From Clostridia bacterium (GTDB lineage Bacteria; Bacillota; Clostridia; UBA1381): DNA of 64,000 nucleotides. Below the pieces are notes generated by a model, which was given only the letters and a program-made list of their open reading frames with translations, ran no database searches and was not told where the DNA came from. A program made the translations under genes and the position numbers. The stretch is taken from contig JAFQJD010000005.1 in the NCBI GenBank assembly GCA_017415105.1, positions 1 through 64,000 on the forward strand. The letters run 5' to 3'. How positions within the stretch are numbered: the first letter of the stretch is position 1; every line of letters starts with the position of its first letter. Below are positions 1 to 64,000 of this stretch, in pieces.

Positions 1-62
1 ACCAAGTCCTCTATACTTATCATCTCTATTTGATATCTGTTTTCATATCCTTTTTGCATCAT
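1..62 (-). CDS. IS1182-family transposase, N-terminal fragment (runs off the window)
   Basis: Read on the minus strand from an ATG at 62 there is an open frame beginning MMQKGYENRYQIEMISIEDL that leaves the window at base 1. From memory, an ENRYQIEM-(V/I)-S-(L/I)-EDLV start is characteristic of IS1182-type DDE transposases. A GGGTG stretch precedes the start and a TATAAT box sits at 86-81. Only about 20 residues are visible, so whether the gene is intact cannot be judged. A second in-frame ATG lies at 59. Confidence 0.55.
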   Translation of the reverse strand, partial: MMQKGYENRYQIEMISIEDL

Positions 63-136
63 ATTTCATCACCCAAGGATATTATACCATAAAACGAAGA
101 AAAAGCCCAGACTTTTCTGGACTTTTTCGACAGTCT
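1..136 (-). mobile_element. Left part of an IS1182-like insertion sequence
   Basis: This holds the transposase start and its promoter region. At 100-136 there are self-complementary AAAAAGCCCAGACTTTTCTG / GGACTTTTTCGACA segments of the kind found at IS1182 ends. The outer boundary near 136 is an estimate. The other end of the element is outside the window. Confidence 0.4.
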
Positions 137-137
137 G

Positions 138-167
138 AAAACTCTGTGGCTTACGCCACAGAGTTTT
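138..167 (-). terminator. Hairpin terminator at the end of the B12 transporter operon
   Basis: AAAACTCTGTGGC (138-150), loop TTAC, GCCACAGAGTTTT (155-167) forms a perfect 13-bp stem with A/T ends, just after the stop codon of the S-component gene. It could work in either direction and lies between the operon and the insertion sequence. Confidence 0.7.
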
Positions 168-185
168 GTTGTAACAGTCGTTATG

Positions 186-1079
186 TTATAAAAGTCCGTA
201 CTTTGCCCTGATACGTGTGAGCTTATCCGTCATCGGCTCCGCTATAAACCACAGGAAGAACACCACCGACGCACCATGAATCAGATCAAACGGCAACCCT
301 GCCACAAGGCTTTTAAAAAGAACCTCCGGTGTGAGTGTCTGATACATCATCAATGCCGAGCCGGTATTTACAATTCCTCCGCAAATAATTACGGTTGCAA
401 AAAAACCGAAAATGCACAGTGTTATGCGGTTAGTTCGAATAAGTCCTCTGCTGAATATTATACCTGCCAGAAATCCAACAGCACCATACGAAACCATCTG
501 CCAGACTGTCCACGGTCCCTGCCCGAAATAGAAATTTGACACAAAAGCTGTTACAGCACCGACAAGGAACCCTGCTTCACCGCCAAACATTATACCCGAA
601 ACTATCACTATTGCAAGCACAGGCTTAAACTGCGGAAGCATAAAAAACACCATTCTGCCCGCAACCGCCAATGCACATAAAACACTTATTATTACAAGCT
701 CACGTGCCTGAGGCTTCTTGTTTTCAAATGAAATCAAAAACGGTATAAGTATCTCGATTATAATTAAGAGACTTATGAAATAATATTTTCTGTCGTTAAG
801 ATAGTGTATCCCGATATACATTGTTAGCGGAACTGCAATAAGTACCGCAAAGACTGATGCAATTGTGCGTTTTGATATTTTCCGCCTCTCACCCGACAAA
901 TCCGGTTTAGCACTGAATTTATTAAACGGGAAAAAGCAAATTATTGCACCTATAACCGCAATTGACTCTATAAGCTCATATGTATCTGTCGCTACTGTTT
1001 TACCGCAGTAAACCAAAATAGTCAAGACTGCAAAGAGCAGTACAAAAGCTGTACCTGTTATAATCCGTATTTTTTTCAT
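186..1079 (-). CDS. ECF transporter S component, probably for cobalamin (CbrT-like)
   Basis: A 297-residue integral membrane protein. The C-terminal half, from about residue 130, looks like an ECF S component: hydrophobic helices around ARELVIISVLCALAVAGR and a glycine-rich FGGEAGFLVGAVTAF stretch, then a GQGPW motif that I associate with CbrT-type cobalamin S proteins. The N-terminal half carries about four extra membrane segments, longer than the usual 170-200 residue S protein. The start at 1079 has a strong AGGAGGAG site; the upstream in-frame codon lacks one. It is the last gene of a five-gene operon behind a cobalamin riboswitch, so B12 or a corrinoid precursor is the inferred substrate. 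Substrate assignment rests on the riboswitch and the neighbours. Confidence 0.75.
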   Translation of the reverse strand: MKKIRIITGTAFVLLFAVLTILVYCGKTVATDTYELIESIAVIGAIICFFPFNKFSAKPDLSGERRKISKRTIASVFAVLIAVPLTMYIGIHYLNDRKYYFISLLIIIEILIPFLISFENKKPQARELVIISVLCALAVAGRMVFFMLPQFKPVLAIVIVSGIMFGGEAGFLVGAVTAFVSNFYFGQGPWTVWQMVSYGAVGFLAGIIFSRGLIRTNRITLCIFGFFATVIICGGIVNTGSALMMYQTLTPEVLFKSLVAGLPFDLIHGASVVFFLWFIAEPMTDKLTRIRAKYGLL

Positions 1080-1080
1080 T

Positions 1081-2661
1081 TTATTCTCCTCCTCCGCAGG
1101 CAAGAATTATGTCCTCTGCAAGAATTGCATCGGGAATAACCGTTTTTGCCATGCGATTTGCACTTGTTGTATAAAATGTGTTATTTTTAAAAAGCTCACG
1201 CGGAGTTGCTGTTGCTGTTATACTACCGTCAAAGAACATACTGCAATGGTCAGAATACTTTGCACAGAACTCAACATCATGCGAAACCATAACAACCGTC
1301 ACACCGTTTTTTGTAAGCTCTCTTAATACATCTGCAAGCTTGTCCTTAAAATGTGCATCAAGTCCTTTTGTCGGCTCGTCAAGAAGCAATATTTCAGGCT
1401 GCGTAAGAAGCACCTTTGCAAGTGCTGCACGTTGTGCCTCGCCTCCCGATAAATCATAAGGGTGTTGATTTAATACATTTTTAAGTTCACAGACTTCTAT
1501 CATTTGTGAAAGCACTCCGTCATCTGCTTTCATTTGGCGAAGGTCATCAAGGACAGTTTTTTCGGTAAAAAGGAGCTGTGGGTTTTGCGGAAGCATCCCA
1601 ACCTTTCCTGAAACCTTTACCTTTCCCCCATACGGTCGGTTTATACCACCGATAAGCGAAAGTGCTGTTGTTTTTCCCGTTCCGTTTCCGCCGAGGATTG
1701 CGTAAATTTCACCTTTGTTTATTTTAAGTGACAATCCCTTTATAACATCGGGCTTGTTCTTTTCATATCTGAACCATACATCTTTAGCTTCTATACACGG
1801 CTTACAGCTGTTTGTTTCTCTTACTCTAAATATGCGTCCCTCATCAACTGTGTTGGTTTTTGAAAACTCCTCAAGCCATATACGTCCCTCACGAACCGTA
1901 AGAACATCTGCAACACGCAGCGGCGTCGGTAGTGCCGATACCATATCGTGATTATTTTTCTTAAGGATTTTTCCGACATTCTTCGGGGTGTCATCTGCAA
2001 TAATTTCACCGTTATCCATAACCACCACTCTGTCTGCCATTACAAATGCCTCTTCAAGTCTGTGCTCTGAAAGAATAACCGTCGTTGCAAGCTCACGGTT
2101 TATTTTCTCAACAGTTCTTAAAAACTCACTTGCCGAAATCGGGTCAAGCTGACTTGTTGGCTCGTCAAGTATTAAAACATCCGGATTCATGACCATTACA
2201 GATGCAAGATTTAAAAGCTGCTTTTCACCGCCTGAAAGGTCGCTGACTTTTTTATAAAACCAGTCGGTGATACCAAAAAACTCTGCCATTTCCGATACCC
2301 TTGTTCTTATTTCGTTTGTCGGAACGCCAAGGCTTTCAAGCCCGAATGCAAGCTCGTGCCATACCTTATCGGTGACAATCTGATTTTCAACATCCTGCAT
2401 CACAAATCCGATTTTCGATGCCTGCTCTATATCCGGCACCGCTCCAAGCTCCATACCGTTAAAGTATACTTTTCCATCTGCTTTTCCAAATGGTGAAAGA
2501 GTGGTTTTCAAAAGCCTTAACAGGGTGGTTTTTCCGCATCCCGATTTTCCGCAAAGGCAGATAAACTCTCCACGCTCTACTGCAAGGGAAATATCACAAA
2601 GTGCTTTTTTCTCACTGTTCGGATATGTAAAACTCAGATTTTCGATTTTATAGCTTTCCAT
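1081..2661 (-). CDS. ECF transporter ATPase with two fused ABC domains
   Basis: A 526-residue protein made of two ABC ATPase domains in tandem, equivalent to the EcfA/EcfA' pair in one chain. Domain 1 (about 1-240) has Walker A GKSGCGKTT, signature LSGGEKQ and Walker B VLILDEPTSQLD. Domain 2 (about 290-520) has GGNGTGKTT, LSGGEAQ and ILLLDEPTKGLD. All nucleotide-binding motifs look intact, so it should energise the T and S subunits. The start at 2661 follows GGAGGTGATG and lies inside the 3' end of the T-component gene, and its stop abuts the S-component start. The overlaps imply translational coupling. Confidence 0.9.
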   Translation of the reverse strand: MESYKIENLSFTYPNSEKKALCDISLAVERGEFICLCGKSGCGKTTLLRLLKTTLSPFGKADGKVYFNGMELGAVPDIEQASKIGFVMQDVENQIVTDKVWHELAFGLESLGVPTNEIRTRVSEMAEFFGITDWFYKKVSDLSGGEKQLLNLASVMVMNPDVLILDEPTSQLDPISASEFLRTVEKINRELATTVILSEHRLEEAFVMADRVVVMDNGEIIADDTPKNVGKILKKNNHDMVSALPTPLRVADVLTVREGRIWLEEFSKTNTVDEGRIFRVRETNSCKPCIEAKDVWFRYEKNKPDVIKGLSLKINKGEIYAILGGNGTGKTTALSLIGGINRPYGGKVKVSGKVGMLPQNPQLLFTEKTVLDDLRQMKADDGVLSQMIEVCELKNVLNQHPYDLSGGEAQRAALAKVLLTQPEILLLDEPTKGLDAHFKDKLADVLRELTKNGVTVVMVSHDVEFCAKYSDHCSMFFDGSITATATPRELFKNNTFYTTSANRMAKTVIPDAILAEDIILACGGGE

Positions 2662-3524
2662 CTCATCACCTCCCACACTTCAATTATAACCGGCAAAAAT
2701 GCAAATATGGCATATGCGGAAAATACACTTATGCTGTAGACTGAAATGCCGTTATGTGTTATTAACGGAAAATATGAAAAATACATTCCGCCATACACTG
2801 CACCCATAACAATATATGTCCCCAAAGCCAGCATTGCAACAAGTGCCGATATATCACGTCTGCCAAAACGGTATATTGAAAATGCTGTTCTCCTTTTTGT
2901 GCCATAGCCTCTTGATTTCATACTGTCGGCGGTTTCGACTGCATTCTCAAGCGACCATGTTATCATTATTGATAAAATTTTAACAGCTGTTTTTATTCGG
3001 TTTATAAGCTTTCCGCCCGATACATCGTTACCTATCCCACGTTGGGCATCGGCAACTGCCTTTGTCTGTTTTATAAACCGAGGCACGAACCGGAATGTCA
3101 TAGACAGTATAAGAGAAAGTGACGGAGTTACACGCCCGAAAAGATACACTGTTTTATCGCTTGTCATAATCTCGTTACTGCACGAAAACCAGCAAATGAC
3201 GCTTATCACCATAACCGCTGCACTGGTGCCGTATATTATTGATTCTGCTGTCAACGGATTTCCGCTTGGCAGATATGTGAGAATTGTCACGCCCTGGTGG
3301 TTGAACAACGGATTTAAAAGTGCCATCAGAACCACCGTCGGAAGCATATACAATATATTCGATTTTATTGATTTTCTGCCCTTTAATACCACCGAGTACG
3401 AAAATGCACCTATAAGCGATATTGCGAGGCTTACCGGATGCATAAACACACACGAAAACCCAATCATAAACGCAAAATACAGAAAATTTACAATCGGGTG
3501 GTATGTTTTAAATTCATTAGTCAT
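2634..3524 (-). CDS. ecfT: ECF transporter T component (EcfT-like)
   Basis: A 296-residue membrane protein with about six hydrophobic segments. It has the long cytoplasmic region and the coupling motif of EcfT proteins: ETADSMKSRGYG resembles the conserved A-R-G coupling helix. It would link the S component to the two-domain ATPase encoded next. The start at 3524 has a GGAAG-type site and overlaps the 3' end of the DUF4430 gene (stop at 3517). The 3' end overlaps the ATPase start. An upstream in-frame start at 3557 exists but lies deeper in the previous gene. Confidence 0.88.
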   Translation of the reverse strand: MTNEFKTYHPIVNFLYFAFMIGFSCVFMHPVSLAISLIGAFSYSVVLKGRKSIKSNILYMLPTVVLMALLNPLFNHQGVTILTYLPSGNPLTAESIIYGTSAAVMVISVICWFSCSNEIMTSDKTVYLFGRVTPSLSLILSMTFRFVPRFIKQTKAVADAQRGIGNDVSGGKLINRIKTAVKILSIMITWSLENAVETADSMKSRGYGTKRRTAFSIYRFGRRDISALVAMLALGTYIVMGAVYGGMYFSYFPLITHNGISVYSISVFSAYAIFAFLPVIIEVWEVMRWKAIKSKI

Positions 3525-4248
3525 CTTTTCTTCCGTTTCTTGGTGAATATCCTCCACCTATATCATTTCCCCTGTCGCAGGTATAAATCCACTCAATAGC
3601 ATCACCATCTTTTACGGTGTATTTTGACGAGCCATAACCGGGGAAGCTTCCGTTTACTTTATACATCCAGCCGGAAAGCTCGCCACAGTCATTTTCATAG
3701 AGATTTGCTATACCTTCTATATATGCACTATTATACACCGGTACATTGACAAATTCAAGATGTATTTTATTCTTTTTCATCTCTCGTACAAGAATATTAT
3801 ATACGCTCTCGCCTTTATTGAATATAACCTCTGTTTTCGGGAAAATAACACCGTCTGACGGGACAAGTCCCGATTTTTCAGGCTTTAGCTTTGAGATGTT
3901 TGACAGGATAGTGTCGCAACGCACCGTGAGTGTGCAGGTTAAGGTATCGTCTTTCTTTTCATCAACCGTTACGGAAACCGGAGTTTGTACAGGTGTAGCT
4001 GTGTCAGGCTCCGGTGTTACGGACACAGGTCTCTGTGTGATAGCCGGCGTAGGTTTCGGTGTTGCCGTTTCATAAGGTGTAGCCTCCGGTTTCTGTGTTA
4101 TGCTTATTTTTTCTGATACAGGTGTCGGAGTAGCTTCCTGCTCCGTTACCGTTGAAGGTTCTCCGCCTGCCATAAATGCAATTACAAGTATTAAAACCGT
4201 AATCGCAATGCCGGCGATTTTCCATTTATGTTTCTTTAAAAAATTCAT
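3517..4248 (-). CDS. Membrane-anchored DUF4430 (transcobalamin-like C-terminal domain) protein
   Basis: A 243-residue protein. A short basic N-terminus and one hydrophobic segment (about 10-27) look like an uncleaved signal anchor. A Thr/Pro-rich spacer (about 30-95) follows, then a DUF4430 domain (about 100-235) with GWMYKVNG, a PGYGSSKYTVKDGD stretch and IEWIYTCD. DUF4430 is the bacterial relative of the C-terminal beta domain of intrinsic factor and transcobalamin. The start overlaps the upstream stop as ATGA. Its place between an alpha/alpha-toroid surface protein and ECF genes suggests it passes cobalamin to the membrane transporter. Ligand binding is inferred, not shown. Confidence 0.8.
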   Translation of the reverse strand: MNFLKKHKWKIAGIAITVLILVIAFMAGGEPSTVTEQEATPTPVSEKISITQKPEATPYETATPKPTPAITQRPVSVTPEPDTATPVQTPVSVTVDEKKDDTLTCTLTVRCDTILSNISKLKPEKSGLVPSDGVIFPKTEVIFNKGESVYNILVREMKKNKIHLEFVNVPVYNSAYIEGIANLYENDCGELSGWMYKVNGSFPGYGSSKYTVKDGDAIEWIYTCDRGNDIGGGYSPRNGRKDD

Positions 4249-6062
4249 ATTAACTTCGCCTTACCAAGCATATTATAAAGTAGCTGTGCCATTTCGGCTC
4301 TTGTTATTTTTGTTTTTGGCTCAATGCTCATAACACTTCCATCAAGCAGTTTTTCATAGTAACAAAATGCCATAGCAGACATTGCCCAGTCTGAAACCGT
4401 TATATAATCAGGAAATTCAGCAAGTGTGTTTCGGGTACTTTCCTCATTGTAATCTGTCATCATTCCGCAAAGTTTTGCGGCTCTTGCTGTCATTGTAACC
4501 ATTTCCTCACGGGTAATCTCACCCTCCGGATTAAATTCGGTATCAGACACACCGTTTATAATTCCGTAATGATACGCAGTGTTTACATAAGAGTAGAACC
4601 AGTCGTTTTCATTTACATCCGTAAAATTATATCCGTCCCTCTCGGGCACACCCAACGCTCTTATGACTATTGTAGCAAACTGTGCTCTTGTCATTGTATT
4701 ATCAGGGCAATAGCTTACATCATCCATACCGTCTATAATCGCACGTGATGCAAGCACCTCAATTGCAGCCTGATTTTTATGTCCCTTTATATCCTTAAAT
4801 GTCTTGTCTTTATCAATAACCGGTTTTTCTGCAACATCTGCATTCTTTCCGGGCAGACCTGCCGGTGTCGGTGCAGGCGTTGCTGTCGGCTTTGGTGTCG
4901 GCGTTGTGCGGACTCCTCCGCCACCGCCGTATGACGGTCTGCGAGTCGGAGCAGGTGTCGGGGTTGGTGCCTCTGTCGGAGCAGGTGTTGGTGTAGGTAC
5001 TATGTCAAGTGTTGCTCTTGCCTCATCTGTGGGATTTTCTGCAAAATCATATATGTATTTGCCATCAGCAAACAGTTTCCACGCAATAAGACCTCTTAAG
5101 CCCTGCTCTGTTGCAAATGAGCTGTCTGTCGGCTCAAATCCGTCAAATTCAGCATTTGACTGGCACATAAGACCGTATAGCATATCCTTTCCGTTCTTAA
5201 CCACCGATTCGGGATCAACACCCACCGATGCAAGGCCTGCAATTGCAAGACCTGTTGATGCGGCATTGCCCATTGAGCCGTTACTGCCCTGATATGATTT
5301 TACAAGTACCACTGTTTCTTCAATTAGTGCCGCTACCTCTGCATCTGCGCTATACGGCGCTAATGCACGAAGCATTGGTGCTGCACCGTCTGTTCCATAT
5401 GTAGTATCCTGCCATACAGATTTTATGGAAATTGCCGTTTCGATAAGAAATTCAATTTTTTCTTCATTTCCCCCGCATAATTCAAGTGCAATCATTACAT
5501 ACGGAAGTGTGTACTCATACCACGGTGCTGTTACTGATTCTTCTGTTATAAGGTCTGTCAGCTTTGTTACGATGTCAAGGGCTTCACCGTTCTTTGTGTA
5601 TGTATTCTTCGGGTCATAGCCGAGCGAACGCAGTGCAATTATTGATTTTGCAAGGCCATCCTGCAAAGTTGAATTATCTGCTGATTCTATTATTCTGTCA
5701 ACACACACCTGCTTCTCCTCGTCTGTAAGTGTGTATTCGCTTTCGGGATATAGGGACATATAATCCACAAAATCTGCAATAAACCAATGCATATTTATAT
5801 CCTCTGATATTCCATAAGTCGTATACTTCTCCACAATATTGTGCATCGCTTCCTCTGCTGATACCGCACTGTCTGCATCCGGTGTCGCTGTCGGTTCTTC
5901 TGTGGGTTCGGGGCTTTCTTCTGTGTCAGGTAATATGTCCCCAACTTCGCCTGATATTACCTCATCTGTAATCAGGTCTTCCTCCGCCCCGACAGACGTC
6001 TGAACAAATGTTGCTGTGATGAGCATTATTATGCTCAAAAATAGTGATAGTGTTTTTTTCAT
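4245..6062 (-). CDS. Secreted SLH-anchored alpha/alpha-toroid protein, intrinsic-factor-like
   Basis: A 605-residue protein. It has a signal peptide (about 1-26, cleavage near VGA-EE), an acidic linker, and a helical region (about 70-350) of repeated units such as ALRSLGYDP and GLAIAGLASVGVDP. These units resemble the prenyltransferase/squalene-cyclase toroid found in the N-terminal domain of intrinsic factor. A Pro/Thr linker with GGGGG follows, then three SLH domains (about 415-600) ending in TRAEMAQLLYNMLG. SLH domains bind pyruvylated secondary wall polymer, so the protein should sit on the cell surface. First gene after the cobalamin riboswitch. Likely role: capture of B12 at the surface, by homology of fold and by context. 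Confidence 0.8.
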   Translation of the reverse strand: MKKTLSLFLSIIMLITATFVQTSVGAEEDLITDEVISGEVGDILPDTEESPEPTEEPTATPDADSAVSAEEAMHNIVEKYTTYGISEDINMHWFIADFVDYMSLYPESEYTLTDEEKQVCVDRIIESADNSTLQDGLAKSIIALRSLGYDPKNTYTKNGEALDIVTKLTDLITEESVTAPWYEYTLPYVMIALELCGGNEEKIEFLIETAISIKSVWQDTTYGTDGAAPMLRALAPYSADAEVAALIEETVVLVKSYQGSNGSMGNAASTGLAIAGLASVGVDPESVVKNGKDMLYGLMCQSNAEFDGFEPTDSSFATEQGLRGLIAWKLFADGKYIYDFAENPTDEARATLDIVPTPTPAPTEAPTPTPAPTRRPSYGGGGGVRTTPTPKPTATPAPTPAGLPGKNADVAEKPVIDKDKTFKDIKGHKNQAAIEVLASRAIIDGMDDVSYCPDNTMTRAQFATIVIRALGVPERDGYNFTDVNENDWFYSYVNTAYHYGIINGVSDTEFNPEGEITREEMVTMTARAAKLCGMMTDYNEESTRNTLAEFPDYITVSDWAMSAMAFCYYEKLLDGSVMSIEPKTKITRAEMAQLLYNMLGKAKLI

Positions 6063-6194
6063 TTTTCTCTCTCCTTTGTTTTACGCCGCATAAAAAACTG
6101 CGGCAATTTTTTATAAAATTACCACAGCTGAGTTTTCCTGTGAGCATATCACAATTCGTACGCAAAAACAACCGCCCTTAAAGTTATTAAGCAC

Positions 6195-6457
6195 GCACAA
6201 AAACGCCACACCTGTGCATTTGCACTTACGGTTGCGGCATCAGAGCAGGTCTTGTGACTTACGCCATATAGAAAATCTTTCCGCATCCTTATGCACTGCC
6301 TTCTCAGTTTCCCAATGACCGGCTTTCACCGACGCACATAAGAACATTTGACGCACACACCGACAGGTATCGCAGGGGATTCTCACCCCATTCCCTTTTC
6401 ACCAACTATGCCCTAAACAGCATAGCCGACACTCTGTGTGATGATATTTAATTTTAT
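6195..6457 (-). promoter_or_regulatory. Cobalamin riboswitch with terminator
   Basis: On the minus strand the leader contains a B12 box, TAAGTCACAAGACCTGCT (complement of 6244-6261), preceded by conserved core segments: AAAGGGAATGGGGTGAGAAT then CCCCTGCGATACC (near 6405-6372), and AAAGCCGG further in. After the B12 box, GCCGCA (near 6238) can pair with TGTGGC (near 6203) around a GTGCAAATGCAC hairpin, followed by a GTTTTTG run. That is consistent with transcription termination when ligand is bound. It fills the 465-base gap upstream of the ECF/SLH operon. The exact 5' edge is uncertain. Confidence 0.88.
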
Positions 6458-6463
6458 GGATAC

Positions 6464-6492
6464 AGTATAGCACAAAAGAAGGATTTTGTCAA
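6464..6492 (-). promoter_or_regulatory. Promoter of the B12 uptake operon
   Basis: Minus-strand TTGACA (6492-6487), 17-bp spacer, TATACT (6469-6464). Transcription would start near 6457, just before the riboswitch. Confidence 0.8.
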
Positions 6493-6494
6493 TA

Positions 6495-6521
6495 AAAAGA
6501 GAGCGTCTGTTACGCTCTCCT
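6495..6521 (-). terminator. Terminator of the flavodiiron gene
   Basis: Minus strand GAGAGCGT, loop AACAG, ACGCTCTC followed by TTTTTATT. It follows the stop at 6528 directly and sits against the -35 box of the B12 operon. Confidence 0.85.
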
Positions 6522-6527
6522 TGAAAT

Positions 6528-7685
6528 TTACTTGCTCATAAGTTCCTTTGCAAGTGCCTTGATTTCTTCAGCATTTTCTGCCGATACTGCAGACTTGATA
6601 TGAACTCCTGCCTCGGTAAAGGTCAGGTTCTTTGAGTTTTCAAGCATCTTTTTGATGTTCTTCTCTGCCATTGCCGCCCATGTGCCGTTTTCGATAATAC
6701 CAACTGTTCTGTTCTGATAGTTACGCTCTGTCAGGTGATGTATAAACTCATTCATAAACGGGAATATTCCGCCGTTGTAGGTTGTGGTTGCAAGAACTAT
6801 TCTGTCGTATCTGAACGCATCCTCAACCGCTTCTGCCATATCGCAACGTGCAAGGTTTGAAACAGCAACCTTCGGACATCCCAAAGCTTCAAGCTCCTGT
6901 GCAAGTAAATCAACTGCATGAGCAGTGTTACCATACACTGATGTATATGCAATCATAACACCCTCAGATTCCGGCTTATATGATGACCACGTATCGTAAA
7001 GCCCGAGATAGTGTCCGAGATTTTCAGAAAGCACCGGACCGTGTAACGGACAGATTCGCTGTATGTCAAGTGCTGATGCTTTTTTAAGCAGTGCCTGAAC
7101 CTGTGCACCGAATTTGCCGACGATACCGAAATAGTAACGGCGTGCCTCACAGTCCCATTCCTCATCTGCATCAGTTGTACCGAACTTGCCGAAGCCGTCA
7201 GCAGAGAACAGCGTTTTTGAAAGCGAATCGTAAGTTACTATAACCTCGGGCCAATGCACCATAGGAGCTGTGACAAACGTAAGGTCACGTGAACCGAGTG
7301 AGAGTGTGTCACCCTCGCCTACAACTATCTGCCTTTCAGGATAATCTGTGCCGAAAAACTGCTTTATCATAACAAATGCCTTGGCACTTGATACAATTTT
7401 TGCCTCAGGGTACTTGTCCATAAACTTGTCTATGTTTGCTGAATGGTCAGGCTCCATATGCTGAACAATTAAATAATCGGGAGTTTTATCACCCAAAATG
7501 CCTGCAATATTTCCGAGCCATTCCTCGCCGAATCCCTTATCAACCGTATCAAAAACCGCAACCTTTTCATCGCATACAAGATATGAGTTATACGACATAC
7601 CGTTTTCTACCCAGTACTGACCTTCAAACAAGTCTATTTCACGGTCATTCACTCCAACATTATATATATTATCTGTTACTTTCAT
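6528..7685 (-). CDS. Flavodiiron protein (A-type flavoprotein, FprA-like)
   Basis: A 385-residue cytoplasmic protein with two domains. A metallo-beta-lactamase-like diiron domain (about 1-245) carries the HMEPDHSAN motif of the diiron site and LHGPVLSENLG. A flavodoxin-like domain (about 250-385) carries IAYTSVYGNTAHAV for FMN and a TYNGGIFPF loop. The family reduces O2 to water or NO to N2O, giving anaerobes protection. No C-terminal rubredoxin or flavin-reductase domain is fused, so electrons would come from a separate donor. Of two adjacent ATGs, the one at 7685 is better spaced (7 nt) from GGAGG. The TetR gene lies upstream on the same strand. Confidence 0.92.
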   Translation of the reverse strand: MKVTDNIYNVGVNDREIDLFEGQYWVENGMSYNSYLVCDEKVAVFDTVDKGFGEEWLGNIAGILGDKTPDYLIVQHMEPDHSANIDKFMDKYPEAKIVSSAKAFVMIKQFFGTDYPERQIVVGEGDTLSLGSRDLTFVTAPMVHWPEVIVTYDSLSKTLFSADGFGKFGTTDADEEWDCEARRYYFGIVGKFGAQVQALLKKASALDIQRICPLHGPVLSENLGHYLGLYDTWSSYKPESEGVMIAYTSVYGNTAHAVDLLAQELEALGCPKVAVSNLARCDMAEAVEDAFRYDRIVLATTTYNGGIFPFMNEFIHHLTERNYQNRTVGIIENGTWAAMAEKNIKKMLENSKNLTFTEAGVHIKSAVSAENAEEIKALAKELMSK

Positions 7686-7757
7686 CATATATCCTCCAAA
7701 CACTTAATGTTGTTATTCTATCATATTTCTCACATTTTTGCAAGTGCATAATTTTAT

Positions 7758-8291
7758 CTAATGAGTTTTTGTTACTGCAATAAAGTATTTTGCTACATCC
7801 TCTGACGATGTATTCATTCTGTTCTTTACCCACCATTTTATAGTTTCGCCAAAGCTTCCCACAAGATGGTTTAAAAGGAAATCAGGCGGTGTTTGGGTAT
7901 GAAAGTCTGACAGGTGCATTTTAAACAGCTTTGCCAGATACTCTTTTAAATAGCCCATAAATAAATCAGCACTCTCTGATGAAAGTATTCCCGAAATATC
8001 GGATTTATGGTCATTAAGATGCCACAGAATATGTGCAAGCCTTGCTTCAAGCTGTGGCGTCTGCGTTGGGTATTCGCACATTTCACCCTCAAATATATGG
8101 TCGAATATATCACTGCACATTGATTTTAAAAGCGTATCCTTTGTTTCAAAATGTGCGTAAAACGTGCTTCTGCCCACGTCCGCCTTATCTATTATATCCT
8201 GCACAGTGATGTGTTCATATCTTTTATTCTCCAGCAATGCACTGAAAGCTTTAAAAATCGCATCACGTGTCTTTTTCTGACGTCTGTCCAT
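7758..8291 (-). CDS. TetR/AcrR-family transcriptional regulator
   Basis: A 177-residue protein. The N-terminal TetR helix-turn-helix (about 8-55) is clear: TRDAIFKAFSALLENK, then HITVQDIIDKADVGRSTFY, where the recognition helix ends in the typical STFYAHF. The C-terminal domain (60-177) is helical and ligand-type unknown. The gene is transcribed divergently from the metal P-type ATPase and followed by the flavodiiron gene. A perfect promoter and an inverted repeat in the intergenic region suggest it represses itself and probably the ATPase. The effector cannot be told from sequence. Confidence 0.88.
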   Translation of the reverse strand: MDRRQKKTRDAIFKAFSALLENKRYEHITVQDIIDKADVGRSTFYAHFETKDTLLKSMCSDIFDHIFEGEMCEYPTQTPQLEARLAHILWHLNDHKSDISGILSSESADLFMGYLKEYLAKLFKMHLSDFHTQTPPDFLLNHLVGSFGETIKWWVKNRMNTSSEDVAKYFIAVTKTH

Positions 8292-8389
8292 AGTATCACT
8301 TCCCGTATAAATTTCAAAAAATGTCCGGTATCTTACATTTTATCTGTTTTGGTTATTGATTTTTCTGCAAAACCTAAATACAATATAAT

Positions 8390-8444
8390 CGAACAAAGTG
8401 TTCGGTATTGAATTTATTATACTATATCCCAACACTCAAGTCAA
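8390..8444 (-). promoter_or_regulatory. TetR promoter with palindromic operator
   Basis: Minus strand TTGACT (8444-8439), 17 bp, TATAAT (8421-8416) drives the tetR gene. The inverted repeat CGAACA-AAG-TGTTCG at 8390-8404 lies just downstream of the -10, near the start point. It is a likely operator for TetR. A plus-strand promoter for the ATPase was not clear, but a TATAAT at 8384-8389 touches the same palindrome. Confidence 0.6.
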
Positions 8445-8466
8445 TAGAAAAGTGAGGTAATCAGTT

Positions 8467-10338
8467 ATGATTAAGAAAATAGTTGACACACTTGAGAGTG
8501 TGCCTGCAACCGTAATAGCAGGAATATGTCTTTTGGCAGACCTTATTCCACATATTATGGATAAACATATGCCATTTAGCACCTCTTGGATTACAGCTGT
8601 TATTTGCGGAGTTCCGATTATATATTCGGCAATTAAAAAGCTTATTAAAAACCGTGGTATTAAACGCATATCCTCCGCACTTCTCATCAGCATTGCAATG
8701 GTTTCGGCAATCGCTATAGGTGATATTTTTGCCGCAGGTGAGGTTGTTTTTATTATGGCAATCGGTGAAATACTTGAAGACAAAACTACTAAAAAAGCAA
8801 GAAAAGGGCTTAAAAGCCTCATAAGTCTTACACCACAGGAGGGACGGCGTATCGTTGACGGAAAAGAGGAAATGATTCCGTACAGCGAAATAAAAACCGA
8901 TGATATACTCCGTATTCTGCCGGGTGAGACTATCCCTGTTGACGGTGAAATTATAAACGGCGAAACCTCGGTTGATGAGTCGGTTATGACCGGAGAAGCT
9001 CTGCCGGTTGATAAGTGCGTTGGAGATACTGTTTTTTCAGGGACAATCAATCGGTTCGGTGTTATAGAAATACGTGCATCAAAGGTAGGTGAGGATTCAT
9101 CGCTCCAAAAGCTTATCAGGATGGTACGTGATGCAGAGGATAAAAAAGCTCCTACACAACGGGTTGCAGATATATGGGCAAGCTATCTTGTACCTGTAGC
9201 ACTACTTCTTGCAGTAATTGCCGGGTTTATAAAACAGGATATTGTTGTTTCGGTAACAATTCTTGTAGTGTTCTGCCCTTGTGCATTGGTGCTTGCAACA
9301 CCGACTGCTATAATGGCAGCAATCGGTCAGGCAACAAAGCACGGTGTTATTATAAAGTCGGGCGAGGCACTTGAAAAAATGGGTAAGGTTGACACTGTCG
9401 CATTTGATAAAACAGGCACTCTTACATACGGCAAACTTGAGGTCTGTGATGTTCTGCCCTGCGTTTCAGATGCTGATGCAGATAATCTGCTTACACTAAC
9501 CGCATCAGTCGAAAGTATGAGCGAGCATCCGCTTGGCAAAGCAATCGTCGCTTATGCAAAGGCTAATAATATTACTGTAAAAGAGCCGCAAAATTTCCAT
9601 ATGATAGCAGGCAAAGGTGTTTCTGGTGAGGTTTCAGGCACAGCACTCTATTGCGGAAACGAGCGGTATCTTGAAGAAAACGGCATAATTCTTAATGAAG
9701 AAGCAAAAGAAGCACTTTTCAGACTTCAGAAAGAGGGCAAGGCATCGGTCATAACGGCAACAGCCAACAATGTTATCGGAATCATTGCACTTTCGGATGT
9801 TTTAAAACCCGATGCGGAAAATATGATAAAACAGCTTGCAAAAACCAGAACAAATGCCGTACTGCTTACAGGAGATACAAGAGAAACTGCAGAATATTTT
9901 TCAGAAAAGGTCGGAATAAAAGAAGTCTTTGCCGGACTTTTACCTGAGGATAAGGTCCGGAAAACAGAGCAACTGCAAAACAGTGGCAGAATGGTGTGTA
10001 TGATAGGCGACGGCGTAAATGATGCACCTGCACTAAAAGTTGCAGATGTTGGCGTTGCAATGGGCAATGCAGGGAGTGACATCGCAATAGATGCCGCTGA
10101 CATCACACTTATCGGCGATGATATTGCAAAAATTCCGTATCTCAAACGCTTGTCAGATGCCACTGTGCGAACTATCAGGTTTGGTATAACCCTCTCGCTT
10201 CTGATTAACCTTGTGGCGATTATACTGTCGTTTATGAGTATACTCACGCCCGTAACAGGTGCATTGGTACACAATGGCGGTTCGTTTATCGTAATACTTA
10301 TAGCTGCACTGCTTTATGACCGTAAATTTATAGGGTGA
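8467..10338 (+). CDS. Heavy-metal-translocating P1B-type ATPase, no N-terminal HMA domain
   Basis: A 623-residue membrane pump. Visible are the TGEALPVDK actuator loop, the CPC metal-binding motif in the membrane (Cys270-Pro-Cys272), the phosphorylated aspartate in DKTGTLT (Asp314), an SEHPLGKA nucleotide-binding motif and the GDGVNDAPAL hinge. It lacks an N-terminal metal-binding domain. The last helix carries GALVHNGGSFIV, unlike the typical CopA ending, so Zn/Cd or another divalent metal is as likely as copper. The substrate is left open. The gene is divergent from tetR across a shared operator region. GTGAGG-type RBS precedes the ATG. Confidence 0.88.
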   Translation: MIKKIVDTLESVPATVIAGICLLADLIPHIMDKHMPFSTSWITAVICGVPIIYSAIKKLIKNRGIKRISSALLISIAMVSAIAIGDIFAAGEVVFIMAIGEILEDKTTKKARKGLKSLISLTPQEGRRIVDGKEEMIPYSEIKTDDILRILPGETIPVDGEIINGETSVDESVMTGEALPVDKCVGDTVFSGTINRFGVIEIRASKVGEDSSLQKLIRMVRDAEDKKAPTQRVADIWASYLVPVALLLAVIAGFIKQDIVVSVTILVVFCPCALVLATPTAIMAAIGQATKHGVIIKSGEALEKMGKVDTVAFDKTGTLTYGKLEVCDVLPCVSDADADNLLTLTASVESMSEHPLGKAIVAYAKANNITVKEPQNFHMIAGKGVSGEVSGTALYCGNERYLEENGIILNEEAKEALFRLQKEGKASVITATANNVIGIIALSDVLKPDAENMIKQLAKTRTNAVLLTGDTRETAEYFSEKVGIKEVFAGLLPEDKVRKTEQLQNSGRMVCMIGDGVNDAPALKVADVGVAMGNAGSDIAIDAADITLIGDDIAKIPYLKRLSDATVRTIRFGITLSLLINLVAIILSFMSILTPVTGALVHNGGSFIVILIAALLYDRKFIG

Positions 10339-10367
10339 AAAATATTTTATTAAAATGTGCGTGTATA

Positions 10368-10425
10368 TTGACACGCAATATTATTGGTGCTATAATGAAC
10401 TTAAAGTACCGTGTACGTACACGGT
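10368..10425 (+). promoter_or_regulatory. Promoter and palindromic operator of the LacI-family gene
   Basis: TTGACA (10368-10373), 17 bp, TATAAT (10391-10396). A perfect 18-bp palindrome, ACCGTGTAC then GTACACGGT (10408-10425), centred on CG as in LacI/GalR operators, covers the start region. Autorepression is likely. Confidence 0.75.
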
Positions 10426-10474
10426 GTAAGGAATACAGTTTTATCCGATGAATCTTCATTATTGAGGTGCTATT

Positions 10475-11458
10475 ATGAAGCGTAACATTGTATCAACAAC
10501 GAAGCTTGCAGAGATTTGCGGTGTGTCACAGGGTACGGTTGACCGTGCACTTAATAACCGTCCCGGAATAAGCCCCAAAACAAAGGAGCGTATTTTGCGT
10601 GTTGCAAAGGAGTTCGGATATCGTCCCAATATCCACGCAAGCAGTATGTCAGGCGGTAAGTCGATGCTTATAGGTGTTGTTGTTTTTAACCCCAATGACG
10701 ACTATTTTGGCGACTTGCTCAACAAGCTCGAAGAGGAGTTTGCAAAAAAAGGCTATTCAACAATTGTTATGTTCACACACAAAAACCAACATCGCGAAAA
10801 AGAATGTATTGATAATCTTTACCATATGGCAGTTGACGGTATTGTTCTATGCCCGATTTGCCACGGTGAAGAATATGAAAACTATCTTCTCTCGCTTGAT
10901 ATTCCAATTGTAACAGTAGGAAACAAGCTTGAAAAGCTTCCCTATTCCGGAATGGATGAAGTACAGGCAACAACGGATGCACTTTGTCACGTTATTTCAA
11001 ACGGTTATGAAAAGCTTGTTTTTGTAACGACAGCTATGAATCTCAAAAATAACTCTTATGCACTCATTGAACGCTTACGCATATTTGAGAATATTACAAA
11101 ACAATACAGCCTTGAAACCGAAATAATCGAAATTGACGATATTGAGGGCATCGGAATTTCAGATGGGCAGATAGATGAGATTTCAAAAATGAAATCTCTT
11201 ACAGAATCTGATAAAAAAACAGCATTTGTCTGTTCAACAGACATTTATGCACTCCGGCTTCTGCCTTTAGCCGACAAGCTCGGTGCAGGCATTATCGGAT
11301 TTAACGATGTCAGGTCCATAAATACACTTGCCATAAAGCTTGACTCTGTTGCATATAATGTCACAGCATCCGCAAAGGCAATATCTGATTATTTAATAGA
11401 CGGCAATGGCGAAATACCGGTAATTGAGCATAAGATAATAAAACGAGGGTCCATATAA
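10475..11458 (+). CDS. LacI/GalR-family transcriptional regulator
   Basis: A 327-residue protein. The N-terminal LacI helix-turn-helix (about 6-52) shows TTKLAEICGVSQGTVDRALN followed by the hinge-type FGYRPN. The rest (about 65-327) is a periplasmic-binding-protein-like effector domain beginning LIGVVVFNPNDDYF. Such regulators usually sense sugars. No sugar transporter or operon is adjacent in this window, so the regulon is unknown. The strong palindrome just upstream is the probable binding site. A bidirectional terminator follows the stop. Confidence 0.88.
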   Translation: MKRNIVSTTKLAEICGVSQGTVDRALNNRPGISPKTKERILRVAKEFGYRPNIHASSMSGGKSMLIGVVVFNPNDDYFGDLLNKLEEEFAKKGYSTIVMFTHKNQHREKECIDNLYHMAVDGIVLCPICHGEEYENYLLSLDIPIVTVGNKLEKLPYSGMDEVQATTDALCHVISNGYEKLVFVTTAMNLKNNSYALIERLRIFENITKQYSLETEIIEIDDIEGIGISDGQIDEISKMKSLTESDKKTAFVCSTDIYALRLLPLADKLGAGIIGFNDVRSINTLAIKLDSVAYNVTASAKAISDYLIDGNGEIPVIEHKIIKRGSI

Positions 11459-11461
11459 AGC

Positions 11462-11490
11462 AAAAAAATTCCCGAAATTCGGGAATTTTT
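11462..11490. terminator. Bidirectional terminator between the lacI-type gene and the esterase
   Basis: AATTCCCGAA paired with TTCGGGAATT, flanked by A7 on one side and T6 on the other. It serves both converging genes. Confidence 0.85.
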
Positions 11491-11493
11491 TAT

Positions 11494-12300
11494 TTATTTC
11501 CAGTCTTTTAACGTGAGCCACGCAACAAGGTCGTTTGTCCATTTTGCAACATACGGCTCTGTGGCTGCAAGTCCAAGTCCGTGACCGCCAACAGGGTAAA
11601 TGTGCATCTCATAATCTACATTATGATTGCTTAGTGCCTGTGCATATAAGAGCGAGTTTGTGACAGACACAGTCTCATCGGTTGTTGTATGCCATATAAA
11701 TGTTTCAGGCGTATCATCTGTAACCTGCTTATGAAGTGACATAAACTCTTTCATTTCCTCTGTCGGACGGGAGCTTAACAGGTTCTGACGCGAGCCGTCG
11801 TGACGGTACTCGCCCATATCAATTACGGGATAGCAGAGAATTGAAAGGTTAGGCTTTGCACTCTCGTTATCAATCTCGTCTGTCGGCTCATACATTTTCT
11901 TGTCATAATGAACAGATGCCGAGCCTGCAAGGTGTCCGCCTGCACTAAAGCCCATAATCGCGATTTTATCACGGTCTATGCCGTATTCTTCTGCGTGGTG
12001 TCTTACATACTTAACTGCACGCATTGCATCTGAAATCTCTGCAGGATGAGCGTTGGGTGCAACACGGTACTGCAGGACAAATGCGGTTATGCCTATGCTC
12101 TGAAACCACTCGCCAAAAGTTGTGCCCTCGTGCTGTGCACGATTTACATATCCTCCGCCCGGAAGCACAATAACTGCACCTTTTGAGCCTGCAGGATAAG
12201 CCTGCATATATGGCTCAAAATCAACACTGTCAAGTGCGTTCGTGCCCGCATCAATCGCTTCGAGCCTGTACGGCATCCCATTTTTCCATATTTTAATCAT
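11494..12300 (-). CDS. Alpha/beta hydrolase, acetyl-esterase type
   Basis: A 268-residue protein without a signal peptide. The nucleophile elbow is GFSAGG, an oxyanion-type LPGGGYVNR lies near residue 46, and a catalytic His sits in VGGHGLG near the C-terminus with ETFIWHTTTDE supplying the acidic region. This is the layout of small BD-FAE/acetyl-xylan-esterase-like enzymes (COG0657) that deacetylate sugars or oligosaccharides. The start overlaps the 3' end of aspS by 8 bases, so the two are co-transcribed. Substrate unknown; a role on acetylated plant oligosaccharides is a guess from the rest of the window. Confidence 0.8.
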   Translation of the reverse strand: MIKIWKNGMPYRLEAIDAGTNALDSVDFEPYMQAYPAGSKGAVIVLPGGGYVNRAQHEGTTFGEWFQSIGITAFVLQYRVAPNAHPAEISDAMRAVKYVRHHAEEYGIDRDKIAIMGFSAGGHLAGSASVHYDKKMYEPTDEIDNESAKPNLSILCYPVIDMGEYRHDGSRQNLLSSRPTEEMKEFMSLHKQVTDDTPETFIWHTTTDETVSVTNSLLYAQALSNHNVDYEMHIYPVGGHGLGLAATEPYVAKWTNDLVAWLTLKDWK

Positions 12301-14077
12301 TTGTGCTCTCCTCTTTTTTGACTATCTTTATTCCGAGCTCCTCAAGCTGTGCCTCGTCAATGTTACCCGGTGCCTGTGACATAAGCTCTGATGCGTTCTG
12401 AACCTTCGGGAACGCCGTTACGTCACGCAAGCTGTCACAGCCTGTCATAAGCATTGCAAGTCTGTCAAGACCGATACCCATACCGCCGTGCGGTGCTGCT
12501 GCGTACTTATACGCCTCAACCAAAAATCCGAATTTTGCCTCAATTTCTTCTTCTGAAAGTCCGAGAAGCTCAAACATCTTCTGCTGAAGCTCATAGTCGT
12601 TGATTCTTATAGAACCGCTTGAAAGCTCAACACCGTTTAATACAAGGTCATACGCCTTTGCGTTAACCTTACCGGGGTCAGTGTCAAGATACTCAATACA
12701 CTCATCATTCGGCATTGTGAACGGATGATGCATTGCAAGCCACTTGCCCGATTCCTCATCATATTCAAAGAACGGGAAGTCTGTAATCCAAAGGAAATTC
12801 CACTGCTCGGGAATCATATCCATTCGCTTTGCAGTAATAAGACGGAGTGCACCAAGAACAGGGAGTGTTACCTTATCCTTATCAGCAACGATAAGCACAA
12901 CATCGCCTTTCTTTGCACCAAGTCTATCAAGCAATGCCTTGAGCTCATCGTCTGTAAAGAACTTCTTAAAGCTTGCATTCGGCTCGTCCTCGTTCCAGCG
13001 GACATATGCAAGTCCCTTTGCACCGATGCCCTTTGCGTGGTCAACGAGCTTATCAATTTCCTTACGTGTGTAGGTTTCTGCCGCATCAGGAACAACGATT
13101 GCACGAACACTGCCACCTGCTTCAAGTGCAAATTTGAATACCACAAACTCGCTGTCTGCCACTGCATCACTTATATTCTGTATCTCCATACCGAAGCGTG
13201 TGTCAGGCTTATCCGAGCCGTAACGCTCCATTGCATCCTTGTAGGTAAGTCTCGGTAACGGTGTCGGGATTTCTGTGTCAAGCACTGTCTTGTAAAGGTA
13301 TCTGATAAAGCCTTCTATCATTTCGAGCACGTCCTCAACATCAACGAATGACATTTCAAGGTCTATCTGTGTGAACTCCGGCTGACGGTCCGCTCTTAAG
13401 TCCTCATCACGGAAACAACGTGCAAGCTGAATATATCTGTCAAAGCCCGAAATCATCAAGAGCTGCTTATAAATCTGCGGTGACTGCGGAAGTGCATAGA
13501 AGCTTCCCTGATGCACACGTGAAGGAACTACATAGTCACGTGCACCCTCGGGTGTTGATTTAATCATCATCGGAGTTTCTATCTCAATAAAGCCGTTGTC
13601 ATAGAAATAATCACGTGCAGCCTTTGCAATCTTTGAACGCATAATGATGTTCTTCTGCAAAACACTTCTTCTCAAATCAAGATAACGGTATTTAAGACGA
13701 AGTTCCTCGTTTACGTTTGTATTGTCTGTAATTTCAAACGGCGGTGTCTGTGCCTTTGCAAGTATACGTAAATCGTCTACGTATATCTCAATATCACCGG
13801 TTTTTAGCTCCTTGTTCTTACTCTCACGCTCACGTACTACGCCCTTTGCCATAAGTGCAAACTCACTACGGCACGATTTTGCTTTTTTCAGAATTTCGGG
13901 GTCTGTGCCCTCATCAAACGCAAGCTGAACAATACCCGTTCTGTCACGCAAATCTATAAATATGAGGTTACCCATATCTCTTATTTTCTGTACATATCCG
14001 CCCACAACGACTGTTTTTCCGATACCCTCTGTATCACCACAGTAGTTTGTACGCTTCAAGCCTTTCATTGTATCCAT
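12293..14077 (-). CDS. aspS: Aspartyl-tRNA synthetase
   Basis: A 594-residue class II synthetase of bacterial size. It has the N-terminal OB-fold anticodon-binding domain (about 1-110) with IDLRDRTGIVQLAFD, motif 2 RCFRDEDLRADRQPEFTQID, the bacterial GAD insertion (about 285-410), and motif 3 GGMGIGLDRLAMLM. The start at 14077 has AAGGGA seven bases upstream. It lies 19 bases after hisS on the same strand, a common clostridial pairing, and overlaps the esterase gene downstream. Whether it charges only tRNA-Asp or also tRNA-Asn was not worked out. Confidence 0.96.
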   Translation of the reverse strand: MDTMKGLKRTNYCGDTEGIGKTVVVGGYVQKIRDMGNLIFIDLRDRTGIVQLAFDEGTDPEILKKAKSCRSEFALMAKGVVRERESKNKELKTGDIEIYVDDLRILAKAQTPPFEITDNTNVNEELRLKYRYLDLRRSVLQKNIIMRSKIAKAARDYFYDNGFIEIETPMMIKSTPEGARDYVVPSRVHQGSFYALPQSPQIYKQLLMISGFDRYIQLARCFRDEDLRADRQPEFTQIDLEMSFVDVEDVLEMIEGFIRYLYKTVLDTEIPTPLPRLTYKDAMERYGSDKPDTRFGMEIQNISDAVADSEFVVFKFALEAGGSVRAIVVPDAAETYTRKEIDKLVDHAKGIGAKGLAYVRWNEDEPNASFKKFFTDDELKALLDRLGAKKGDVVLIVADKDKVTLPVLGALRLITAKRMDMIPEQWNFLWITDFPFFEYDEESGKWLAMHHPFTMPNDECIEYLDTDPGKVNAKAYDLVLNGVELSSGSIRINDYELQQKMFELLGLSEEEIEAKFGFLVEAYKYAAAPHGGMGIGLDRLAMLMTGCDSLRDVTAFPKVQNASELMSQAPGNIDEAQLEELGIKIVKKEESTND

Positions 14078-14095
14078 TGTTTATTCCCTTTCTGT

Positions 14096-15337
14096 TCACC
14101 GAAAATATTCTGCAAGCCCGTCGAGTGAAACCTCGGTTTCCTCGCCCGTTGCCATATTCTTGATTTTTGCTTTGCCTGTTTCTATCTCGTTATCGCCAAG
14201 TACGAGCGTGTTCTTTGCACCGAGCTTGTCTGCATATTTCATACTCGCTCTCAAGCCTCTGCCTAAATGGTCAGTATCAACACTTACACCTGCTTTTCGC
14301 AATTCATATGCAAGCTTCTGTGCTGCAGATACTGCTGTATCGCCCATCGGTGCGATGTAGAGAGTTACCGCATCGGGCTTTGGTATCTCAACGCCTGTTT
14401 CCTCAAGGCGTAGAAGAAGTCTTTCTATACCAAGACCAAAACCTACAGCCGGAGTACTCTTACCGCCAAGCTCCTCAACAAGCCCGTCATAACGGCCGCC
14501 ACCGCATACGGTGAAATCACCGCTTATTATCTCAAATACCGTCTTTGTATAGTAGTCAAGACCACGCACGATGCCGCTGTCGATTGTATATTTCACATCC
14601 ATTGCATCAAGGCACGCCTTAAACTGCTCAAAATGCTCACGGCAATCGTCGCAGATATAGTCAAGTAGTGTCGGTGCGTTCTTTACGATGTCCTGACATA
14701 CCTCTGACTTACAGTCGATAATTCTTAACGGATTTCGCTCAAATCTGCCCTTGCAGGTATCGCAAAGCTCGTCATATCTTGGCTTTAGATATTCCTTTAA
14801 TGCGTCCGAGTATGCCTTACGGCATTCGGGACAACCGATTGAGTTGATATTGACCGATAAATCGGTAAGTCCCACACTTGTCAGAAAGTTTATCGCAAGT
14901 GATACGATTTCTGCATCCATTGTCGCATTCTGTGCACCAAACGCCTCAACGCCGAACTGATGGAACTCACGCAGTCTGCCCTTCTGCTTGTTTTCGTAAC
15001 GGAAGCACGCAATGTTATAAAATGCCTTCATCGGCATAGGCAGTGCATACAGGCTGTTCTGTAAAAAGCTTCTTACAACCGATGCCGTACCCTCCGGACG
15101 AAGCGTGATGCTTCTTCCGCCCTTGTCATTAAAAGTATACATCTGCTTTTCAACAACGTCTGTGGTATCACCCACACCACGTTCAAAAAGCTCGGTATGC
15201 TCAAATGTTGGAACACGTATCTCCTTATAATTATACGCATCTGCGGTTTCTTTAAACTTCTTTTCAAGATACTGCCACCTGTAGCTGTCCTCGGGCAGTA
15301 AATCCTCTGTACCTTTCGGAGATGAGGTAACTATCAT
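14096..15337 (-). CDS. hisS: Histidyl-tRNA synthetase
   Basis: A 413-residue class II synthetase. Motifs include [18 protein letters not shown] at the N-terminus, [12 protein letters not shown] (motif 2 region), the histidine-specific [13 protein letters not shown] and [14 protein letters not shown], and motif 3 [10 protein letters not shown]. The C-terminal anticodon-binding domain follows from about residue 325. Length is normal. AAAGGA precedes the start and a consensus promoter lies about 50 bases upstream. First gene of the hisS-aspS-esterase operon. Confidence 0.97.
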
Positions 15338-15386
15338 TTATATGTCATTCCTTTCGATTATCATTTGACTACATTACATCTATAAT

Positions 15387-15415
15387 ATAATACCGCAAAA
15401 GCATTATTTTGTCAA
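15387..15415 (-). promoter_or_regulatory. Promoter of hisS-aspS
   Basis: Minus strand TTGACA (15415-15410), 17-bp spacer, TATTAT (15392-15387). No T-box-like leader was seen: the distance to the ATG is only about 50 bases. Confidence 0.8.
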
Positions 15416-15449
15416 GACATTTAGCCATTTAGGGGTTGAAAAATTTAAA

Positions 15450-15469
15450 GAAGCCGCCGAAGCGACTTC
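15450..15469 (-). terminator. Terminator downstream of the 107-aa gene
   Basis: Minus strand GAAGTCGC, loop TTCG, GCGGCTTC, then TTTAAATTTTTC. The stem has one G-U pair and a stable UUCG loop. Confidence 0.75.
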
Positions 15470-15554
15470 TTTGTATGGATTTTGGTTTGGTGTGTATTTT
15501 GCAAACTTGGTTCGGTTGTGTCAATCAAACACCGGAACAGTCGCTCCGACCTTG

Positions 15555-15878
15555 TCATTCGAGAGGCGGTCCAAAGTCTTCGCGCATAATCTTGCAAAAT
15601 TCAAAATAAGATTTTTTATATCTTACATGAGTTTCATTGTCTTGTTTTTTTCTATTTTCTTCCAGATGTTCGTACCATCCTTCTCTAAGGGCAGAACTTC
15701 CTCTCATCATTTCAAAAATGTTTCTTGCTGTCTCATCTTCAAAAGTGCACCAACGTTGGAAAAGACTGAACGCCTTAAAGTATGCGGAAAGCTTGTCGTT
15801 GTTGACTATGTCGGCAATACCGGCAACCTTTCTTGCGTTTGCTAATTGGATTTTCATTTCTTTAGTGACAAATAACAT
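15555..15878 (-). CDS. Hypothetical protein of the restriction island (107 aa)
   Basis: A 107-residue soluble, charged protein; no family recognised. It contains KMIREDFGPPLE-like and SLFQRWCTFEDETARNIFEMM segments and is predicted mostly helical. The start at 15878 has a good GGAGG site seven bases upstream. It lies 150 bases downstream of the DpnII-type operon in the same orientation and is followed by its own terminator, so it is probably part of the same accessory island. Function unknown. Confidence 0.65.
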   Translation of the reverse strand: MLFVTKEMKIQLANARKVAGIADIVNNDKLSAYFKAFSLFQRWCTFEDETARNIFEMMRGSSALREGWYEHLEENRKKQDNETHVRYKKSYFEFCKIMREDFGPPLE

Positions 15879-16030
15879 ATTAAATCCTCCTCGACTTCGG
15901 GAAAGTTAATAATTGTGTTTTCCCTTGTTTTATCGTGATTATATTCTTCAATTTTCACGATTTTTTATGATATAATTTGATTTCCTAAAAATTTTGTACT
16001 CAAATTGTACTCACGGATTTAATCATAGAA

Positions 16031-16522
16031 TTACTTCTTTTTGTTAATCGATGATTTCTTTCCCCAACTACTTATTGTATCAGCACATAAATTAGTCAAA
16101 GGTTCACCTATCGCTGCCTTATAATTAAATCCAAGAAGTTGCATTGTCTTCAGCGTATCAACGCTTATCAAATTCTTTAACGGCTCAAAAGCTGACAAGG
16201 TTTCTTCTTTCTGTGGCGAGAAACCTTTAATAATGTCTAACACAGCAGCAACAGTATTATGCAGATGTTCAATATCTTCATCACTGATTTGAACTTTGTC
16301 TAATTCTTCTTTGTATGCCTGTGCAATCCTAATTGCTTGTTCACGCTCTGAAAGGATTTCATTTATTATTTCATCATAGGTAGCTCTCAATGTGTCCGCA
16401 TTTTTCTCTGCTTTTACAGACTCAATTTTACTGTGAATTGCCGTAACAGTGCCTTTTACAGCTAAAGTTGTCAAATTATTAGCCATTTCAGATAATACAC
16501 TTATCGTTGTTGAATCCATCAT
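16031..16522 (-). CDS. Hypothetical helical protein in the DpnII operon (163 aa)
   Basis: A 163-residue protein starting six bases after the second methyltransferase, with GAGGG as RBS, so very likely co-transcribed with the restriction-modification genes. It is rich in Glu, Lys and Leu and looks alpha-helical, possibly coiled coil between about 25 and 100 (KIESVKAEKNADTLRATYDE and neighbours). No signal peptide, and a strongly basic C-terminus (KKSSINKKK). No family recognised. It might be an accessory to the restriction system, or a passenger. Confidence 0.65.
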   Translation of the reverse strand: MMDSTTISVLSEMANNLTTLAVKGTVTAIHSKIESVKAEKNADTLRATYDEIINEILSEREQAIRIAQAYKEELDKVQISDEDIEHLHNTVAAVLDIIKGFSPQKEETLSAFEPLKNLISVDTLKTMQLLGFNYKAAIGEPLTNLCADTISSWGKKSSINKKK

Positions 16523-16528
16523 TATCCC

Positions 16529-17278
16529 TCACTTTCTAAATACAAACAAATATTCATGTGCTATAAGCAAAAAATTGTATTTCACACTATTTGTTTTCCA
16601 ATATCCCGTTGCTTTACAGTTATGTTGCTCTTTTATAATAAGCTCTTTCAGTTTGAAGCCTGCACCTTCAAAAATACGCATAACATCAAACGACATAGGG
16701 ATCATATGCCCTTTTTGTCTTGTATCCCCCATAAGCACCGCACAGAACTTGTCCTTTTTAAGCACACGATAACTTTCTGTGGCAACTTTTTTCATTTCTT
16801 CAAGAAAATCTTTTACTTTTAATTGTGATAAGTCGTTTTCTATACCATCACTATACTTGATAATATCAGCATAAGGTGGGTGCGTGCATATCAAATCAAT
16901 ACTATCATCGGGTACAAAATCAAGATTTCTTGCATCACCCTTTTTGATATATACTTTCCCCTTTGCACTATCATAATCAAAAGATGTTTTTTCTCTGCAT
17001 CGTTCAAGCGCAACATCGTTCACATCTACACCGATAATATCACGATTCAATAATTTTGCTTCAACAAGAGTAGTGCCACCACCGGCAAATTGATCAAGAA
17101 CTAAATCTCCCTCTTGCGAATATCTTAATATAATGTTTCTCGGTATATAGGGAGACCAATTTCCACGCCATTTTGCATCGTGAGTTGCCCAATCCCCACG
17201 CTTCGGAAAAGACCAATGCGTAGTCATTTCAAGCTCAAAATCATCAGGCTCCCATTTTTTAATTTTCTTTTCAGCCAT
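16529..17278 (-). CDS. Second DNA amino-methyltransferase of the DpnII-type system
   Basis: A 249-residue DNA methyltransferase. The AdoMet motif I is DQFAGGGTT (about residue 62) and the catalytic motif IV is THPPYAD (about residue 131), so the order is I then IV. The X-region SPYIPRNIILRYS precedes motif I. This arrangement fits N4-cytosine or N6-adenine methyltransferases with a TSPPY-like motif. It differs from DpnA, whose DPPY motif comes first. The start codon overlaps the endonuclease stop by one base (TAATG). It presumably protects the same or a related target. Confidence 0.85.
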   Translation of the reverse strand: MAEKKIKKWEPDDFELEMTTHWSFPKRGDWATHDAKWRGNWSPYIPRNIILRYSQEGDLVLDQFAGGGTTLVEAKLLNRDIIGVDVNDVALERCREKTSFDYDSAKGKVYIKKGDARNLDFVPDDSIDLICTHPPYADIIKYSDGIENDLSQLKVKDFLEEMKKVATESYRVLKKDKFCAVLMGDTRQKGHMIPMSFDVMRIFEGAGFKLKELIIKEQHNCKATGYWKTNSVKYNFLLIAHEYLFVFRK

Positions 17279-18141
17279 TATTTGAAAACCTCATTGATTA
17301 TCCCATTTTCTAAATCTTTAATGCTATAAATGTGTTCCATAACATCAAAAGTTTCTTCGAGATTGTTTCTTGCACTTGTCCACCCTTTTCCGTCAGTAAA
17401 CCAAACAAATGTAAATCCGTCTATTGTATCGGTTTCCAAAGCAAGCGTTTTGTAACTACGAGCAGTTTCATTCAGTTTCGAGCCACCGCTGCCATAAAAA
17501 TTCGTTTCAATTCCATATATCATATTGTCTGTTTTTATAACAAAATCAAAACGCTTTTCCATTTTTCCTTGATTTGAAAGTGCTGATAAATCAATGTCCC
17601 ATTTTTCTGTAATCTGATGGATATACATTTCCTTAAAATAAGTTTCGTATTTGATAAATCCCGCCTTTTTAATAAAGCTCTCAACCAAATTTTCCATCAA
17701 ATGACCGCCACGATTTTTTCTGCCATTGGAATCAAGACCTGTTTCAACTCCGGTAGCATAATCAACAAGATTATTTACAATGTGATTAGCCATTAAATCA
17801 AACAATCCTGTTTTACGCATAAACATCTTATATTGTTCAGCAGACAGATTAGGCTTCTTAAATTGGTATGTAAATTCCCCGTCACCGTCAATAGCATAAA
17901 CTTCATTTGCTCTGACCGCTAAAAGTAATGGAATACATTTTAATATTTCGGGATATTTTTCAAGCAGAGCTTCAAATTCAGCTTCAATATTCTTTGAGCC
18001 GATAAGGGAATTTAATATATTAAGTTCCACTTTTATTCCCTCAACATTTCTGTGTACCTTTTCAAAATCAATATAGTAGCCATAATCTGCTATACTATCA
18101 CGAAAACCTGATAGCCAAGTAATAAAATCTCTATTTGCCAT
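17278..18141 (-). CDS. DpnII-family type II restriction endonuclease (GATC)
   Basis: A 287-residue protein closely resembling DpnII (DpnB) of Streptococcus pneumoniae throughout, as I remember that sequence. Shared stretches include the ALNIMNSLIGSKNI-like ELNILNSLIGSKNI, VDYATGVETGLDSNGRKNR, KRFDFVIK and GSKLNETARSYK. The catalytic PD-(D/E)xK-type core is around KRFDFVIKTDN...ETNFYGSGGSK. It should cleave unmethylated GATC. Located between the Dam-type methylase and the second methyltransferase, as in the DpnII operon. Its start is 12 bases after the methylase stop. Confidence 0.93.
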   Translation of the reverse strand: MANRDFITWLSGFRDSIADYGYYIDFEKVHRNVEGIKVELNILNSLIGSKNIEAEFEALLEKYPEILKCIPLLLAVRANEVYAIDGDGEFTYQFKKPNLSAEQYKMFMRKTGLFDLMANHIVNNLVDYATGVETGLDSNGRKNRGGHLMENLVESFIKKAGFIKYETYFKEMYIHQITEKWDIDLSALSNQGKMEKRFDFVIKTDNMIYGIETNFYGSGGSKLNETARSYKTLALETDTIDGFTFVWFTDGKGWTSARNNLEETFDVMEHIYSIKDLENGIINEVFK

Positions 18142-18153
18142 ATTCGTAACTCC

Positions 18154-19224
18154 TTAAAAATTCGATATTAAAAGTTCTTTTATTTTTCCTCTTGATTCGC
18201 TGTTGCAATTTATCATACGGGTAGCTTCAACCCTTTTTATTTTATGTGCAGAGTAGATGTTATCAAAAAAATCATCTTCTGTATTAGAATTTTTGGGATC
18301 TGAATTACTCACAACAATTTTAGCACCTTTTTTGTGCATACTCTCCACAAATTCAGCAAGTTCGATTTGTTCTTCATCATTGAATAGATTTTCCGTATAA
18401 GCTGTAAAACTCGCTGTTTCTGTCAAAGGTCTGTACGGTGGATCGAAATAAACAAAAGTATGCTCGTCTATAAATTCAGCAGACTTTCGATAATCTCCGC
18501 ATACAATCTTTACATTTTGCAGTTTCTCCGATACTGCACGGAGATTTTTTTCATCACATATCAAAGGATTTTTATATGCTCCCATAGGCACATTAAAAAG
18601 TCCTTTTTTATTGACTCTATAAAGCCCATTAAAACAAGTTTTATTAAGGAATATCATCAATGCTGCCTTTTCAATATTTTCAACTTCATTACCATTGACT
18701 TTCAAATCATTAAATCGTTCTCGTTTTGCTATATAATACGATTTTCTATCTTCTGTATCAAGTGGTACATATTCAAGCTGATATTTTTTTAGTAACTTAA
18801 TCAATTCCTCAACATTATCACGGACTATCACATAGGTATTTATGAGTTCGGCATTTATATCACTTATATATATTTCCTCTAAATTGTACTTGCTTAAAAT
18901 ATCAAAAAGCACAGCACCACCACCGACAAAAGGCTCGGCATACTTTGTAATAACACCACTATCAAAAGGATAATATTTTTCAATCTCCTTTAATAATTGC
19001 CCTTTACCGCCTGCCCATTTCAAGAAAGGTTTTACACACTTTTCGTCAGTAATATTATATCTTGTGCTTCGTGCATCAATAGGTTTTTCTGCATCTGTCG
19101 GTATAATCCACATATTACCCAACATTTGAACATTTGCTATTCTATTTTCAGAACAAAGAACAGCCACTCGTCTTTGGGATATACCCCACTTATCAGCGGC
19201 TTCTCTTGCAGACATAACTTCCAT
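18154..19224 (-). CDS. DpnM/Dam-type adenine methyltransferase with N-terminal HTH
   Basis: A 356-residue protein. Residues about 1-52 form a helix-turn-helix/excisionase-like domain (SAREAADKWGISQRRVAVLC, then NMWIIPTDAEKP). Residues about 65-350 are an alpha-class N6-adenine methyltransferase with FLKWAGGKGQLL (motif X), EPFVGGGAVLFDI (motif I) and YFDPPYRPL (motif IV). It should methylate GATC to protect against the adjacent DpnII-type nuclease. AAGGAGCG precedes the ATG. The extra DNA-binding domain is unusual for DpnM itself and may let the methylase regulate its own operon. Confidence 0.92.
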   Translation of the reverse strand: MEVMSAREAADKWGISQRRVAVLCSENRIANVQMLGNMWIIPTDAEKPIDARSTRYNITDEKCVKPFLKWAGGKGQLLKEIEKYYPFDSGVITKYAEPFVGGGAVLFDILSKYNLEEIYISDINAELINTYVIVRDNVEELIKLLKKYQLEYVPLDTEDRKSYYIAKRERFNDLKVNGNEVENIEKAALMIFLNKTCFNGLYRVNKKGLFNVPMGAYKNPLICDEKNLRAVSEKLQNVKIVCGDYRKSAEFIDEHTFVYFDPPYRPLTETASFTAYTENLFNDEEQIELAEFVESMHKKGAKIVVSNSDPKNSNTEDDFFDNIYSAHKIKRVEATRMINCNSESRGKIKELLISNF

Positions 19225-19385
19225 AGACTTACGCTCCTTGTTTATTATAAATAATATTATATTCTAAAACTCGAATAAAAGCAATACCAAAACTACATTT
19301 TCTCTATTTTACACAAAAAATATTTCTGAATTTGTGTCACCAATGGTGTCACAAAATGCAGTTCTATTGCGTTACACACAAGTAA

Positions 19386-19412
19386 AGGCCTCGTCCCAAA
19401 ACGATGCCTTAT
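19386..19412 (-). terminator. Terminator after the zinc-ribbon gene
   Basis: Minus strand AAGGCATCGT, loop TTTGGG, ACGAGGCCTT, then TACTT: one internal mismatch and a weak T-run. The rest of the 200-base gap 19225-19426 is AT-rich, with one short palindrome (ACCAATGGT, 19339-19347) and no other signal seen. Confidence 0.5.
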
Positions 19413-19426
19413 ACTTCATATGCTCA

Positions 19427-19759
19427 TTAAACCATTAGATGTATATCACAAGTGAAACAATCAGTCCGTCCGTGAAGATTACCCAAGTGGTCAAAGCGTA
19501 CCCATTCGCCTTTACATTCCGAGCCACAGTTCGGGCAGGTAAAGGTGTAAGAGCCAATTTTATTTTCAAGTCCTGCCGCTTTTCTTGCTTCGCTGTCAGC
19601 CTTAAAGAAAGCTGCACTTTCTTCAACCGACTTTCTGTATTCGGGGTCGTGTTCCATTTTGTATTCGTGTTCTTTCAAAAAGTCCTCATTGGACTTTCTG
19701 ATTGCTTCTTCATCAAGCACATCTGCCGGTTTTTTCTTTCTTTTCAAAAGTTCAAACAT
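19427..19759 (-). CDS. Small zinc-ribbon protein next to SLOG (110 aa)
   Basis: A 110-residue protein: charged, helical N-terminal two thirds, then a C-terminal zinc-ribbon-like motif TCPNCGSECKGEW with a second cysteine pair near TDCFTCDIHL. The start at 19759 has AAGGAG and overlaps the SLOG gene end by 8 bases, so the two are translated from one message. No family recognised. A role as partner or effector of the SLOG protein is possible by context only. Confidence 0.65.
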   Translation of the reverse strand: MFELLKRKKKPADVLDEEAIRKSNEDFLKEHEYKMEHDPEYRKSVEESAAFFKADSEARKAAGLENKIGSYTFTCPNCGSECKGEWVRFDHLGNLHGRTDCFTCDIHLMV

Positions 19760-20297
19760 TGGTATCACTCCTTGTAAAAATATTTATTATATTGCATTTC
19801 TTTCTTACAGCATAATCATATGCAACAGCAGTTCCGCTTTTGGGTTGATAGTCACATACATCCCTACTGCTGTTCTTACGCCTTGGAGGAAGATAATTCT
19901 CATCGTAATAAAACACGCAGAATTTGCTGTTGTTAATCATTTCCTGATTACGCTCTACATAGGAAGCCCTGCCCGCATTTTTTATATGTTCAGGAAAATA
20001 TGTACTTTCGTAAGCTTTAAACAAGCTATCTTCATACCAATCGGGAATATGGCAAAATGCTGACCTGACATATATTCGCCTTATGTGAGGATATTCTTCC
20101 TTTAACCCCGTAACGGTTTTATGGCACAAATCATCAAATTCACTTTTGCTCCCGAAAAAGAAGGTGTCAACCTTTTCTTTTACAATTAGATTCTCTATGA
20201 TTCCACGCAGATGATTTTTCAATTCCTCCGTTTTATCAATTTTTCGGTGGCCGAAAAAACAACAGCAATGTTGCTTGTTTTCTTTTGACATATTCAT
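19752..20297 (-). CDS. SLOG-domain protein (181 aa) behind a structured leader
   Basis: A 181-residue cytoplasmic protein with a Rossmann-like SLOG fold. It begins with CCCFFGHRKIDKTEEL, the FxGHR signature of DUF1273/SLOG proteins, followed by FFFGSKSEFDDLCHKTV and a late ERNQEMINNSKFCVFYYDE. SLOG domains bind nucleotides or related ligands and occur in DNA-processing and anti-phage contexts. GGAG precedes the ATG. The gene is co-transcribed with the zinc-ribbon gene, next to the DpnII-type island, and is preceded by a 230-base structured RNA with its own terminator. Function unknown. Confidence 0.75.
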   Translation of the reverse strand: MNMSKENKQHCCCFFGHRKIDKTEELKNHLRGIIENLIVKEKVDTFFFGSKSEFDDLCHKTVTGLKEEYPHIRRIYVRSAFCHIPDWYEDSLFKAYESTYFPEHIKNAGRASYVERNQEMINNSKFCVFYYDENYLPPRRKNSSRDVCDYQPKSGTAVAYDYAVRKKCNIINIFTRSDTNV

Positions 20298-20308
20298 TCT
20301 CCTGCAAT

Positions 20309-20536
20309 AAAAAAGTGCGTAGCTCCCTTTTGCAAGAGAAACTACGCACTAAAAAACGCAGTGACTCAAGTTTCAAAAGGTTGCTACACACTTTCAACAT
20401 AACTCAAACTAAATACATTGACCGCAAGAGTATGACGAAACAAGAGTGTACGCTTTTTACAATAGCGTACCTCTTACAGTCTCCAAATATCTAATTTGAT
20501 GATCGCCAATTTATGACAATCGTTGAAAGTTGTAGC
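20309..20536 (-). ncRNA. Structured leader RNA with attenuator upstream of the SLOG gene
   Basis: This fills most of the 388-base gap. On the minus strand GCTACAACTTTCAAC (20536-20522) pairs with GTTGAAAGTGTGTAGC (20398-20383) with a one-base bulge. Inside are a GATTGTC/GGCGATC hairpin, CAAAT/ATTTG, and AAGAG-GTACGC/GCGTAC-a-CTCTT. After the closing stem comes the hairpin CTGCG-(TTTTTTAGTG)-CGTAG. This competes with the terminator AGTGCGTAG...CTACGCACT plus T6 (20350-20309). The RBS follows the T-run at once. A cis-regulatory attenuator or a separate small RNA are both possible. Confidence 0.65.
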
Positions 20537-20542
20537 ATATTT

Positions 20543-20571
20543 ATTATAACACAACCGCTCCGGTTTTACAA
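20543..20571 (-). promoter_or_regulatory. Promoter of the SLOG leader RNA
   Basis: Minus strand TTGTAA (20571-20566), 17-bp spacer, TATAAT (20548-20543). Transcription would start a few bases before the closing stem. Confidence 0.75.
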
Positions 20572-20685
20572 TATTTTTTGAAAAAAATATACATTCCCTT
20601 TAAATTTTGATAATTCTACGATAGCACTTGAAAAAATTTCCACATTGCGGTATAATATACTTATAATATACTGGAGAGGTATGCT

Positions 20686-22440
20686 ATGAATAAGATTAAA
20701 TCAGAAAAAACACATTCGTTTATGGGCAATGTTGCGATTATTCTGTTCGCACAGATAATGGTCAAGGTGCTCGGGCTCGTATACAGAATGGTTATAACAA
20801 ATATTGACGGATTCGGAAACACGGGCAACGGTTTTTATAACGCAGGCTTTCAGGTCTACACGGTACTGCTTGCAATCTCGTCCGTTGGTATCCCAAATGC
20901 CATTGCGAAAATGGTTTCGGAACGTGTGGCACTTGACGATTACCGTGGTGCACACAGGGTTTTTACATCGGCACTGAAATTATTCGCCGTAATTGGCATT
21001 ATATGCTCGGTTATTCTCTATGTCGGCTCGGACTTTATTGCCGTGCACATTATGAATATGGACGGTGCACAGTACGTTATGCGTGCACTCGCACCGTCAC
21101 TGTTCTTTGTATGTGTGGCATCAGTTATACGCGGATATTTCCAGGGACTTTCCGATATGCGTGCAACAAGCTTTTCGCAGATGCTTGAACAGGTGTTTAA
21201 ATGTACACTCACGATAGTTTTCGTAATACTCACCGTTGGCGTGATGCCAAAGGCGATGCAGTTTTTAACAAGTATAACACTTCTTTATTCGCCAAAAGGC
21301 GTAACACCACCCGAAATTATGGCGGCTTGGGCAAACTTTGCATCGTCTGCAGCAACGGTTATTTCGTTTGTGTATCTTTTAGTGTTCTACCTAAAGCGTC
21401 GACAGGCAATAAACGAGAAGATTAAAAACTCCACAGGCGAAACCGAAAAGGCATCAAACGGGAAGCTTATGAAGATGATACTTATGCTTTCTGTGCCGAT
21501 TTCGCTTGCATCAATTATCACCGCCGTAAACCGTGTGGTTGACCTTGCGACAATAACACGCGGAATTGAGATTGCGTTTGCAAACGGCATCCCTGAAATT
21601 GCAGGTGCCAAGGCTATATTAAACCCAACTGCAAGAGAGCTTAATACTGCCGCAGTAACACTTTCAGGTATGCTTTCAAAGAGCGATACTCTCTTTAATA
21701 TGCCACTTGCCGTAAATATCGCATTTGCAACAGTGCTTGTGCCGTCAATATCGGGTGCAATAGCAAAGGGCGAAACGCAGGAAGCATCAGAGAAAACTTC
21801 GTATTCGGTGCTTATTTCAATACTGATTATCCTGCCGTGTGCAATCGGATATATGGTGCTTTCCGAGCCGATTTACAAAATAATCTACCCCGCAACACCC
21901 GACGGATATGACCTGTTATCAATTATGTCGGTTGCACTTGTGTTCAGTGCACTGACACAGACGATAACCGGTGCTTTGCAGGGCATAGGAAAAGTATATG
22001 TTCCGGCAATCTCGATACTTGTAGGATGCGTATTTAAGGTTGTGCTTAATATCATACTCATTCGCATACCGTCTATAAACATCTATGGTGCGGCAATTTC
22101 GTCAATTGTGTGTCAGATAGTTGCATTCTTAATTAACTTCTTTGTTCTGATACGGTATATACCTGTGAAGCTGTCGCTCGGCAAATATATAATAAAACCG
22201 CTTATATCAGGTATCGTTATGGGCGGTGTGGCAGTCGGAGTTTATATGCTTCTTTCATCGGTACTTAGTGTAGGTTATCTCACTAACCTCATAGCTACCA
22301 TAATCTCAATAGGTATTTCGGCAGTGGTATATTTTGCACTTGTGCTCGGACTTCATATTATGAATAAGGACGACATTCTCCTGCTCCCTGCCGGTGCAAG
22401 AATTTACAGACTTCTTACTAAATTCAAAATTTACAGATAA
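20686..22440 (+). CDS. Polysaccharide/lipid II flippase of the MOP superfamily (SpoVB/MurJ-like)
   Basis: A 584-residue polytopic membrane protein with about 14 hydrophobic segments. N-terminal features NVAIILFAQIMVKVLGLVYR and FYNAGFQVYTVLLAISSVGIPNAIAKMV are typical of SpoVB/polysaccharide-biosynthesis flippases, which move lipid-linked cell-wall or polysaccharide precursors across the membrane. The length fits SpoVB/MurJ relatives rather than drug MATE proteins. A GGAGAGG site precedes the ATG. The MATE-type gene follows after 21 bases, suggesting one operon. Exact substrate (lipid II or another polyprenyl-linked glycan) is not determined. Confidence 0.88.
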   Translation: MNKIKSEKTHSFMGNVAIILFAQIMVKVLGLVYRMVITNIDGFGNTGNGFYNAGFQVYTVLLAISSVGIPNAIAKMVSERVALDDYRGAHRVFTSALKLFAVIGIICSVILYVGSDFIAVHIMNMDGAQYVMRALAPSLFFVCVASVIRGYFQGLSDMRATSFSQMLEQVFKCTLTIVFVILTVGVMPKAMQFLTSITLLYSPKGVTPPEIMAAWANFASSAATVISFVYLLVFYLKRRQAINEKIKNSTGETEKASNGKLMKMILMLSVPISLASIITAVNRVVDLATITRGIEIAFANGIPEIAGAKAILNPTARELNTAAVTLSGMLSKSDTLFNMPLAVNIAFATVLVPSISGAIAKGETQEASEKTSYSVLISILIILPCAIGYMVLSEPIYKIIYPATPDGYDLLSIMSVALVFSALTQTITGALQGIGKVYVPAISILVGCVFKVVLNIILIRIPSINIYGAAISSIVCQIVAFLINFFVLIRYIPVKLSLGKYIIKPLISGIVMGGVAVGVYMLLSSVLSVGYLTNLIATIISIGISAVVYFALVLGLHIMNKDDILLLPAGARIYRLLTKFKIYR

Positions 22441-22461
22441 CAGATAAAAAGGAGACTTTGT

Positions 22462-23853
22462 ATGGCAGTTTCAGTTAAAAGCTTCATAGGCAACAAAGCC
22501 TTTTATAAACACGCACTCGCAATCGCACTCCCGATAATGATTCAGAACGGAATAACGAACTTCGTAAGTATGCTTGACAATATTATGGTCGGCAGAATCG
22601 GAACTGAACAGATGTCGGGCGTTGCAATCACAAACCAGCTTATATTTATTTTTAATCTCTGCATATTCGGTGCAACCGCAGGTGCCGGAATTTTTACAGC
22701 ACAGTATTTCGGCGAGCAAAACCACGAAGGCATACGCCACACGCTTCGGTTCAAGCTCATAATCGGAGCACTCGTTACGGCACTCGCATTTGCGGTTTTT
22801 CTGATTTTCGGTGACAGCCTCATTATGGCGTACCTGTCAGGCAACAGCGATGGTGGTGATATGGCAGCGGCATTTTTGCACGCCAGGGATTATCTCAACA
22901 TTATCCTTATAAGCTTCATACCGTTTATGATTTTACAGTCATATTCGGGAACATTGCGTGAATGTAACGAAACGATGCTGCCGATGAAAGCCGGTATTGT
23001 TGCGGTGGTTGTAAACCTTGTTCTTAATTATATTCTCATCTACGGTAATTTCGGTGCTCCCCCACTCGGCGTAAGGGGTGCGGCAATAGCAACAGTTACG
23101 GCACGTTTCGTTGAGACGGCAATTGTCATTATATGGCTTCACACTCACAAAAAAGAACACCCCTTTGCAAAGGGGCTTTACAGAACATTCAAAATTCCGT
23201 TTAAAATGGTTAAAGCCTTTTTCCCGAAAGCTCTCTCGCTTATGATTAACGAGGGACTATGGTCTGCCGGTACGGCAATACTTACCCTGTGCTATGCATC
23301 ACGCGGACTTAACACGATTTCGGGATTAAACATCGCAAACACGCTCTATAACGTGTTCAGTGTGGTATTTATTGCTCTGGGAAGTGCAATTTCAATCATA
23401 GTCGGACAGCTTTTAGGTGCCGGAAAATTCGAGGAAGCAAAGAAAACCGACACAAAGCTCATTGCGTTTGCAGTGGTAAGCTGTGCGGCACTTGCGTTTG
23501 TGCTTGCCGGTTTTGCACCGTTCTTCCCCGGGCTTTATAATACGACTGCCGAGGCAAAACAGATTGCAACGCATTTCCTCTTTGCACAGGCGGTATTTAT
23601 GCCGGTAGCGACGTTCATGAATGCGGCATATTTCACACTCCGCTCGGGCGGAAAAACCATACTCACCCTGCTTTTTGACAGTGTGTTTATGTGGTGTCTG
23701 TCAGTGCCGGTGGCGTTCATTTTAAGTAAATTGACAGGCATAAGTGCGGTGTACATTTTCGTGGCTGTTCAGTTTGTGGAGGTTGTAAAATGTATAGTCG
23801 GTGGCATAATGGTTAAAAAAGGAATATGGATACAGAATATAGTAAAGGAGTGA
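22462..23853 (+). CDS. MATE-family efflux transporter
   Basis: A 463-residue membrane protein with about 12 transmembrane segments in two homologous halves. Typical MATE stretches are ALPIMIQNGITNFVSMLDNI, MVGRIGTEQMSGVAITNQL and, in the second half, GSAISIIVGQLLGAGKFEEA. These transporters export drugs or metabolites against a Na+ or H+ gradient. The gene follows the SpoVB-like gene by 21 bases with AAGGAGA as RBS. Its stop codon is inside the stem of the terminator that follows. Substrate unknown. Confidence 0.9.
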   Translation: MAVSVKSFIGNKAFYKHALAIALPIMIQNGITNFVSMLDNIMVGRIGTEQMSGVAITNQLIFIFNLCIFGATAGAGIFTAQYFGEQNHEGIRHTLRFKLIIGALVTALAFAVFLIFGDSLIMAYLSGNSDGGDMAAAFLHARDYLNIILISFIPFMILQSYSGTLRECNETMLPMKAGIVAVVVNLVLNYILIYGNFGAPPLGVRGAAIATVTARFVETAIVIIWLHTHKKEHPFAKGLYRTFKIPFKMVKAFFPKALSLMINEGLWSAGTAILTLCYASRGLNTISGLNIANTLYNVFSVVFIALGSAISIIVGQLLGAGKFEEAKKTDTKLIAFAVVSCAALAFVLAGFAPFFPGLYNTTAEAKQIATHFLFAQAVFMPVATFMNAAYFTLRSGGKTILTLLFDSVFMWCLSVPVAFILSKLTGISAVYIFVAVQFVEVVKCIVGGIMVKKGIWIQNIVKE

Positions 23854-23875
23854 TGCTGTCGCATCACTCCTTTTT
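23845..23875 (+). terminator. Terminator overlapping the MATE stop codon
   Basis: GGAGTGATGC, loop TGTC, GCATCACTCC, then TTTTT. The TGA stop (23851-23853) is part of the stem. A near-copy of this hairpin occurs at 29349-29380. Confidence 0.9.
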
Positions 23876-23920
23876 CAGACTATAGATATAATGTAATTCC
23901 CTCGTCTGACAGAGCAGATT

Positions 23921-25435
23921 TTATATGTTTTTGTTCAGCAGTTTTTCCACCTCGGTGCACATAAAAACAAATGCTCCGGAGCCGTGCAGATTGTTCGTTT
24001 CACGCATCATATTGAAGTAAACCGATATATCGCTGCTCACACTGCTGCCCATACAAATATCATTTAAAAGCATTTCTTCAGATTCACCATAGCTTATAAT
24101 ATCAATAACCCCGACATAGCCACGGATTGCCGCACGTGCATATTCCTCTCCGGCTATACCTGTATTAACAGCTTTTGCCAGTGCATATACTATAAAACAC
24201 GAAGCGGAATTTTCAAGCCAGTTCCCTTCATAGTCACCCTTGTCAATAATCTGATACCAACGTCCGGTGTCATCCTGATACTTTATAAGTGCATTCAGCA
24301 AAGACTGTTCAATCTCTATAATCCGGTCCCGTTTGGGATGGTCAGCCGGCAAATATTCTATCATTTCCGCAACAGCCGCCACATAATATCCCATAGCTCT
24401 GCCCCATACAAGCTCTGAAAGTCCTGTTTCTCTGTCCGCCCACTCCATTGTTTTGTTTTCGTCTCTGCCGTGCCGTAAAAGCCCCGATTCTTTGTCCAAA
24501 TGAGTCTCATACATCTTCTCTGCCTGAAGTACAGCCATATCATAATATTCAGGTCTGTTTTTGAACTTCGCATACATACACATAACGGGGATTGTCATAT
24601 ACGCACCTTCAAGCTGAACGATACCCGGCATAGATTGTCTGTGCCAGAACAGTCCCTCAGATGTTGCGGGATAATCAAGGAGCGACTCCATACTGTGCTC
24701 AATAAGCTTCAGATACCGCTTATCACCTGTTGCTTCGTATAACGGGAACAGAATCCTGCTCGGCTGGCGAAAATCAAGGCATTTTACCGAAAGCCAGTCA
24801 ATAGTACCTATCATATGCTCGTGTATCTTTACATTGCCGTTATCATCAACAACCGAATCCACCCATTCTTTGATGTAGTTGAAATATTTCTTTTCACCGC
24901 ACATATTGAAAATCTGATACATACCCGACAGAAAAAGCCCCTGATGATACGAATAAAGTCCCATATCCGCAACAATATCAAAGGGTTTGAGCTTTCTCGG
25001 CTCTTTGGCAAGCATAATCGCATCACACTTTTTTCTCGCATACACAAGCGGACGCATATCCTTCATTTCAATTATTCCTTTGAATAGCTCGTAGTTATTG
25101 AAATTTCTTGTCTTATATTTTTCAGGTGACATACCTGTTTTATCTTTAAATACACGGTAGAAGGTACGTATAGAGCCGTAACCGACATCATTTGCCGCCT
25201 TGCCTAACGGCACGCCTGCCTCTATCAAAATTTTCACTTGTTCGATTCGTTTTGCCGAAAGATATTCCAAAGGAGTAAGGCCGTAGCGTTTTTTATATAC
25301 ATAGTTTATACGCATAATTGAATATCCGGTCAGCTCTGACAGAAATTCAATCGAAATCTGCTTATCTGCATAGTGCGTGTCAATATATTCTTTTATGGTT
25401 TTTATAAACTCTTTATCTTTTATATTTTCTTTCAT
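23921..25435 (-). CDS. AraC-type DNA-binding domain fused to a GH88/GH105-like glycosidase domain
   Basis: A 504-residue protein without a signal peptide. Residues about 8-112 form an AraC helix-turn-helix pair: IEFLSELTGYSIMRINYVYK, then AANDVGYGSIRTFYRVFKDK and GMSPEKYK. Residues about 125-500 look like an unsaturated glucuronyl/rhamnogalacturonyl hydrolase (GH88/GH105, YteR-like), with LDFRQPSR (Asp221), TSEGLFWH, ELVWGRAMGYYVAAVAEM, DDTGRWYQIID and NWLENSASCFIVYALAKAV. At the position where YteR has its catalytic Asp (D-G-L-Y-M) this protein reads LEGAYM (Glu276). It is either an intracellular enzyme tied to DNA or a regulator sensing unsaturated pectin oligosaccharides. Confidence 0.85.
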   Translation of the reverse strand: MKENIKDKEFIKTIKEYIDTHYADKQISIEFLSELTGYSIMRINYVYKKRYGLTPLEYLSAKRIEQVKILIEAGVPLGKAANDVGYGSIRTFYRVFKDKTGMSPEKYKTRNFNNYELFKGIIEMKDMRPLVYARKKCDAIMLAKEPRKLKPFDIVADMGLYSYHQGLFLSGMYQIFNMCGEKKYFNYIKEWVDSVVDDNGNVKIHEHMIGTIDWLSVKCLDFRQPSRILFPLYEATGDKRYLKLIEHSMESLLDYPATSEGLFWHRQSMPGIVQLEGAYMTIPVMCMYAKFKNRPEYYDMAVLQAEKMYETHLDKESGLLRHGRDENKTMEWADRETGLSELVWGRAMGYYVAAVAEMIEYLPADHPKRDRIIEIEQSLLNALIKYQDDTGRWYQIIDKGDYEGNWLENSASCFIVYALAKAVNTGIAGEEYARAAIRGYVGVIDIISYGESEEMLLNDICMGSSVSSDISVYFNMMRETNNLHGSGAFVFMCTEVEKLLNKNI

Positions 25436-25522
25436 CTTATCCGCCTCCTCCTCAATCTTATTATAACATCTTTAAAAGCAAATGTAAATTGTCAAAATAT
25501 AAAAAATAAAATCTATACCACA

Positions 25523-25574
25523 CAAAAAAAGAGCTGAGCAAACGAGCATTGTAAAAATGCTCGTTTGCAACAGC
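25523..25574 (-). terminator. Terminator of the 1212-aa esterase gene
   Basis: Minus strand CAAACGAGCATT, loop TTTAC, AATGCTCGTTTG, extended by an outer CTG/CAG pairing and followed by CTCTTTTTTTG. Confidence 0.85.
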
Positions 25575-25582
25575 CCTTGATT

Positions 25583-28500
25583 TTATTTTACGTATGCACC
25601 AAGCTTTGATGTAGAACTCTTAAGCAAATCTGTAAAGATATCAGCAACAAGCTTTGCACCGTTTTCGTTTATGTGCACGCCGTCACGTTTGTTAGACTCT
25701 ATCGTCGAGCCTGACAAATCCCAGCCGTTCTCTGCCGGATCCCATACGTAGTACTTATCACGGATTCCCTCCATTGTAGTACCTGCAGTGATTTCCGCAT
25801 TAATACGTGATGCCATTTCAGTACTTATATCAATACATACAAGACCCATATCTCCTGCGACCTTTTTTACAACTTCTTTCTGTGCACTGTATCTTGACAG
25901 ATTCGGTGCAGTTTCTGTTGCAGTTGTTGTAATCGTAGTTGTTGTGAGAATCGGGGTTGCACCACGGTCAAGAATTGCCTGTGCAATCTCTCTGTAGTTT
26001 GCCTCATATTGCTCAACTGAGATGTTATTCTTTGCATTCGCATCGTTTATACCCAGTCCGATTACAGCATAATCGCCCTCTGCTATATCATCTACAAAAT
26101 TTGCAAGTGCATCGTAGCTCGTAGAGTCGAGGTATGTAGCCGTTGTCCATCCGCCGTGTGCACGGTTTTCAATCGTTACACGATCTGAAAGGTAATCACC
26201 GACTACCATTCCCCAGCCCGTCTGCGGATATGAAGTATCGGCATAGATTGTCATAATTGAATCACCGAGCATCCACAGTGTAGTCTCAGGCATATTGGAA
26301 GAATATACCTCTGCAAGCGGTGTCATATTATCCCATACAAATACCCTTGCCTCGTATCCGTTAATATCTGACGGTAATTCAATCGGAGTGTCAAGCGTTA
26401 CCGTTCTTACCTCTTTTGACTGTGCATCGCTCTTAAGGTCTGCGGTTGATACGCTTTCAAAACGACCGTCCTTATACAATGCAACATACAGCTTTGCCGC
26501 CTTTGAGTAGTTATTGAGAATTTCAACGCCTGTAATCTTACCGTTTGCAACAAGCTCTTTTGATGTTGCACCGTCTGCTGTTACTGCTATTCCCTTTACC
26601 TCGTATGCGTTTCTGCCTAAAACGGTTACGGTAAATTCCTTTGTATCGGTTGCAGTACCTTTAGTGATTGTAGCTGTAAGGGTTGCTTTCCTGTCATCTT
26701 TTGCAAAGCTTACAACACCGTCTTTCGTTATTACGGATGCATCATTTGTTGCCCATGTGATTGTTGTGTTCTCCTCACCAGTCAACGGCAATGTTATATC
26801 CGCTGTCGCAGTTTTCTGCAACGAAAGCTTTTCCTTTGCGTATGCTACAGCATCTGCATCGGAAATAGTAATATCCTTAACAGAAAAATTATCAACATAC
26901 CATACAGAATTCATAGTCTGTGCATTTATCAAATCGTCGGCTGTACGGCTATGTATACCTATTCGCTTAACTGACGCCGGCGTTGTTGCATTTACATCAA
27001 TGTTTCCTGCATGCTTGTATGTAATACCGTTTTCTCTTGTAACATCAGTTTCATACTTACCTGTATCAAGGTCTAAAACGAGTACCACATCATACCACTC
27101 GTATGTTGCATTCTCTCCCATCGGTAAATAAACTTCGTTTGTATTGTAAGTATCAGCAAGATACATACGGGCATTTCCGTGGAATATAAAATCAATACAG
27201 GATCTGCTCCAGCCATTGCCTAAATCATCAATCCAGATTGTCATACGCTGCTTGTCGCCCGTTCCGAACATCATTTTGGCACTGATTTGAATTTTGCCGC
27301 TTGTTATCGGTTGGTTACCGTCTGTATTGGGGTCTGAATCAACAACGAACATTGCCGCATCTCTACGGCTCGGTCCGTTTACACCTGTCTGAACCACGCC
27401 ATTAAGGTACCATGAGCTTCCGTTAATTCCGTAATATCTCTCAACCTTAACAACCTTATTTGATTCATTTGTCGGGTCTGTTGCTACTGTATAGTTTGCA
27501 CCCTTACTTGTATTTCCATCTTCTCCGACAGGATTTGTCCAGCCGGTATATCCTGAAATATCCGTTCCGTTTGCTATTGAATCAAAGCTTTCATCCACAT
27601 ACACACGCTTACTGTCAGCTTTAACAACAAAGTCGTATCTGTATTTTTCACCGTTTACATAGGCAGTAAGGCTGACTGCTCTGTCTTTTACACCTTTAAC
27701 GATTTTACCGTCAGCAGTTAAAATTCCGTTATCTGATGTTCTCCACTCCACAGCATGTTCATTGCCACCAAATATAATACTTGCAGGAAGAGTTATATTG
27801 CTTGCAAGTGCATCCATACTCTCGCCGCCAAGACCATTGAGGAGTGCTTTGGTAAGCTCACCAAGAACGGTTATTTCAAAGGTTCTTTCATCGCCTGTTG
27901 ACTGAGCCTTCGCAGTAAGGGAAACTTCCCTATCCTCAATACCCTCAACAACTGTACCGTCATGTCCGATAACGGATGTATCTGAAGATGTCCATGTAAG
28001 TGTATGAGCTTCTCCGTCAACCGTTACACTTTCGGGCAAGGTCAGATTATCTGTAACCTCCCGTGCCGGCTGATTTGTTACATCAGACCAGTTAAAATCA
28101 ATAAAGATACTCGGGTCTTCCCATGTTTTTTCCCATAAAAGCACAGGATAGCCGTCATTTACCGGCTCTAATGCGTTATCCTTGCAATAGTTTTCATTAT
28201 CAACAAGTGCAGTCTTTATTGCATCTTTTGTTGCACCTATTGTTCCCGGCTCTGTTCCTTGAGATACACTAGTCACATTTGTATTTGTTGAATATACATC
28301 CGTCGCACTTAACAGATATTTAATGCTGTCAGTTGCTGAGAAATACATAAATGCAAATTGTTTTTGTCCTTGCATCGTTATATCGGCAGTATAACATTTA
28401 TCAAACACATACTTAATTGAGTACTTTAAGCTGCTATAGTCAGGATGTCTATCTATTCCCACAAATCCACCCTGATATAGCACTGTGGCTGTTGAGGCTG

Positions 28501-29221
28501 TTGCTACAGTTGTTCCTGAAACATAACAGTTTGTAAATGTCGCTGTTTTACGTGTTGAAGAACTGCTTCCTGTCACATGCTGACATACACCTGCACCGGC
28601 AAATCCGCCGCTTACTTTTTCGGATGTACCGGATTGATTATTGGAAACAACAGAGTCTCTTACAAAAACATTTGTATAACTGCCGCCTCTGACATATGCA
28701 ATAACTGTTGCCGCACAATAACATCTTGTTGCACCTGTCGTTCCGTCAGGATAACGGGCATTGTTATAGCTTATATTAGCATTTGTAAATCCAAGATCAG
28801 ACACTTCAGTATCATCTGAACCGCTGCCTATAAAGCCTATTGCAGCATAAGAACAGGTGATTGTCATATTTTTAATTATATGACCGTTACCATCAATCTT
28901 ACCGCTGAAATACTTTGTTGTAACATTTGCAATCGGTACCCAGTCGTGACCTGAAAGGTCAATGTCGGCTGTAAGCTCATAGTATGTATCAGCACATACG
29001 TCACCGTCAGCAGATGCATTTGCATCAGCCGCAATCTTTGCAAGCTGACTTGCAGTTGCAATTTCGTACGGGTCTGCTTCTGTTCCGCTACCTCCCGCAA
29101 ACGAGGTCGCCACAATACCTTCATCTGTCCAGTATGTTGTAGCCGCTGATACCGCAGTCGGAACAACTACCATCGAAATGAGTATTGCAAAAGTAGTCAG
29201 TAAACTAAATACTTTTTTCAT
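25583..29221 (-). CDS. Large secreted multidomain protein with C-terminal SGNH (CE12-like) esterase
   Basis: A 1212-residue exported protein. It has a signal peptide (about 1-27, ending VSAA), a beta-helix/GLUG-like region (about 40-370; GTEADPYEIATASQL, GHIIKNMTI), three bacterial Ig-like repeats of the TLTWTSSD / ITWATND kind (about 375-455, 460-540, 790-860), and a LamG-like region between them (about 545-780). The SGNH domain (about 980-1205) has WMLGDSIM, GLGIND and DGVHINENGA. This resembles rhamnogalacturonan acetylesterases (CE12), so deacetylation of pectin is likely. It lies next to the GH105-like regulator. No SLH or sortase anchor is seen. AGGAGG precedes the ATG. Confidence 0.82.
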   Translation of the reverse strand: MKKVFSLLTTFAILISMVVVPTAVSAATTYWTDEGIVATSFAGGSGTEADPYEIATASQLAKIAADANASADGDVCADTYYELTADIDLSGHDWVPIANVTTKYFSGKIDGNGHIIKNMTITCSYAAIGFIGSGSDDTEVSDLGFTNANISYNNARYPDGTTGATRCYCAATVIAYVRGGSYTNVFVRDSVVSNNQSGTSEKVSGGFAGAGVCQHVTGSSSSTRKTATFTNCYVSGTTVATASTATVLYQGGFVGIDRHPDYSSLKYSIKYVFDKCYTADITMQGQKQFAFMYFSATDSIKYLLSATDVYSTNTNVTSVSQGTEPGTIGATKDAIKTALVDNENYCKDNALEPVNDGYPVLLWEKTWEDPSIFIDFNWSDVTNQPAREVTDNLTLPESVTVDGEAHTLTWTSSDTSVIGHDGTVVEGIEDREVSLTAKAQSTGDERTFEITVLGELTKALLNGLGGESMDALASNITLPASIIFGGNEHAVEWRTSDNGILTADGKIVKGVKDRAVSLTAYVNGEKYRYDFVVKADSKRVYVDESFDSIANGTDISGYTGWTNPVGEDGNTSKGANYTVATDPTNESNKVVKVERYYGINGSSWYLNGVVQTGVNGPSRRDAAMFVVDSDPNTDGNQPITSGKIQISAKMMFGTGDKQRMTIWIDDLGNGWSRSCIDFIFHGNARMYLADTYNTNEVYLPMGENATYEWYDVVLVLDLDTGKYETDVTRENGITYKHAGNIDVNATTPASVKRIGIHSRTADDLINAQTMNSVWYVDNFSVKDITISDADAVAYAKEKLSLQKTATADITLPLTGEENTTITWATNDASVITKDGVVSFAKDDRKATLTATITKGTATDTKEFTVTVLGRNAYEVKGIAVTADGATSKELVANGKITGVEILNNYSKAAKLYVALYKDGRFESVSTADLKSDAQSKEVRTVTLDTPIELPSDINGYEARVFVWDNMTPLAEVYSSNMPETTLWMLGDSIMTIYADTSYPQTGWGMVVGDYLSDRVTIENRAHGGWTTATYLDSTSYDALANFVDDIAEGDYAVIGLGINDANAKNNISVEQYEANYREIAQAILDRGATPILTTTTITTTATETAPNLSRYSAQKEVVKKVAGDMGLVCIDISTEMASRINAEITAGTTMEGIRDKYYVWDPAENGWDLSGSTIESNKRDGVHINENGAKLVADIFTDLLKSSTSKLGAYVK

Positions 29222-29348
29222 TATATTTACCTCCTCGAAATTATTTGTTGAGTTTATATTCTAATTATACCAATATGATTTCCGGATGTAAATTGACAAT
29301 ATTTAAAATTCCACAAAAGGCACATTGAAAACGGTATTCTATATATAG

Positions 29349-29380
29349 CAAAAGAGTGATGCCGTCGCATCACTCTTTTT
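29349..29380 (-). terminator. Terminator at the end of the feo operon
   Basis: AAAAGAGTGATGC, loop CGTC-like, GCATCACTCTTTTTT, symmetrical and usable on both strands. The TGA of the FeoB-associated gene (29372-29370) lies in the stem, as in the MATE terminator. Confidence 0.85.
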
Positions 29381-29522
29381 TGCAATCTTTACCCGCTGAC
29401 GTACAGCTGTCACTGTACGGACAGCCAATGCACTTTTTGCCGCTTCGTTTTGCCTTGACTATATACCAAATCGCAAGCCCGACTGCAACAACTATAATTG
29501 CCAGAACAATAATATTTGCCAT
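29370..29522 (-). CDS. FeoB-associated Cys-rich membrane protein (50 aa)
   Basis: A short gene. It encodes 50 residues: one transmembrane helix (MANIIVLAIIVVAVGLAIWY), a basic stretch, then CIGCPYSDSC and a final GKDCKKE. This matches the FeoB-associated Cys-rich membrane protein family (PF12669), normally found directly after feoB. It starts 7 bases after the feoB stop with GAGGTAAT as RBS, and its stop is in the terminator. The cysteines may bind iron during ferrous import; the exact role in the family is not settled. Confidence 0.88.
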   Translation of the reverse strand: MANIIVLAIIVVAVGLAIWYIVKAKRSGKKCIGCPYSDSCTSAGKDCKKE

Positions 29523-29528
29523 ATCCCA

Positions 29529-31532
29529 TTACCTCGAAACTGTATTTTTCTTAACTGCATATTCTGCTTTGAGCTTTCTGTCTGAATTTATACACAGATA
29601 TACTATAATTGCCGCCATAGCAAGAACTGCAATAAGTCCTGGAACAAAGCCTGTGCCGACTGTTCCCTCGGTTATCATTGTGCCTATCTGATATACCCAG
29701 AAGCCTATTGAATATCCCGTTGCAAGCTGTAAGCATATACCGCCCCAGAGCCATTTTCTATCCTTAATCTCAGAGTTCATAGCACCGATTGCCGCAAAAC
29801 ACGGGGGTGTAAAGAGGTTAAACATCAGACACGCCAACGCCGCCGCCTTTGTGAGTGCAAATATGCCTGCAACCTCGCCGGCACCGCTCATAAGTGCAAG
29901 CTCTTCTGTGTCGATAAAGTTCGTTACACCATAACATACTGCCAATGTTCCTACAACATTCTCTTTTGCGATAAAGCCCGTAATGGCTGATGCTGCCATC
30001 TGCCATACGCCAAAACCGAGCGGAATAAGCAATACTGCAAACGGCGATGCGATAGATGCGAGGATTGATGTATTCTCCATTCCCTCCTCAACAAGCTCAA
30101 AGCTCCAGTTGAAAGACTGCATAATCTGTACGACTGTGTTACAGACAAGAATGATTGTACCGGCTTTTACTATGTACGCCCAGCCACGTGAGCACATTGA
30201 CATAAATGCACGCTTTAAGCTCGGACCCTTATATTCGGGAAGCTCAATGATAAAGAATGACTTACGGTTTTTATGACCTGCAATCTTGTTTACGAGCAAT
30301 GCACCAAGGAATATAAGTGCAATACCGACAAAGTACATCAACGGGCCTACCCATGACGCATCCCCGAAGAACACGCCGGCAAACAATGCTATAACAGGAA
30401 GTTTCGCACCACAAGGCATAAACGGTGTGAGCATTGCTGTTGCACGGCGTTCACGTTCATTACGGATTGTACGGCATGCCATAATGCCGGGGATAGCACA
30501 GCCTGTGCCTATAACAAACGGGATAACTGATTTTCCCGAAAGTCCTACCTTTTTAAATATCGGGTCAAGCACGACAGAAACACGTGCCATATAACCGCAG
30601 TCCTCAAGCAACGCAATGAGGAAGTACATAACCATAACAAGCGGTAAGAAGCCCACAACCGCACCGACACCGCCAATGATACCGTCAACGAGCAGTGCAT
30701 AAAGTAACGGATTTGCATTCTCCAGTAATCCTCCAACCCATTCCTGGAAACTCTCTATCCAGCCTACAAGAAGGTCTGCAATCCATGTGCCGAGAGTTGT
30801 CTGTGAGATGTAGAATACAAGAAACATCACAACTGCAAAAATCGGGATACCAAGCCACTTATTCGTAAGAACGGCATCAATTTTATCCTGATAGTTTTTG
30901 TCCTTTGTAAGAACCTTACGGCTTTCTACCTTTTCAACTATTCCGTTTACAAATGCAAATCGCTTTCTGTCCGCTTCCTCAACCGACTTTTTGTCAGTAA
31001 GGTCAACATCGCCTTCACTGTAAGGTGCTTTCTGGTCTGCACCCTTTAGTGATGCAGCAGTCTTAACTACCTCACCTATTCCGTCTGCCGTTGTTGAAAC
31101 AGTTTCAATAACCGGACAACCTAATGCATCTCTCAACGCATTAACGTCAATTTCTGTTTCTTTCTTTTCGTTTATATCAGCCTTGTTAAGTGCTACAACC
31201 ACCGGAACTCCAAGCTCCAAAAGCTGAGTTGTGAAGAATAAGCTACGGCTTAAGTTTGTAGCATCAACAATATTTATAATTACATCGGGATTTTCGTTTT
31301 TGACATACGAGCTTGTGATGCTCTCCTCTGATGTAAACGGTGACATTGAATATGCACCCGGCAAGTCTACTGCGATAAGCTCCTCGCCGTTACAAAGACT
31401 TTTCTTTATTGGATGCTCTTTCTTTTCCACCGTAACACCTGCCCAGTTTCCGACACGCTCGTTTCTGCCTGTTAAGGCATTATACATTGTGGTTTTACCA
31501 CTGTTCGGATTGCCCGCTAAAGCAATTCTCAT
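29529..31532 (-). CDS. feoB: Ferrous iron transporter FeoB
   Basis: A 667-residue inner-membrane protein. The N-terminal G domain (about 1-165) has GNPNSGKTT (G1), DLPGAYSMSP (G3) and NKAD (G4). A helical spacer follows. The membrane part (about 220-660) has two gate regions, with VIPFVIGTGCAIPGIMACRTI and LFTPPCFAAIGAM, including the conserved cysteines of the translocation path. It imports Fe2+ under anaerobic conditions. The start at 31532 follows GGGGGA. feoA lies upstream and the Cys-rich peptide downstream. A DtxR-like box sits between feoA and feoB. Confidence 0.97.
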   Translation of the reverse strand: MRIALAGNPNSGKTTMYNALTGRNERVGNWAGVTVEKKEHPIKKSLCNGEELIAVDLPGAYSMSPFTSEESITSSYVKNENPDVIINIVDATNLSRSLFFTTQLLELGVPVVVALNKADINEKKETEIDVNALRDALGCPVIETVSTTADGIGEVVKTAASLKGADQKAPYSEGDVDLTDKKSVEEADRKRFAFVNGIVEKVESRKVLTKDKNYQDKIDAVLTNKWLGIPIFAVVMFLVFYISQTTLGTWIADLLVGWIESFQEWVGGLLENANPLLYALLVDGIIGGVGAVVGFLPLVMVMYFLIALLEDCGYMARVSVVLDPIFKKVGLSGKSVIPFVIGTGCAIPGIMACRTIRNERERRATAMLTPFMPCGAKLPVIALFAGVFFGDASWVGPLMYFVGIALIFLGALLVNKIAGHKNRKSFFIIELPEYKGPSLKRAFMSMCSRGWAYIVKAGTIILVCNTVVQIMQSFNWSFELVEEGMENTSILASIASPFAVLLIPLGFGVWQMAASAITGFIAKENVVGTLAVCYGVTNFIDTEELALMSGAGEVAGIFALTKAAALACLMFNLFTPPCFAAIGAMNSEIKDRKWLWGGICLQLATGYSIGFWVYQIGTMITEGTVGTGFVPGLIAVLAMAAIIVYLCINSDRKLKAEYAVKKNTVSR

Positions 31533-31557
31533 TTTCTTTTCCCCCTTGATTTTTGTG

Positions 31558-31575
31558 TTAGTTAGCATTAACTAA
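31558..31575. promoter_or_regulatory. DtxR-like iron box between feoA and feoB
   Basis: TTAGTTAGCATTAACTAA is an 18-base inverted repeat (TTAGTT-N6-AACTAA). It matches the arm sequence of the site upstream of feoA and resembles DtxR/IdeR boxes. Likely bound by the DtxR-family protein encoded at 34559-34921. Confidence 0.6.
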
Positions 31576-31618
31576 CCAGATGTGAAAATAATTAGCGGAA
31601 TTGCTTCCGCTTTGTTTT

Positions 31619-31837
31619 TTAAATGATAATAGCTTCTGCAAGCTCGTTATCAATGTTATAACGTGCATCCTTAATGGAAACCACGCATCCGCCTTTAAGA
31701 TGTGACACAACCGTTATCGGCTCACCACTGTAACAGCCTAAAGAAAACAAGAATGCGTCAAGCTCCTCGTCATCAGTCTCGATGCTCTTTATGATGTATT
31801 CTTTTCCTTCTACTGCTTCTCTTAAAGTCACTTTCAT
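31619..31837 (-). CDS. feoA: FeoA-family protein
   Basis: A 72-residue protein with an SH3-like FeoA domain: MKVTLREAVEGKEYIIKSIE at the start and KGGCVVSIKDARYNIDNELA at the end. FeoA is a small cytoplasmic partner of FeoB in ferrous iron uptake. The ATG at 31837 is preceded by CGGGTG, a weak site. A GTG three bases earlier is possible. It is first in the feo operon, with an iron-box promoter directly upstream. Confidence 0.9.
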   Translation of the reverse strand: MKVTLREAVEGKEYIIKSIETDDEELDAFLFSLGCYSGEPITVVSHLKGGCVVSIKDARYNIDNELAEAIII

Positions 31838-31857
31838 CACCCGATTAATATTTTTAA

Positions 31858-31893
31858 CAGAGTTAGTTTAGCATAACTAACTCTGTTTGTCAA
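31858..31893 (-). promoter_or_regulatory. feo promoter overlapped by a DtxR-like box
   Basis: Minus strand TTGACA (31893-31888), 17 bp, TAAACT (31870-31865). The spacer and -10 are covered by the inverted repeat CAGAGTTAGTT-TAGCAT-AACTAACTCTG (31858-31885). An iron-loaded DtxR-type repressor bound here would block the promoter. Confidence 0.7.
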
Positions 31894-31967
31894 GACTTTT
31901 TTTAAATTTTTTCCATTTTTATTGAATTTTATGGTTTTTGGCGGTGTTTTTGTGTATTTATCCCGAC

Positions 31968-31996
31968 TTGACAAGGCAAAACTAAACATATATAAT
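31968..31996 (+). promoter_or_regulatory. Promoter of copA
   Basis: TTGACA (31968-31973), 17-bp spacer, TATAAT (31991-31996). No copper-responsive CsoR or CopY gene is seen next to it. Confidence 0.75.
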
Positions 31997-32020
31997 ATAT
32001 GGAAAGGAGTTGATTCAGGA

Positions 32021-34495
32021 ATGGAAAAGAAACAGTACACCGTAACAGGTATGACGTGTGCAGCATGCTCGGCAAGAGTTGAAAAAGCCGTTTCAAAGCT
32101 TTCGGGTGTTAATTTGTGTACGGTAAATCTCCTTACAAATTCAATGACAGTTGAGGGCACGGCAACAGCAAAGGAAATCGAGGATGCCGTTATAAAAGCC
32201 GGATATGGAATTAAGTCGGATGAAATTCCCGATGCAAAACAGGATTCGGGCGAAAAGCCACTTAAAACACGGCTTATTTCGTCGCTTTTGTTCCTTGTTA
32301 TACTTATGTATTTTTCAATGGGATATACTATGTGGAATTTCCCCCTGCCCGACTTTTTGGAACGTAATCCGGTTGCGACAGGACTTGTGCAGTTACTGCT
32401 TACTATAATAGTTATGGTTATAAACAAGCAGTTTTTCATAAACGGAATACGTGGCATCATCAACAAATCACCGAATATGGATACACTGGTGGCACTCGGC
32501 TCGGGTGCATCACTGGTGTACAGTCTTTATGCACTTTTTGCAATGAGTGATGCACAGGCACTCGGAAATTTTGAGAGAGCAAAACACTTTCTGCACGAAT
32601 TCTACTTCGAGTCGGCGGCAATGATTTTAGTTCTCATAACCGTCGGAAAGATGCTTGAGGCACGCTCAAAGGGCAAAACAACGAGTGCACTTGAGGGGCT
32701 TAAAAAGCTTACACCGAAAACTGCTGTTATACTGCGTGACGGTTCCGAGGTGACGGTAGATGTATCGGAAATTAAAAAAGGCGATATATTTATAGTAAGA
32801 ACCGGCGAGAGCATACCGGCTGACGGACGTGTTGTTGAGGGACACTGTGCGGTGAACGAATCAGCACTCACAGGAGAAAGTATTCCGGTTGACAAGACGG
32901 TGGGCGATGGTGTATCCGCCGCAACAATAAATCAGTCAGGATTTATCAAGTGCGAAGCTGTCAAGGTGAGTGAGGAAACTCTCATTTCACAGATTATACA
33001 GATGGTGAGCGATGCATCTGCCACCAAAGCACCGATAGCAAAAGCGGCTGACAAAATTTCGGGTGTGTTTGTCCCCATTGTAATAGCTATCGCAGTTGTA
33101 ACAATTGCTATATGGCTTATCGCAGGCGAAACGGTTGGTTTTGCATTGGCACGTGGTATTTCGGTGCTTGTTATAAGCTGTCCGTGTGCATTGGGACTTG
33201 CTACTCCTGTTGCGATAATGGTCGGAAACGGTGTTGGTGCAAAAAACGGCATTTTGTTTAAGAACGCAACGGCACTTGAAAATGCCGGAAAAACGCAGAT
33301 TGTAGCACTCGATAAAACAGGCACTATAACAAACGGCACTCCAAAGGTTACGGATATTATCCCCTTTGATGTGAGTGCAACCGAACTTTTAAAGGTTGCA
33401 TATTCACTTGAGGCAAAGAGCCTGCATCCGTTGGCACTTGCCATTGCGGAAAAAGCAATGGAAGAACAGATTACGCCTGATGAAACAGAGAATTTCTGTG
33501 AGCTTGCCGGAAACGGTCTTACCGCAACAATCGGGGATAGCGAAATCATCGGCGGAAGCAGAAAGTTCATCGGAACAAAAGCAACGCTTACAGACTCACA
33601 GAATACAGAAGCTGACCGCCTTTCAAACGAGGGCAAAACTCCGCTGTTCTTTGCAAAGGACGGACAGATTATCGGAATAATTGCAGTAGCAGACACTGTT
33701 AAGCCCGACAGTCCCAAGGCGATAGCCGAGCTTCAGGGTATGGGTATCGAGATAATTATGCTCACGGGTGATAATGAACGTACTGCAAACGCAATAAAGG
33801 CACAAACGGGCGTAAACGAAGTTATTGCCGAGGTTATGCCGGACAAAAAGGCAAAAACAATTACGGCTCTAAAACACCGTGGCAGGGTTGCGATGGTCGG
33901 TGACGGAATAAACGATGCACCTGCTCTCACAACAGCAGACACAGGTATTGCCATAGGTTCGGGAACGGATATTGCAATAGATTCGGCTGATGTTGTGCTG
34001 ATGAAGAGTAATCTCGCAGACGTTCCTGCCACAATACGTTTAAGCCGTGCGTCACTCAAGAACATTCACGAAAATTTGTTCTGGGCATTTATTTATAACA
34101 CTATCGGGATACCTATTGCCGCAGGCGTTCTGATTCCGTTTTTCGGAATACGGCTTAACCCGATGATTGGTGCTGCAGCAATGTCACTGTCAAGCTTCTT
34201 TGTGGTGACAAACGCATTGCGCTTAAACTTTGTTAAATTATACAGTCCGAAAAAGGGCAGAAAAATAAAGCATAAAAAGGAGAAAAAAGCTATGGAAAAG
34301 ACATTAAAAGCAGAGGGAATTATGTGTATGCACTGCGAGGCACGTGTTAAAAAGTGCCTTGAGGCGATAGATGGTGTAACAGAGGCAACGGCAAGCCACG
34401 AAACAGGTATTGTTACTGTTAAGCTCGCAAAAGATGTCCCCACCGAAACACTTAAAAATGCAATCGAAGCAGAAGGCTACAAGGTTATAGGCTGA
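32021..34495 (+). CDS. copA: Copper-translocating P1B-ATPase CopA with a fused C-terminal CopZ-like domain
   Basis: An 824-residue pump. The N-terminal HMA domain has GMTCAAC (Cys13, Cys16). The membrane core has the CPC motif (Cys387-Cys389) and the actuator TGES. The phosphorylation site is DKTGT (Asp431), and the soluble domain has the HP dipeptide in SLHPLALAI and GDGINDAPAL. The last helices end GAAAMSLSSFFVVTNALRL, the copper-type ending. After a Lys-rich linker a second HMA domain follows (residues 758-824, with MCMHC). It exports Cu+. The start at 32021 has AAGGAG; upstream in-frame ATGs lie in the promoter. The C-terminal extension is odd: it is preceded by its own RBS. Confidence 0.93.
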   Translation: MEKKQYTVTGMTCAACSARVEKAVSKLSGVNLCTVNLLTNSMTVEGTATAKEIEDAVIKAGYGIKSDEIPDAKQDSGEKPLKTRLISSLLFLVILMYFSMGYTMWNFPLPDFLERNPVATGLVQLLLTIIVMVINKQFFINGIRGIINKSPNMDTLVALGSGASLVYSLYALFAMSDAQALGNFERAKHFLHEFYFESAAMILVLITVGKMLEARSKGKTTSALEGLKKLTPKTAVILRDGSEVTVDVSEIKKGDIFIVRTGESIPADGRVVEGHCAVNESALTGESIPVDKTVGDGVSAATINQSGFIKCEAVKVSEETLISQIIQMVSDASATKAPIAKAADKISGVFVPIVIAIAVVTIAIWLIAGETVGFALARGISVLVISCPCALGLATPVAIMVGNGVGAKNGILFKNATALENAGKTQIVALDKTGTITNGTPKVTDIIPFDVSATELLKVAYSLEAKSLHPLALAIAEKAMEEQITPDETENFCELAGNGLTATIGDSEIIGGSRKFIGTKATLTDSQNTEADRLSNEGKTPLFFAKDGQIIGIIAVADTVKPDSPKAIAELQGMGIEIIMLTGDNERTANAIKAQTGVNEVIAEVMPDKKAKTITALKHRGRVAMVGDGINDAPALTTADTGIAIGSGTDIAIDSADVVLMKSNLADVPATIRLSRASLKNIHENLFWAFIYNTIGIPIAAGVLIPFFGIRLNPMIGAAAMSLSSFFVVTNALRLNFVKLYSPKKGRKIKHKKEKKAMEKTLKAEGIMCMHCEARVKKCLEAIDGVTEATASHETGIVTVKLAKDVPTETLKNAIEAEGYKVIG
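34292..34495 (+). CDS. Possible internally initiated CopZ-like copper chaperone
   Basis: In frame within the copA 3' end, an ATG at 34292 is preceded by AAAGGAG nine bases upstream, within a Lys-rich linker. It would give a free 67-residue HMA protein (MEKTLKAEGIMCMHCEARV to YKVIG) with the metal-binding MCMHC motif. The layout is that of a copZ gene whose upstream copA stop codon was lost. Both a fused and a free form could be made. Inference from sequence only. Confidence 0.4.
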   Translation: MEKTLKAEGIMCMHCEARVKKCLEAIDGVTEATASHETGIVTVKLAKDVPTETLKNAIEAEGYKVIG

Positions 34496-34497
34496 AT

Positions 34498-34526
34498 TTG
34501 ACAATCCGTGATTTGTGTGGTATAAT
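34498..34526 (+). promoter_or_regulatory. Promoter of the DtxR-family gene
   Basis: TTGACA (34498-34503), 17 bp, TATAAT (34521-34526). GTATCC (34527-34532) and GGATAC (34552-34557) form an inverted repeat around the RBS and might act at RNA or DNA level. Confidence 0.75.
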
Positions 34527-34558
34527 GTATCCATACTCTGAAAGGAGATTGGGATACT

Positions 34559-34921
34559 ATGATAATTAAGGAATCTGCCGAAAACTATCTTGAGTCTGTT
34601 CTTATGCTTAAAAAGAAAAACGGCCATGTACGCAGTGTTGATGTGGCAAACGATCTCGGCTTTTCAAAAGCGAGTGTATCGGTTGCAATGAAGAACCTGC
34701 GTGAAGAGGGATATATCACCACAGATGCGGACGGCGGCATTGTTCTTACAGATAAAGGGCTTGCGGTTGCAGAGCGGATGTATGAAAGACATCACGTGCT
34801 TGCGGATTTGCTTATCCGGCTCGGCGTGAGCGAGAGTGTGGCATATGAGGACAGCTGTAAAATAGAGCACTATTTAAGCCAGGAAAGCTTTGATAAAATA
34901 AAGGAATATATGAAAAAATAA
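34559..34921 (+). CDS. DtxR/MntR-family metal-dependent regulator
   Basis: A 120-residue protein, short like MntR without the SH3 domain. The winged helix-turn-helix (about 1-65) shows ESAENYLESVLMLKKK, VRSVDVANDLGFSKASVSVAM and GYITTDADGGIVLTDKG. The metal-binding/dimerisation region contains ERMYERHHVLADLLIRLG and EDSCKIEHYLSQES, with the His/Glu/Cys ligand pattern of the family. Metal (Fe2+ or Mn2+) is undecided. The nearby feo genes carry DtxR-like boxes, so iron control is plausible. AAAGGAG precedes the ATG. Confidence 0.9.
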   Translation: MIIKESAENYLESVLMLKKKNGHVRSVDVANDLGFSKASVSVAMKNLREEGYITTDADGGIVLTDKGLAVAERMYERHHVLADLLIRLGVSESVAYEDSCKIEHYLSQESFDKIKEYMKK

Positions 34922-34943
34922 CTGCCGACCGGCAGTTATTTTT
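34919..34943. terminator. Bidirectional terminator between the DtxR and XRE genes
   Basis: AACTGCCG paired with CGGCAGTT, A-run on one side and T6 on the other. Confidence 0.85.
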
Positions 34944-35171
34944 TCATATTTCTTCATATAGAATTTTGTCAGGGTCCTCAATTTCAAGTGCCTTACACAT
35001 TAGTATAAATCCAATCAACGGCAATGTATCCTTGCCTTTTTCATATAAATCAATCTGCTCCGCTGTCAGATTTTCGTCTGTCATATCTGCAAGCTGTTCC
35101 AAAGACAAGCCTTTTGAAAGTCTGATTTCCCTGAATATATTGCCTGTTTCTTCTTTTGAACGTTGTTTCAT
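34944..35171 (-). CDS. Small XRE-type helix-turn-helix protein, copy 1 (75 aa)
   Basis: A 75-residue protein with an N-terminal XRE/Cro HTH (NIFREIRLSKGLSLEQLADM) and a conserved C-terminal half, GFILMCKALEIEDPDKILYE. It is paralogous to the protein at 43420-43647: the ending FMCKALEIE(D/N)PD(K/D)ILYEEI is nearly the same. The start at 35171 has GGAGG seven bases away. Its transcript begins about 180 bases upstream and contains a folded leader with a terminator right before the RBS. The role of the protein is unknown; it may bind its own promoter or RNA. Confidence 0.8.
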   Translation of the reverse strand: MKQRSKEETGNIFREIRLSKGLSLEQLADMTDENLTAEQIDLYEKGKDTLPLIGFILMCKALEIEDPDKILYEEI

Positions 35172-35190
35172 TGTTTTTCCTCCATAAATT

Positions 35191-35350
35191 AAAAATGCGC
35201 CGGACAAACCGACGCATGCAAAACGTCAGCTTGGTCCATGCGACTGGCTTTTTGTTTGCAATGTAACAGAACAAAAAGTACCAAGACTAACATTGTTGCC
35301 AATGATAGTCTGTTACATTGCATTAAAACAATATTCAAGCCAATCGCAAG
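35191..35350 (-). ncRNA. Structured leader RNA with attenuator upstream of XRE copy 1
   Basis: Minus strand. The outer stem GCGATTGGCTT (35347-35337) pairs with AAGCCAGTCGC (35250-35240). The inner stem TCTGTTACATTGC/GCAATGTAACAGA (35258-35270 and 35309-35321) is 13 bp and perfect. The apical hairpin AGACTA-T-CATTG-GCAA-CAATG-T-TAGTCT (35284-35311) has a GNRA loop. Then GACG-(TTTTGCATG)-CGTC can compete with the terminator TGCGTCGG-TTTGT-CCGGCGCA-TTTTT (35216-35191), which ends just before the GGAGG. The architecture is shared with leaders at 43247-43400 and 20309-20536. Confidence 0.7.
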
Positions 35351-35353
35351 TAT

Positions 35354-35382
35354 ATTTTACCACAAGTTGTCCAGTTTGTAAA
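35354..35382 (-). promoter_or_regulatory. Promoter of XRE copy 1
   Basis: Minus strand TTTACA (35382-35377), 17 bp, TAAAAT (35359-35354). A block of about 40 bases from CCTCTTTACAAA to AAAATATACTTGC is almost identical to the promoter at 43212-43240, differing mainly in two dinucleotides in the spacer. Strong conservation suggests a shared regulator site. Confidence 0.75.
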
Positions 35383-35392
35383 GAGGCAAAAT

Positions 35393-35414
35393 AAAACTGC
35401 CTTTCGGCAGTTTT
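35393..35414 (-). terminator. Terminator of the CBM9-like gene
   Basis: AAAACTGCC, loop TTTC/GAAA, GGCAGTTTT followed on the minus strand by ATTTTG. It starts directly after the stop codon. Confidence 0.8.
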
Positions 35415-35415
35415 A

Positions 35416-36021
35416 TTATAGCTCTATGAAACCGAAGAAGTCGGGTACATGATAATCAGGTCTTGCAACCTCTACCGGTGCCCACACAGTATAATGCTTG
35501 TGGTCTGTTGCATCGGCACACTTATAGACATTTGCACGGCATACATAGTTTATGGTCTCAAAATACTTGTGTAAAAATTCGTCGGGGATATAGTATTTCA
35601 AAGTCCAGTCGCCATCGTTGGGGATTGACTCGATTGAAAATGTTGCTCTGTCCTCGTCAATAAGCTGACGGTCATAACGGTCCTCACCAAGTCCGATATG
35701 TGCAACGCCCTTGGGGTTGATTTCAAAGTTTATGTATTTAAGATTCCACGGGTCGGGCTTAAAGAAAAACTCCATACAGCTGTCCTTGCACACCATACCG
35801 TTCTCTTCCGTTACCTCTGCACGCAGGTTTTTCTCGTCTGTGTGCATCATTACGCTTATGCCCTCCGGACCTCTTAAAAGTTTAAACTTTGTGTTGATGG
35901 GTGTATCAACCTTTACCCAACCGGTATCGGTAAGCTCTGCCCATTCTGCCTTTTCCCATTCCGCCGAATGGATATCGGGGTTTATTACGTCTGTTTTTCC
36001 TGCTTTATATCGCATTTTCAT
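35416..36021 (-). CDS. CBM9-like (carbohydrate-binding family 9) protein
   Basis: A 201-residue protein without a signal peptide. It begins MRYKAGKTDVINPDIHSAEW and carries the beta-rich pattern of CBM9/DOMON-like modules: ISVMMHTDEKNLRAEV, CMEFFFKPDP and YINFEINPKG. The whole protein is essentially one module. Free-standing proteins of this kind are common in clostridial carbohydrate clusters but have no settled role. It lies 12 bases after the 1-phosphofructokinase gene on the same strand, so the two are probably co-transcribed. Two adjacent ATGs (36021, 36015) are possible starts. Confidence 0.75.
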   Translation of the reverse strand: MKMRYKAGKTDVINPDIHSAEWEKAEWAELTDTGWVKVDTPINTKFKLLRGPEGISVMMHTDEKNLRAEVTEENGMVCKDSCMEFFFKPDPWNLKYINFEINPKGVAHIGLGEDRYDRQLIDEDRATFSIESIPNDGDWTLKYYIPDEFLHKYFETINYVCRANVYKCADATDHKHYTVWAPVEVARPDYHVPDFFGFIEL

Positions 36022-36033
36022 TTTCTCCTTTTT

Positions 36034-36960
36034 TTATATCATTTTAACCTTAATCTGTGCAAAGAACTTATCCACAAGCTCTTTTGTTACCATTCCGGTC
36101 TGTTCAAATTGTGTGTTGGCAGTTCCTGTCGCCATACCAAGCTTTATGGCATCTTCAAGACTGTAGCCCATATCAAGTCCCGATGCGATACCGGCAACGG
36201 TGCTGTCGCCTGAGCCTACGGCATTTACCACCTTAACAGGCTGCGTTAAGAACTTATAGCAAGCCCCGTCTATCATTGCCGCCGCACCGTCTTTTCCAAG
36301 AGACAGAAGCGGAACCTCTACACCCTTCGCTTTAAGATACGAAAGTGCTTCTTTTATATCAGCATCTGTTGTTATTTCCTTATTCATAAGTACAGCAACC
36401 TCGTCCTGATTGGGCTTAACCATATACGGCTTTGCACAGAGAATGTCTTCAAGTGTTTTTCCGCTTGTATCTATAATGATTTTTTTGCCTTTTTCCTTTG
36501 CAATGCGGGAAAGCTCTGCATAAAAATCGCTTGTAAGTCCCCGTGGCAAGCTACCCGAAACACAAATGATGTCGTATTGCTCAATATATGCAGAATACTC
36601 GTTTATAAATCTGTTCTTCTCTTCCTCCGAAACCTCCGGTCCTGCTTCAAGGATTTCCCCCGAAGCACCGTTCTCATCAGAAATATTTATGCAGGTACGT
36701 GTCTGGTCTGCAATATCGGTAAACAGGTTTTTAATTCCTTGCTTTTCTATCTCAGACTTAATAAATTCGCCCGTATACCCACCGACAAAACCCATTGCTG
36801 CGGTTTCTCTGCCTATAAGGTGTGCAACACGTGCGACATTAAGACCTTTTCCACCGGCAGAGCTTGCAATCTTATCTGCCCGATGCACCTTGCCGATTTC
36901 AAAGCCTTCAATGAAATACACCCTGTCTATTGCAGGATTTGCTGTAACCGTTAAAATCAT
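36034..36960 (-). CDS. fruK: 1-phosphofructokinase (PfkB family)
   Basis: A 308-residue sugar kinase of the PfkB/ribokinase family. The N-terminal ILTVTANPAIDRV and GGKGLNVARV motifs and the C-terminal NAVGSGDSTVAGIA anion-hole motif with the catalytic Asp are the FruK/LacC pattern. It should phosphorylate fructose-1-phosphate to fructose-1,6-bisphosphate. Tagatose-6-phosphate kinase is the main alternative. No PTS fructose gene or DeoR regulator is adjacent, which is unusual for fruK. It precedes the CBM9-like gene in a likely two-gene operon. Confidence 0.85.
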   Translation of the reverse strand: MILTVTANPAIDRVYFIEGFEIGKVHRADKIASSAGGKGLNVARVAHLIGRETAAMGFVGGYTGEFIKSEIEKQGIKNLFTDIADQTRTCINISDENGASGEILEAGPEVSEEEKNRFINEYSAYIEQYDIICVSGSLPRGLTSDFYAELSRIAKEKGKKIIIDTSGKTLEDILCAKPYMVKPNQDEVAVLMNKEITTDADIKEALSYLKAKGVEVPLLSLGKDGAAAMIDGACYKFLTQPVKVVNAVGSGDSTVAGIASGLDMGYSLEDAIKLGMATGTANTQFEQTGMVTKELVDKFFAQIKVKMI

Positions 36961-37052
36961 AGTTGTCTCCTTTCGTTTCTATACCGTTACAGAGCACAAT
37001 TATATGTGTATTATACCACACACAAACCAAAATAACAAGATTTTTCCGCAAA

Positions 37053-37078
37053 AAAAGCACGGCTGTTGCCGTGCTTTT
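37053..37078 (-). terminator. Terminator of pckG
   Basis: AAAAGCACGGC, loop TGTT, GCCGTGCTTTT, followed on the minus strand by TTTTGCGG. Located between pckG and the fruK start. Confidence 0.85.
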
Positions 37079-37088
37079 GGTTTTGAAT

Positions 37089-38882
37089 TTACGCCTTAAG
37101 GTTTGCCTCAAGCTTTGCAAGCTCTTCAGCCATTTCCTTCGGAAGCATATCGCCGAACTGTGCGAAGTACTGTTTGATACCTGTTTCAGGATCTTCTACG
37201 TCCTTGAGCCACTCGTTAACGTCGATTGTGAGAAGTGCTTCAAGCTCTTCCTTTGACATATCAAGGTCTGTTACGTCGATATCCTCGGCATTCGGGATGT
37301 AACCGATTGCACATTCCTTAGCGTCAACCTTGCCGTCACATCTGTCAAGAATCCAGAGTAGAACACGCATATTGTCGCCAAATCCCGGCCACATAAAGTT
37401 GCCTTCGTCGTCTTTTCTGAACCAGTTAACGTGGAATATCTTCGGAGCCTTTTCGCCAAGCTTCTTACCCATCTCTAACCAGTGACCCCAGTATGATGCC
37501 ATATTGTAACCAACGAACGGCTTCATTGCCATCGGGTCACGACGAACAACGCCTACTGCACCTGCAGCTGCTGCTGTTGTTTCTGACGCCATTGTAGCAC
37601 CTACGAATGTACCGTGCTGCCAGTCTCTTGACTGATATACCAACGGAGCACACTTTGCACGTCTGCCGCCGAATACGATTGCTGATACCGGAACACCCTG
37701 CGGATTCTCAAACTCGCTTGAGATACACGGACAGTTGATAGCCGGAGCTGTAAATCTTGAGTTCGGGTGAGCAAGCTTCTCGCCTGATGCGATGAACTCA
37801 GGACCGTTAACCTTTGCACCCTTCCACTCTGTAGCATCTACCGGCGGGTTCTTGTCAAGGCCTTCCCACCAAACTGTCATATCCTCGTTATTGATAGCAA
37901 CGTTTGTGAAGATTGTGTTCTTCTTTGTTGACTCAAGAGCATTGAAGTTTGTCTTTACTGAAGTACCCGGTGCAACACCAAAGAAGCCTGCCTCGGGGTT
38001 AATTGCATAAAGTCTGCCGTCCGGACCGATGTTAAGCCATGCGATATCGTCGCCGACTGTCCATACCTTATAGCCCTTCTTCTTGAGATACTCCGGCGGA
38101 ATAAGCATTGCAAGGTTAGTCTTACCACAAGCTGACGGGAATGCAGCACAAATATACTTAACCTCACCCTCCGGATTCTCAAGACCAAGGATAAGCATAT
38201 GCTCTGCCATCCAGCCCTGATTCTTACCGAGATATGATGCGATTCTCAATGCAAAACACTTCTTACCGAGAAGTACGTTACCGCCGTAACCTGAGTTAAC
38301 TGACATTATTGTGTTATCCTGCGGGAACTGAACGATATATCTTTCCTCGGGGTCAATGTCCTTTCTTGCGTGCAGACACTTAACGAACTCTGCGTTCTCA
38401 TCATCACCCAAAAGGTCGATAACTGCTTTTCCTACTCTTGTCATAATAACCATGTTGAGTACAACGTAGATTGAGTCTGTAAGCTCAATACCTATCTTTG
38501 AGAACGGTGAACCTACCGGACCCATTGAATAAGGGATAATGTACATTGTACGGCCCTTCATTGAGCCCTCATACAAAGCGTTGAGCTTTGCGTACATCTT
38601 TGACGGCTCCATCCAGTTGTTTATCGGACCTGCCTCTTCCTCTGTCGGAGTACAGATAAATGTTCTGTCCTCTACACGGGCAACGTCATTCACTGCTGTT
38701 CTGTGATAGTAGCAGCCCGGAAGCTTCTCATCATTCAATTTCATCATTTCGCCGGTAGCAACAGCCTCTGCTCTTAAAGCCTCGATTTGCTCGTCACTTC
38801 CGTCAATCCATACCTGCTGATCCGGCTGGCACATATCTGCCATTTCCTTGATCCATGCAAGCACTGTCTTGTTGTTTGTCAT
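37089..38882 (-). CDS. pckG: Phosphoenolpyruvate carboxykinase, GTP-dependent
   Basis: A 597-residue cytosolic enzyme. The kinase P-loop FPSACGKTNLAMLIPP and the GTP-type signature VNWFRKDDEGNFMWPGFGDN with WILDRCDGK distinguish it from the ATP-dependent form. It interconverts oxaloacetate plus GTP with PEP, CO2 and GDP. In fermenters this often runs towards oxaloacetate for succinate or propionate formation. AGGAGG precedes the ATG and an own terminator follows. It is single-gene, with ppdK (PEP/pyruvate) about 1.6 kb away. Confidence 0.96.
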   Translation of the reverse strand: MTNNKTVLAWIKEMADMCQPDQQVWIDGSDEQIEALRAEAVATGEMMKLNDEKLPGCYYHRTAVNDVARVEDRTFICTPTEEEAGPINNWMEPSKMYAKLNALYEGSMKGRTMYIIPYSMGPVGSPFSKIGIELTDSIYVVLNMVIMTRVGKAVIDLLGDDENAEFVKCLHARKDIDPEERYIVQFPQDNTIMSVNSGYGGNVLLGKKCFALRIASYLGKNQGWMAEHMLILGLENPEGEVKYICAAFPSACGKTNLAMLIPPEYLKKKGYKVWTVGDDIAWLNIGPDGRLYAINPEAGFFGVAPGTSVKTNFNALESTKKNTIFTNVAINNEDMTVWWEGLDKNPPVDATEWKGAKVNGPEFIASGEKLAHPNSRFTAPAINCPCISSEFENPQGVPVSAIVFGGRRAKCAPLVYQSRDWQHGTFVGATMASETTAAAAGAVGVVRRDPMAMKPFVGYNMASYWGHWLEMGKKLGEKAPKIFHVNWFRKDDEGNFMWPGFGDNMRVLLWILDRCDGKVDAKECAIGYIPNAEDIDVTDLDMSKEELEALLTIDVNEWLKDVEDPETGIKQYFAQFGDMLPKEMAEELAKLEANLKA

Positions 38883-39135
38883 GGTAAAACCCTCCTAAAC
38901 ATAAAATTTATAATAATTTTCATAAGTGAAAAAAATTTCTACTTAGACATTTTCCATTATACCACAATTTTAGTTTTTTGAAAAGTAAAAAACGAAAATT
39001 TAATTGTTTTTTGTAAATTCAGTGTAAAATGCCAATTTTATGCTGTTGTGTTTAATCAAAATGCACAAACAATAAACCTTGCAATATCTGCCAATTTATG
39101 CTACAATAAGAAAAGACTAATTTGGAGGGTAAAAA

Positions 39136-39777
39136 ATGCAGGGTGCAATTTTTGATGTTGACGGTACAATTCTTGATTCTATGACCGTGTGGGTTGATAT
39201 AACAAACGAGTTCTTCCACGACCATGGAATAGCTGTTTCAAAAGAGGAAACACTTTCATATCAGTCAATGTCGTTTGAGGAAAGCCTTGTGGGAATTCAG
39301 AAGGATTATCTGCCCGATATGTCTGTAGAGGATATGTTTGACGAATTTTCACGCCGTGCGGCTGAAAAATATGCAAAAAACCTGCCGGCAAAGCCGTATG
39401 TATGCGAATATATACATAAGCTTTACGAAAACGGCATAAAAATTGCCGCAGCAACCTCGGGATTTCCCGAGCTTGTATATTCTGCGTTCAAACGGCTTGG
39501 AATATACGACTGCTTCAGTGTTTACGCATTTTCAAGCGAGGTGGACTGCAGTAAATCATCGCCCGATATATACCTTCTTGCCGCCAAACGGCTCGGACTC
39601 GAACCACCCGTTTGTACGGTATATGAGGATATCGCAACGGGTATTGAAAGTGCAAAGGGTGCAGGGTTTATGACGGTAGCTGTCGAGGACCCGACAAACG
39701 CCCATATAAGAGAGAGGCTCATACAGCACTCTGACCGCTATATTACGGGGTGGGATGAGTTGCTGAGCAACATATAA
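39136..39777 (+). CDS. HAD-superfamily hydrolase, beta-phosphoglucomutase-like
   Basis: A 213-residue HAD phosphatase. The nucleophile motif is FDVDGTILDSM (residues 5-15), motif II AATSGF, and motif III with VYEDIATGIESAKGAG supplying the acidic metal ligands. The cap domain is the helical subclass I type, as in phosphoglycolate phosphatase and beta-phosphoglucomutase. Substrate is not predictable; sugar phosphates are typical. GGAGGG lies nine bases before the ATG. The gene stands alone and ends in a strong hairpin. Confidence 0.88.
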   Translation: MQGAIFDVDGTILDSMTVWVDITNEFFHDHGIAVSKEETLSYQSMSFEESLVGIQKDYLPDMSVEDMFDEFSRRAAEKYAKNLPAKPYVCEYIHKLYENGIKIAAATSGFPELVYSAFKRLGIYDCFSVYAFSSEVDCSKSSPDIYLLAAKRLGLEPPVCTVYEDIATGIESAKGAGFMTVAVEDPTNAHIRERLIQHSDRYITGWDELLSNI

Positions 39778-39779
39778 AG

Positions 39780-39822
39780 GAGGGCATGGTCGGTGCAAGA
39801 CGGTCATGCCCTCTTGTTTTTT
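39780..39822. terminator. Terminator between the HAD and amidase genes
   Basis: GAGGGCATG (39780-39788) pairs with CATGCCCTC (39805-39813), inner ACCG/CGGT pairing, then TTGTTTTTTT. Confidence 0.8.
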
Positions 39823-40310
39823 TATGCCTCTCCCACATTGTAAATGTGTATCGGGCGGAGCTCTCGGTAGCGGTAGCTTGAAAGCTCACGGCAATCACTG
39901 TCGTTTGAGTGTGCCGCAACAAGGATTGTATCAGGTGTGCCGAGCCCTCTGTCAACTACCACCGGTGAGTGGTCAAATCTTGTGCCGTTACCAAACCGCA
40001 ATTGGATAATGTCTCCGTTTTCAATCCCCAAAAGCGGTACTACCCTGCCCTGCGGTCCTGCACCACGGTTACTTACCAGAAATCTATAAAGCTCATTTAC
40101 TCCGGTCCACGACGGTGTACGGTTATTGGTGCTTATATAAAACCATCCGTAAAGCGGTGTATAGTTCATCACCCCCGAGCCTGCATAAAGACACTGTGAC
40201 GCAAAATTTGTGCAGTCACCGCCCAAATCCGAAAAGTCAAAATATGCCGGATTTCGTCTGTACGCCCACTCTTTTGCGTACGCTACCGCCCGCTCTCTGT
40301 TATAAATCAT
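39822..40310 (-). CDS. Amidase-domain protein (Amidase_6 type)
   Basis: A 162-residue protein consisting of one papain/NlpC-like amidase domain (PF12671). It begins YNRERAVAYAKEWAYRRNP, followed by the family signature GGDCTNFASQCLYAGSGVMN with the probable catalytic Cys, and DHSPVVVDRG supplies His. Such domains occur in spore- or wall-related proteins and may cut peptide or cyclic substrates. No signal peptide, so it may be cytoplasmic or sporulation-linked. The start at 40310 follows GGGGTGATT. Confidence 0.85.
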   Translation of the reverse strand: MIYNRERAVAYAKEWAYRRNPAYFDFSDLGGDCTNFASQCLYAGSGVMNYTPLYGWFYISTNNRTPSWTGVNELYRFLVSNRGAGPQGRVVPLLGIENGDIIQLRFGNGTRFDHSPVVVDRGLGTPDTILVAAHSNDSDCRELSSYRYRELRPIHIYNVGEA

Positions 40311-40510
40311 AGTAATCACCCCTTTTTATACTATAAAGATTTTTAAAAAATTGTGCCATTCCCAACCAAAATATATGAATAATACATAAAATTTTAAATA
40401 AGTAGAAAATTTTCACTTTTATTTGTAGACATCCTATTGTTTTTATGTTATACTAACATGGTAGACGTACGCGGTCTAATAATTATTTTTTCAAACAGGA
40501 GGAGATTCCA

Positions 40511-43141
40511 ATGGCAAAAAAGTATGTATATCTTTTTTCTGAGGGAGACGCTTCAATGAGAGAGCTTCTTGGCGGTAAAGGTGCTAACCTTGCTGAGATG
40601 ACAAAGCTCGGTCTTCCCGTTCCGCAGGGTTTCACAATTTCAACTGAGGCCTGCACACAGTATTATGAGGATGGCAGAACAATCAATGATGAGATTCAGG
40701 CTCAGATTAACGAGCACATCGTAAAGATGGAAGGAATCACAGGCAAGAAGTTCGGTGATCCCGAGAACCCGCTTTTAGTATCTGTTCGTTCAGGTGCAAG
40801 AGCATCAATGCCGGGTATGATGGATACAATCCTTAACCTTGGTATCAATGAAGAAGTTGTAGATTATATGGCTAAGCAGTCAGGTAACGAGCGTTGGGCT
40901 TGGGACTGCTACAGAAGATTTATCCAGATGTACTCAGACGTCGTTATGGAAGTTGGTAAGAAGTACTTCGAGGAGCTTATCGACAAGATGAAAGAGGCAA
41001 AGGGCGTTACACAGGACGTTGACCTTACAGCTGACGACCTTAAGGAGCTTGCTAACCAGTTCAAGGCTGAATACAAGTCAAAGATCGGCTCAGACTTCCC
41101 GTCAGATCCGAAGGAGCAGTTGATGGGTGCTGTTAAGGCAGTATTCCGTTCATGGGACAACCCCAGAGCTAATGTTTACCGTCGTGACAACGATATCCCG
41201 TATTCATGGGGTACAGCTGTTAACGTACAGATGATGGCGTTCGGTAACATGGGTGACGACTGCGGTACAGGTGTTGCATTTACACGTGACCCGGCAACAG
41301 GCGAAAAGAAGCTTATGGGTGAGTTCTTGACAAACGCTCAGGGCGAGGACGTTGTTGCAGGTGTTCGTACACCGATGCCGATTGCTGAGATGGAGCAGAA
41401 GTTCCCCGAGGCATTCGCACAGTTCACACAGGTTTGTAAGAACCTTGAAAACCACTACAGAGATATGCAGGATATGGAGTTTACAGTAGAGCACGGTAAG
41501 CTTTATATGCTTCAGACAAGAAACGGTAAGAGAACAGCTCAGGCAGCTCTTAAGATAGCTTGTGACCTTGTTGACGAGGGCATGAGAACAGAGGAAGAGG
41601 CTGTTGAGATGATCGACCCGAGAAACCTTGACACATTGCTTCACCCGCAGTTTGATGCTAAAGCTCTTAAGGCTGCAACACCGATGGGCAAGGCTTTGGG
41701 TGCATCACCCGGTGCTGCTTGCGGTAAGGTTGTATTTACAGCTGAGGACGCAAAGGAATGGGGCGCTAAGGGCGAGAAGGTTATCCTTGTTCGTCTTGAA
41801 ACATCACCTGAGGATATCGAGGGTATGAAGGCTGCTCAGGGTATCCTTACAGTTCGTGGCGGTATGACATCACACGCTGCCGTTGTTGCTCGTGGTATGG
41901 GTACATGCTGTGTATCAGGCTGTGGCGACATCACAATGGACGAAGAAAACAAGAAGTTCACACTTAACGGTAAAGTATATACAGAGGGAGATTACATCTC
42001 ACTTGACGGTTCAACCGGTAACATCTACGACGGTATCATCCCGACAGTAGACGCTTCAATCGCAGGCGAGTTCGGCAGAATTATGGCATGGGCTGACAAG
42101 TTCAGAACATTGAAGGTTAGAACAAACGCTGATACTCCTGCTGATGCTAAGAAGGCAAGAGAGCTTGGTGCTGAGGGTATTGGTCTTTGCCGTACAGAGC
42201 ATATGTTCTTTGAGGGCAACAGAATCGACGCATTCCGTGAGATGATCTGTTCAGATACAGTTGAAGAGAGAGAAGCAGCATTGGAGAAAATTCTTCCGAT
42301 GCAGCAGGGCGACTTTGAGGAGCTTTATGAGGCACTTGAGGGACATCCGGTAACAATCCGTTTCCTCGATCCCCCGCTACACGAGTTCGTTCCGACAGAG
42401 GAAGCTGACATTGAGCTTCTTGCAAAAGCACAGGGCAAGACAGTTGAGGCTATCAAGGATATCATCAACGGCTTGCACGAGGCTAACCCGATGATGGGTC
42501 ACCGTGGATGTCGTCTTGCAGTAACATATCCTGAAATTGCAAAGATGCAGACAAAGGCTGTTATCCGTGCCGCTATAAACGTATCAAAGGCTCATCCGGA
42601 CTGGACAATCGTTCCGGAAATCATGATACCGCTTGTATGTGAGGTTAAGGAATTAAAGTGCGTTAAGCAGATGGTTGTTGAAACAGCTGATGCTGAAATC
42701 GCAGCAGCAGGTTCAAACCTTAAGTATGAGGTTGGTACAATGATCGAAATTCCGAGAGCTGCACTTTCAGCTGACGAGATCGCAAAAGAGGCTGACTTCT
42801 TCTGCTTCGGTACAAACGACCTTACACAGATGACATACGGCTTCTCACGTGACGACGCAGGTAAGTTCCTCGATGCTTACTATGATGCAAAGATCTTCGA
42901 GAACGACCCGTTTGCAAGACTTGACCAGTCAGGCGTTGGTAAGCTTATGGATATGGCTATTAAGCTTGGTAAGCCGGTTAACCCGAACCTCCACGTAGGT
43001 ATCTGTGGTGAGCACGGCGGCGACCCGACATCAGTTGAGTTCTGTCACGAGCTTGGCCTTGACTACGTTTCATGTTCACCGTTCAGAGTTCCGATCGCAA
43101 GATTGGCTGCTGCACAGGCTAACATCAAGGCTTCAAAATAA
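40511..43141 (+). CDS. ppdK: Pyruvate, phosphate dikinase
   Basis: An 876-residue enzyme of normal length. The N-terminal ATP-grasp part starts KKYVYLFSEGDASMRELLGGKGANLAEM. The central phosphohistidine motif is GGMTSHAAVVARGMGTCCV. The C-terminal PEP/pyruvate domain includes ANPMMGHRGCRLAVTYPEI and FGTNDLTQMTYGFSRDD. It interconverts ATP, Pi and pyruvate with AMP, PPi and PEP. Codon use is strongly biased (GCT, AAG, TTC), unlike neighbours, pointing to high expression. With the membrane pyrophosphatase at 52629 it supports PPi-linked metabolism. AGGAGG lies upstream; -35 TAGACA and -10 TATACT sit near 40426-40455. Confidence 0.97.
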   Translation: MAKKYVYLFSEGDASMRELLGGKGANLAEMTKLGLPVPQGFTISTEACTQYYEDGRTINDEIQAQINEHIVKMEGITGKKFGDPENPLLVSVRSGARASMPGMMDTILNLGINEEVVDYMAKQSGNERWAWDCYRRFIQMYSDVVMEVGKKYFEELIDKMKEAKGVTQDVDLTADDLKELANQFKAEYKSKIGSDFPSDPKEQLMGAVKAVFRSWDNPRANVYRRDNDIPYSWGTAVNVQMMAFGNMGDDCGTGVAFTRDPATGEKKLMGEFLTNAQGEDVVAGVRTPMPIAEMEQKFPEAFAQFTQVCKNLENHYRDMQDMEFTVEHGKLYMLQTRNGKRTAQAALKIACDLVDEGMRTEEEAVEMIDPRNLDTLLHPQFDAKALKAATPMGKALGASPGAACGKVVFTAEDAKEWGAKGEKVILVRLETSPEDIEGMKAAQGILTVRGGMTSHAAVVARGMGTCCVSGCGDITMDEENKKFTLNGKVYTEGDYISLDGSTGNIYDGIIPTVDASIAGEFGRIMAWADKFRTLKVRTNADTPADAKKARELGAEGIGLCRTEHMFFEGNRIDAFREMICSDTVEEREAALEKILPMQQGDFEELYEALEGHPVTIRFLDPPLHEFVPTEEADIELLAKAQGKTVEAIKDIINGLHEANPMMGHRGCRLAVTYPEIAKMQTKAVIRAAINVSKAHPDWTIVPEIMIPLVCEVKELKCVKQMVVETADAEIAAAGSNLKYEVGTMIEIPRAALSADEIAKEADFFCFGTNDLTQMTYGFSRDDAGKFLDAYYDAKIFENDPFARLDQSGVGKLMDMAIKLGKPVNPNLHVGICGEHGGDPTSVEFCHELGLDYVSCSPFRVPIARLAAAQANIKASK

Positions 43142-43153
43142 TAATAAAACCTC

Positions 43154-43194
43154 AAAAGAGTTTTGTGTGCTTCGGTACGCAAAACTCTTTTTTT
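43154..43194 (+). terminator. Terminator of ppdK
   Basis: AAGAGTTTTGTGTGC, loop TTCG, GTACGCAAAACTCTT, then T7. A UUCG-capped strong stem. Confidence 0.9.
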
Positions 43195-43211
43195 CGCTGT
43201 TTATTTTCCTC

Positions 43212-43240
43212 TTTACAAATCGGACAAACTGTGGTAAAAT
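43212..43240 (+). promoter_or_regulatory. Promoter of XRE copy 2
   Basis: TTTACA (43212-43217), 17 bp, TAAAAT (43235-43240), embedded in the same conserved block as the promoter at 35354-35382. Confidence 0.75.
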
Positions 43241-43246
43241 ATACTT

Positions 43247-43400
43247 GCTACTTAACTAAATATTTCATGTGATAATTGTGTATGTTTGTCTTAGGCAAAA
43301 ACGCAGTTTTCTTTCCTATGCACATTTTCACATGATTGCAGTTAAGTAGCATTAACAGGGAATATGCGTTTTTCATGCGCAGGTTTCCTGCGCATTTTTT
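43247..43400 (+). ncRNA. Structured leader RNA with attenuator upstream of XRE copy 2
   Basis: The closing stem GCTACTTAACT (43247-43257) pairs with AGTTAAGTAGC (43340-43350). Inside, CATGTGA (43266-43272) pairs with TCACATG (43328-43334) and GTGTAT with ATGCAC. Then TGCG-(TTTTTCATG)-CGCA can compete with the terminator ATGCGCAGG-TTT-CCTGCGCAT plus T6 (43375-43400). The GGAGG of the XRE gene follows directly. Sequence differs from copy 1, but the order of elements and the 3' hairpin pair are the same. Confidence 0.7.
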
Positions 43401-43419
43401 AATTTACGGAGGAAAGAAT

Positions 43420-43647
43420 ATGAAAGCACGACCACGAAAAGAAGCAAGCGAAATGTTTAAAAAAATAAGAAAATCAAAAGGATTTTCTCTTGAAGAACTT
43501 GCAGGAATGACAGGTGGCGAATGTACGGCATCCGACCTTGATTTGTTTGAAAAGGGGGACTGGTCAATATCGGCTGTTGGGTTTATATTTATGTGTAAAG
43601 CACTTGAAATCGAAAACCCGGATGACATATTATATGAAGAAATATGA
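43420..43647 (+). CDS. Small XRE-type helix-turn-helix protein, copy 2 (75 aa)
   Basis: A 75-residue paralogue of the protein at 34944-35171. The HTH is MFKKIRKSKGFSLEELAGM and the second half reads GFIFMCKALEIENPDDILYE. The two proteins share the same length, HTH position and C-terminal segment. GGAGG lies upstream of the ATG at 43420. As with copy 1, promoter, folded leader, terminator and gene come in that order, so the pair probably arose by duplication of the whole unit. No downstream gene in the same transcript is obvious. Confidence 0.8.
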   Translation: MKARPRKEASEMFKKIRKSKGFSLEELAGMTGGECTASDLDLFEKGDWSISAVGFIFMCKALEIENPDDILYEEI

Positions 43648-43766
43648 AAAAGTGAGCAGTGCATTGAGGATTAAGAGCATTCTATAATGCTGTTTTTTGT
43701 TTCCGTCACGTAGCACTTGTAACAAAAATGTAAAAATGTTTTTATGATAACTACACATAAAACGGC

Positions 43767-43795
43767 TTGACACTTTGACAAAAATATTGTATAAT
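43767..43795 (+). promoter_or_regulatory. Promoter of rny
   Basis: TTGACA (43767-43772), 17-bp spacer, TATAAT (43790-43795). Transcription would begin near 43802, about 210 bases before the coding start. Confidence 0.8.
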
Positions 43796-43801
43796 ATATA
43801 T

Positions 43802-43978
43802 GCTGATATTTCTTTAAGAATTTTCTGAAATGTTACAGTTATCAAAGCTGCACACAATCTTTGGTGTGCCGACGGTTGCTTGCATTGAGGACTTTCAGAA
43901 ACCCAATAACCTGCAAAAGGTTTTTGAAATACATAATTAAATATAAAGCAACCCTTTTTATGGTACGCCTCCGGTTGC
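43802..43978 (+). promoter_or_regulatory. Structured leader of rny with alternative hairpins
   Basis: This covers the 361-base gap before rny. TTTCTGAAA (43822-43830) can pair with TTTCAGAAA near 43903, and GCACAC/GTGTGC forms a hairpin at 43850-43869. GGTTGCTT (43874-43881) pairs with AAGCAACC (43946-43953), followed by CTTTTT: a terminator-like structure. A third segment, GGTTGC (43973-43978), can pair with GCAACC instead. Three mutually exclusive segments are the usual design of an attenuator or riboswitch. I do not recognise a known class. Confidence 0.55.
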
Positions 43979-44008
43979 GTGTGGGATATATTTATCACAT
44001 TATAGGAG

Positions 44009-45586
44009 GTGTTTAAGATAGATCCAATAACTATAGCGCTTATAGCAGGCGTTGTCGTTCTTGCAATTGGCTGTGTTGTTACCTATAAAGTAGGCTTTTC
44101 ATCAGGCGTTAAGCACAGAATGAAAGTTGCCGAAAAAGAGTTAGGTTCAGCAGAGGAAAAGGCAAAGTCAATTCTTGCCGATGCTGAAAAAGCTGCCAAT
44201 TCAAAGAAACGTGAAGCACTGCTTGAAGCTAAAGAAGAAAACCAACGCTTACGCCAGGAACTCGACAGAGAAATCAAGGAGCGTAGAAGCGAAATTTCAA
44301 AACAGGAAAACAGACTTAACCAAAAAGAAGAGGTATTAGATAAAAAATCAGATAATCTCGAAAAGAAGGAGCAGTCATATACAACAAAGCTCCGTGCACT
44401 TGAAAAACGAGAGGCTGAAATAGCAGAAATCAAACTCAAACAGACAGAGGAACTTGAAAGAATTTCAGGTATGACACGTGATGAGGCAAAGGCTATCCTT
44501 ATCCGTGAGATTGAAATGACGGCAAGACACGATGCTGCTGTTATGGTTAAAGAAATTGAGCAAGAGGCTAAAGACACAGCAGAACGCAAGGCGAAGAACA
44601 TTGTGGCAATGTCAATTCAGAAGGTTGCCGCAGACCACGTTGCTGAAACTACAGTTTCTGTTGTTAACCTGCCAAATGATGAAATGAAGGGCCGTATTAT
44701 CGGCCGCGAGGGACGTAACATACGTACCATTGAAACACTTACCGGCGTTGACCTTATTATCGACGATACACCGGAGGCTGTTATTGTGTCAAGCTTTGAC
44801 CCCGTAAGACGTGAGATTGCAAAGATGACACTTGAAAAGCTTATTGTTGACGGACGTATTCATCCGGCAAGAATAGAAGAATCAGTTGAAAAATCACGTA
44901 AAGAGGTTGAGGCTATCATCAAGCAAGAGGGTGAAAATGCGGCATTTACAACCGGCGTACACGGTCTGCATCCCGAGCTTATCAAGCTTCTTGGTAAACT
45001 CCGTTACAGAACAAGTTACGGTCAGAATGTGCTTAAGCACTCTATTGAAGTTTCACACCTTGCCGGCGTTATGGCAGGCGAGCTTGGAATGGATGTAAAC
45101 CTCGCAAAGCGTGCAGGCTTGTTGCATGATATAGGTAAAGCGGTTGACCACGAAATCGAGGGCTCACACGTTACCATCGGTGCAGATATAGCCGGCAAAT
45201 TCAGAGAAAACAAAGACGTGGTACATGCTATTATGGCACACCACGGTGACGTTGAGGCACAGACAATAGTTGCAACGCTTGTTCAGGCGGCTGACGCAAT
45301 TTCAGCGGCACGCCCGGGAGCAAGACGTGAAAACCTTGAAACATACATAAAGCGTTTGCAGAAGCTTGAGGAAATCGCCAACGAGTATAACGGTGTTGAC
45401 AAATCCTTTGCTATCCAGGCAGGCCGTGAGATACGAATTATGGTTAAGCCCGAGGTTGTAAACGATGACGGTATGATAATTGTTGCCAAAGAAATCGCAA
45501 AGAAAATCGAGGACGAGCTGGAGTATCCGGGTCAGATTAAAGTCAGCCTGATTCGTGAAACCCGTGCTGTTGATTATGCAAAATAA
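44009..45586 (+). CDS. rny: Ribonuclease Y
   Basis: A membrane-anchored endoribonuclease of about 520 residues. An N-terminal helix ([20 protein letters not shown]) is followed by a long coiled coil (about 30-200), a KH domain with [20 protein letters not shown], and an HD domain with [17 protein letters not shown] and [12 protein letters not shown]. RNase Y starts bulk mRNA decay in Firmicutes. Start: the perfect AGGAGG (44004-44009) is followed after eight bases by ATA (44018), giving (M)DPITIAL. The only standard codon in range is GTG at 44009, which overlaps the RBS itself. The reported coordinate uses the GTG; an AUA start is the better-spaced reading. A YmdB-type gene follows. Confidence 0.93.
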
Positions 45587-45609
45587 TCAGCTTTAACAAA
45601 AGAAAAAAT

Positions 45610-45714
45610 GGAACAATTGTCAAATAAACGGTGATTGTGTCTGCGTTGTTCGATAAAGGGACAGCACACCTCACGTTACCGTAACTTCTACCTGTTTGGC
45701 GTTGTTCCTTTTTT
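45610..45714 (+). terminator. Folded intergenic RNA with terminator between rny and the YmdB-type gene
   Basis: GGAACAA (45610-45616) pairs with TTGTTCC (45702-45708), followed by T6. The 85 bases between contain ACGGT/ACCGT and GTGT-CTG/CAG-C-ACAC pairings. It is larger than a simple terminator, so a small regulatory element is possible. Confidence 0.45.
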
Positions 45715-45737
45715 ATCTATCAGAAAGGTGTTTGGAA

Positions 45738-46517
45738 ATGAAAGTATTATGCGTTGGTGATGTCGTAAGCCGTGTGGGCAGAGATATGCTCTTTAAGTAT
45801 GTTGACGAGCTGAAGTATCAGAAGGACATTGATTTTGTAATCGTAAACGGCGAAAACTCAAGCCACGGCAGAGGTATGACACGCTCAACCTACAACGAAA
45901 TGAAACGTGCAGGTGCGGATATGTTCACAATGGGCAATCACGTCTGGGGTGCAAAAGAAGTTGTGCATATTATGGAAAAAGAGGGAGATGTTATCCGTCC
46001 GCTTAATATGCAGGGCACACAGCCGGGACGCGGCAGTGTTATAATGACCGCAAAAAACGGCACTAAAATAGGCATCATAAACCTCATAGGTCAGGTCAAT
46101 ATGGTACCTGCCAATTCACCTTTTGATGCAGTTCTTGCAGAAATAAAAAAAATCCGTGAGGTAACACCCGTTATATTTGTAGATTTCCATGCCGAGGTAA
46201 CCTCGGAGAAAATGGCAATGGGATATTTCCTTGACGGTAAGGTGAGTGCAATGTTCGGCACTCATACACACATCCAGACCGCCGATGCAAAAATCCTCGA
46301 CGGCGGAACAGGCTACATTACAGACCTCGGAATGACAGGACCTATCGATTCAGTTCTCGGTATGAATAAGAATATAATTATTGACCGGTTTGTGTCGGGC
46401 ACACAGCATAAGTTTGAGATTGCCACCGGCAAGGGGCAGTTCTGCGGCTGTGTATTTACCGTCAACGACGATGACGGCAAATGCACCGATATTGAGCGGT
46501 TGTATATTGAGGAATAA
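45738..46517 (+). CDS. YmdB-type metallophosphoesterase (TIGR00282)
   Basis: A 259-residue protein. Metal-binding motifs are GDVVSRVGRDM, VNGENSSHGRGM, MGNHVWG, DFHAEVTSEKMAMGY and GTHTHIQTAD, the full set of the YmdB family. YmdB is a cytosolic phosphodiesterase, reported to act on cyclic nucleotides and to influence RNase Y-dependent processing in Bacillus subtilis. Its place directly after rny fits the usual order. The start at 45738 follows AAAGGTG. Confidence 0.93.
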   Translation: MKVLCVGDVVSRVGRDMLFKYVDELKYQKDIDFVIVNGENSSHGRGMTRSTYNEMKRAGADMFTMGNHVWGAKEVVHIMEKEGDVIRPLNMQGTQPGRGSVIMTAKNGTKIGIINLIGQVNMVPANSPFDAVLAEIKKIREVTPVIFVDFHAEVTSEKMAMGYFLDGKVSAMFGTHTHIQTADAKILDGGTGYITDLGMTGPIDSVLGMNKNIIIDRFVSGTQHKFEIATGKGQFCGCVFTVNDDDGKCTDIERLYIEE

Positions 46518-46520
46518 ATG

Positions 46521-46571
46521 AAAAGGCTCCCTTGTGTAAAGGGAGCTGTCAGCTTTGCTGACTGAGGGATT
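46521..46571 (+). repeat. Left arm of the DUF559 inverted repeat
   Basis: Can itself fold: GGCTCCCTT-GTGT-AAAGGGAGC and GTCAGC-TTT-GCTGAC. It overlaps the 3' end of the DUF559 gene, whose last codons and stop lie in the arm. Confidence 0.8.
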
Positions 46572-46917
46572 GTCTTACCACTTCATCAATGTACCAACAT
46601 ACTCCCTCAAAATTTTTTAATACATCAAAATTCGATATCCTTATTACATTTATGCCATACTCTTGTAAATAGGATGTCCTTTTTTTGTCATTAGCTATTC
46701 CATTTTCTTCGTAGTGCTGTGAGCCATCAAGTTCAATAACCAAATTCGCTTTTGCACAGTAGAAATCCGCTATATACTTACCCAGAACTTTTTGTCTTGA
46801 AAATCGTACTGGATATGTTTTTAAAAAGTCATACCAAAGATGTCTTTCCTCTTTGGTCATATTTTTTCTTAGTTCTTTCGCAAATGGCACGATATTTTTA
46901 TTATGTTTTCTATCCAT
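46549..46917 (-). CDS. DUF559 (Vsr-like) endonuclease-domain protein
   Basis: A 122-residue protein with a PD-(D/E)xK-like fold of the DUF559/very-short-patch-repair relatives: LRKNMTKEERHLWYDFLKTY, then RFSRQKVLGKYIADFYCAKANLVIELDGSQH with the D-x(n)-E-x-D catalytic arrangement, and a closing GINVIRISNFDVLKN. It is presumed to be a nuclease. The ORF almost fills the space between two inverted repeats, and its C-terminal RQSLSQQS is encoded by the repeat itself. This suggests the protein belongs to the repeat element rather than the chromosome. Confidence 0.85.
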   Translation of the reverse strand: MDRKHNKNIVPFAKELRKNMTKEERHLWYDFLKTYPVRFSRQKVLGKYIADFYCAKANLVIELDGSQHYEENGIANDKKRTSYLQEYGINVIRISNFDVLKNFEGVCWYIDEVVRQSLSQQS

Positions 46918-46919
46918 TT

Positions 46920-46972
46920 ACAACCCCTCAGTCAGCAAAGCTGACAGCTCCCCTTACACAAGGGAGCCTTTT
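46920..46972 (-). repeat. Right arm of the DUF559 inverted repeat
   Basis: Inverted copy of 46521-46571, with a few substitutions (for example CCCCTCAG against TGAGGGAT). It ends two bases before the folE stop codon region. Confidence 0.8.
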
Positions 46973-46974
46973 CC

Positions 46975-47553
46975 TTACTTTAACAAATCATACACCTCAC
47001 GGCGTAGCTCGTGGTCGCTGTCAAAGAGACCACGGATTGCACTTGTGCGTGTCTTTGCACCGCGTGACTTGATGCCGCGTGCGGTCATACAGCTATGCTC
47101 ACCGTCAACTATAACTATAACATCCTCGGTGTCACACACCTTCTGCATAATCTCGGCAATATCCGAGCATATACGCTCCTGTAACTGCAACCGCTTGCAG
47201 ACCATATCACATATTCTTGCAATCTTTGAAAGTCCTATTACTCTGCCGTTGGGGATATATCCCACATGGCATTTCATATTATACATAAGTGCAATATGAT
47301 GCTCACAGTAGCTGAACACCTCAATATCCTTGACAAGTACAAGGTCACGGGAATCAACATCTTCAAAGCATTTGTTGAACATATCGGCAATCTCGTCATT
47401 AGAGTATCGCATCCCCTCAAAAACCTCGTCATACATTCGTGCGACACGGTCGGGGGTTTCCTTTAATCCCTCACGGTCGGGGTCATCGCCAAGCTCCGTT
47501 ATTATAGTACGGATTGCGTCCTTTATTTTTTCGTGGTTAAATTCTTTTTTCAT
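46975..47553 (-). CDS. folE: GTP cyclohydrolase I
   Basis: A 192-residue cytosolic enzyme, normal length. Zinc ligands appear as SYCEHH and GEHSCM, and [17 protein letters not shown] and the C-terminal RTSAIRGLF are the active-site segments. It converts GTP to dihydroneopterin triphosphate, the first step of folate (or queuosine) biosynthesis. The start at 47553 has AAGGAAG upstream; an in-frame ATG at 47607 would add an unconserved extension. No other folate gene is adjacent. The DUF559 element lies immediately downstream. Confidence 0.94.
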
Positions 47554-47584
47554 TATTATCTTCCTTTTAAGTATTTCTAAATTG

Positions 47585-47636
47585 GAACAGTGTCCGTGAG
47601 AACGCATTTTGAGCCGTTCGCAACGGATGCTGTTTC
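47585..47636. repeat. Hairpin repeat, copy C
   Basis: GAACAG...CTGTTTC closes an imperfect stem with inner GTCCGTGAGAACG and CGTTCGCAACGGAT around CATTTTGAGC. The GAGAA-C-GCATTT / TTCG-CAA pattern is shared with copies at 56734-56781 and 58548-58611. It lies between coaX and folE. Confidence 0.5.
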
Positions 47637-47639
47637 AGT

Positions 47640-48404
47640 TCAAGCATTACGTTCGTATAATACCATCAATCCCTTTAAAAGCAAATCATCATCAAGTATA
47701 ACGTCCTTTTTGCAAAGCGATGCCACTGAGCCTGCAAGACCGCCCGTTGCAATAACGGTGCATTTCTCGCCCATCTCTTCCTCAATACGTTCAACGCATC
47801 CGTCAATGCCTGCGGCAGTATAGTACATAATACCATTTGCCATACTCTCTGATGTGTTCTTGCCCACAACACGTTTGGGCGGGTCAAGCTTTACTTTCGG
47901 CAACTGTGCCGCACCGCTTACAAGTGCATCAAGTGAAGTACGCATACCGGGGATAATGAGCGTTCCGGTGTAGTTTTCATCACTGTCAATAACCGACACT
48001 GTTGTTGCCGTGCCCATATCAATTATGATAAGCGGTGCACCGTAATATTTAATACCCGCAACCGCATCAACAACAAGGTCAGAGCCGAGCTGTGCAGGAT
48101 TATCAATAGTTATGCGAAGTCCCGTTTTCATACCCGGACCTACGACAAGCGGAGTACATCCTGTAAGCTTCTTTATTGCATCCTCAACCGTTTCGGTTAT
48201 AGACGGAACAACTGATGACACAATCGCACCGTCTATTGTGTACGGGTCAATGTTGTGTATTTCAAATATATTCTTTATCTGTATTGCATATTCAAGGTCT
48301 GTCGCTTTGTGGTTTGTCCAAACACGTTCATTGAACAGTATCACGTCGTTTTCAACACATCCTATTACAATATTTGTGTTACCTATGTCTATTGCAAGTA
48401 CCAT
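47640..48404 (-). CDS. coaX: Type III pantothenate kinase
   Basis: A 254-residue kinase of the ASKHA fold. The N-terminal DIGNTNIVIGC phosphate-binding loop, LGSDLVVDAVAGIKYYG, DMGTATTVSVID and VIATGGLAGSV are the CoaX motifs. It phosphorylates pantothenate with ATP in the first step of CoA synthesis and is not inhibited by CoA. coaD, a later step of the same pathway, is about 2 kb away at 50485. The SLH gene is upstream on the same strand, 16 bases before its start. Confidence 0.94.
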   Translation of the reverse strand: MVLAIDIGNTNIVIGCVENDVILFNERVWTNHKATDLEYAIQIKNIFEIHNIDPYTIDGAIVSSVVPSITETVEDAIKKLTGCTPLVVGPGMKTGLRITIDNPAQLGSDLVVDAVAGIKYYGAPLIIIDMGTATTVSVIDSDENYTGTLIIPGMRTSLDALVSGAAQLPKVKLDPPKRVVGKNTSESMANGIMYYTAAGIDGCVERIEEEMGEKCTVIATGGLAGSVASLCKKDVILDDDLLLKGLMVLYERNA

Positions 48405-48420
48405 TTATTTCCCCTCGTTT

Positions 48421-49563
48421 TTACTTTATATATGTGCGGTAAACAAGCAGTATGCTCTGCTCAACTGTGCAAAAGCTCTTCGGCGAAAGCTCTGTATCGC
48501 TCATTCCCTGCATAATTGCATTAGCATTAAGCCCTGTAACCGCATCCTTTGCCCAGTCTGAAACTGCATCTTTATCTGCAAACGCATCAAGTGTACCGTC
48601 AGCAGTTAAAATTTCTTTTTCAGTTTCTTTTTCTACATAATTTATTGCACGCCACAGCATTGTTGCAAGCTGTTCTCTTGTGAGAAGCCCGTACGGATTA
48701 AATTCCGTGTCCGATACACCGTCAACCACGCCTATGCCGTATGCTTTTGCAACCGCTGTATCCTTGCAGTCTGTAAATGCTGTCTTGGGAACATCAAGTG
48801 TTTTTTCTGTTGCCTTTTCTACATAATTTACAACAAGCTGTGCAAACTGCTCACGTGTCATTACCGCTCCCCATTCGGGATCAAAGCTCATTTCGGGGAT
48901 AAGCTCTGCCTTATCTGCAAGCTCTATCTCCTCTATTGCCCAGCTACTCGGATTTATATATGCCTCAACCTCTTCGTTTGACGGTCTGTATTCAGGTCTA
49001 TATGCCTTTAGGAGTGTCCATACGCCGTTGTCAAGCTTTTTGACTATAATTGAGCGGTTTTCATTCGGGTTAATATTGCCATGCACCATATTGTCAAACA
49101 ACACAAAGTATATATCGTCCGATACGCGATAAAACTCGTTTATTGAACAAAAGGTAACATATATGTACGGATGTATCACATGATGAGTATAAAAATATCC
49201 GTTTTCAATATACTGTCCGAAATCTTCTGAACCTCTTTCATTGGTCTTGCTATAATCTATAGTTTTTCCAAACATTTCATTTGTCATTCTTGTAAAATCA
49301 GATAACTTCCAATAATACGGGTCATTCATCCCGCCATCTGACATTCTATTGTACTCCCCTGTACTCCAAAAAGGCATTATTGCCGCACCATAAATGCTAT
49401 CATCACTGATGTCCTTATAATCATACTCCCAATTCATAAATGTCCACGAATTAAACAGAGCATCCTGCTCGCTCTCGCTTATCTCTGCCCGTTTCCATTC
49501 TGCTGCATTAACTGCAGTTGTACACATAAGTGCCGCAAGTATTGCTGAAATTATCTTTTTCAT
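48421..49563 (-). CDS. Secreted protein with C-terminal SLH domains (380 aa)
   Basis: A 380-residue exported protein with a signal peptide (about 1-20, cleavage near VNA-AE). The N-terminal half (about 21-215) is rich in Tyr/Trp/Asp and matches no family I recognise. The C-terminal part holds SLH-type repeats: FDPEWGAVMTREQFAQLVVNY, DTEFNPYGLLTREQLATMLWR and DTELSPKSFCTVEQSILLVY. It should be attached to the cell wall. An unknown cell-surface function. It lies 16 bases before coaX on the same strand but is an unlikely functional partner. Confidence 0.82.
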   Translation of the reverse strand: MKKIISAILAALMCTTAVNAAEWKRAEISESEQDALFNSWTFMNWEYDYKDISDDSIYGAAIMPFWSTGEYNRMSDGGMNDPYYWKLSDFTRMTNEMFGKTIDYSKTNERGSEDFGQYIENGYFYTHHVIHPYIYVTFCSINEFYRVSDDIYFVLFDNMVHGNINPNENRSIIVKKLDNGVWTLLKAYRPEYRPSNEEVEAYINPSSWAIEEIELADKAELIPEMSFDPEWGAVMTREQFAQLVVNYVEKATEKTLDVPKTAFTDCKDTAVAKAYGIGVVDGVSDTEFNPYGLLTREQLATMLWRAINYVEKETEKEILTADGTLDAFADKDAVSDWAKDAVTGLNANAIMQGMSDTELSPKSFCTVEQSILLVYRTYIK

Positions 49564-49635
49564 TTGAAATTATCCCTTTCAGTTAAATTATACATCAATT
49601 ATAACATATATTTTTGTGCTTTGCAATAATAAACC

Positions 49636-49664
49636 TTGCATTTCTGCTCATTGTATGCTATAAT
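49636..49664 (+). promoter_or_regulatory. Promoter of the PnuC-like gene
   Basis: TTGCAT (49636-49641), 17 bp, TATAAT (49659-49664). Confidence 0.7.
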
Positions 49665-49670
49665 AATCAC

Positions 49671-49779
49671 ATAATTAAACACTATTACTGCCACCGGGTA
49701 GTAAAAAATGCAGAAAGCATTCGTTTGTACATCGTTAGGTCTTTGAAGATGTGCAGAAAACGAACGCTTATTTTTTTGG
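49671..49779 (+). promoter_or_regulatory. Structured leader of the PnuC-like gene
   Basis: Hairpin TTACTGCC-ACCG-GGTAGTAA (about 49685-49706), then ATGC-AGAAA-GCAT, then a long stem CATTCGTTT-GTACATC ... GATGTGC-AGA-AAACGAACG followed by CTTATTTTTTT and the GGAGGG site. The last stem looks like an intrinsic terminator that shares GCAT with the middle hairpin, so the two compete. A riboswitch controlling a vitamin-precursor importer would fit; no known class was recognised (no TPP or FMN core). Confidence 0.5.
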
Positions 49780-49787
49780 AGGGTTAT

Positions 49788-50468
49788 ATGTTCAGATATT
49801 TTTCAAAGGCAGAGCTTATATTATGGTTTTCGTCTGTATTCTTTATACTTGCATCATTCCTTATTTTTGACAGAGAAAACTATCTTACACTCACCGCATC
49901 ACTTATCGGTGCAACATCACTTATCCTAAACGCAAAAGGAAATCCGCTGGGGCAACTGCTTATTATTATATTCAGCCTGCTTTACGGCTATATATCACTG
50001 TCCTTTAAATACTACGGCGAAATGATAACATATGTTGGTATGAGTGCACCTATGGCGTTATTTGCACTTATTGCATGGTTGAGAAATCCGTATAACGGAA
50101 ACCGTGCCGAGGTTCGTGTGGGGTATATGTCAAAAAGAGATGTTGTTTTTATGATTATACTCACCGTCATCGTTACCGTTATTTTCTATTTCATATTGCG
50201 TGCGTTTGATACGGCAAATCTTATACCGAGTACACTGTCTGTTACCACAAGCTTTCTTGCGGTCTATCTCACGTTCAGGCGAAATGAATATTATGCCCTT
50301 TGCTATGCGGCAAATGATATTGTTTTAATAGTACTGTGGGTTCTTGCGGCAATGAAAGATATTTCATATCTTTCGGTTATAATTTGTTTTATCGCATTTC
50401 TCGCAAACGACCTTTACGGATTTTATAACTGGAAAAAAATGAAGAAACGTCAAAAAAGCGGTTGCTGA
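49788..50468 (+). CDS. PnuC-family vitamin-precursor transporter
   Basis: A 226-residue membrane protein with about seven or eight helices: FSKAELILWFSSVFFILASF, GNPLGQLLIIIFSLLYGYISL and, near the C-terminus, LVIICFIAFLANDLYGFYNW with the final aromatic W. PnuC-type facilitators import nicotinamide riboside, thiamine or riboflavin for trapping by kinases. The start at 49788 follows TTGGAGGG. Which vitamin is not clear from sequence. The stop codon lies in the loop of the following terminator. Confidence 0.85.
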   Translation: MFRYFSKAELILWFSSVFFILASFLIFDRENYLTLTASLIGATSLILNAKGNPLGQLLIIIFSLLYGYISLSFKYYGEMITYVGMSAPMALFALIAWLRNPYNGNRAEVRVGYMSKRDVVFMIILTVIVTVIFYFILRAFDTANLIPSTLSVTTSFLAVYLTFRRNEYYALCYAANDIVLIVLWVLAAMKDISYLSVIICFIAFLANDLYGFYNWKKMKKRQKSGC

Positions 50469-50481
50469 TGCAACCGCTTTT
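50454..50481. terminator. Bidirectional terminator between the PnuC-like gene and coaD
   Basis: AAAAGCGGTTGC, loop TGAT, GCAACCGCTTTT. The TGA stop of the PnuC-like gene is the loop. Confidence 0.9.
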
Positions 50482-50484
50482 AAG

Positions 50485-50967
50485 TTAATCAGTATTTACT
50501 TTTTTCATAACCTCCAGCACGGGCTTTGGGATGTATTTTGATACATCTTTTCCATATGCATTGAGTTCCTTTACCATTGACGATGATAATGCCACATTCT
50601 CGGCACGGAAATATACATACTCCAGACCGGGGTTTATAAGCTTATTGACTTCTGCGATATTTTCCTCGTAATTGTAGTCCATATTATTTCTGAGGCCACG
50701 AATCATATATCCTATATTCTTTTCGTTCGTATATTCCGCAACAAGTCCTTCATAAACATATACTTCACAGTTTGAAATGTTATTTTCCTGCAATGTTTTT
50801 TCTATAGCAGTTTTCATCTGCTCACTGTCATAGGTTCTGTTTTTAGTCGCATTAACACCGATTAAAATATGAACCTTATCAAACAGCTTCGAGCCCTTTA
50901 AAACCACATCAAGATGCCCGTTTGTGAACGGGTCAAAAGAACCCGGATAAATCGCTATATTACTCAT
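50485..50967 (-). CDS. coaD: Phosphopantetheine adenylyltransferase
   Basis: A 160-residue nucleotidyltransferase, normal length. IAIYPGSFDPFTNGHLDVV holds the T-x-G-H motif, YMIRGLRNNMDYNYE the R-G-(L/V)-R region, and NVALSSSMVKE the I-S-S-S-like motif. It transfers AMP to 4'-phosphopantetheine, the penultimate step of CoA synthesis. The gene is alone on its transcript, between two hairpin terminators, though coaX lies nearby. Confidence 0.96.
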   Translation of the reverse strand: MSNIAIYPGSFDPFTNGHLDVVLKGSKLFDKVHILIGVNATKNRTYDSEQMKTAIEKTLQENNISNCEVYVYEGLVAEYTNEKNIGYMIRGLRNNMDYNYEENIAEVNKLINPGLEYVYFRAENVALSSSMVKELNAYGKDVSKYIPKPVLEVMKKVNTD

Positions 50968-51007
50968 TCCGGCTCGCCTCCTGAACTTTTCTTTCGGTTT
51001 TTACATA

Positions 51008-51034
51008 AAAAGCGGTCGCATTTGCAACCGCTTT
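51008..51034 (-). terminator. Terminator of gdhA
   Basis: Minus strand AAAGCGGTTGC, loop AAAT, GCGACCGCTTT, then TTATG. Similar in sequence to the coaD/PnuC terminator. Confidence 0.8.
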
Positions 51035-51044
51035 ATAGTCTCAA

Positions 51045-52388
51045 TTAGCAGATACCCTGAGCCATCATTGCGTCTGCAATCTTCTGGAATCCTGCGATAT
51101 TTGCACCTGCAAGAAGGTTGTAGCCTAAGCCGTACTCCTCTGATGCCTTTGCAGAACTATCGTGAATATTAACCATAATGTTCTCAAGCTGTGCATAAAC
51201 CTGATCGGGTGAGAATACTGTATGACCTGCGTTCTGACCCATTTCGATACATGAACAAGCAACACCGCCTGCGTTTGCAGCCTTTGACGGGCCTATAACT
51301 ACGCCGTTCTTCTGCAAGTATGAAAGTGCATCGTTTGTTGTAGGCATATTTGAGCCCTCGCAAATGAACTTACAGCCGTTTGCAACCATTTCTTCTGCTT
51401 CTTTCATTGTAATCTCATTCTGTGTAGCACACGGAATGTAAAGGTCAGCCTTAACACCCCACGGCTTCTTGCCCGGATAGAATGTAGCGTTCGGGAACTT
51501 CTCTGCATACGGAGCACAGATGTTCTTACCTGATGCTCTGAGCTCGAGCAAGTAATCCTCTTTCTCGCCTGCTGTTACACCGTCGGGATCGTAGATATAA
51601 CCGTCCGGACCTGAAATTGTAACAACCTTTGCACCAAGCTGGTTAAGCTTCTGAACAGTACCCCATGATACGTTACCGAAGCCTGAAACAACAACTTCCT
51701 TGCCCTTAAGCTCCTCGCCGAAGTGCTTGAGCATCTCTCTTGCAAAGAATACGATACCGTAGCCTGTAGCCTCTGTTCTGCCGTTAAGACCGCCGTATGC
51801 AAGACCCTTACCTGTAAGTACGCCCTCGTATACGTTCTTAAGTCTCTTATACTGACCGAACATATAGCCGATTTCCTTTGCACCTACGCCAAGGTCACCT
51901 GCAGGAACGTCTGTTTCTGCACCGATGTGACGGAAAAGCTCTGTCATAAATGACTGACAGAATCTCATAATTTCTGCGTCTGACTTACCGTTCGGGTCAA
52001 AGTCTGAACCGCCCTTACCGCCGCCGATAGGTAGGCCTGTAAGACTGTTCTTGAATATCTGTTCAAAGCCAAGGAACTTTATAATTCCAAGATATACATT
52101 CGGAGCAAATCTCAAACCGCCCTTATAGGGTCCGATTGCACTGTTAAACTGCACTCTGAAGCCTCTGTTCACCTGTACCTTGCCGTTGTCATCAACCCAG
52201 GGTACTCTGAACATAATCTGTCTTTCCGGCTCAACCAATCTCTCGAGTAGTGCACTTGCCTCGTATTCGGGGTGTTTTTCAAGTACAGGAGCGATAGAAG
52301 TCAAAACCTCTGTAACTGCCTGGATAAACTCCGGCTGCTCAGCATTCTTCTTTTCGAGTTCACTTAAAACTCTTTCTACATAAGACAT
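51045..52388 (-). CDS. gdhA: NADP-type glutamate dehydrogenase
   Basis: A 447-residue enzyme, the size of hexameric NADP-dependent GDH. The catalytic segment is GLPIGGGKGGSDFDPNGKSD with the active-site lysine, and GFGNVSWGTVQKL is the coenzyme-binding turn. It interconverts 2-oxoglutarate plus ammonia with glutamate, normally for ammonia assimilation. The start at 52388 has AAGGAGG seven bases away; an in-frame ATG at 52412 is less likely. Codon use suggests high expression. A stand-alone gene with its own terminator. Confidence 0.96.
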   Translation of the reverse strand: MSYVERVLSELEKKNAEQPEFIQAVTEVLTSIAPVLEKHPEYEASALLERLVEPERQIMFRVPWVDDNGKVQVNRGFRVQFNSAIGPYKGGLRFAPNVYLGIIKFLGFEQIFKNSLTGLPIGGGKGGSDFDPNGKSDAEIMRFCQSFMTELFRHIGAETDVPAGDLGVGAKEIGYMFGQYKRLKNVYEGVLTGKGLAYGGLNGRTEATGYGIVFFAREMLKHFGEELKGKEVVVSGFGNVSWGTVQKLNQLGAKVVTISGPDGYIYDPDGVTAGEKEDYLLELRASGKNICAPYAEKFPNATFYPGKKPWGVKADLYIPCATQNEITMKEAEEMVANGCKFICEGSNMPTTNDALSYLQKNGVVIGPSKAANAGGVACSCIEMGQNAGHTVFSPDQVYAQLENIMVNIHDSSAKASEEYGLGYNLLAGANIAGFQKIADAMMAQGIC

Positions 52389-52628
52389 AATAAATCCTCC
52401 TTCTTCGTACATAAATTCTAATCTTTATGCACCTATGTGAATTATTATACCATTTTTCGTGCCTGTGTGCAATAGAAATCAGAAAAAAAATTTTTTACAA
52501 TTTGTAAAAATTCAATAGCATATGGAAAAAATTTTTGTAAAAATATTATGACAAAACCATTTTTTGTTGACAAAATCATAAAAAAAGAGTAAAATGTATA
52601 TAATAAATACAACATTGGAGGGAAAACT

Positions 52629-54707
52629 ATGAATTATGTTCCTGTAGCCGTACTTATCTGTGCGATTATCGCATTGGTATTTGCGGCAGTAAATTTCTAT
52701 TCGGTTAAAAAGAAACCGGAGGGTACAGAGAAAATGGCAGAGATAAGTGCTAAAATCCGTAAGGGTGCTATGGCATATCTCAAAAGACAGTATAAGACAG
52801 TAGGTATCTTCTTTGCTGTAATGTTTGTAATCCTTGCGATACTGGCATTTACCGGAATGCTTACGCCGTATGTGCCGTTTGCATTCGTTACCGGCGGTTT
52901 CTTCTCAGCACTTTCAGGCTTTGTAGGTATGAAAATCGCAACCTATGCCAATTCAAGAACAGCTAACGGTGCAAGAGAGTCACTTAACAAAGGACTTAAA
53001 ATCGCATTCTCATCAGGTGCTGTTATGGGTCTTACTGTTGTAGGTCTCGGACTTCTTGATATAAGCGTATGGTTCATTCTTCTGAAGTTTGCGTTCAAGT
53101 TACCTATTGATGAGATTATGGCGGCTATGCTTACATTCGGTATGGGAGCATCGTCAATGGCACTGTTTGCACGTGTCGGCGGTGGTATCTTTACAAAGGC
53201 GGCAGACGTTGGTGCAGACCTTGTTGGTAAGGTTGAGGTAGGTATCCCCGAGGATGACCCGAGAAACCCGGCTTGTATTGCCGATAACGTAGGTGATAAT
53301 GTAGGTGATGTCGCAGGTATGGGTGCTGACCTTTACGAATCATATGTCGGCTCAATCATTTCCTGCGGTGCTCTTGCAGTTTCAGCAGGTCTCGGACTTA
53401 ACGGCGTGCTTGTTCCTATGCTCATTGCAGCTATTGGTATTATTTCATCTATTATAGGTACATTCTTTGTAAGCACAAAGGAAAATGCTGACCAGAAAGC
53501 ACTTCTCGGCTCATTAAGACGTGGTACGTATGCAAGCTCAATCATTTCTGCAATCGGCTCTGCAATACTTATATACACACTTATTCCCGAGAACGCAAGC
53601 GTGTTCTGGGCAGTTGTATCCGGACTTGTTGCCGGAGTTCTGATCGGTTACTTTACAGAGTATTACACATCAGACACCTATAAGCCCACAAAGGCACTTG
53701 CAGGCTCATCAGAAACAGGCTCTGCAACTATCATAATTGACGGTATTTCACTGGGTATGCTTTCAACCGCAATCCCCGTTATAATAATCGCAATTTCAAT
53801 TATCATCAGCTTCTTTACAGCAGGTGGTGCAGGCTCATTTGCAAGCGGTCTTTACGGTGTAGGTCTTAGTGCAGTTGGTATGCTTTCAACACTCGGTATC
53901 ACACTTGCAACAGATGCTTACGGTCCGGTTGCAGATAATGCCGGCGGTATTGCTGAAATGTCAGGTCTTGAGCCTGAGGTAAGAGAGAGAACAGACGCAC
54001 TTGACTCTCTCGGTAACACAACTGCTGCAACAGGTAAGGGATTTGCTATAGGTTCTGCAGCATTAACAGCTCTTGCACTTATAGTTTCATACACTGATGA
54101 GGTTGAAAGTATGGTTGAACTAAACCTTTCAATCACCAATCCGGCAGTTCTTATAGGCTTGCTTATCGGTGCAATGTTGCCGTTCTTGTTCAGCTCAATG
54201 ACAATGAAGGCTGTAGGACGTGCGGCACAGAAGATAGTTGTAGAGGTAAGACGTCAGTTCAGAGAAATTAAGGGACTTATGACAGGCGAAGCAGAGGCAG
54301 ATTATGAAAGCTGTATTGATATCTGTGTTAAGTCATCACTCAAAGAAATGATTGCTCCTGCCGCACTCGGTATTGTAGCACCTATCGTAGTAGGCTTCGT
54401 GCTTGGCTGTAACGGTGTTGTAGGTATGCTTGCAGGTGCACTTGTATCGGGATTTGTTCTCGCAATTATGATGTCAAACTCAGGCGGTGCATGGGATAAT
54501 GCAAAGAAATATATCGAAGCAGGCAACTACAACGGCAAGGGCAGCGAAAACCACAAAGCAGCCGTTGTCGGCGATACTGTAGGTGACCCGTTCAAGGATA
54601 CAGCAGGTCCGTCAGTAAATATTCTTATAAAGCTTTTAAGTATGGTTTCAATCGTATTTGCAACACTTATTGCAAGCGGAAACCTTATGAGTTTGTTAGG
54701 TATGTAA
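52629..54707 (+). CDS. hppA: Membrane-bound proton/sodium-translocating pyrophosphatase, K+-dependent type
   Basis: A 692-residue polytopic pump with about 16 helices. PPi-binding motifs include [31 protein letters not shown] and [14 protein letters not shown]. At the potassium site the sequence reads [16 protein letters not shown]: alanine rather than lysine at this position is the K+-dependent signature. It hydrolyses PPi to pump H+ or Na+; which ion was not resolved. Together with ppdK it fits a PPi-saving fermenter. GGAGG precedes the ATG. Confidence 0.95.
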
Positions 54708-54716
54708 ATCAAACAA

Positions 54717-54748
54717 AAATGGTTGAGCAACTGCTCAACCATTTTTTT
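54717..54748. terminator. Bidirectional terminator between hppA and the GH26-like gene
   Basis: AAATGGTTGAGCA, loop AC, TGCTCAACCATTT with flanking A and T runs. Confidence 0.9.
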
Positions 54749-56693
54749 ATTTGTTAATTACCTTATACAGTCTTTCCATCATTATAGCGGCATCGCCGCG
54801 GCTCACAAGCCCGTCACCGTAGAACATCCCGTCCTCACGGTCAAGAATAATTCCACTCTCTTTTGCAATCTTTATATAGTCTATTGCCCAGTCGGTGAGC
54901 TTATCAGAATAAGTAAGCTCAACATCGCCTACTGTTACATCAGGCTTGTTCTTTAATAAAATCCTTGCCATAATTGCAATGAATTCGTTTCTTGTAACTG
55001 CGTTTTGACCTCGGAACGTGCCGTCCTCATAGCCGGTTATAAGTTCCTCGTTTACTGCAGCATTAACTGTTTTATAGTACCAGTCGTTTTCTGAAAGGTC
55101 TGTAAGACCACACGATTTATCACTTGGTGTAATGCCTGCAAGACGCATTAGCATTGTCGCGATTTCCGCACGTGAGAGCCTGTTATCGGGTGCGAACATA
55201 TTTCTTCCCACACCTTCAACTATGCCTTGCTGAGAAAGGAAACCAACCGCATTACGCATTTCGTTTGGCTTGTCTTTCATATCATCATAGCCACAAAGTC
55301 CGTTATCTTCTACGTCCTTGTACACACTTTTGTCATTGTTTGAAACAAGCTCGATATTATATGTCTTGCTTGTCGCAATCTTCTCACCGTCATAAATCTC
55401 ACAGGTAAGTGTGTGCTTACCGTACGGGATATGCTCATTACCAAGCTTCAGCTCATATGGCGGCTCGGTTCTTTCACAAAGCCAGTTACCGTCCAGAAGA
55501 TATCGCACAACAAGGTTCTGCTTTTTGTATCTGTAGGCATATGCCGAAACCTCAACATAATCTGTAAATATCATACCGTCAACAAGCTCTGTATATGAAT
55601 ACGGTGCAGATGACGGATAATCCTTAAGATAAATCGGGTCTGCCGTAAGCGACTGCATCAGAGACAGCAGTGCGGGGTTATTCATCATATCATATCTGTA
55701 TAAATCTCCCGGCACATACTGATTGAATGAGATTATACATTTATATTCCGGATACATTCTCGGTAAGTCCGAGTAATACATACGAAGCTGATGCTTTGCC
55801 CACTCGGTATAGTCTGTTCCGTCAGGCGATTCAAAGCCTACACCGCCCTCCGTTATCATTACGGGTTTTTTGATGTTGTTACGCTCCATAAAATCGTGAA
55901 GCATCTTTGCACGCATCGACGGGTTTGCATACGGTCCCATTATGAACGAGCGGTTTGCCGCATCGTCGTTATTGGGATTACCCTGGAAATACGGCATAGT
56001 ATAGAGGCTACAGCCTATCCAGTCAACATATTCATCGCCCGGATAGTATTCCTCAAATGTCGTATCAAGCCCACCGGTGTCGTTGGGTGCCCATACCATT
56101 GCGATATTCTCTTTTGTATGTGCATAGTCTGCCACGAAACGGAAGCAGTCAACAAATATTTCGGGGTAGTTGAAGTTATCGTCAATATTCATTTCCTTAC
56201 CGAAAATGAGAAGTACGTCCTTGCCCCATGAGGCAACCTCATCTATATAGTTATAGATATAATTTGAATAGTCACGTATATCTATAATCTGCGAATTCTT
56301 TAATGCAAAGTTCCAGTTAAGACCGTAAAGCTCGGTATGATTGCTCGGAGTTTCCGGTTTTTCAATTCTTGCAACCTTATCATTCTTTATCTCTTCGGTC
56401 GGTATGAACCAGTCATAGCTCGTATCAAGTGCATTCTTGATATCGGGATATTTTCTGTCATACGGTGTACCGATATATACGCCCGCCCTCGGCTCAAACT
56501 TCGCTCCGTAATATGGATAATAATCGGGTGTTGTTTTGACATATATTTTAAACTCATTTTCCAGAAGCATCCTGTGCCGGACTTCCATCTCCCAACCTAC
56601 CCACGAAAGTGATTTCGCAGATACAGACGCCGGCAATGCCGTAACAACCGTTGCAACACATAAAAGTGCTGTTATCAGTTTTTTTATTGTCAT
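54747..56693 (-). CDS. Secreted GH26-like glycoside hydrolase with SLH domains
   Basis: A 648-residue exported protein. It has a signal peptide (about 1-26, ending SVSA) and a TIM-barrel catalytic region (about 28-395) like GH26 mannanases: IFGKEMN (putative acid/base Glu167), [37 protein letters not shown] and PVMITEGG (putative nucleophile Glu282). A beta-sandwich (about 395-485) follows, then three SLH repeats (about 490-645) with [16 protein letters not shown] and [13 protein letters not shown]. It is probably a wall-attached beta-mannan or related hydrolase. Substrate unproven. The start at 56693 is nine bases from AAAAGG; other ATGs upstream lack a site. Confidence 0.85.
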
Positions 56694-56733
56694 ATATATC
56701 ATCCTTTTTTGTGTCGTTTGATTTGGAAAGATG

Positions 56734-56781
56734 TGCTTGTGTAGAATGCATTTCAAAACGCAGTAGCATTCGTAGCAAGCA
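56734..56781. repeat. Hairpin repeat, copy B
   Basis: TGCTTG-TGTA-GAATGC, loop ATTTCAAAACGCAGTA, GCATTC-GTAG-CAAGCA: a stem with a symmetric internal mismatch. Shares AGAATGCATTTCA and AGCATTCG-AGCAA with copy A. It lies between argS and the GH26-like gene. Confidence 0.65.
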
Positions 56782-56799
56782 TTTCTTTTCAAATTGATT

Positions 56800-58500
56800 T
56801 TACATAGACTCTACTACTTCAATGCCCAACAGCCCAAGTGCAGATTTTATAACCGTGCACGTTGCATCAACGATTGCAAGACGTGCTTTTTTGGTTTCTT
56901 CGTCTACATCATCACGCATAATCGGGTTTGTGTTGTAGAACTTATTAAACGCCTTTACAAGGCTTGTCACATATCTGTTTACATAGAACGGCTCGTTCTT
57001 GTCTGCCGCATCTGCCACAGCATCACCGAATGAATTGATGAGCTTAACAAGCGTATATGCATCATCCGATACTGCCTTTGTGAGGTCTGCATTACTGTAG
57101 TCCATGCCCTCTGCACGACGTAGTATACTCTTTCCGCGTGCATAGCCGTACATACAGTACGGTGCACTCTCACCGTCAAAGTCAAGCATTGTATCCCACG
57201 AGAACACAATATCCTTTTCACGTGAGTTTTTAAGGAATGTGTAAAGAATTGCACCGATGCCGATTTTCTTTGATACAGCATCAATATCGTCTACGTTTGC
57301 ACCGTTATTTTCGATGATTGAACGTGTCTTTTCGATTGATTCGTTTAGAACATCCTCAAGGAAAACAACGTCACCGTGGCGTGTTGACATACTCTTGCCC
57401 GGAAGCTTCACAAGACCGAATCCGACGTGGACGCAGTCCTTGCTCCATTCCCAACCGGCACGCTTCATTGACTCAAATATCTGTTTAAAGTGCAATGACT
57501 GCGGAAGACCGACAACGTATATGTTCTTATCAAAATTATATGTTCTGTGACGGTAAAGTGCCGCAGCAATATCACGGGTTGCGTAAATTGTTGCACCGTC
57601 AGACTTCAATATTATACACGGAGGCATATTCATATCCGAAAGGTCAACAACCTGTGCACCCTCACTCTCTGTAAGGATACCCTTATCACGTAGTATATCC
57701 ACTACCTCGTCCATCTTATCCGAGTAGAATGCTTCGCCGTTATATGAATCAAACGACACGCCAAGCATATCATATACACGCTTGAACTCGACAAGACTCT
57801 GGTCTTTAAAGTATTTCCAGAGCTCTGTGGTTTCGGCATCGCCGTCCTCAAGCTTTTTAAAATACTCACGTGCCTCGTCCTCAAGTGACGGGTCCTTTTC
57901 TGCTTCTTCGTGGAATTTTACATATATCTTTAACAGCTCATTTATCGGGTCTTTCTCGATTACCTTCGCATCGCCCCACCGCTTGTACGCACTTATCAGC
58001 TTACCAAACTGTGTTCCCCAGTCTCCTAAATGGTTAAGCGACTGCACATCATAGCCAAGGAATTTATATATTCTTGCAAGAGAATTACCAACCGCTGTTG
58101 AGAACAAGTGTCCTATGTGGAACGGCTTTGCAATATTGGGTGACGAATACTCAACAAGTACTGTCTTGCCGCTGCCCATTTCTGATTTTCCCCAGTCCTC
58201 ACCTGCTTCTCTTGCGGCTTTGACTGTGTCTGAAATGAACAAAGCCTTGTTATAGAAAAAGTTAAGGTATCCGCCGACCGCATCAACCTGCGAGATTGCT
58301 TCGTCTGATGAGAGCTGTTCTTTAAGCTCCTGTGCAATCATCGGCGGTGCTTTTCTCATCACCTTTGCAAGCGGAAAGCACGGAAACGCCAAATCGCCCA
58401 GCTTTTCATCGGGCGGGGTTTCAACTGCTTTTTCTATCGCTTCACGCTCAAGACCTGTAAGCTCCTGAAGCTTGTCAATAATATGTTCTTTAAAGTCCAT
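56800..58500 (-). CDS. argS: Arginyl-tRNA synthetase
   Basis: A 566-residue class I synthetase. The HIGH motif is SSPNIAKPFHIGHLFST, and MSTRHGDVVFLEDVL is in the KMSKS position. The N-terminal Add1-type domain (about 1-110) and the C-terminal anticodon-binding DALR domain (about 440-566) complete the usual layout. It charges tRNA-Arg. glyA lies upstream on the same strand, separated by a hairpin repeat; the GH26-like gene follows. No T-box leader was seen. Confidence 0.96.
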   Translation of the reverse strand: MDFKEHIIDKLQELTGLEREAIEKAVETPPDEKLGDLAFPCFPLAKVMRKAPPMIAQELKEQLSSDEAISQVDAVGGYLNFFYNKALFISDTVKAAREAGEDWGKSEMGSGKTVLVEYSSPNIAKPFHIGHLFSTAVGNSLARIYKFLGYDVQSLNHLGDWGTQFGKLISAYKRWGDAKVIEKDPINELLKIYVKFHEEAEKDPSLEDEAREYFKKLEDGDAETTELWKYFKDQSLVEFKRVYDMLGVSFDSYNGEAFYSDKMDEVVDILRDKGILTESEGAQVVDLSDMNMPPCIILKSDGATIYATRDIAAALYRHRTYNFDKNIYVVGLPQSLHFKQIFESMKRAGWEWSKDCVHVGFGLVKLPGKSMSTRHGDVVFLEDVLNESIEKTRSIIENNGANVDDIDAVSKKIGIGAILYTFLKNSREKDIVFSWDTMLDFDGESAPYCMYGYARGKSILRRAEGMDYSNADLTKAVSDDAYTLVKLINSFGDAVADAADKNEPFYVNRYVTSLVKAFNKFYNTNPIMRDDVDEETKKARLAIVDATCTVIKSALGLLGIEVVESM

Positions 58501-58547
58501 TGTTTAAATGTTTTCCTTTCAAAAATTGAAAAAAGCTCATTAAACTA

Positions 58548-58611
58548 CTTGCGGTGTGTTGCGGAGAATGCATTTCACTACACTATAGCATTCGGAGCAA
58601 CGCACCGTAAG
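58548..58611. repeat. Hairpin repeat, copy A
   Basis: CTTGCGGTGTGTTGC-GGAG-AATGC pairs with GCATTC-GGAG-CAACGCACCGTAAG: two helices around a symmetric GGAG/GGAG internal loop, apical loop ATTTCACTACACTATA. It shares its upper part with copies B and C. Located between glyA and argS; the AGCTTTTTTC that follows on the minus strand could make it a terminator. Confidence 0.7.
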
Positions 58612-58624
58612 TATGTTTTTATTC

Positions 58625-59863
58625 TTAATAAAGCGGGTGCTTGTCACATAAAGCTGCTACCCTTGTTCTTATCTCATCCTGTGAGTTCTCAAAATCTCTG
58701 ATTGTAAGGCCGATAAGCTTACCAACCTCAACCATATCCTCCTCAACAAAACCACGTGATGTTGTTGCAGGAGTACCGATTCTGATACCGCTTGTGATAA
58801 ACGGGCTCTTTGTATCGAACGGAATAGCGTTCTTGTTAACTGTGATGCCAACCTCGTCAAGCATCTTTTCAGCTTCCTTACCTGTTACGCCTGTATCTGT
58901 TAAATCAACAAGCATAAGGTGGTTGTCTGTACCGCCTGAAACAAGCTTTAATCCTTCTTTAACAAGCTGTGCTGCCAACGCCTGAGCGTTCTTTGCAACC
59001 TGCTCCTGATATGCCTTAAACTCCGGCTTTAATGCCTCGCCGAAGCATACAGCCTTTGCTGAAATTGTATGCATCAGAGGACCGCCCTGTATTCCGGGGA
59101 ATATAGCCTTATTGAACTTCTTCGCCAGCTCCTCATCGTTTGTGAGGATAAGACCGCCTCTGGGGCCTCTTAATGTCTTATGAGTTGTTGTTGTTACAAC
59201 GTCTGCATACGGCATCGGTGACGGATGAACACCTGCAGCGATAAGACCTGCAATGTGTGCCATATCAACCATAAAGTATGCACCGACTTCCTTTGCAATT
59301 TCTGCAAACTTCTCAAAGTCGATAACTCTCGGATATGCTGATGCACCTGCAAGGATAAGCTTCGGCTTACACTCAAGTGCAAGACGGCGTACCTCATCAT
59401 AATCTATTGTGTTTGTTTCCTCTGTTACGCCGTAGGGTACGATATTAAAATACTTACCCGACATATTAACGGGTGAGCCGTGGCTCAGGTGACCGCCGTG
59501 TGCAAGGCTCATTGAAAGTACAGTATCGCCCGGCTCAAGAAGTGCGAAGAACACTGCCATATTTGCCTGTGCACCTGAATGTGGCTGTACGTTTGCGTAG
59601 CCTGCGTTAAATATCTTCTTTGCACGCTCGATTGCGATTTCCTCAACAACGTCTACGTGCTCACAACCGCCGTAATAACGCTTGCCCGGATATCCTTCGG
59701 CATATTTATTTGTAAGCGGAGTACCGTTTGCCTCCATTACTGTTTCAGAAACAAAGTTCTCTGATGCGATAAGCTCAATCTTATTCTTCTGTCTGTTTGC
59801 CTCGTCCATGACCGCTGCATAAACTTCAGGGTCGTTCTGCTTCAATAAATCAAAATTTTTCAT
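58625..59863 (-). CDS. glyA: Serine hydroxymethyltransferase
   Basis: A 412-residue PLP enzyme. [16 protein letters not shown] at the N-terminus, [15 protein letters not shown], and the lysine loop [16 protein letters not shown] are diagnostic. It converts serine plus tetrahydrofolate to glycine and methylene-THF. The start at 59863 follows GGAGG; an in-frame ATG at 59875 would overlap that site. Normal length. Strong codon bias suggests good expression. Confidence 0.97.
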
Positions 59864-60025
59864 AAGTACCTCCATTGGATTTTTATCTGAAATTCATCTA
59901 TTGTATATTATACATTGAAATCGCAGATTTTGCAAGTGTTTATGCGAAAAAAAGCGAAATAACCAAACATTTACAGCATTGACACATAACTTTTTATATG
60001 TTAATATATCAGTGAGGTGGAAACT

Positions 60026-60658
60026 ATGACAAAAAAAGAACTTGTACAGACAGTAATCGAAAGATTAAAAGCAAAATACCCCGACGTAAAATGCACACTT
60101 GATTACACAACGCCGATAGAAATGCTTATAGCAACACAGCTTTCTGCACAGTGTACCGATGCACGTGTTAATATAGTTACAAAGGACTTGTTTAAGAAAT
60201 ATAAAAATGTATATGATTTTGCAAACGCAGACTATGATGAGCTTTGCGAGGATATCCGTTCAACCGGATTTTACCGCAACAAAGCAAAAAATATAATCGC
60301 CGCCGCACAGCGGATAATTGATGTATATAACGGTGAAGTCCCCGACACAATGGAGGATTTGCTGACTCTTCCCGGCACAGGCAGAAAAACGGCAAATCTT
60401 GTGCTTGGCGATATCTTTAAAAAGCCTGCGATTGTGGTGGATACGCACTGCATAAGGCTTTCAAACAGAATAGGTCTTACAAAAAATTCCGACCCGGTAA
60501 AAATCGAGTCGGATTTAAGGAAAATTGTTCCGCCTGAGGAAAGTCTTGGTCTTTGCCACAGACTCGTTGCACACGGCAGAGCAGTCTGCAATGCACGAAA
60601 ACCGATGTGTGAGGGGTGCATATTAAATGGTGTATGTAAAAAAGTCGGAGTGAAGTAA
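60026..60658 (+). CDS. nth: Endonuclease III
   Basis: A 210-residue DNA glycosylase/AP lyase. The helix-hairpin-helix LPGTGRKTANLVLG holds the catalytic Lys, VDTHCIRLSNR the catalytic Asp, and C-x6-C-x2-C-x5-C at the C-terminus (from CNARKPMCEGC) binds the 4Fe-4S cluster. It removes oxidised pyrimidines in base excision repair. The ATG at 60026 follows GAGGTGG; a GTG nine bases earlier is within the RBS. A single gene ending in a hairpin shared with the SLOG gene. Confidence 0.96.
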   Translation: MTKKELVQTVIERLKAKYPDVKCTLDYTTPIEMLIATQLSAQCTDARVNIVTKDLFKKYKNVYDFANADYDELCEDIRSTGFYRNKAKNIIAAAQRIIDVYNGEVPDTMEDLLTLPGTGRKTANLVLGDIFKKPAIVVDTHCIRLSNRIGLTKNSDPVKIESDLRKIVPPEESLGLCHRLVAHGRAVCNARKPMCEGCILNGVCKKVGVK

Positions 60659-60686
60659 AAGTCATCGCATAATGCAATGACTTTTT
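60657..60686. terminator. Bidirectional terminator between nth and the second SLOG gene
   Basis: AAAAGTCAT, inner GC/GC pairing, ATGACTTTTT. Confidence 0.75.
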
Positions 60687-61176
60687 ATTGCTCTAACACA
60701 TTCCACACACTTATATCTTTTCTTTTTGCATAATCAATCGTATTCTTTGTTCCACTCTTTTGACCGTTGAATACGGCTATTACAAGATTTGACCTATCAA
60801 CCATCCATTCATTTCTCACCTGATAGCAACCCGAATAGTAACAAGAACTAATTTCCCTTACCAAATCTGCATCATTGATTATTTGAATAAATCTTTGCTG
60901 TTCCCAAAAACTTCTTCTTTGTTCAAATTTCGGATGCGGTAAAGCACATATCAAACGGATATCCTTATTTGTTTTTCGCTTTTCAAGAACAATCTCTGCT
61001 GCCCATATATCAACTCCCATTGCCATTCCCGTTATAAATGTAACAAATCCTTTCTCAATCGCCTTGTCGATAGCTTTTTCAAGCAACGGTACAATCTCTT
61101 TTTCCGAATGTTTCATTTTTGACGGTCTGTGTCCCGTAAAACAGCATCTGTGTCTTTTTAATTCCCTCTGATTCAT
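60685..61176 (-). CDS. SLOG-family (DUF1273) protein, second copy (163 aa)
   Basis: A 163-residue protein with the DUF1273/SLOG fold: RCCFTGHRPSKM at the N-terminus, FITGMAMGVDIWAAEIVL in the middle, and SNLVIAVFNGQKSGTKNTI near the end. It is a closer match to YpsA/DUF1273 than the protein at 19752-20297. Cellular role unknown; ligand binding by the Rossmann-like pocket is expected. The start at 61176 follows GGGAGG. It is divergent from an XRE regulator, with an operator-like palindrome over its -35 box, so repression by that regulator is likely. Confidence 0.85.
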   Translation of the reverse strand: MNQRELKRHRCCFTGHRPSKMKHSEKEIVPLLEKAIDKAIEKGFVTFITGMAMGVDIWAAEIVLEKRKTNKDIRLICALPHPKFEQRRSFWEQQRFIQIINDADLVREISSCYYSGCYQVRNEWMVDRSNLVIAVFNGQKSGTKNTIDYAKRKDISVWNVLEQ

Positions 61177-61231
61177 AAATAATTTACCTCCCACGAAAAA
61201 TTGACCATTATCACGGACAATATTTTATTCA

Positions 61232-61271
61232 ATTATAGCATACAATATAGATAGTTACAACCAATATTGGT
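61232..61271 (-). promoter_or_regulatory. SLOG promoter with overlapping palindrome
   Basis: Minus strand TTGTAA (61260-61255), 17 bp, TATAAT (61237-61232). The 12-bp palindrome ACCAATATTGGT (61260-61271) touches the -35. The pair TTGACC (61201-61206) and GGTCAA (61269-61274) bracket the region, suggesting two half-sites for the XRE protein. Confidence 0.6.
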
Positions 61272-61295
61272 CAATTGTTTTGTGGGGTGGCTATT

Positions 61296-61541
61296 ATGAA
61301 TCAGAAATTAAGACGTGATCGCAATATGGGTGATAATTTAAGAAGATTAAGGCTTGAAAAAGATATTTCTCAAGAAAAGCTTTGTGCCGAGCTTCAGCGA
61401 CGTGGTTGTGATATCGGCAGAAGTACGTATGCAAAATATGAAGCAGGCGAGCTCAATATTCGTGTAAGCGTCATTATGGAGTTAAAGAAAATTTACAAGT
61501 GCACTTATGATGATTTTTTTGATGGTCTTGAAACCGAATAA
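61296..61541 (+). CDS. XRE-family helix-turn-helix regulator (81 aa)
   Basis: An 81-residue Cro/XRE-type protein with a clear HTH: NLRRLRLEKDISQEKLCAEL, then STYAKYEAGELNIRV. The rest ends KCTYDDFFDGLETE. GGGGTGG lies before the ATG at 61296. It is divergently transcribed from the second SLOG gene over a 120-base region with a palindrome, so it probably represses that gene. It does not share the C-terminal segment of the paralogous XRE pair at 34944 and 43420 and lacks their RNA leader. Confidence 0.85.
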   Translation: MNQKLRRDRNMGDNLRRLRLEKDISQEKLCAELQRRGCDIGRSTYAKYEAGELNIRVSVIMELKKIYKCTYDDFFDGLETE

Positions 61542-61558
61542 ATATTTTTCTTATGACT

Positions 61559-61588
61559 AAAAAACCGATGCATCACGCATCGGTTTTT
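61559..61588. terminator. Bidirectional terminator between the XRE and DUF2798 genes
   Basis: AAAACCGATGC, loop ATCAC, GCATCGGTTTT with flanking A and T runs. Confidence 0.9.
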
Positions 61589-61593
61589 ATGTA

Positions 61594-62187
61594 TCATACT
61601 GCAACCGGTTCTTTTGCTTCAACTTCGGGCTGTTTCTCCCCTGCCTTTATGTCTTTGGCAAAAAGCCGTTTAAATACGGTTCTTACAAACGGCTGTATAA
61701 AGAACAGCTGTGTAAAGAACGCAAACGGGAAGTTATAGCACATAAGCTTGAGCCATTCTGCAAGAAGTGTCCACATATTAAAGCCTGCCTGATAATTGTA
61801 ATACAAAAATGCGGCTATAAAGCTCATTGCAGGACACATAATTCCCACTGTTGCACAGATAATGGATGTTTCAAACAGTACCGGATGTGTTTCTCGCGGG
61901 TTAAAGTTTTTGCACGCAAGCTTGAACGATAACGGTGCACCGAGCACATTTTCAAGTGTATATGCTAATGCAAACTCAATAAGAACCACCGCCCATATCG
62001 GAATCGGCTTGCCGAATACCGGCACACCGCCCATTTTGCCTATTGCAGCAAGAACTCCCGTTTCACTTGTCAGTTGCATAAACATATCTCCGTGGATAAC
62101 ATACAGACTGTAGAACACATACGCGTGAACAGTTATAACTACTGTAATAAACGCAAACACCATTCTCTGAAATTGATTTCTTGGCAT
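61594..62187 (-). CDS. DUF2798-type membrane protein
   Basis: A 197-residue membrane protein with four hydrophobic segments in two similar halves: FQRMVFAFITVVITVHAYVFYSLY with WAVVLIEFALAYTLE, then SIICATVGIMCPAMSFIAAF with FPFAFFTQLFFIQPFVRTVF. This two-fold layout matches DUF2798. The C-terminus is acidic and disordered. Function unknown; some relatives sit in transport or stress contexts. The start at 62187 follows AGGAGG. It is preceded by a folded leader with a T-run. Confidence 0.75.
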   Translation of the reverse strand: MPRNQFQRMVFAFITVVITVHAYVFYSLYVIHGDMFMQLTSETGVLAAIGKMGGVPVFGKPIPIWAVVLIEFALAYTLENVLGAPLSFKLACKNFNPRETHPVLFETSIICATVGIMCPAMSFIAAFLYYNYQAGFNMWTLLAEWLKLMCYNFPFAFFTQLFFIQPFVRTVFKRLFAKDIKAGEKQPEVEAKEPVAV

Positions 62188-62208
62188 AATACCCCTCCTT
62201 TTTTGCAC

Positions 62209-62288
62209 AAAAAAACACACGTGGTTAAAGCTGTACCGTAATCAGATTTACGCACTCTTGTGCCACATGTGTCGTTTCTGTTTAATTT
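62209..62288 (-). promoter_or_regulatory. Attenuator-like leader of the DUF2798 gene
   Basis: Minus strand ACACATGTGG (62272-62263) pairs with CCACGTGTGT (62224-62215), followed by T7 (62215-62209). Between them are hairpins GCAC-AAGA-GTGC and CGTAA-ATCTGA-TTACG, forming a possible multi-way junction. The AGGAGG of the gene follows after about 10 bases. It looks like a small riboswitch or attenuator; the class is not recognised. Confidence 0.5.
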
Positions 62289-62294
62289 TTAATT

Positions 62295-62323
62295 ATTATA
62301 TCATTTTTTGCCTGAAATTTCAA
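62295..62323 (-). promoter_or_regulatory. Promoter of the DUF2798 gene
   Basis: Minus strand TTGAAA (62323-62318), 17 bp, TATAAT (62300-62295). It lies just downstream of the SdpI-type gene, so the DUF2798 gene has its own transcript. Confidence 0.75.
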
Positions 62324-62331
62324 GTATCAAT

Positions 62332-62943
62332 TTAACTTCTTCCTACTTTAATTCCGTAAATGATGCCTATAATTGCATACGGTATCAAAAGGAAAATCCA
62401 TATGAGTGAGAACATTGGCGGAAGCAATATTGTTATAAGTCCCAATATTCCCATAATAACCGCCATAAATCCGATAAATCGGTTAATTTTTCTTGCCTTT
62501 TCGGTGTCTAAGTCATAGTCTTTAATATAATCAAACTTGGGCAGATAGTTCCCTGTAACAAGAAATACTATGCTCACAATAAGCATCACAACACGTCTTA
62601 TATCCAGATTCCAGCCGAGACCGTAGCCCAGTGTAACAGTCTGCAAGATTACAGACATACACGGAATTATCCATTTCGTTACCATTTCAAATTTCTTTCG
62701 GTCTCCGTGCTTGTGTGCGTTAATATCGTTTATAAAACAGCAAAACCACTGCAAAAGTAGCATCATAACAGGTAAGCCAAAAACCACAAATCCCTTTGAT
62801 GCAAAGTTATCAGGATTGTTGTTTATATCAAAATGGATTGCCATCGTTTCGGGAAGTTTATCCCACAACGCAACACCTAAAAGAATCGGTGCAAGACAAA
62901 CAAGGCTTGTTATAATAAGGATTTTCCATTTAATAAATTTCAT
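62332..62943 (-). CDS. SdpI-family (DUF1648) membrane protein
   Basis: A 203-residue membrane protein with about six helices. The N-terminal DUF1648 part has WDKLPETMAIHFDINNNPDNF and the C-terminal SdpI part has TGNYLPKFDYIKDYD and KINRFIGFMAVIMGI. SdpI of Bacillus subtilis gives immunity to the SdpC toxin and signals to SdpR. Here no sdpABC genes are seen. It lies 5 bases after the sdpR-like gene, and the start at 62943 is nine bases from AAAGGA. Confidence 0.85.
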   Translation of the reverse strand: MKFIKWKILIITSLVCLAPILLGVALWDKLPETMAIHFDINNNPDNFASKGFVVFGLPVMMLLLQWFCCFINDINAHKHGDRKKFEMVTKWIIPCMSVILQTVTLGYGLGWNLDIRRVVMLIVSIVFLVTGNYLPKFDYIKDYDLDTEKARKINRFIGFMAVIMGILGLITILLPPMFSLIWIFLLIPYAIIGIIYGIKVGRS

Positions 62944-62948
62944 ATCAA

Positions 62949-63212
62949 TCATTCCTTTCCCAGGCTGTAAAGCCACACTATTACCTCTTCAAAAACCGAG
63001 GCGTTAATCTCATAATAAATAAAATTTTTATATTTTTCTTCCGCTATCAAATCCGCCGATTTCAGCTTTGACAGGTGATAAGAAACCGTAGCACCCGTCA
63101 GATTAAAATGCTCGGCAATCTCGCCTGCGGATTTTTTTCCGCTCTTTAGCATCTGCAAAATATCACGCCGTATCGGGTCTGCAATAGCCTTAAAGGTTTC
63201 GTTCATTCCCAT
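62949..63212 (-). CDS. ArsR-family regulator, SdpR-like
   Basis: An 87-residue winged-helix repressor: ETFKAIADPIRRDILQML, GEIAEHFNLTGATVSYHLSKL and IAEEKYKNFIYYEI follow the ArsR pattern without the cysteine metal site, as in SdpR. It is the first gene of a two-gene unit with the SdpI-type protein. Of three close ATGs, the one at 63212 is eight bases from AAGGAG. Two palindromes frame its promoter, which supports autorepression. Confidence 0.88.
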   Translation of the reverse strand: MGMNETFKAIADPIRRDILQMLKSGKKSAGEIAEHFNLTGATVSYHLSKLKSADLIAEEKYKNFIYYEINASVFEEVIVWLYSLGKE

Positions 63213-63232
63213 ATACATCTCTCCTTATGTAG

Positions 63233-63313
63233 CTATTTAGAAATATTTCTAAATAGATTATAGCATATGCTTTATCAGTTGTCAATACCTATTTTGAAAA
63301 ATTTCTAAATAGG
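63233..63313 (-). promoter_or_regulatory. sdpR promoter between two palindromic operators
   Basis: Minus strand TTGACA (63285-63280), 17 bp, TATAAT (63262-63257). A perfect 24-bp palindrome (63233-63256), half-site CTATTTAGAAAT, lies just downstream. A near-copy (63288-63313), CCTATTT...AAATAGG, lies just upstream. They are probable SdpR binding sites. Confidence 0.75.
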
Positions 63314-63371
63314 TATTGTTTGACTTATTGAATAATTACCACTTCTTCGGTAAAACTAAAACGGAAAATGA

Positions 63372-64000
<629 letters not shown>

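Follow-up and report, generated by a model that had tools for sequence, protein, structure and literature searches.

We analysed a window of 64,000 nucleotides, the whole stretch of DNA presented here, which contains a gene for a YpsA-like SLOG protein (19752-20297, minus strand). The match of this protein to Pfam PF06908 scores 25.8 bits, just under the curated cut-off of 27.7. The gene is probably co-transcribed with a 113-aa open reading frame without a Pfam match that lies just behind it on the minus strand (19427-19768). A DpnII-type restriction island is located downstream of the SLOG gene (16031-19224) and is composed of a D12-class adenine methyltransferase, a DpnII endonuclease and an N6/N4 methyltransferase.

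The leader region of the SLOG gene occupies 20309-20571 of the minus strand, where we located all of the elements described in an earlier note on this DNA: a promoter, a closing stem, inner hairpins, a CTGCG/CGTAG pairing that competes with a terminator, and a ribosome site. The promoter (20571-20543) is a good sigma-70-type promoter, with TTGTAA and TATAAT separated by 17 nt and an extended -10 element (TG before TATAAT), and its placement relative to the closing stem P1 is the same in relatives. The RNA begins near 20536 and forms a folded leader of ~220 bases at the start of the gene. Its predicted fold has an energy of -99.6 kcal/mol vs -62.8 kcal/mol (sd 4.6) for shuffled sequences (z -8.0), and none of the 200 shuffles was as stable.

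P1 pairs GCTACAACTTTCAAC (20522-20536) with GTTGAAAGTGTGTAGC (20383-20398), leaving one G unpaired, and its 3' strand carries the class-conserved sequence GTGTGTnGCARCA. This stem holds helix P3, in which 20471-20481 is paired with 20420-20430, and hairpin P4 (20448-20470), GTACGC-TATTGTAAAAA-GCGTAC, with an A-rich loop. The strand 3' of P4, ACTCTTGTTTC (20437-20447), is predicted to pair with the strand just 3' of P1, GAAACTTGAGT (20364-20374), and thereby to form a pseudoknot, a feature that is missing from the earlier note. The putative antiterminator, GAGTCACTGCG-TTTTTTAGTG-CGTAGTTTCTC (20336-20367), uses bases common to the pseudoknot and to the intrinsic terminator, GTGCGTAGTTTCTC...GGGAGCTACGCAC-TTTTTT (20309-20349), so that the CTGCG-(TTTTTTAGTG)-CGTAG pairing overlaps the terminator hairpin. 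The terminator ends in six T residues and is followed by the ribosome site and the ATG.

The leader has no match in Rfam 15 at the gathering score, and the same holds for the related RNAs at 18 loci of relatives. Sub-gathering matches of the leader to MIR4208 and ctRNA_p42d were dismissed as chance. The only Rfam 15 match at gathering score in the window is a cobalamin riboswitch (6227-6451, minus strand, 50.4 bits). A leader with a terminator and an antiterminator in a Gram-positive-type organism could in principle be a peptide-coding or tRNA-sensing attenuator, and T-box leaders share with the present RNA both the occurrence in many copies and the competition between antiterminator and terminator. 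No Rfam scan (window, leader or the 18 loci) yielded a T-box match, however, and where the RNA in the window has an ATG near its 5' end, relatives L063, L067 and L069 have TTG, GTA or CTA. There is thus no start codon common to the members, which argues against a leader peptide, and we consider an attenuator of either kind the least probable of all explanations.

Leaders of the same type precede SLOG genes in other genera (G049 and G051, plus two copies in G057). What these leaders have in common is the core of P4, the sequence that follows P1 and the terminator module; the spacer helices differ but stay paired. A search with the core pattern revealed seven close copies in six of the 17 genera of the family, some of them not ahead of SLOG genes. 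From these seven SLOG-type copies we built a covariance model (R1). At E 0.1 it has matches in 46 of the family's 70 genomes and at E 0.01 in 64 of the 95 genomes of the order, and a genome can have as many as 20 copies. A second model, R2, was built from 107 matches and, at E 1e-4, finds the RNA in at least 85 of the 391 class genomes, distributed over 19 families; as the large draws score few candidates per genome, copy numbers and rates are lower bounds, and the E-values of both models are rough. With the same small number of scored candidates, R2 matched no genome other than the window's own in a draw of 398 genomes from the phylum. About 230 matches, mostly from metagenome assemblies, were examined, and the RNA family appears to be a large one in Clostridia-like gut and rumen bacteria.

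Two further members of the class are found in the window itself. One consists of a promoter, leader RNA and terminator (43212-43400, plus strand) and is followed by a 75-aa XRE gene (43420-43647, plus strand), and the other, with a -10 box, leader RNA and terminator (35191-35359, minus strand), is followed by a paralogous 75-aa XRE gene (34944-35171, minus strand). That these leaders and the SLOG leader are homologous had been suggested from a shared 3' module. Terminators alone resemble each other, and R1 gives one XRE leader 22 bits and misses the other, as would be expected if the likeness were merely a chance similarity of terminators and T-run. R2, in contrast, recovers both XRE leaders, neither of which was in its training set, with 46.9 bits (E 3.8e-8) for the 43 kb copy and 38.1 bits (E 3.9e-6) for the 35 kb copy. 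In addition, the pseudoknot strands of the XRE leaders are complementary (-9.3 and -10.1 kcal/mol, compared to -11.0 kcal/mol in the SLOG leader) although they differ in sequence, and the phylum draw gave no matches in other genomes. A chance likeness is thus highly improbable and the claim of homology holds. An antiterminator that draws on the 3' strand of the pseudoknot and the 5' strand of the terminator is evident in the SLOG leader. In the 43 kb XRE leader its energy is weak (-3.7 kcal/mol), and in the 35 kb XRE leader GACG-CGTC can be seen by eye.

To examine the helices of the model, we looked for covariation. In seven sequences, 9 of the 11 pairs of P3 are altered on both sides. Among 105 distinct sequences, both-side changes are found for all 11 pairs of P3, all six pairs of P4 and six of the eight pairs of the terminator; the alignment was fitted to these three helices, and alignments made in this way lean toward the structure of the model. 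The signal collapses in slid controls, and the same helices provide the top pairs of an unguided covariation scan. Of 107 members, 95 have AAAA in the P4 loop and 105 have TTTT in the loop of the antiterminator. A contact between the A-run and the U-run of the two loops is possible.

The pseudoknot and the antiterminator are part of neither covariance model, and we tested both by swapping partner strands between members. With 75 representatives that are less than 75% identical to each other, the native pseudoknot strands pair with -10.9 kcal/mol vs -7.0 kcal/mol for swapped strands (z -13.5). The corresponding z values are -15.9 for the antiterminator, -28 for P1 and +1.4 for a control pair of strands without predicted pairing. 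A second alignment provided 80 representatives, most of them loci not used before and from other families, along with the three members of the window; the z values were -10.3 (pseudoknot), -13.9 (antiterminator) and +0.8 (control). Swap tests of this kind control kinship in part only. When swaps were confined to single genomes, the native partner still beat the swap mean in 30 of 33 cases for the pseudoknot and in 29 of 33 for the antiterminator, so kinship alone does not explain the pairing signal. On average, 77% of the bases in the pseudoknot 3' strand are also part of the antiterminator. Among the members, L097 has a near-perfect pseudoknot. A likeness of the pseudoknot 5' strand to the terminator 5' region (z 3.9) was weak and was set aside.

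We also noticed that part of the P1 3' strand (20383-20391, GTGTGTAGC) mimics the terminator 5' strand (GTGCGTAG), so that pairing with the 3' strand of the terminator is conceivable. Both strands have the same variable base in 45 of 61 members in one alignment (16 expected) and in only 24 of 46 in another. The mimicry is perhaps a second layer of switching.

Most members have a start codon with a ribosome-site-like sequence behind the terminator, and the median distance from terminator to start codon is 31 nt for 173 non-redundant downstream genes. Behind 36 of 227 matches we saw no evident gene at short distance, and some of these matches lie at contig ends or belong to tandem copies. Tandem copies of the RNA (L213, L216, L231, L153, L154, L133, L104, L097, L121 and L286) mostly have their own TATAAT-like box and their own terminator, indicating that the unit is a promoter-RNA-terminator module; several of the long intervals contain other repeats. 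In L082/L063 (G001:C64), a SLOG-type leader is directly succeeded by another promoter and another leader-like structure, behind which lies a different SLOG-like gene (MKLMIAGSRSI...).

Such self-contained tandem units, together with the copies that have no gene directly behind them, would also suit an independent gene for a non-coding RNA that has a promoter and a terminator of its own, the next gene being read by leak-through only. Nevertheless, an RNA acting by itself would have no use for a conserved antiterminator, the start codons and ribosome-site-like sequences follow closely behind the terminators, and the genes behind the copies are strongly non-random. We therefore regard a stand-alone RNA as improbable.

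By a simple hydropathy rule, 102 of the 173 downstream genes encode a protein with a signal-peptide or membrane-like N terminus, vs 7 of 38 background open reading frames of the window. Among 148 downstream proteins searched against Pfam, we found LRR_5 (33), Cu_amine_oxidN1 (16), SLH (13), YpsA (11; PF06908 at E 1e-3), CHAP (5), MazE/AbrB-type (3), DUF4177 (3) and DUF6809 (2) domains, and the SLOG motif GHR is present in 17 of the 173. As judged from their sequences, most of the genes under control of the RNA code for proteins that are secreted or located at the surface (BspA-type LRR, copper-amine-oxidase-N and SLH proteins), and the others include SLOG, XRE and AbrB-like genes. The earlier note held that one RNA class controls two kinds of gene. 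The SLOG and HTH leaders do belong to one class, but the kinds of gene are far more numerous and mostly of the secreted or surface type. Their variety is too great to indicate a single metabolite.

SLOG homologues that are 50-77% identical to the protein of the window and carry the GHR motif are common. The earlier note had suggested looking for the leader in front of such genes, and the outcome is divided: 5 of 11 close homologues in the family have it and six do not. Several of the leaderless homologues have a divergent XRE or RHH-like gene instead. The window contains a second SLOG gene (60685-61194, minus strand; PF06908, 70.5 bits), which is divergent from an XRE gene (61275-61541, plus strand) and has no such leader. 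The same divergent SLOG/XRE pairing as in 60685-61541 is seen for leaderless homologues such as L005. In L003/L032 and L010, the leaderless SLOG homologue lies behind the end of an integrase-like gene and a palindrome-like repeat, CCACATAATCA...TTATGTGG, a related copy of which is found near the start codon; this arrangement is possibly a mobile cassette.

A role in phage sensing, hinted at in the earlier note, finds no support here. Searches of phages, plasmids and viral contigs with the leader DNA and with the motif found nothing, and a search of viral contigs with the SLOG protein gave no relative. Matches of the pattern TGTAAAAAG...CGTACACT in viral contigs turned out to be protein-coding or unrelated (leader in 0 of 9). 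Defence matches among the downstream genes, as called by PADLOC, are few and scattered.

Taken as a whole, the leader very probably belongs to a large class of cis-acting RNAs that has apparently escaped cataloguing and would act by conditional termination and by mutual exclusion of pseudoknot and antiterminator, with a ligand as the likely trigger. The comparison of members shows that the 3' strand of the pseudoknot doubles as the 5' half of the antiterminator, and the 3' half of the antiterminator as the 5' half of the terminator. As one strand is common to pseudoknot and antiterminator and another to antiterminator and terminator, the members of each pair are mutually exclusive. Stabilisation of the pseudoknot, for which binding of a small ligand to the P1-P4 domain is the most likely cause, would let the terminator form and turn the gene off. 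Without such stabilisation, the antiterminator would form first and polymerase would enter the SLOG gene. We infer this on/off sense of the pseudoknot from the anatomy. The terminator hairpin of the SLOG leader is stronger than the antiterminator (-20.0 vs -13.0 kcal/mol), and the choice between them would thus be made while the RNA is being transcribed. Elsewhere in the class, this switch would act on surface proteins and on XRE or AbrB-like regulators.

The signal for the same architecture could also be a macromolecule, such as an RNA-binding protein, that stabilises one of the conformations in the manner of PyrR, TRAP and LicT. A global regulator would fit the wide variety of downstream genes and the presence of as many as 20 copies in a genome, and the long helices vary in sequence. 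On the other hand, the size of the RNA, its pseudoknot, the conserved A-loop of P4 and the GTGTGTnGCARCA sequence resemble known aptamer domains. We consider a protein signal rather unlikely, and an orphan riboswitch-like class remains the most likely assignment.

Terminator-type riboswitches with pseudoknotted aptamers include the preQ1, SAM-II and c-di-GMP-II classes, and they are closest in kind to the RNA described here. Both have a leader position, a conserved core, a pseudoknot 3' strand that overlaps the expression platform, and exclusion between antiterminator and terminator, but the present class has another fold and sequence and matches no riboswitch family of Rfam 15. The c-di-GMP-I and -II riboswitches often occur in many copies per Clostridia genome and control surface proteins. 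The present class is similar in both respects and differs in its lack of an Rfam match. At E 1e-10, a cut-off that may pass over weaker or degenerate GGDEF domains, no GGDEF protein was detected in the RNA-bearing genomes G000, G045, G036, G063, G110, G167 and G168. The RNA-bearing genomes with no GGDEF match at this level include the window's own, which is 94% complete. Since several RNA-bearing genomes lack a detectable GGDEF protein, c-di-GMP is unlikely as the general signal. Spo0A was also considered and set aside, as it is widespread throughout the class and hence not very informative.

The only published candidate we met with overlapping gene types is the SLH motif, an orphan riboswitch candidate described from Synergistaceae, Clostridia and Negativicutes (Stav et al. 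2019, PMC6429828). According to that description, it too is a leader RNA before genes for S-layer-homology and unknown proteins, with Clostridia among its hosts. SLH genes make up ~60% of its targets and 13 of 148 in the present class; in taxa and gene proportions, the points compared here, the two differ. The part of a 50-genome study (PMC11109978) covered by our search names no such motif. We found no description of the RNA class in the open-access papers searched, a set that is incomplete for large motif surveys, and its absence from the literature is provisional.

A multi-copy RNA that is present in about a fifth of the class genomes sampled and has no Rfam entry would rank as a sizeable candidate for an orphan riboswitch. 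We tentatively propose, at somewhat less than even confidence, that it is a new riboswitch class with a ligand other than c-di-GMP, which would tune much of the secreted and surface proteome, together with small regulators and nucleotide-binding SLOG proteins, in numerous Clostridia-like bacteria of gut and rumen. The combination of BspA-type repeats, S-layer, copper-amine-oxidase-N, CHAP hydrolase, SLOG, XRE and AbrB-like genes suggests that one hidden signal coordinates the cell surface of these gut and rumen bacteria. The SLOG proteins, which may make, bind or degrade the ligand, are a lead to that signal.

Follow-up and report, generated by a model that had tools for sequence, protein, structure and literature searches.

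A gene joining an AraC-type DNA-binding domain to an altered GH105 domain: a candidate pectin-fragment regulator in a Clostridia bacterium

The fusion gene and its surroundings

The window, that is, the whole 64,000-nucleotide stretch of DNA analysed here (the first 64 kb of contig JAFQJD010000005.1 of the Clostridia bacterium assembly GCA_017415105.1), contains a secreted esterase gene followed, on the same strand, by a gene encoding an AraC-type helix-turn-helix (HTH) and a GH105-like domain in one frame. The genes, the parts of the fusion protein and the signals between the genes are as follows.

25583–29221, minus strand: 1212-aa secreted esterase of the GDSL type, containing aBig_2 repeats, the predicted target (Pfam and PDB search)
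25540–25566, minus strand: hairpin with a T-rich stretch after it, in the gap between the two genes, a likely terminator (noticed by eye; absent from the scanner output)
25460–25488, minus strand: promoter of the fusion gene, TTTACA-17-TATAAT with an extended -10 (11 of 12 consensus positions)
23921–25435, minus strand: AraC HTH and GH105 fusion gene, 504 aa, ATG start
25100–25435, minus strand: N-terminal AraC-type double HTH, residues 1–112 (HTH_18, 57.1 bits)
25067–25099, minus strand: linker, residues 113–123, including AAAGGA (25081–25076) 5' of the internal ATG
25064–25066, minus strand: internal ATG (M124), a possible second start yielding free GH105
23924–25066, minus strand: GH105 (YteR-like) domain, residues 124–504 (Pfam 293 bits, YteR alignment, AF2, Foldseek)

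The fusion gene is a single open reading frame of 504 codons without an internal stop, and its codon use and GC content are ordinary compared with the rest of the 64-kb window. Residues 32–109 match the Pfam family HTH_18 with 57.1 bits against a cut-off of 33.6, the HTH_AraC score being 42.8 bits, which places the N-terminal part among the AraC/XylS double HTHs. Residues 155–499 match Glyco_hydro_88 with 293 bits against a cut-off of 26.6. The E-values of the domain and PDB matches exclude a chance match. Thus an earlier note made from the letters of this DNA, which had described an AraC HTH pair joined to a GH105-like enzyme, is borne out.

The full-length start is preceded by an AGGAGG site and the near-consensus promoter. 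As the frame is open throughout and these signals serve the full-length start, an artefact of gene prediction is ruled out. The same note had named a start codon between the domains as a ground for rejecting the fusion. Such a codon does exist, the ATG of M124, but the frame is open across it and the full-length start has its own promoter and Shine-Dalgarno box. AAAGGA lies 9 nt upstream of M124, which is where the separate GH105 genes begin in the tandem loci described below. This site is weaker than both the AGGAGG of the full-length start and the GAGGAGG of the tandem GH105 gene. Free GH105 is a possible additional product of translation from M124.

The best PDB match of the esterase is YxiM (E 1e-9), and the match to rhamnogalacturonan acetylesterase (RGAE) has an E-value of 0.0016. 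The earlier note had described this neighbour as secreted and rhamnogalacturonan-esterase-like; its likeness to RGAE is weak and that to YxiM is better. The genome (1.8 Mb) is pectinolytic, with Pectate_lyase_2 matches on contigs C11, C21, C25 and C38 and one KduI match. It contains two other GH105 genes, both with Asp in the catalytic column, and at least 25 AraC HTH matches. Elsewhere in the window, positions 16529–19224 contain a DpnII-type restriction system consisting of a D12 methylase, a DpnII endonuclease and an N6/N4 methylase.

The GH105 fold and its altered pocket

The best PDB relative of the fusion protein is YteR of Bacillus subtilis (1nc5; phmmer E 1.5e-77, residues 129–500 aligned), and the alignment is ungapped around the Asp143 motif. 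The following residues were assigned from it.

24608–24610, minus strand: Glu276, replacing the catalytic Asp143 of YteR (alignment and homologue columns)
24773–24775, minus strand: Asp221, equivalent to YteR Asp88, retained (alignment)
24614–24616, minus strand: Gln274, replacing the pocket residue Trp141 (alignment)
24386–24388, minus strand: Tyr350, replacing the pocket residue Trp217 (alignment)

The GH105 hallmark Asp143 is absent from the fusion protein. Its replacement by Glu276 and the retention of Asp221 had both been read from the sequence before and agree with the YteR alignment, which offers no intact catalytic Asp elsewhere. The column of Glu276 contains Asp in 57 of 58 sampled rows, the remaining row having a gap and likely being a regulator frame caught up among the 58 (L005b). 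Asp also stands at this position in 82 of 82 further GH105 matches from the loci of the best 80 of 589 relatives, scanned with a pattern that permitted Asp or Glu as well as Trp or Gln.

Nine residues of YteR, Tyr41, Asp88, His132, Trp141, Asp143, Met147, His189, Trp211 and Trp217, are given as conserved and involved in catalysis in a paper on a clostridial GH105 (PMC4528949). All nine of this set are invariant in 46 of 46 GH105 homologues. The fusion protein has the equivalents of Tyr41, Asp88, His132, Met147, His189 and Trp211, and three of the nine are altered (W141Q, D143E, W217Y). Further departures are Arg for the common Trp at residue 324 (W191), Met instead of Arg at 476 and Asn instead of Asp at 482, as well as Ser for Thr at 464, which by a hand count on the alignment is YteR position 333, within the gate loop 331–335. 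Overall, no other of the 47 rows is as altered: the fusion differs at 21 of 80 strongly conserved columns, the next row at 12 of 81. The alignment used for these column counts and for structure prediction comprised 46 of 74 intact GH105 frames; HTH-only rows, being misplaced, were left out.

The AF2 model built with these homologues has a pLDDT of 86.1 overall, with most of the GH105 domain above 92. In the HTH part, modelled from an alignment free of HTH rows, it is 52–71, and the model does not give the mutual arrangement of the two domains. A single-sequence prediction (pLDDT 57.5) was set aside. The top Foldseek match of the model is the YteR D143N/dGalA-Rha complex, with a TM-score of 0.96 by target length and an rmsd of 1.5 A, so that the predicted domain has the six-alpha-hairpin barrel of GH105. 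Thus the fusion protein resembles YteR (1nc5, 2gh4) over the whole domain, at 1.5 A and 38% identity, and differs from it in Asp143 to Glu, Trp141 to Gln and Trp217 to Tyr and in the N-terminal AraC HTH. Judged from the alignment and the model, the fold is retained, part of the catalytic pocket is lost and most sugar-facing residues are held. With these changes, the fusion protein may have lost hydrolysis. However, D143E alone is no proof of inactivity: Glu can act as a general acid, and thus activity may persist.

A promoter block and a candidate regulon

The promoters of the fusion and esterase genes have 19 of 22 bases in common, in a block that ends at the -35 box and whose two copies are candidate operators.

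25482–25503, minus strand: candidate operator TTTATATTTTGACAATTTACAT, overlapping the -35 box of the fusion promoter (promoter comparison)
29286–29307, minus strand: candidate operator TTTAAATATTGTCAATTTACAT at the -35 box of the esterase promoter, TTTACA-17-TATAAT (motif, and promoter at 29264–29299)

None of 1000 Markov simulations reached 19 of 22. The 14-mer TTGWCAATTTACAT has exact copies only at these two promoters in the 1.8-Mb genome; as it was derived from the two sites, this indicates rarity, is partly circular and is not an independent recurrence. The esterase, the predicted target of the fusion protein, has this specific promoter block in common with the fusion gene.

A search with the 22-mer allowing three mismatches yielded four more places in the same genome. 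One of them precedes a GH105 gene on contig C39 (promoter at C39:231–274) whose product retains the catalytic Asp. Behind this gene lie two ABC permease genes and a binding-protein-like gene, the product of the last being 53% identical to the binding protein of the tandem pectin cluster of genome G001, described below. When upstream regions were compared with the fusion promoter, the C39 GH105 gene and the esterase gene both scored 19 of 22 and the next region 17; the 119 regions compared were those of the window and of stretches of the same genome, with the fusion itself and the esterase included and the C39 contig present because of its GH105 gene.

The fusion, esterase and C39 promoters are also alike in geometry, TTGWCAATTKACA-N17-TATAAT. 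This pattern has six exact sites in 70 genomes of the family: the three in this genome, one upstream of the GH105 orthologue in the congener G034, and two elsewhere, one of which precedes a gene that is cysteine-synthase-like as judged from its start. The reversed motif, used as a control, has no site in the same 70 genomes. In G001 and G003, the tandem loci contained no site with zero or one mismatch.

Two sites in this genome have one mismatch. On contig C4, one lies upstream of the gene for a 413-aa protein whose start is signal-like. The other, on contig C7 from 49392 onward (L234:3893–4819), lies upstream of a gene that is cut at the contig end and whose secreted product begins like the esterase. 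An AraC gene is situated near the site on C7. A one-mismatch promoter, TTGACTATTTACAAA...TATAAT, is conserved in five congeners (loci L209, L212, L214, L218 and L231 of G033, G037, G041, G047 and G045, respectively), and a near-identical promoter, TTGTCAATTGAAACATGTTAAT.CATGGTGTATAAT, was observed in two congeners (L213, L229 and L226; G040 twice and G033).

Origin and possible role of the fusion protein

Among the matches listed, the GH105 domain most identical to that of the fusion (46%) belongs to G001, a genome of another genus (g2). The gene begins where a gene encoding a 734-aa AraC regulator ends, in a different reading frame, and the same regulator-GH105 pair was found in G003. The G001 cluster consists of genes for a binding protein (SBP), a membrane-type AraC regulator, the GH105 enzyme and Pectate_lyase_2, the first three of which are also present in G003. 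The two best non-self HTHs among the matches listed from 95 genomes, scoring 76.7 and 75.2 bits with 61.6 bits for the next, are those of the G001 and G003 regulators, each ending at a GH105 gene start. In the HTH tree, they form a supported clade with the HTH of the fusion (97/89). In the GH105 tree, the fusion is on a long branch and groups weakly with two paralogue pairs (87/86), not with the tandem enzymes; the tree test does not reject a clade uniting the fusion with the latter (p 0.085). Its end branch, 1.12, is the longest among the 64 rows of a quick GH tree.

Among the matches listed, the closest HTH and the GH105 of highest identity are thus encoded side by side in a different genus, so that a regulator-GH105 tandem probably gave rise to the fusion, with loss of the membrane sensor. 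Gene order in the tandem is like the domain order of the fusion, and the spacing is near-equal. However, the tandem consists of separate genes in different frames, its GH105 has Asp, and its regulator retains an extended N-terminal portion, with hydrophobic stretches, that is missing from the fusion. The two frames may have been joined by an indel, the N-terminal part of the regulator being lost, and M124 may be the surviving start of the former GH105 gene, with a weakened Shine-Dalgarno box.

As the note had suggested, the same fusion was looked for elsewhere. Among the matches listed from 70 family-level and 95 order-level genomes, no other single frame covers both domains. Nor was a second fusion seen in 391 genomes of the class and 398 of the phylum (E <= 1e-75, up to three candidates per genome) or in 80 named loci (the best 80 of 589 relatives). 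Of 346 plasmid records matched, none had 80% query coverage. Viral contigs, and a scan of genome contigs with the fusion protein alone as the query, yielded no relative. The nearest congener by the MATE protein, G034 (79%), has the MurJ and MATE genes with no fusion after them, and seven congener MATE loci, with flanks of at most 1.5 kb each, contained no match to the fusion or the esterase. No AraC fusion to GH88, GH105 or a glycoside hydrolase is described in the titles and abstract starts of the literature searched. Thus a sensor domain of this sort in an AraC regulator was found in no other record searched.

Four candidates for a second fusion were rejected. A match to residues 9–504 in Paenibacillus camerounensis (L103) covers two genes, encoding a 277-aa AraC protein and a GH105 enzyme. 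A match to residues 39–502 (L112) is a separate GH105 gene followed by a 64-aa HTH fragment. The 600-aa L138 frame contains GH105 with cytidylate kinase and no HTH. A row of G055 spanning residues 7–498 has four internal stops and was taken as adjacent genes. Two of these loci are observations in their own right. The cytidylate kinase-GH105 frame (L138:3296–5095, an uncultured Clostridia MAG), either a real fusion or an assembly artefact, also has GH105 in frame with an upstream gene, but the partner is not DNA-binding and the catalytic Asp is present. The AraC HTH fragment of an Anaerocolumna MAG (L112:5129–5323) lies directly 3' of the GH105 gene and is perhaps the remnant of a regulator.

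If Glu276 still acts as acid/base, the protein could be a bifunctional trigger enzyme that hydrolyses an unsaturated uronide and regulates by substrate occupancy. This would agree with the retained fold, with the six retained residues of the nine listed in PMC4528949, including the equivalents of Asp88, His132 and His189, and with the chemical nearness of Glu to Asp. However, the equivalents of Trp141 and Trp217 are gone, W191 is Arg and the gate-loop Thr333 is Ser, Asp is otherwise universal in the catalytic column, and two other GH105 genes of the same genome have it, which makes this unlikely. Another possibility is that the promoter block is owned by another regulator, the fusion protein acting elsewhere or nowhere. 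Indeed, the block precedes the GH105 gene of G034, though the fusion is not seen there among the matches listed (the genome is 69% complete), and many AraC proteins are encoded in the genome studied here. On the other hand, autoregulation is usual among AraC regulators and the block sits at the fusion gene's own promoter, which counts against another owner; we regard this possibility as quite unlikely.

Still less can be said for M124 as the main start, giving a free GH105 of shifted specificity with the fusion as a by-product. The AAAGGA site and the tandem-type position of this ATG are consistent with it, but the site is weaker than the alternatives, a strong promoter match precedes the full-length start and pocket residues are lost, so that it is improbable. 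A decaying relic, truncated and fused and now drifting, would explain the longest end branch, the largest number of altered conserved columns and the absence of the fusion beside MATE in seven congeners that retain the MATE gene. However, 504 stop-free codons at deep divergence, an intact HTH score, ordinary codon use and a strong promoter with a block common to other pectin genes make this extremely improbable.

The reading that we favour, and consider probable, is that of an autoregulated soluble one-component regulator of pectin-fragment metabolism with a repurposed glycosidase as the sensor. Two lines point to it: the pocket changes extend beyond Asp143 while the modelled fold is kept, and the block is common to the esterase promoter. 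The DNA-binding part would be what remains of a membrane-type AraC regulator, its C-terminal HTH, and the sensor would be the neighbouring GH105 enzyme, joined in frame once the regulator's own sensor part had been lost. Imported unsaturated galacturonyl oligosaccharides may bind the altered pocket. As most sugar-holding residues are kept and the catalytic Asp and two Trp are lost, the pocket most likely holds an unsaturated pectin oligosaccharide without turnover, or with slow turnover. Occupancy would alter the affinity of the HTH for TTGWCAATTKACA, a sequence abutting or overlapping the -35 box of the fusion, esterase and C39 promoters. We infer both binding events, as well as the direction of control: occlusion, with the ligand relieving repression, has a small edge over activation, since the promoters are near-consensus with an extended -10. 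The regulated set would comprise the fusion gene, the secreted esterase, and the transporter and intact hydrolase on C39.

In the AraC proteins Rob and Ada, the HTH is likewise joined to a domain that either recognises a ligand or acts upon it, and Rob, like the fusion protein, is HTH-first. To our knowledge, none of XylR, Rob and Ada has a GH105 barrel. XylR of E. coli (PDB 4fe4, 4fe7), which is among the PDB matches, resembles the fusion protein in combining an AraC HTH with a ligand-related domain, but its sensor is not a GH105 barrel. The fuller proposal, on which we are evenly divided, is that a glycoside hydrolase barrel turned into an AraC ligand sensor when adjacent operon genes fused and the catalytic acid was lost, so that a cytoplasmic reader replaced a membrane-type sensor and came to control the esterase, the transporter and the intact sister enzyme via a common -35 site.

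A tandem locus of ancestral type, the fused gene, its altered pocket and a candidate regulon can all be seen in related genomes. If the proposal is true, this would be a clear intermediate in the conversion of a catabolic enzyme into a transcription factor, and the bacterium would have a soluble switch responsive to pectin fragments, with a concrete candidate operator.
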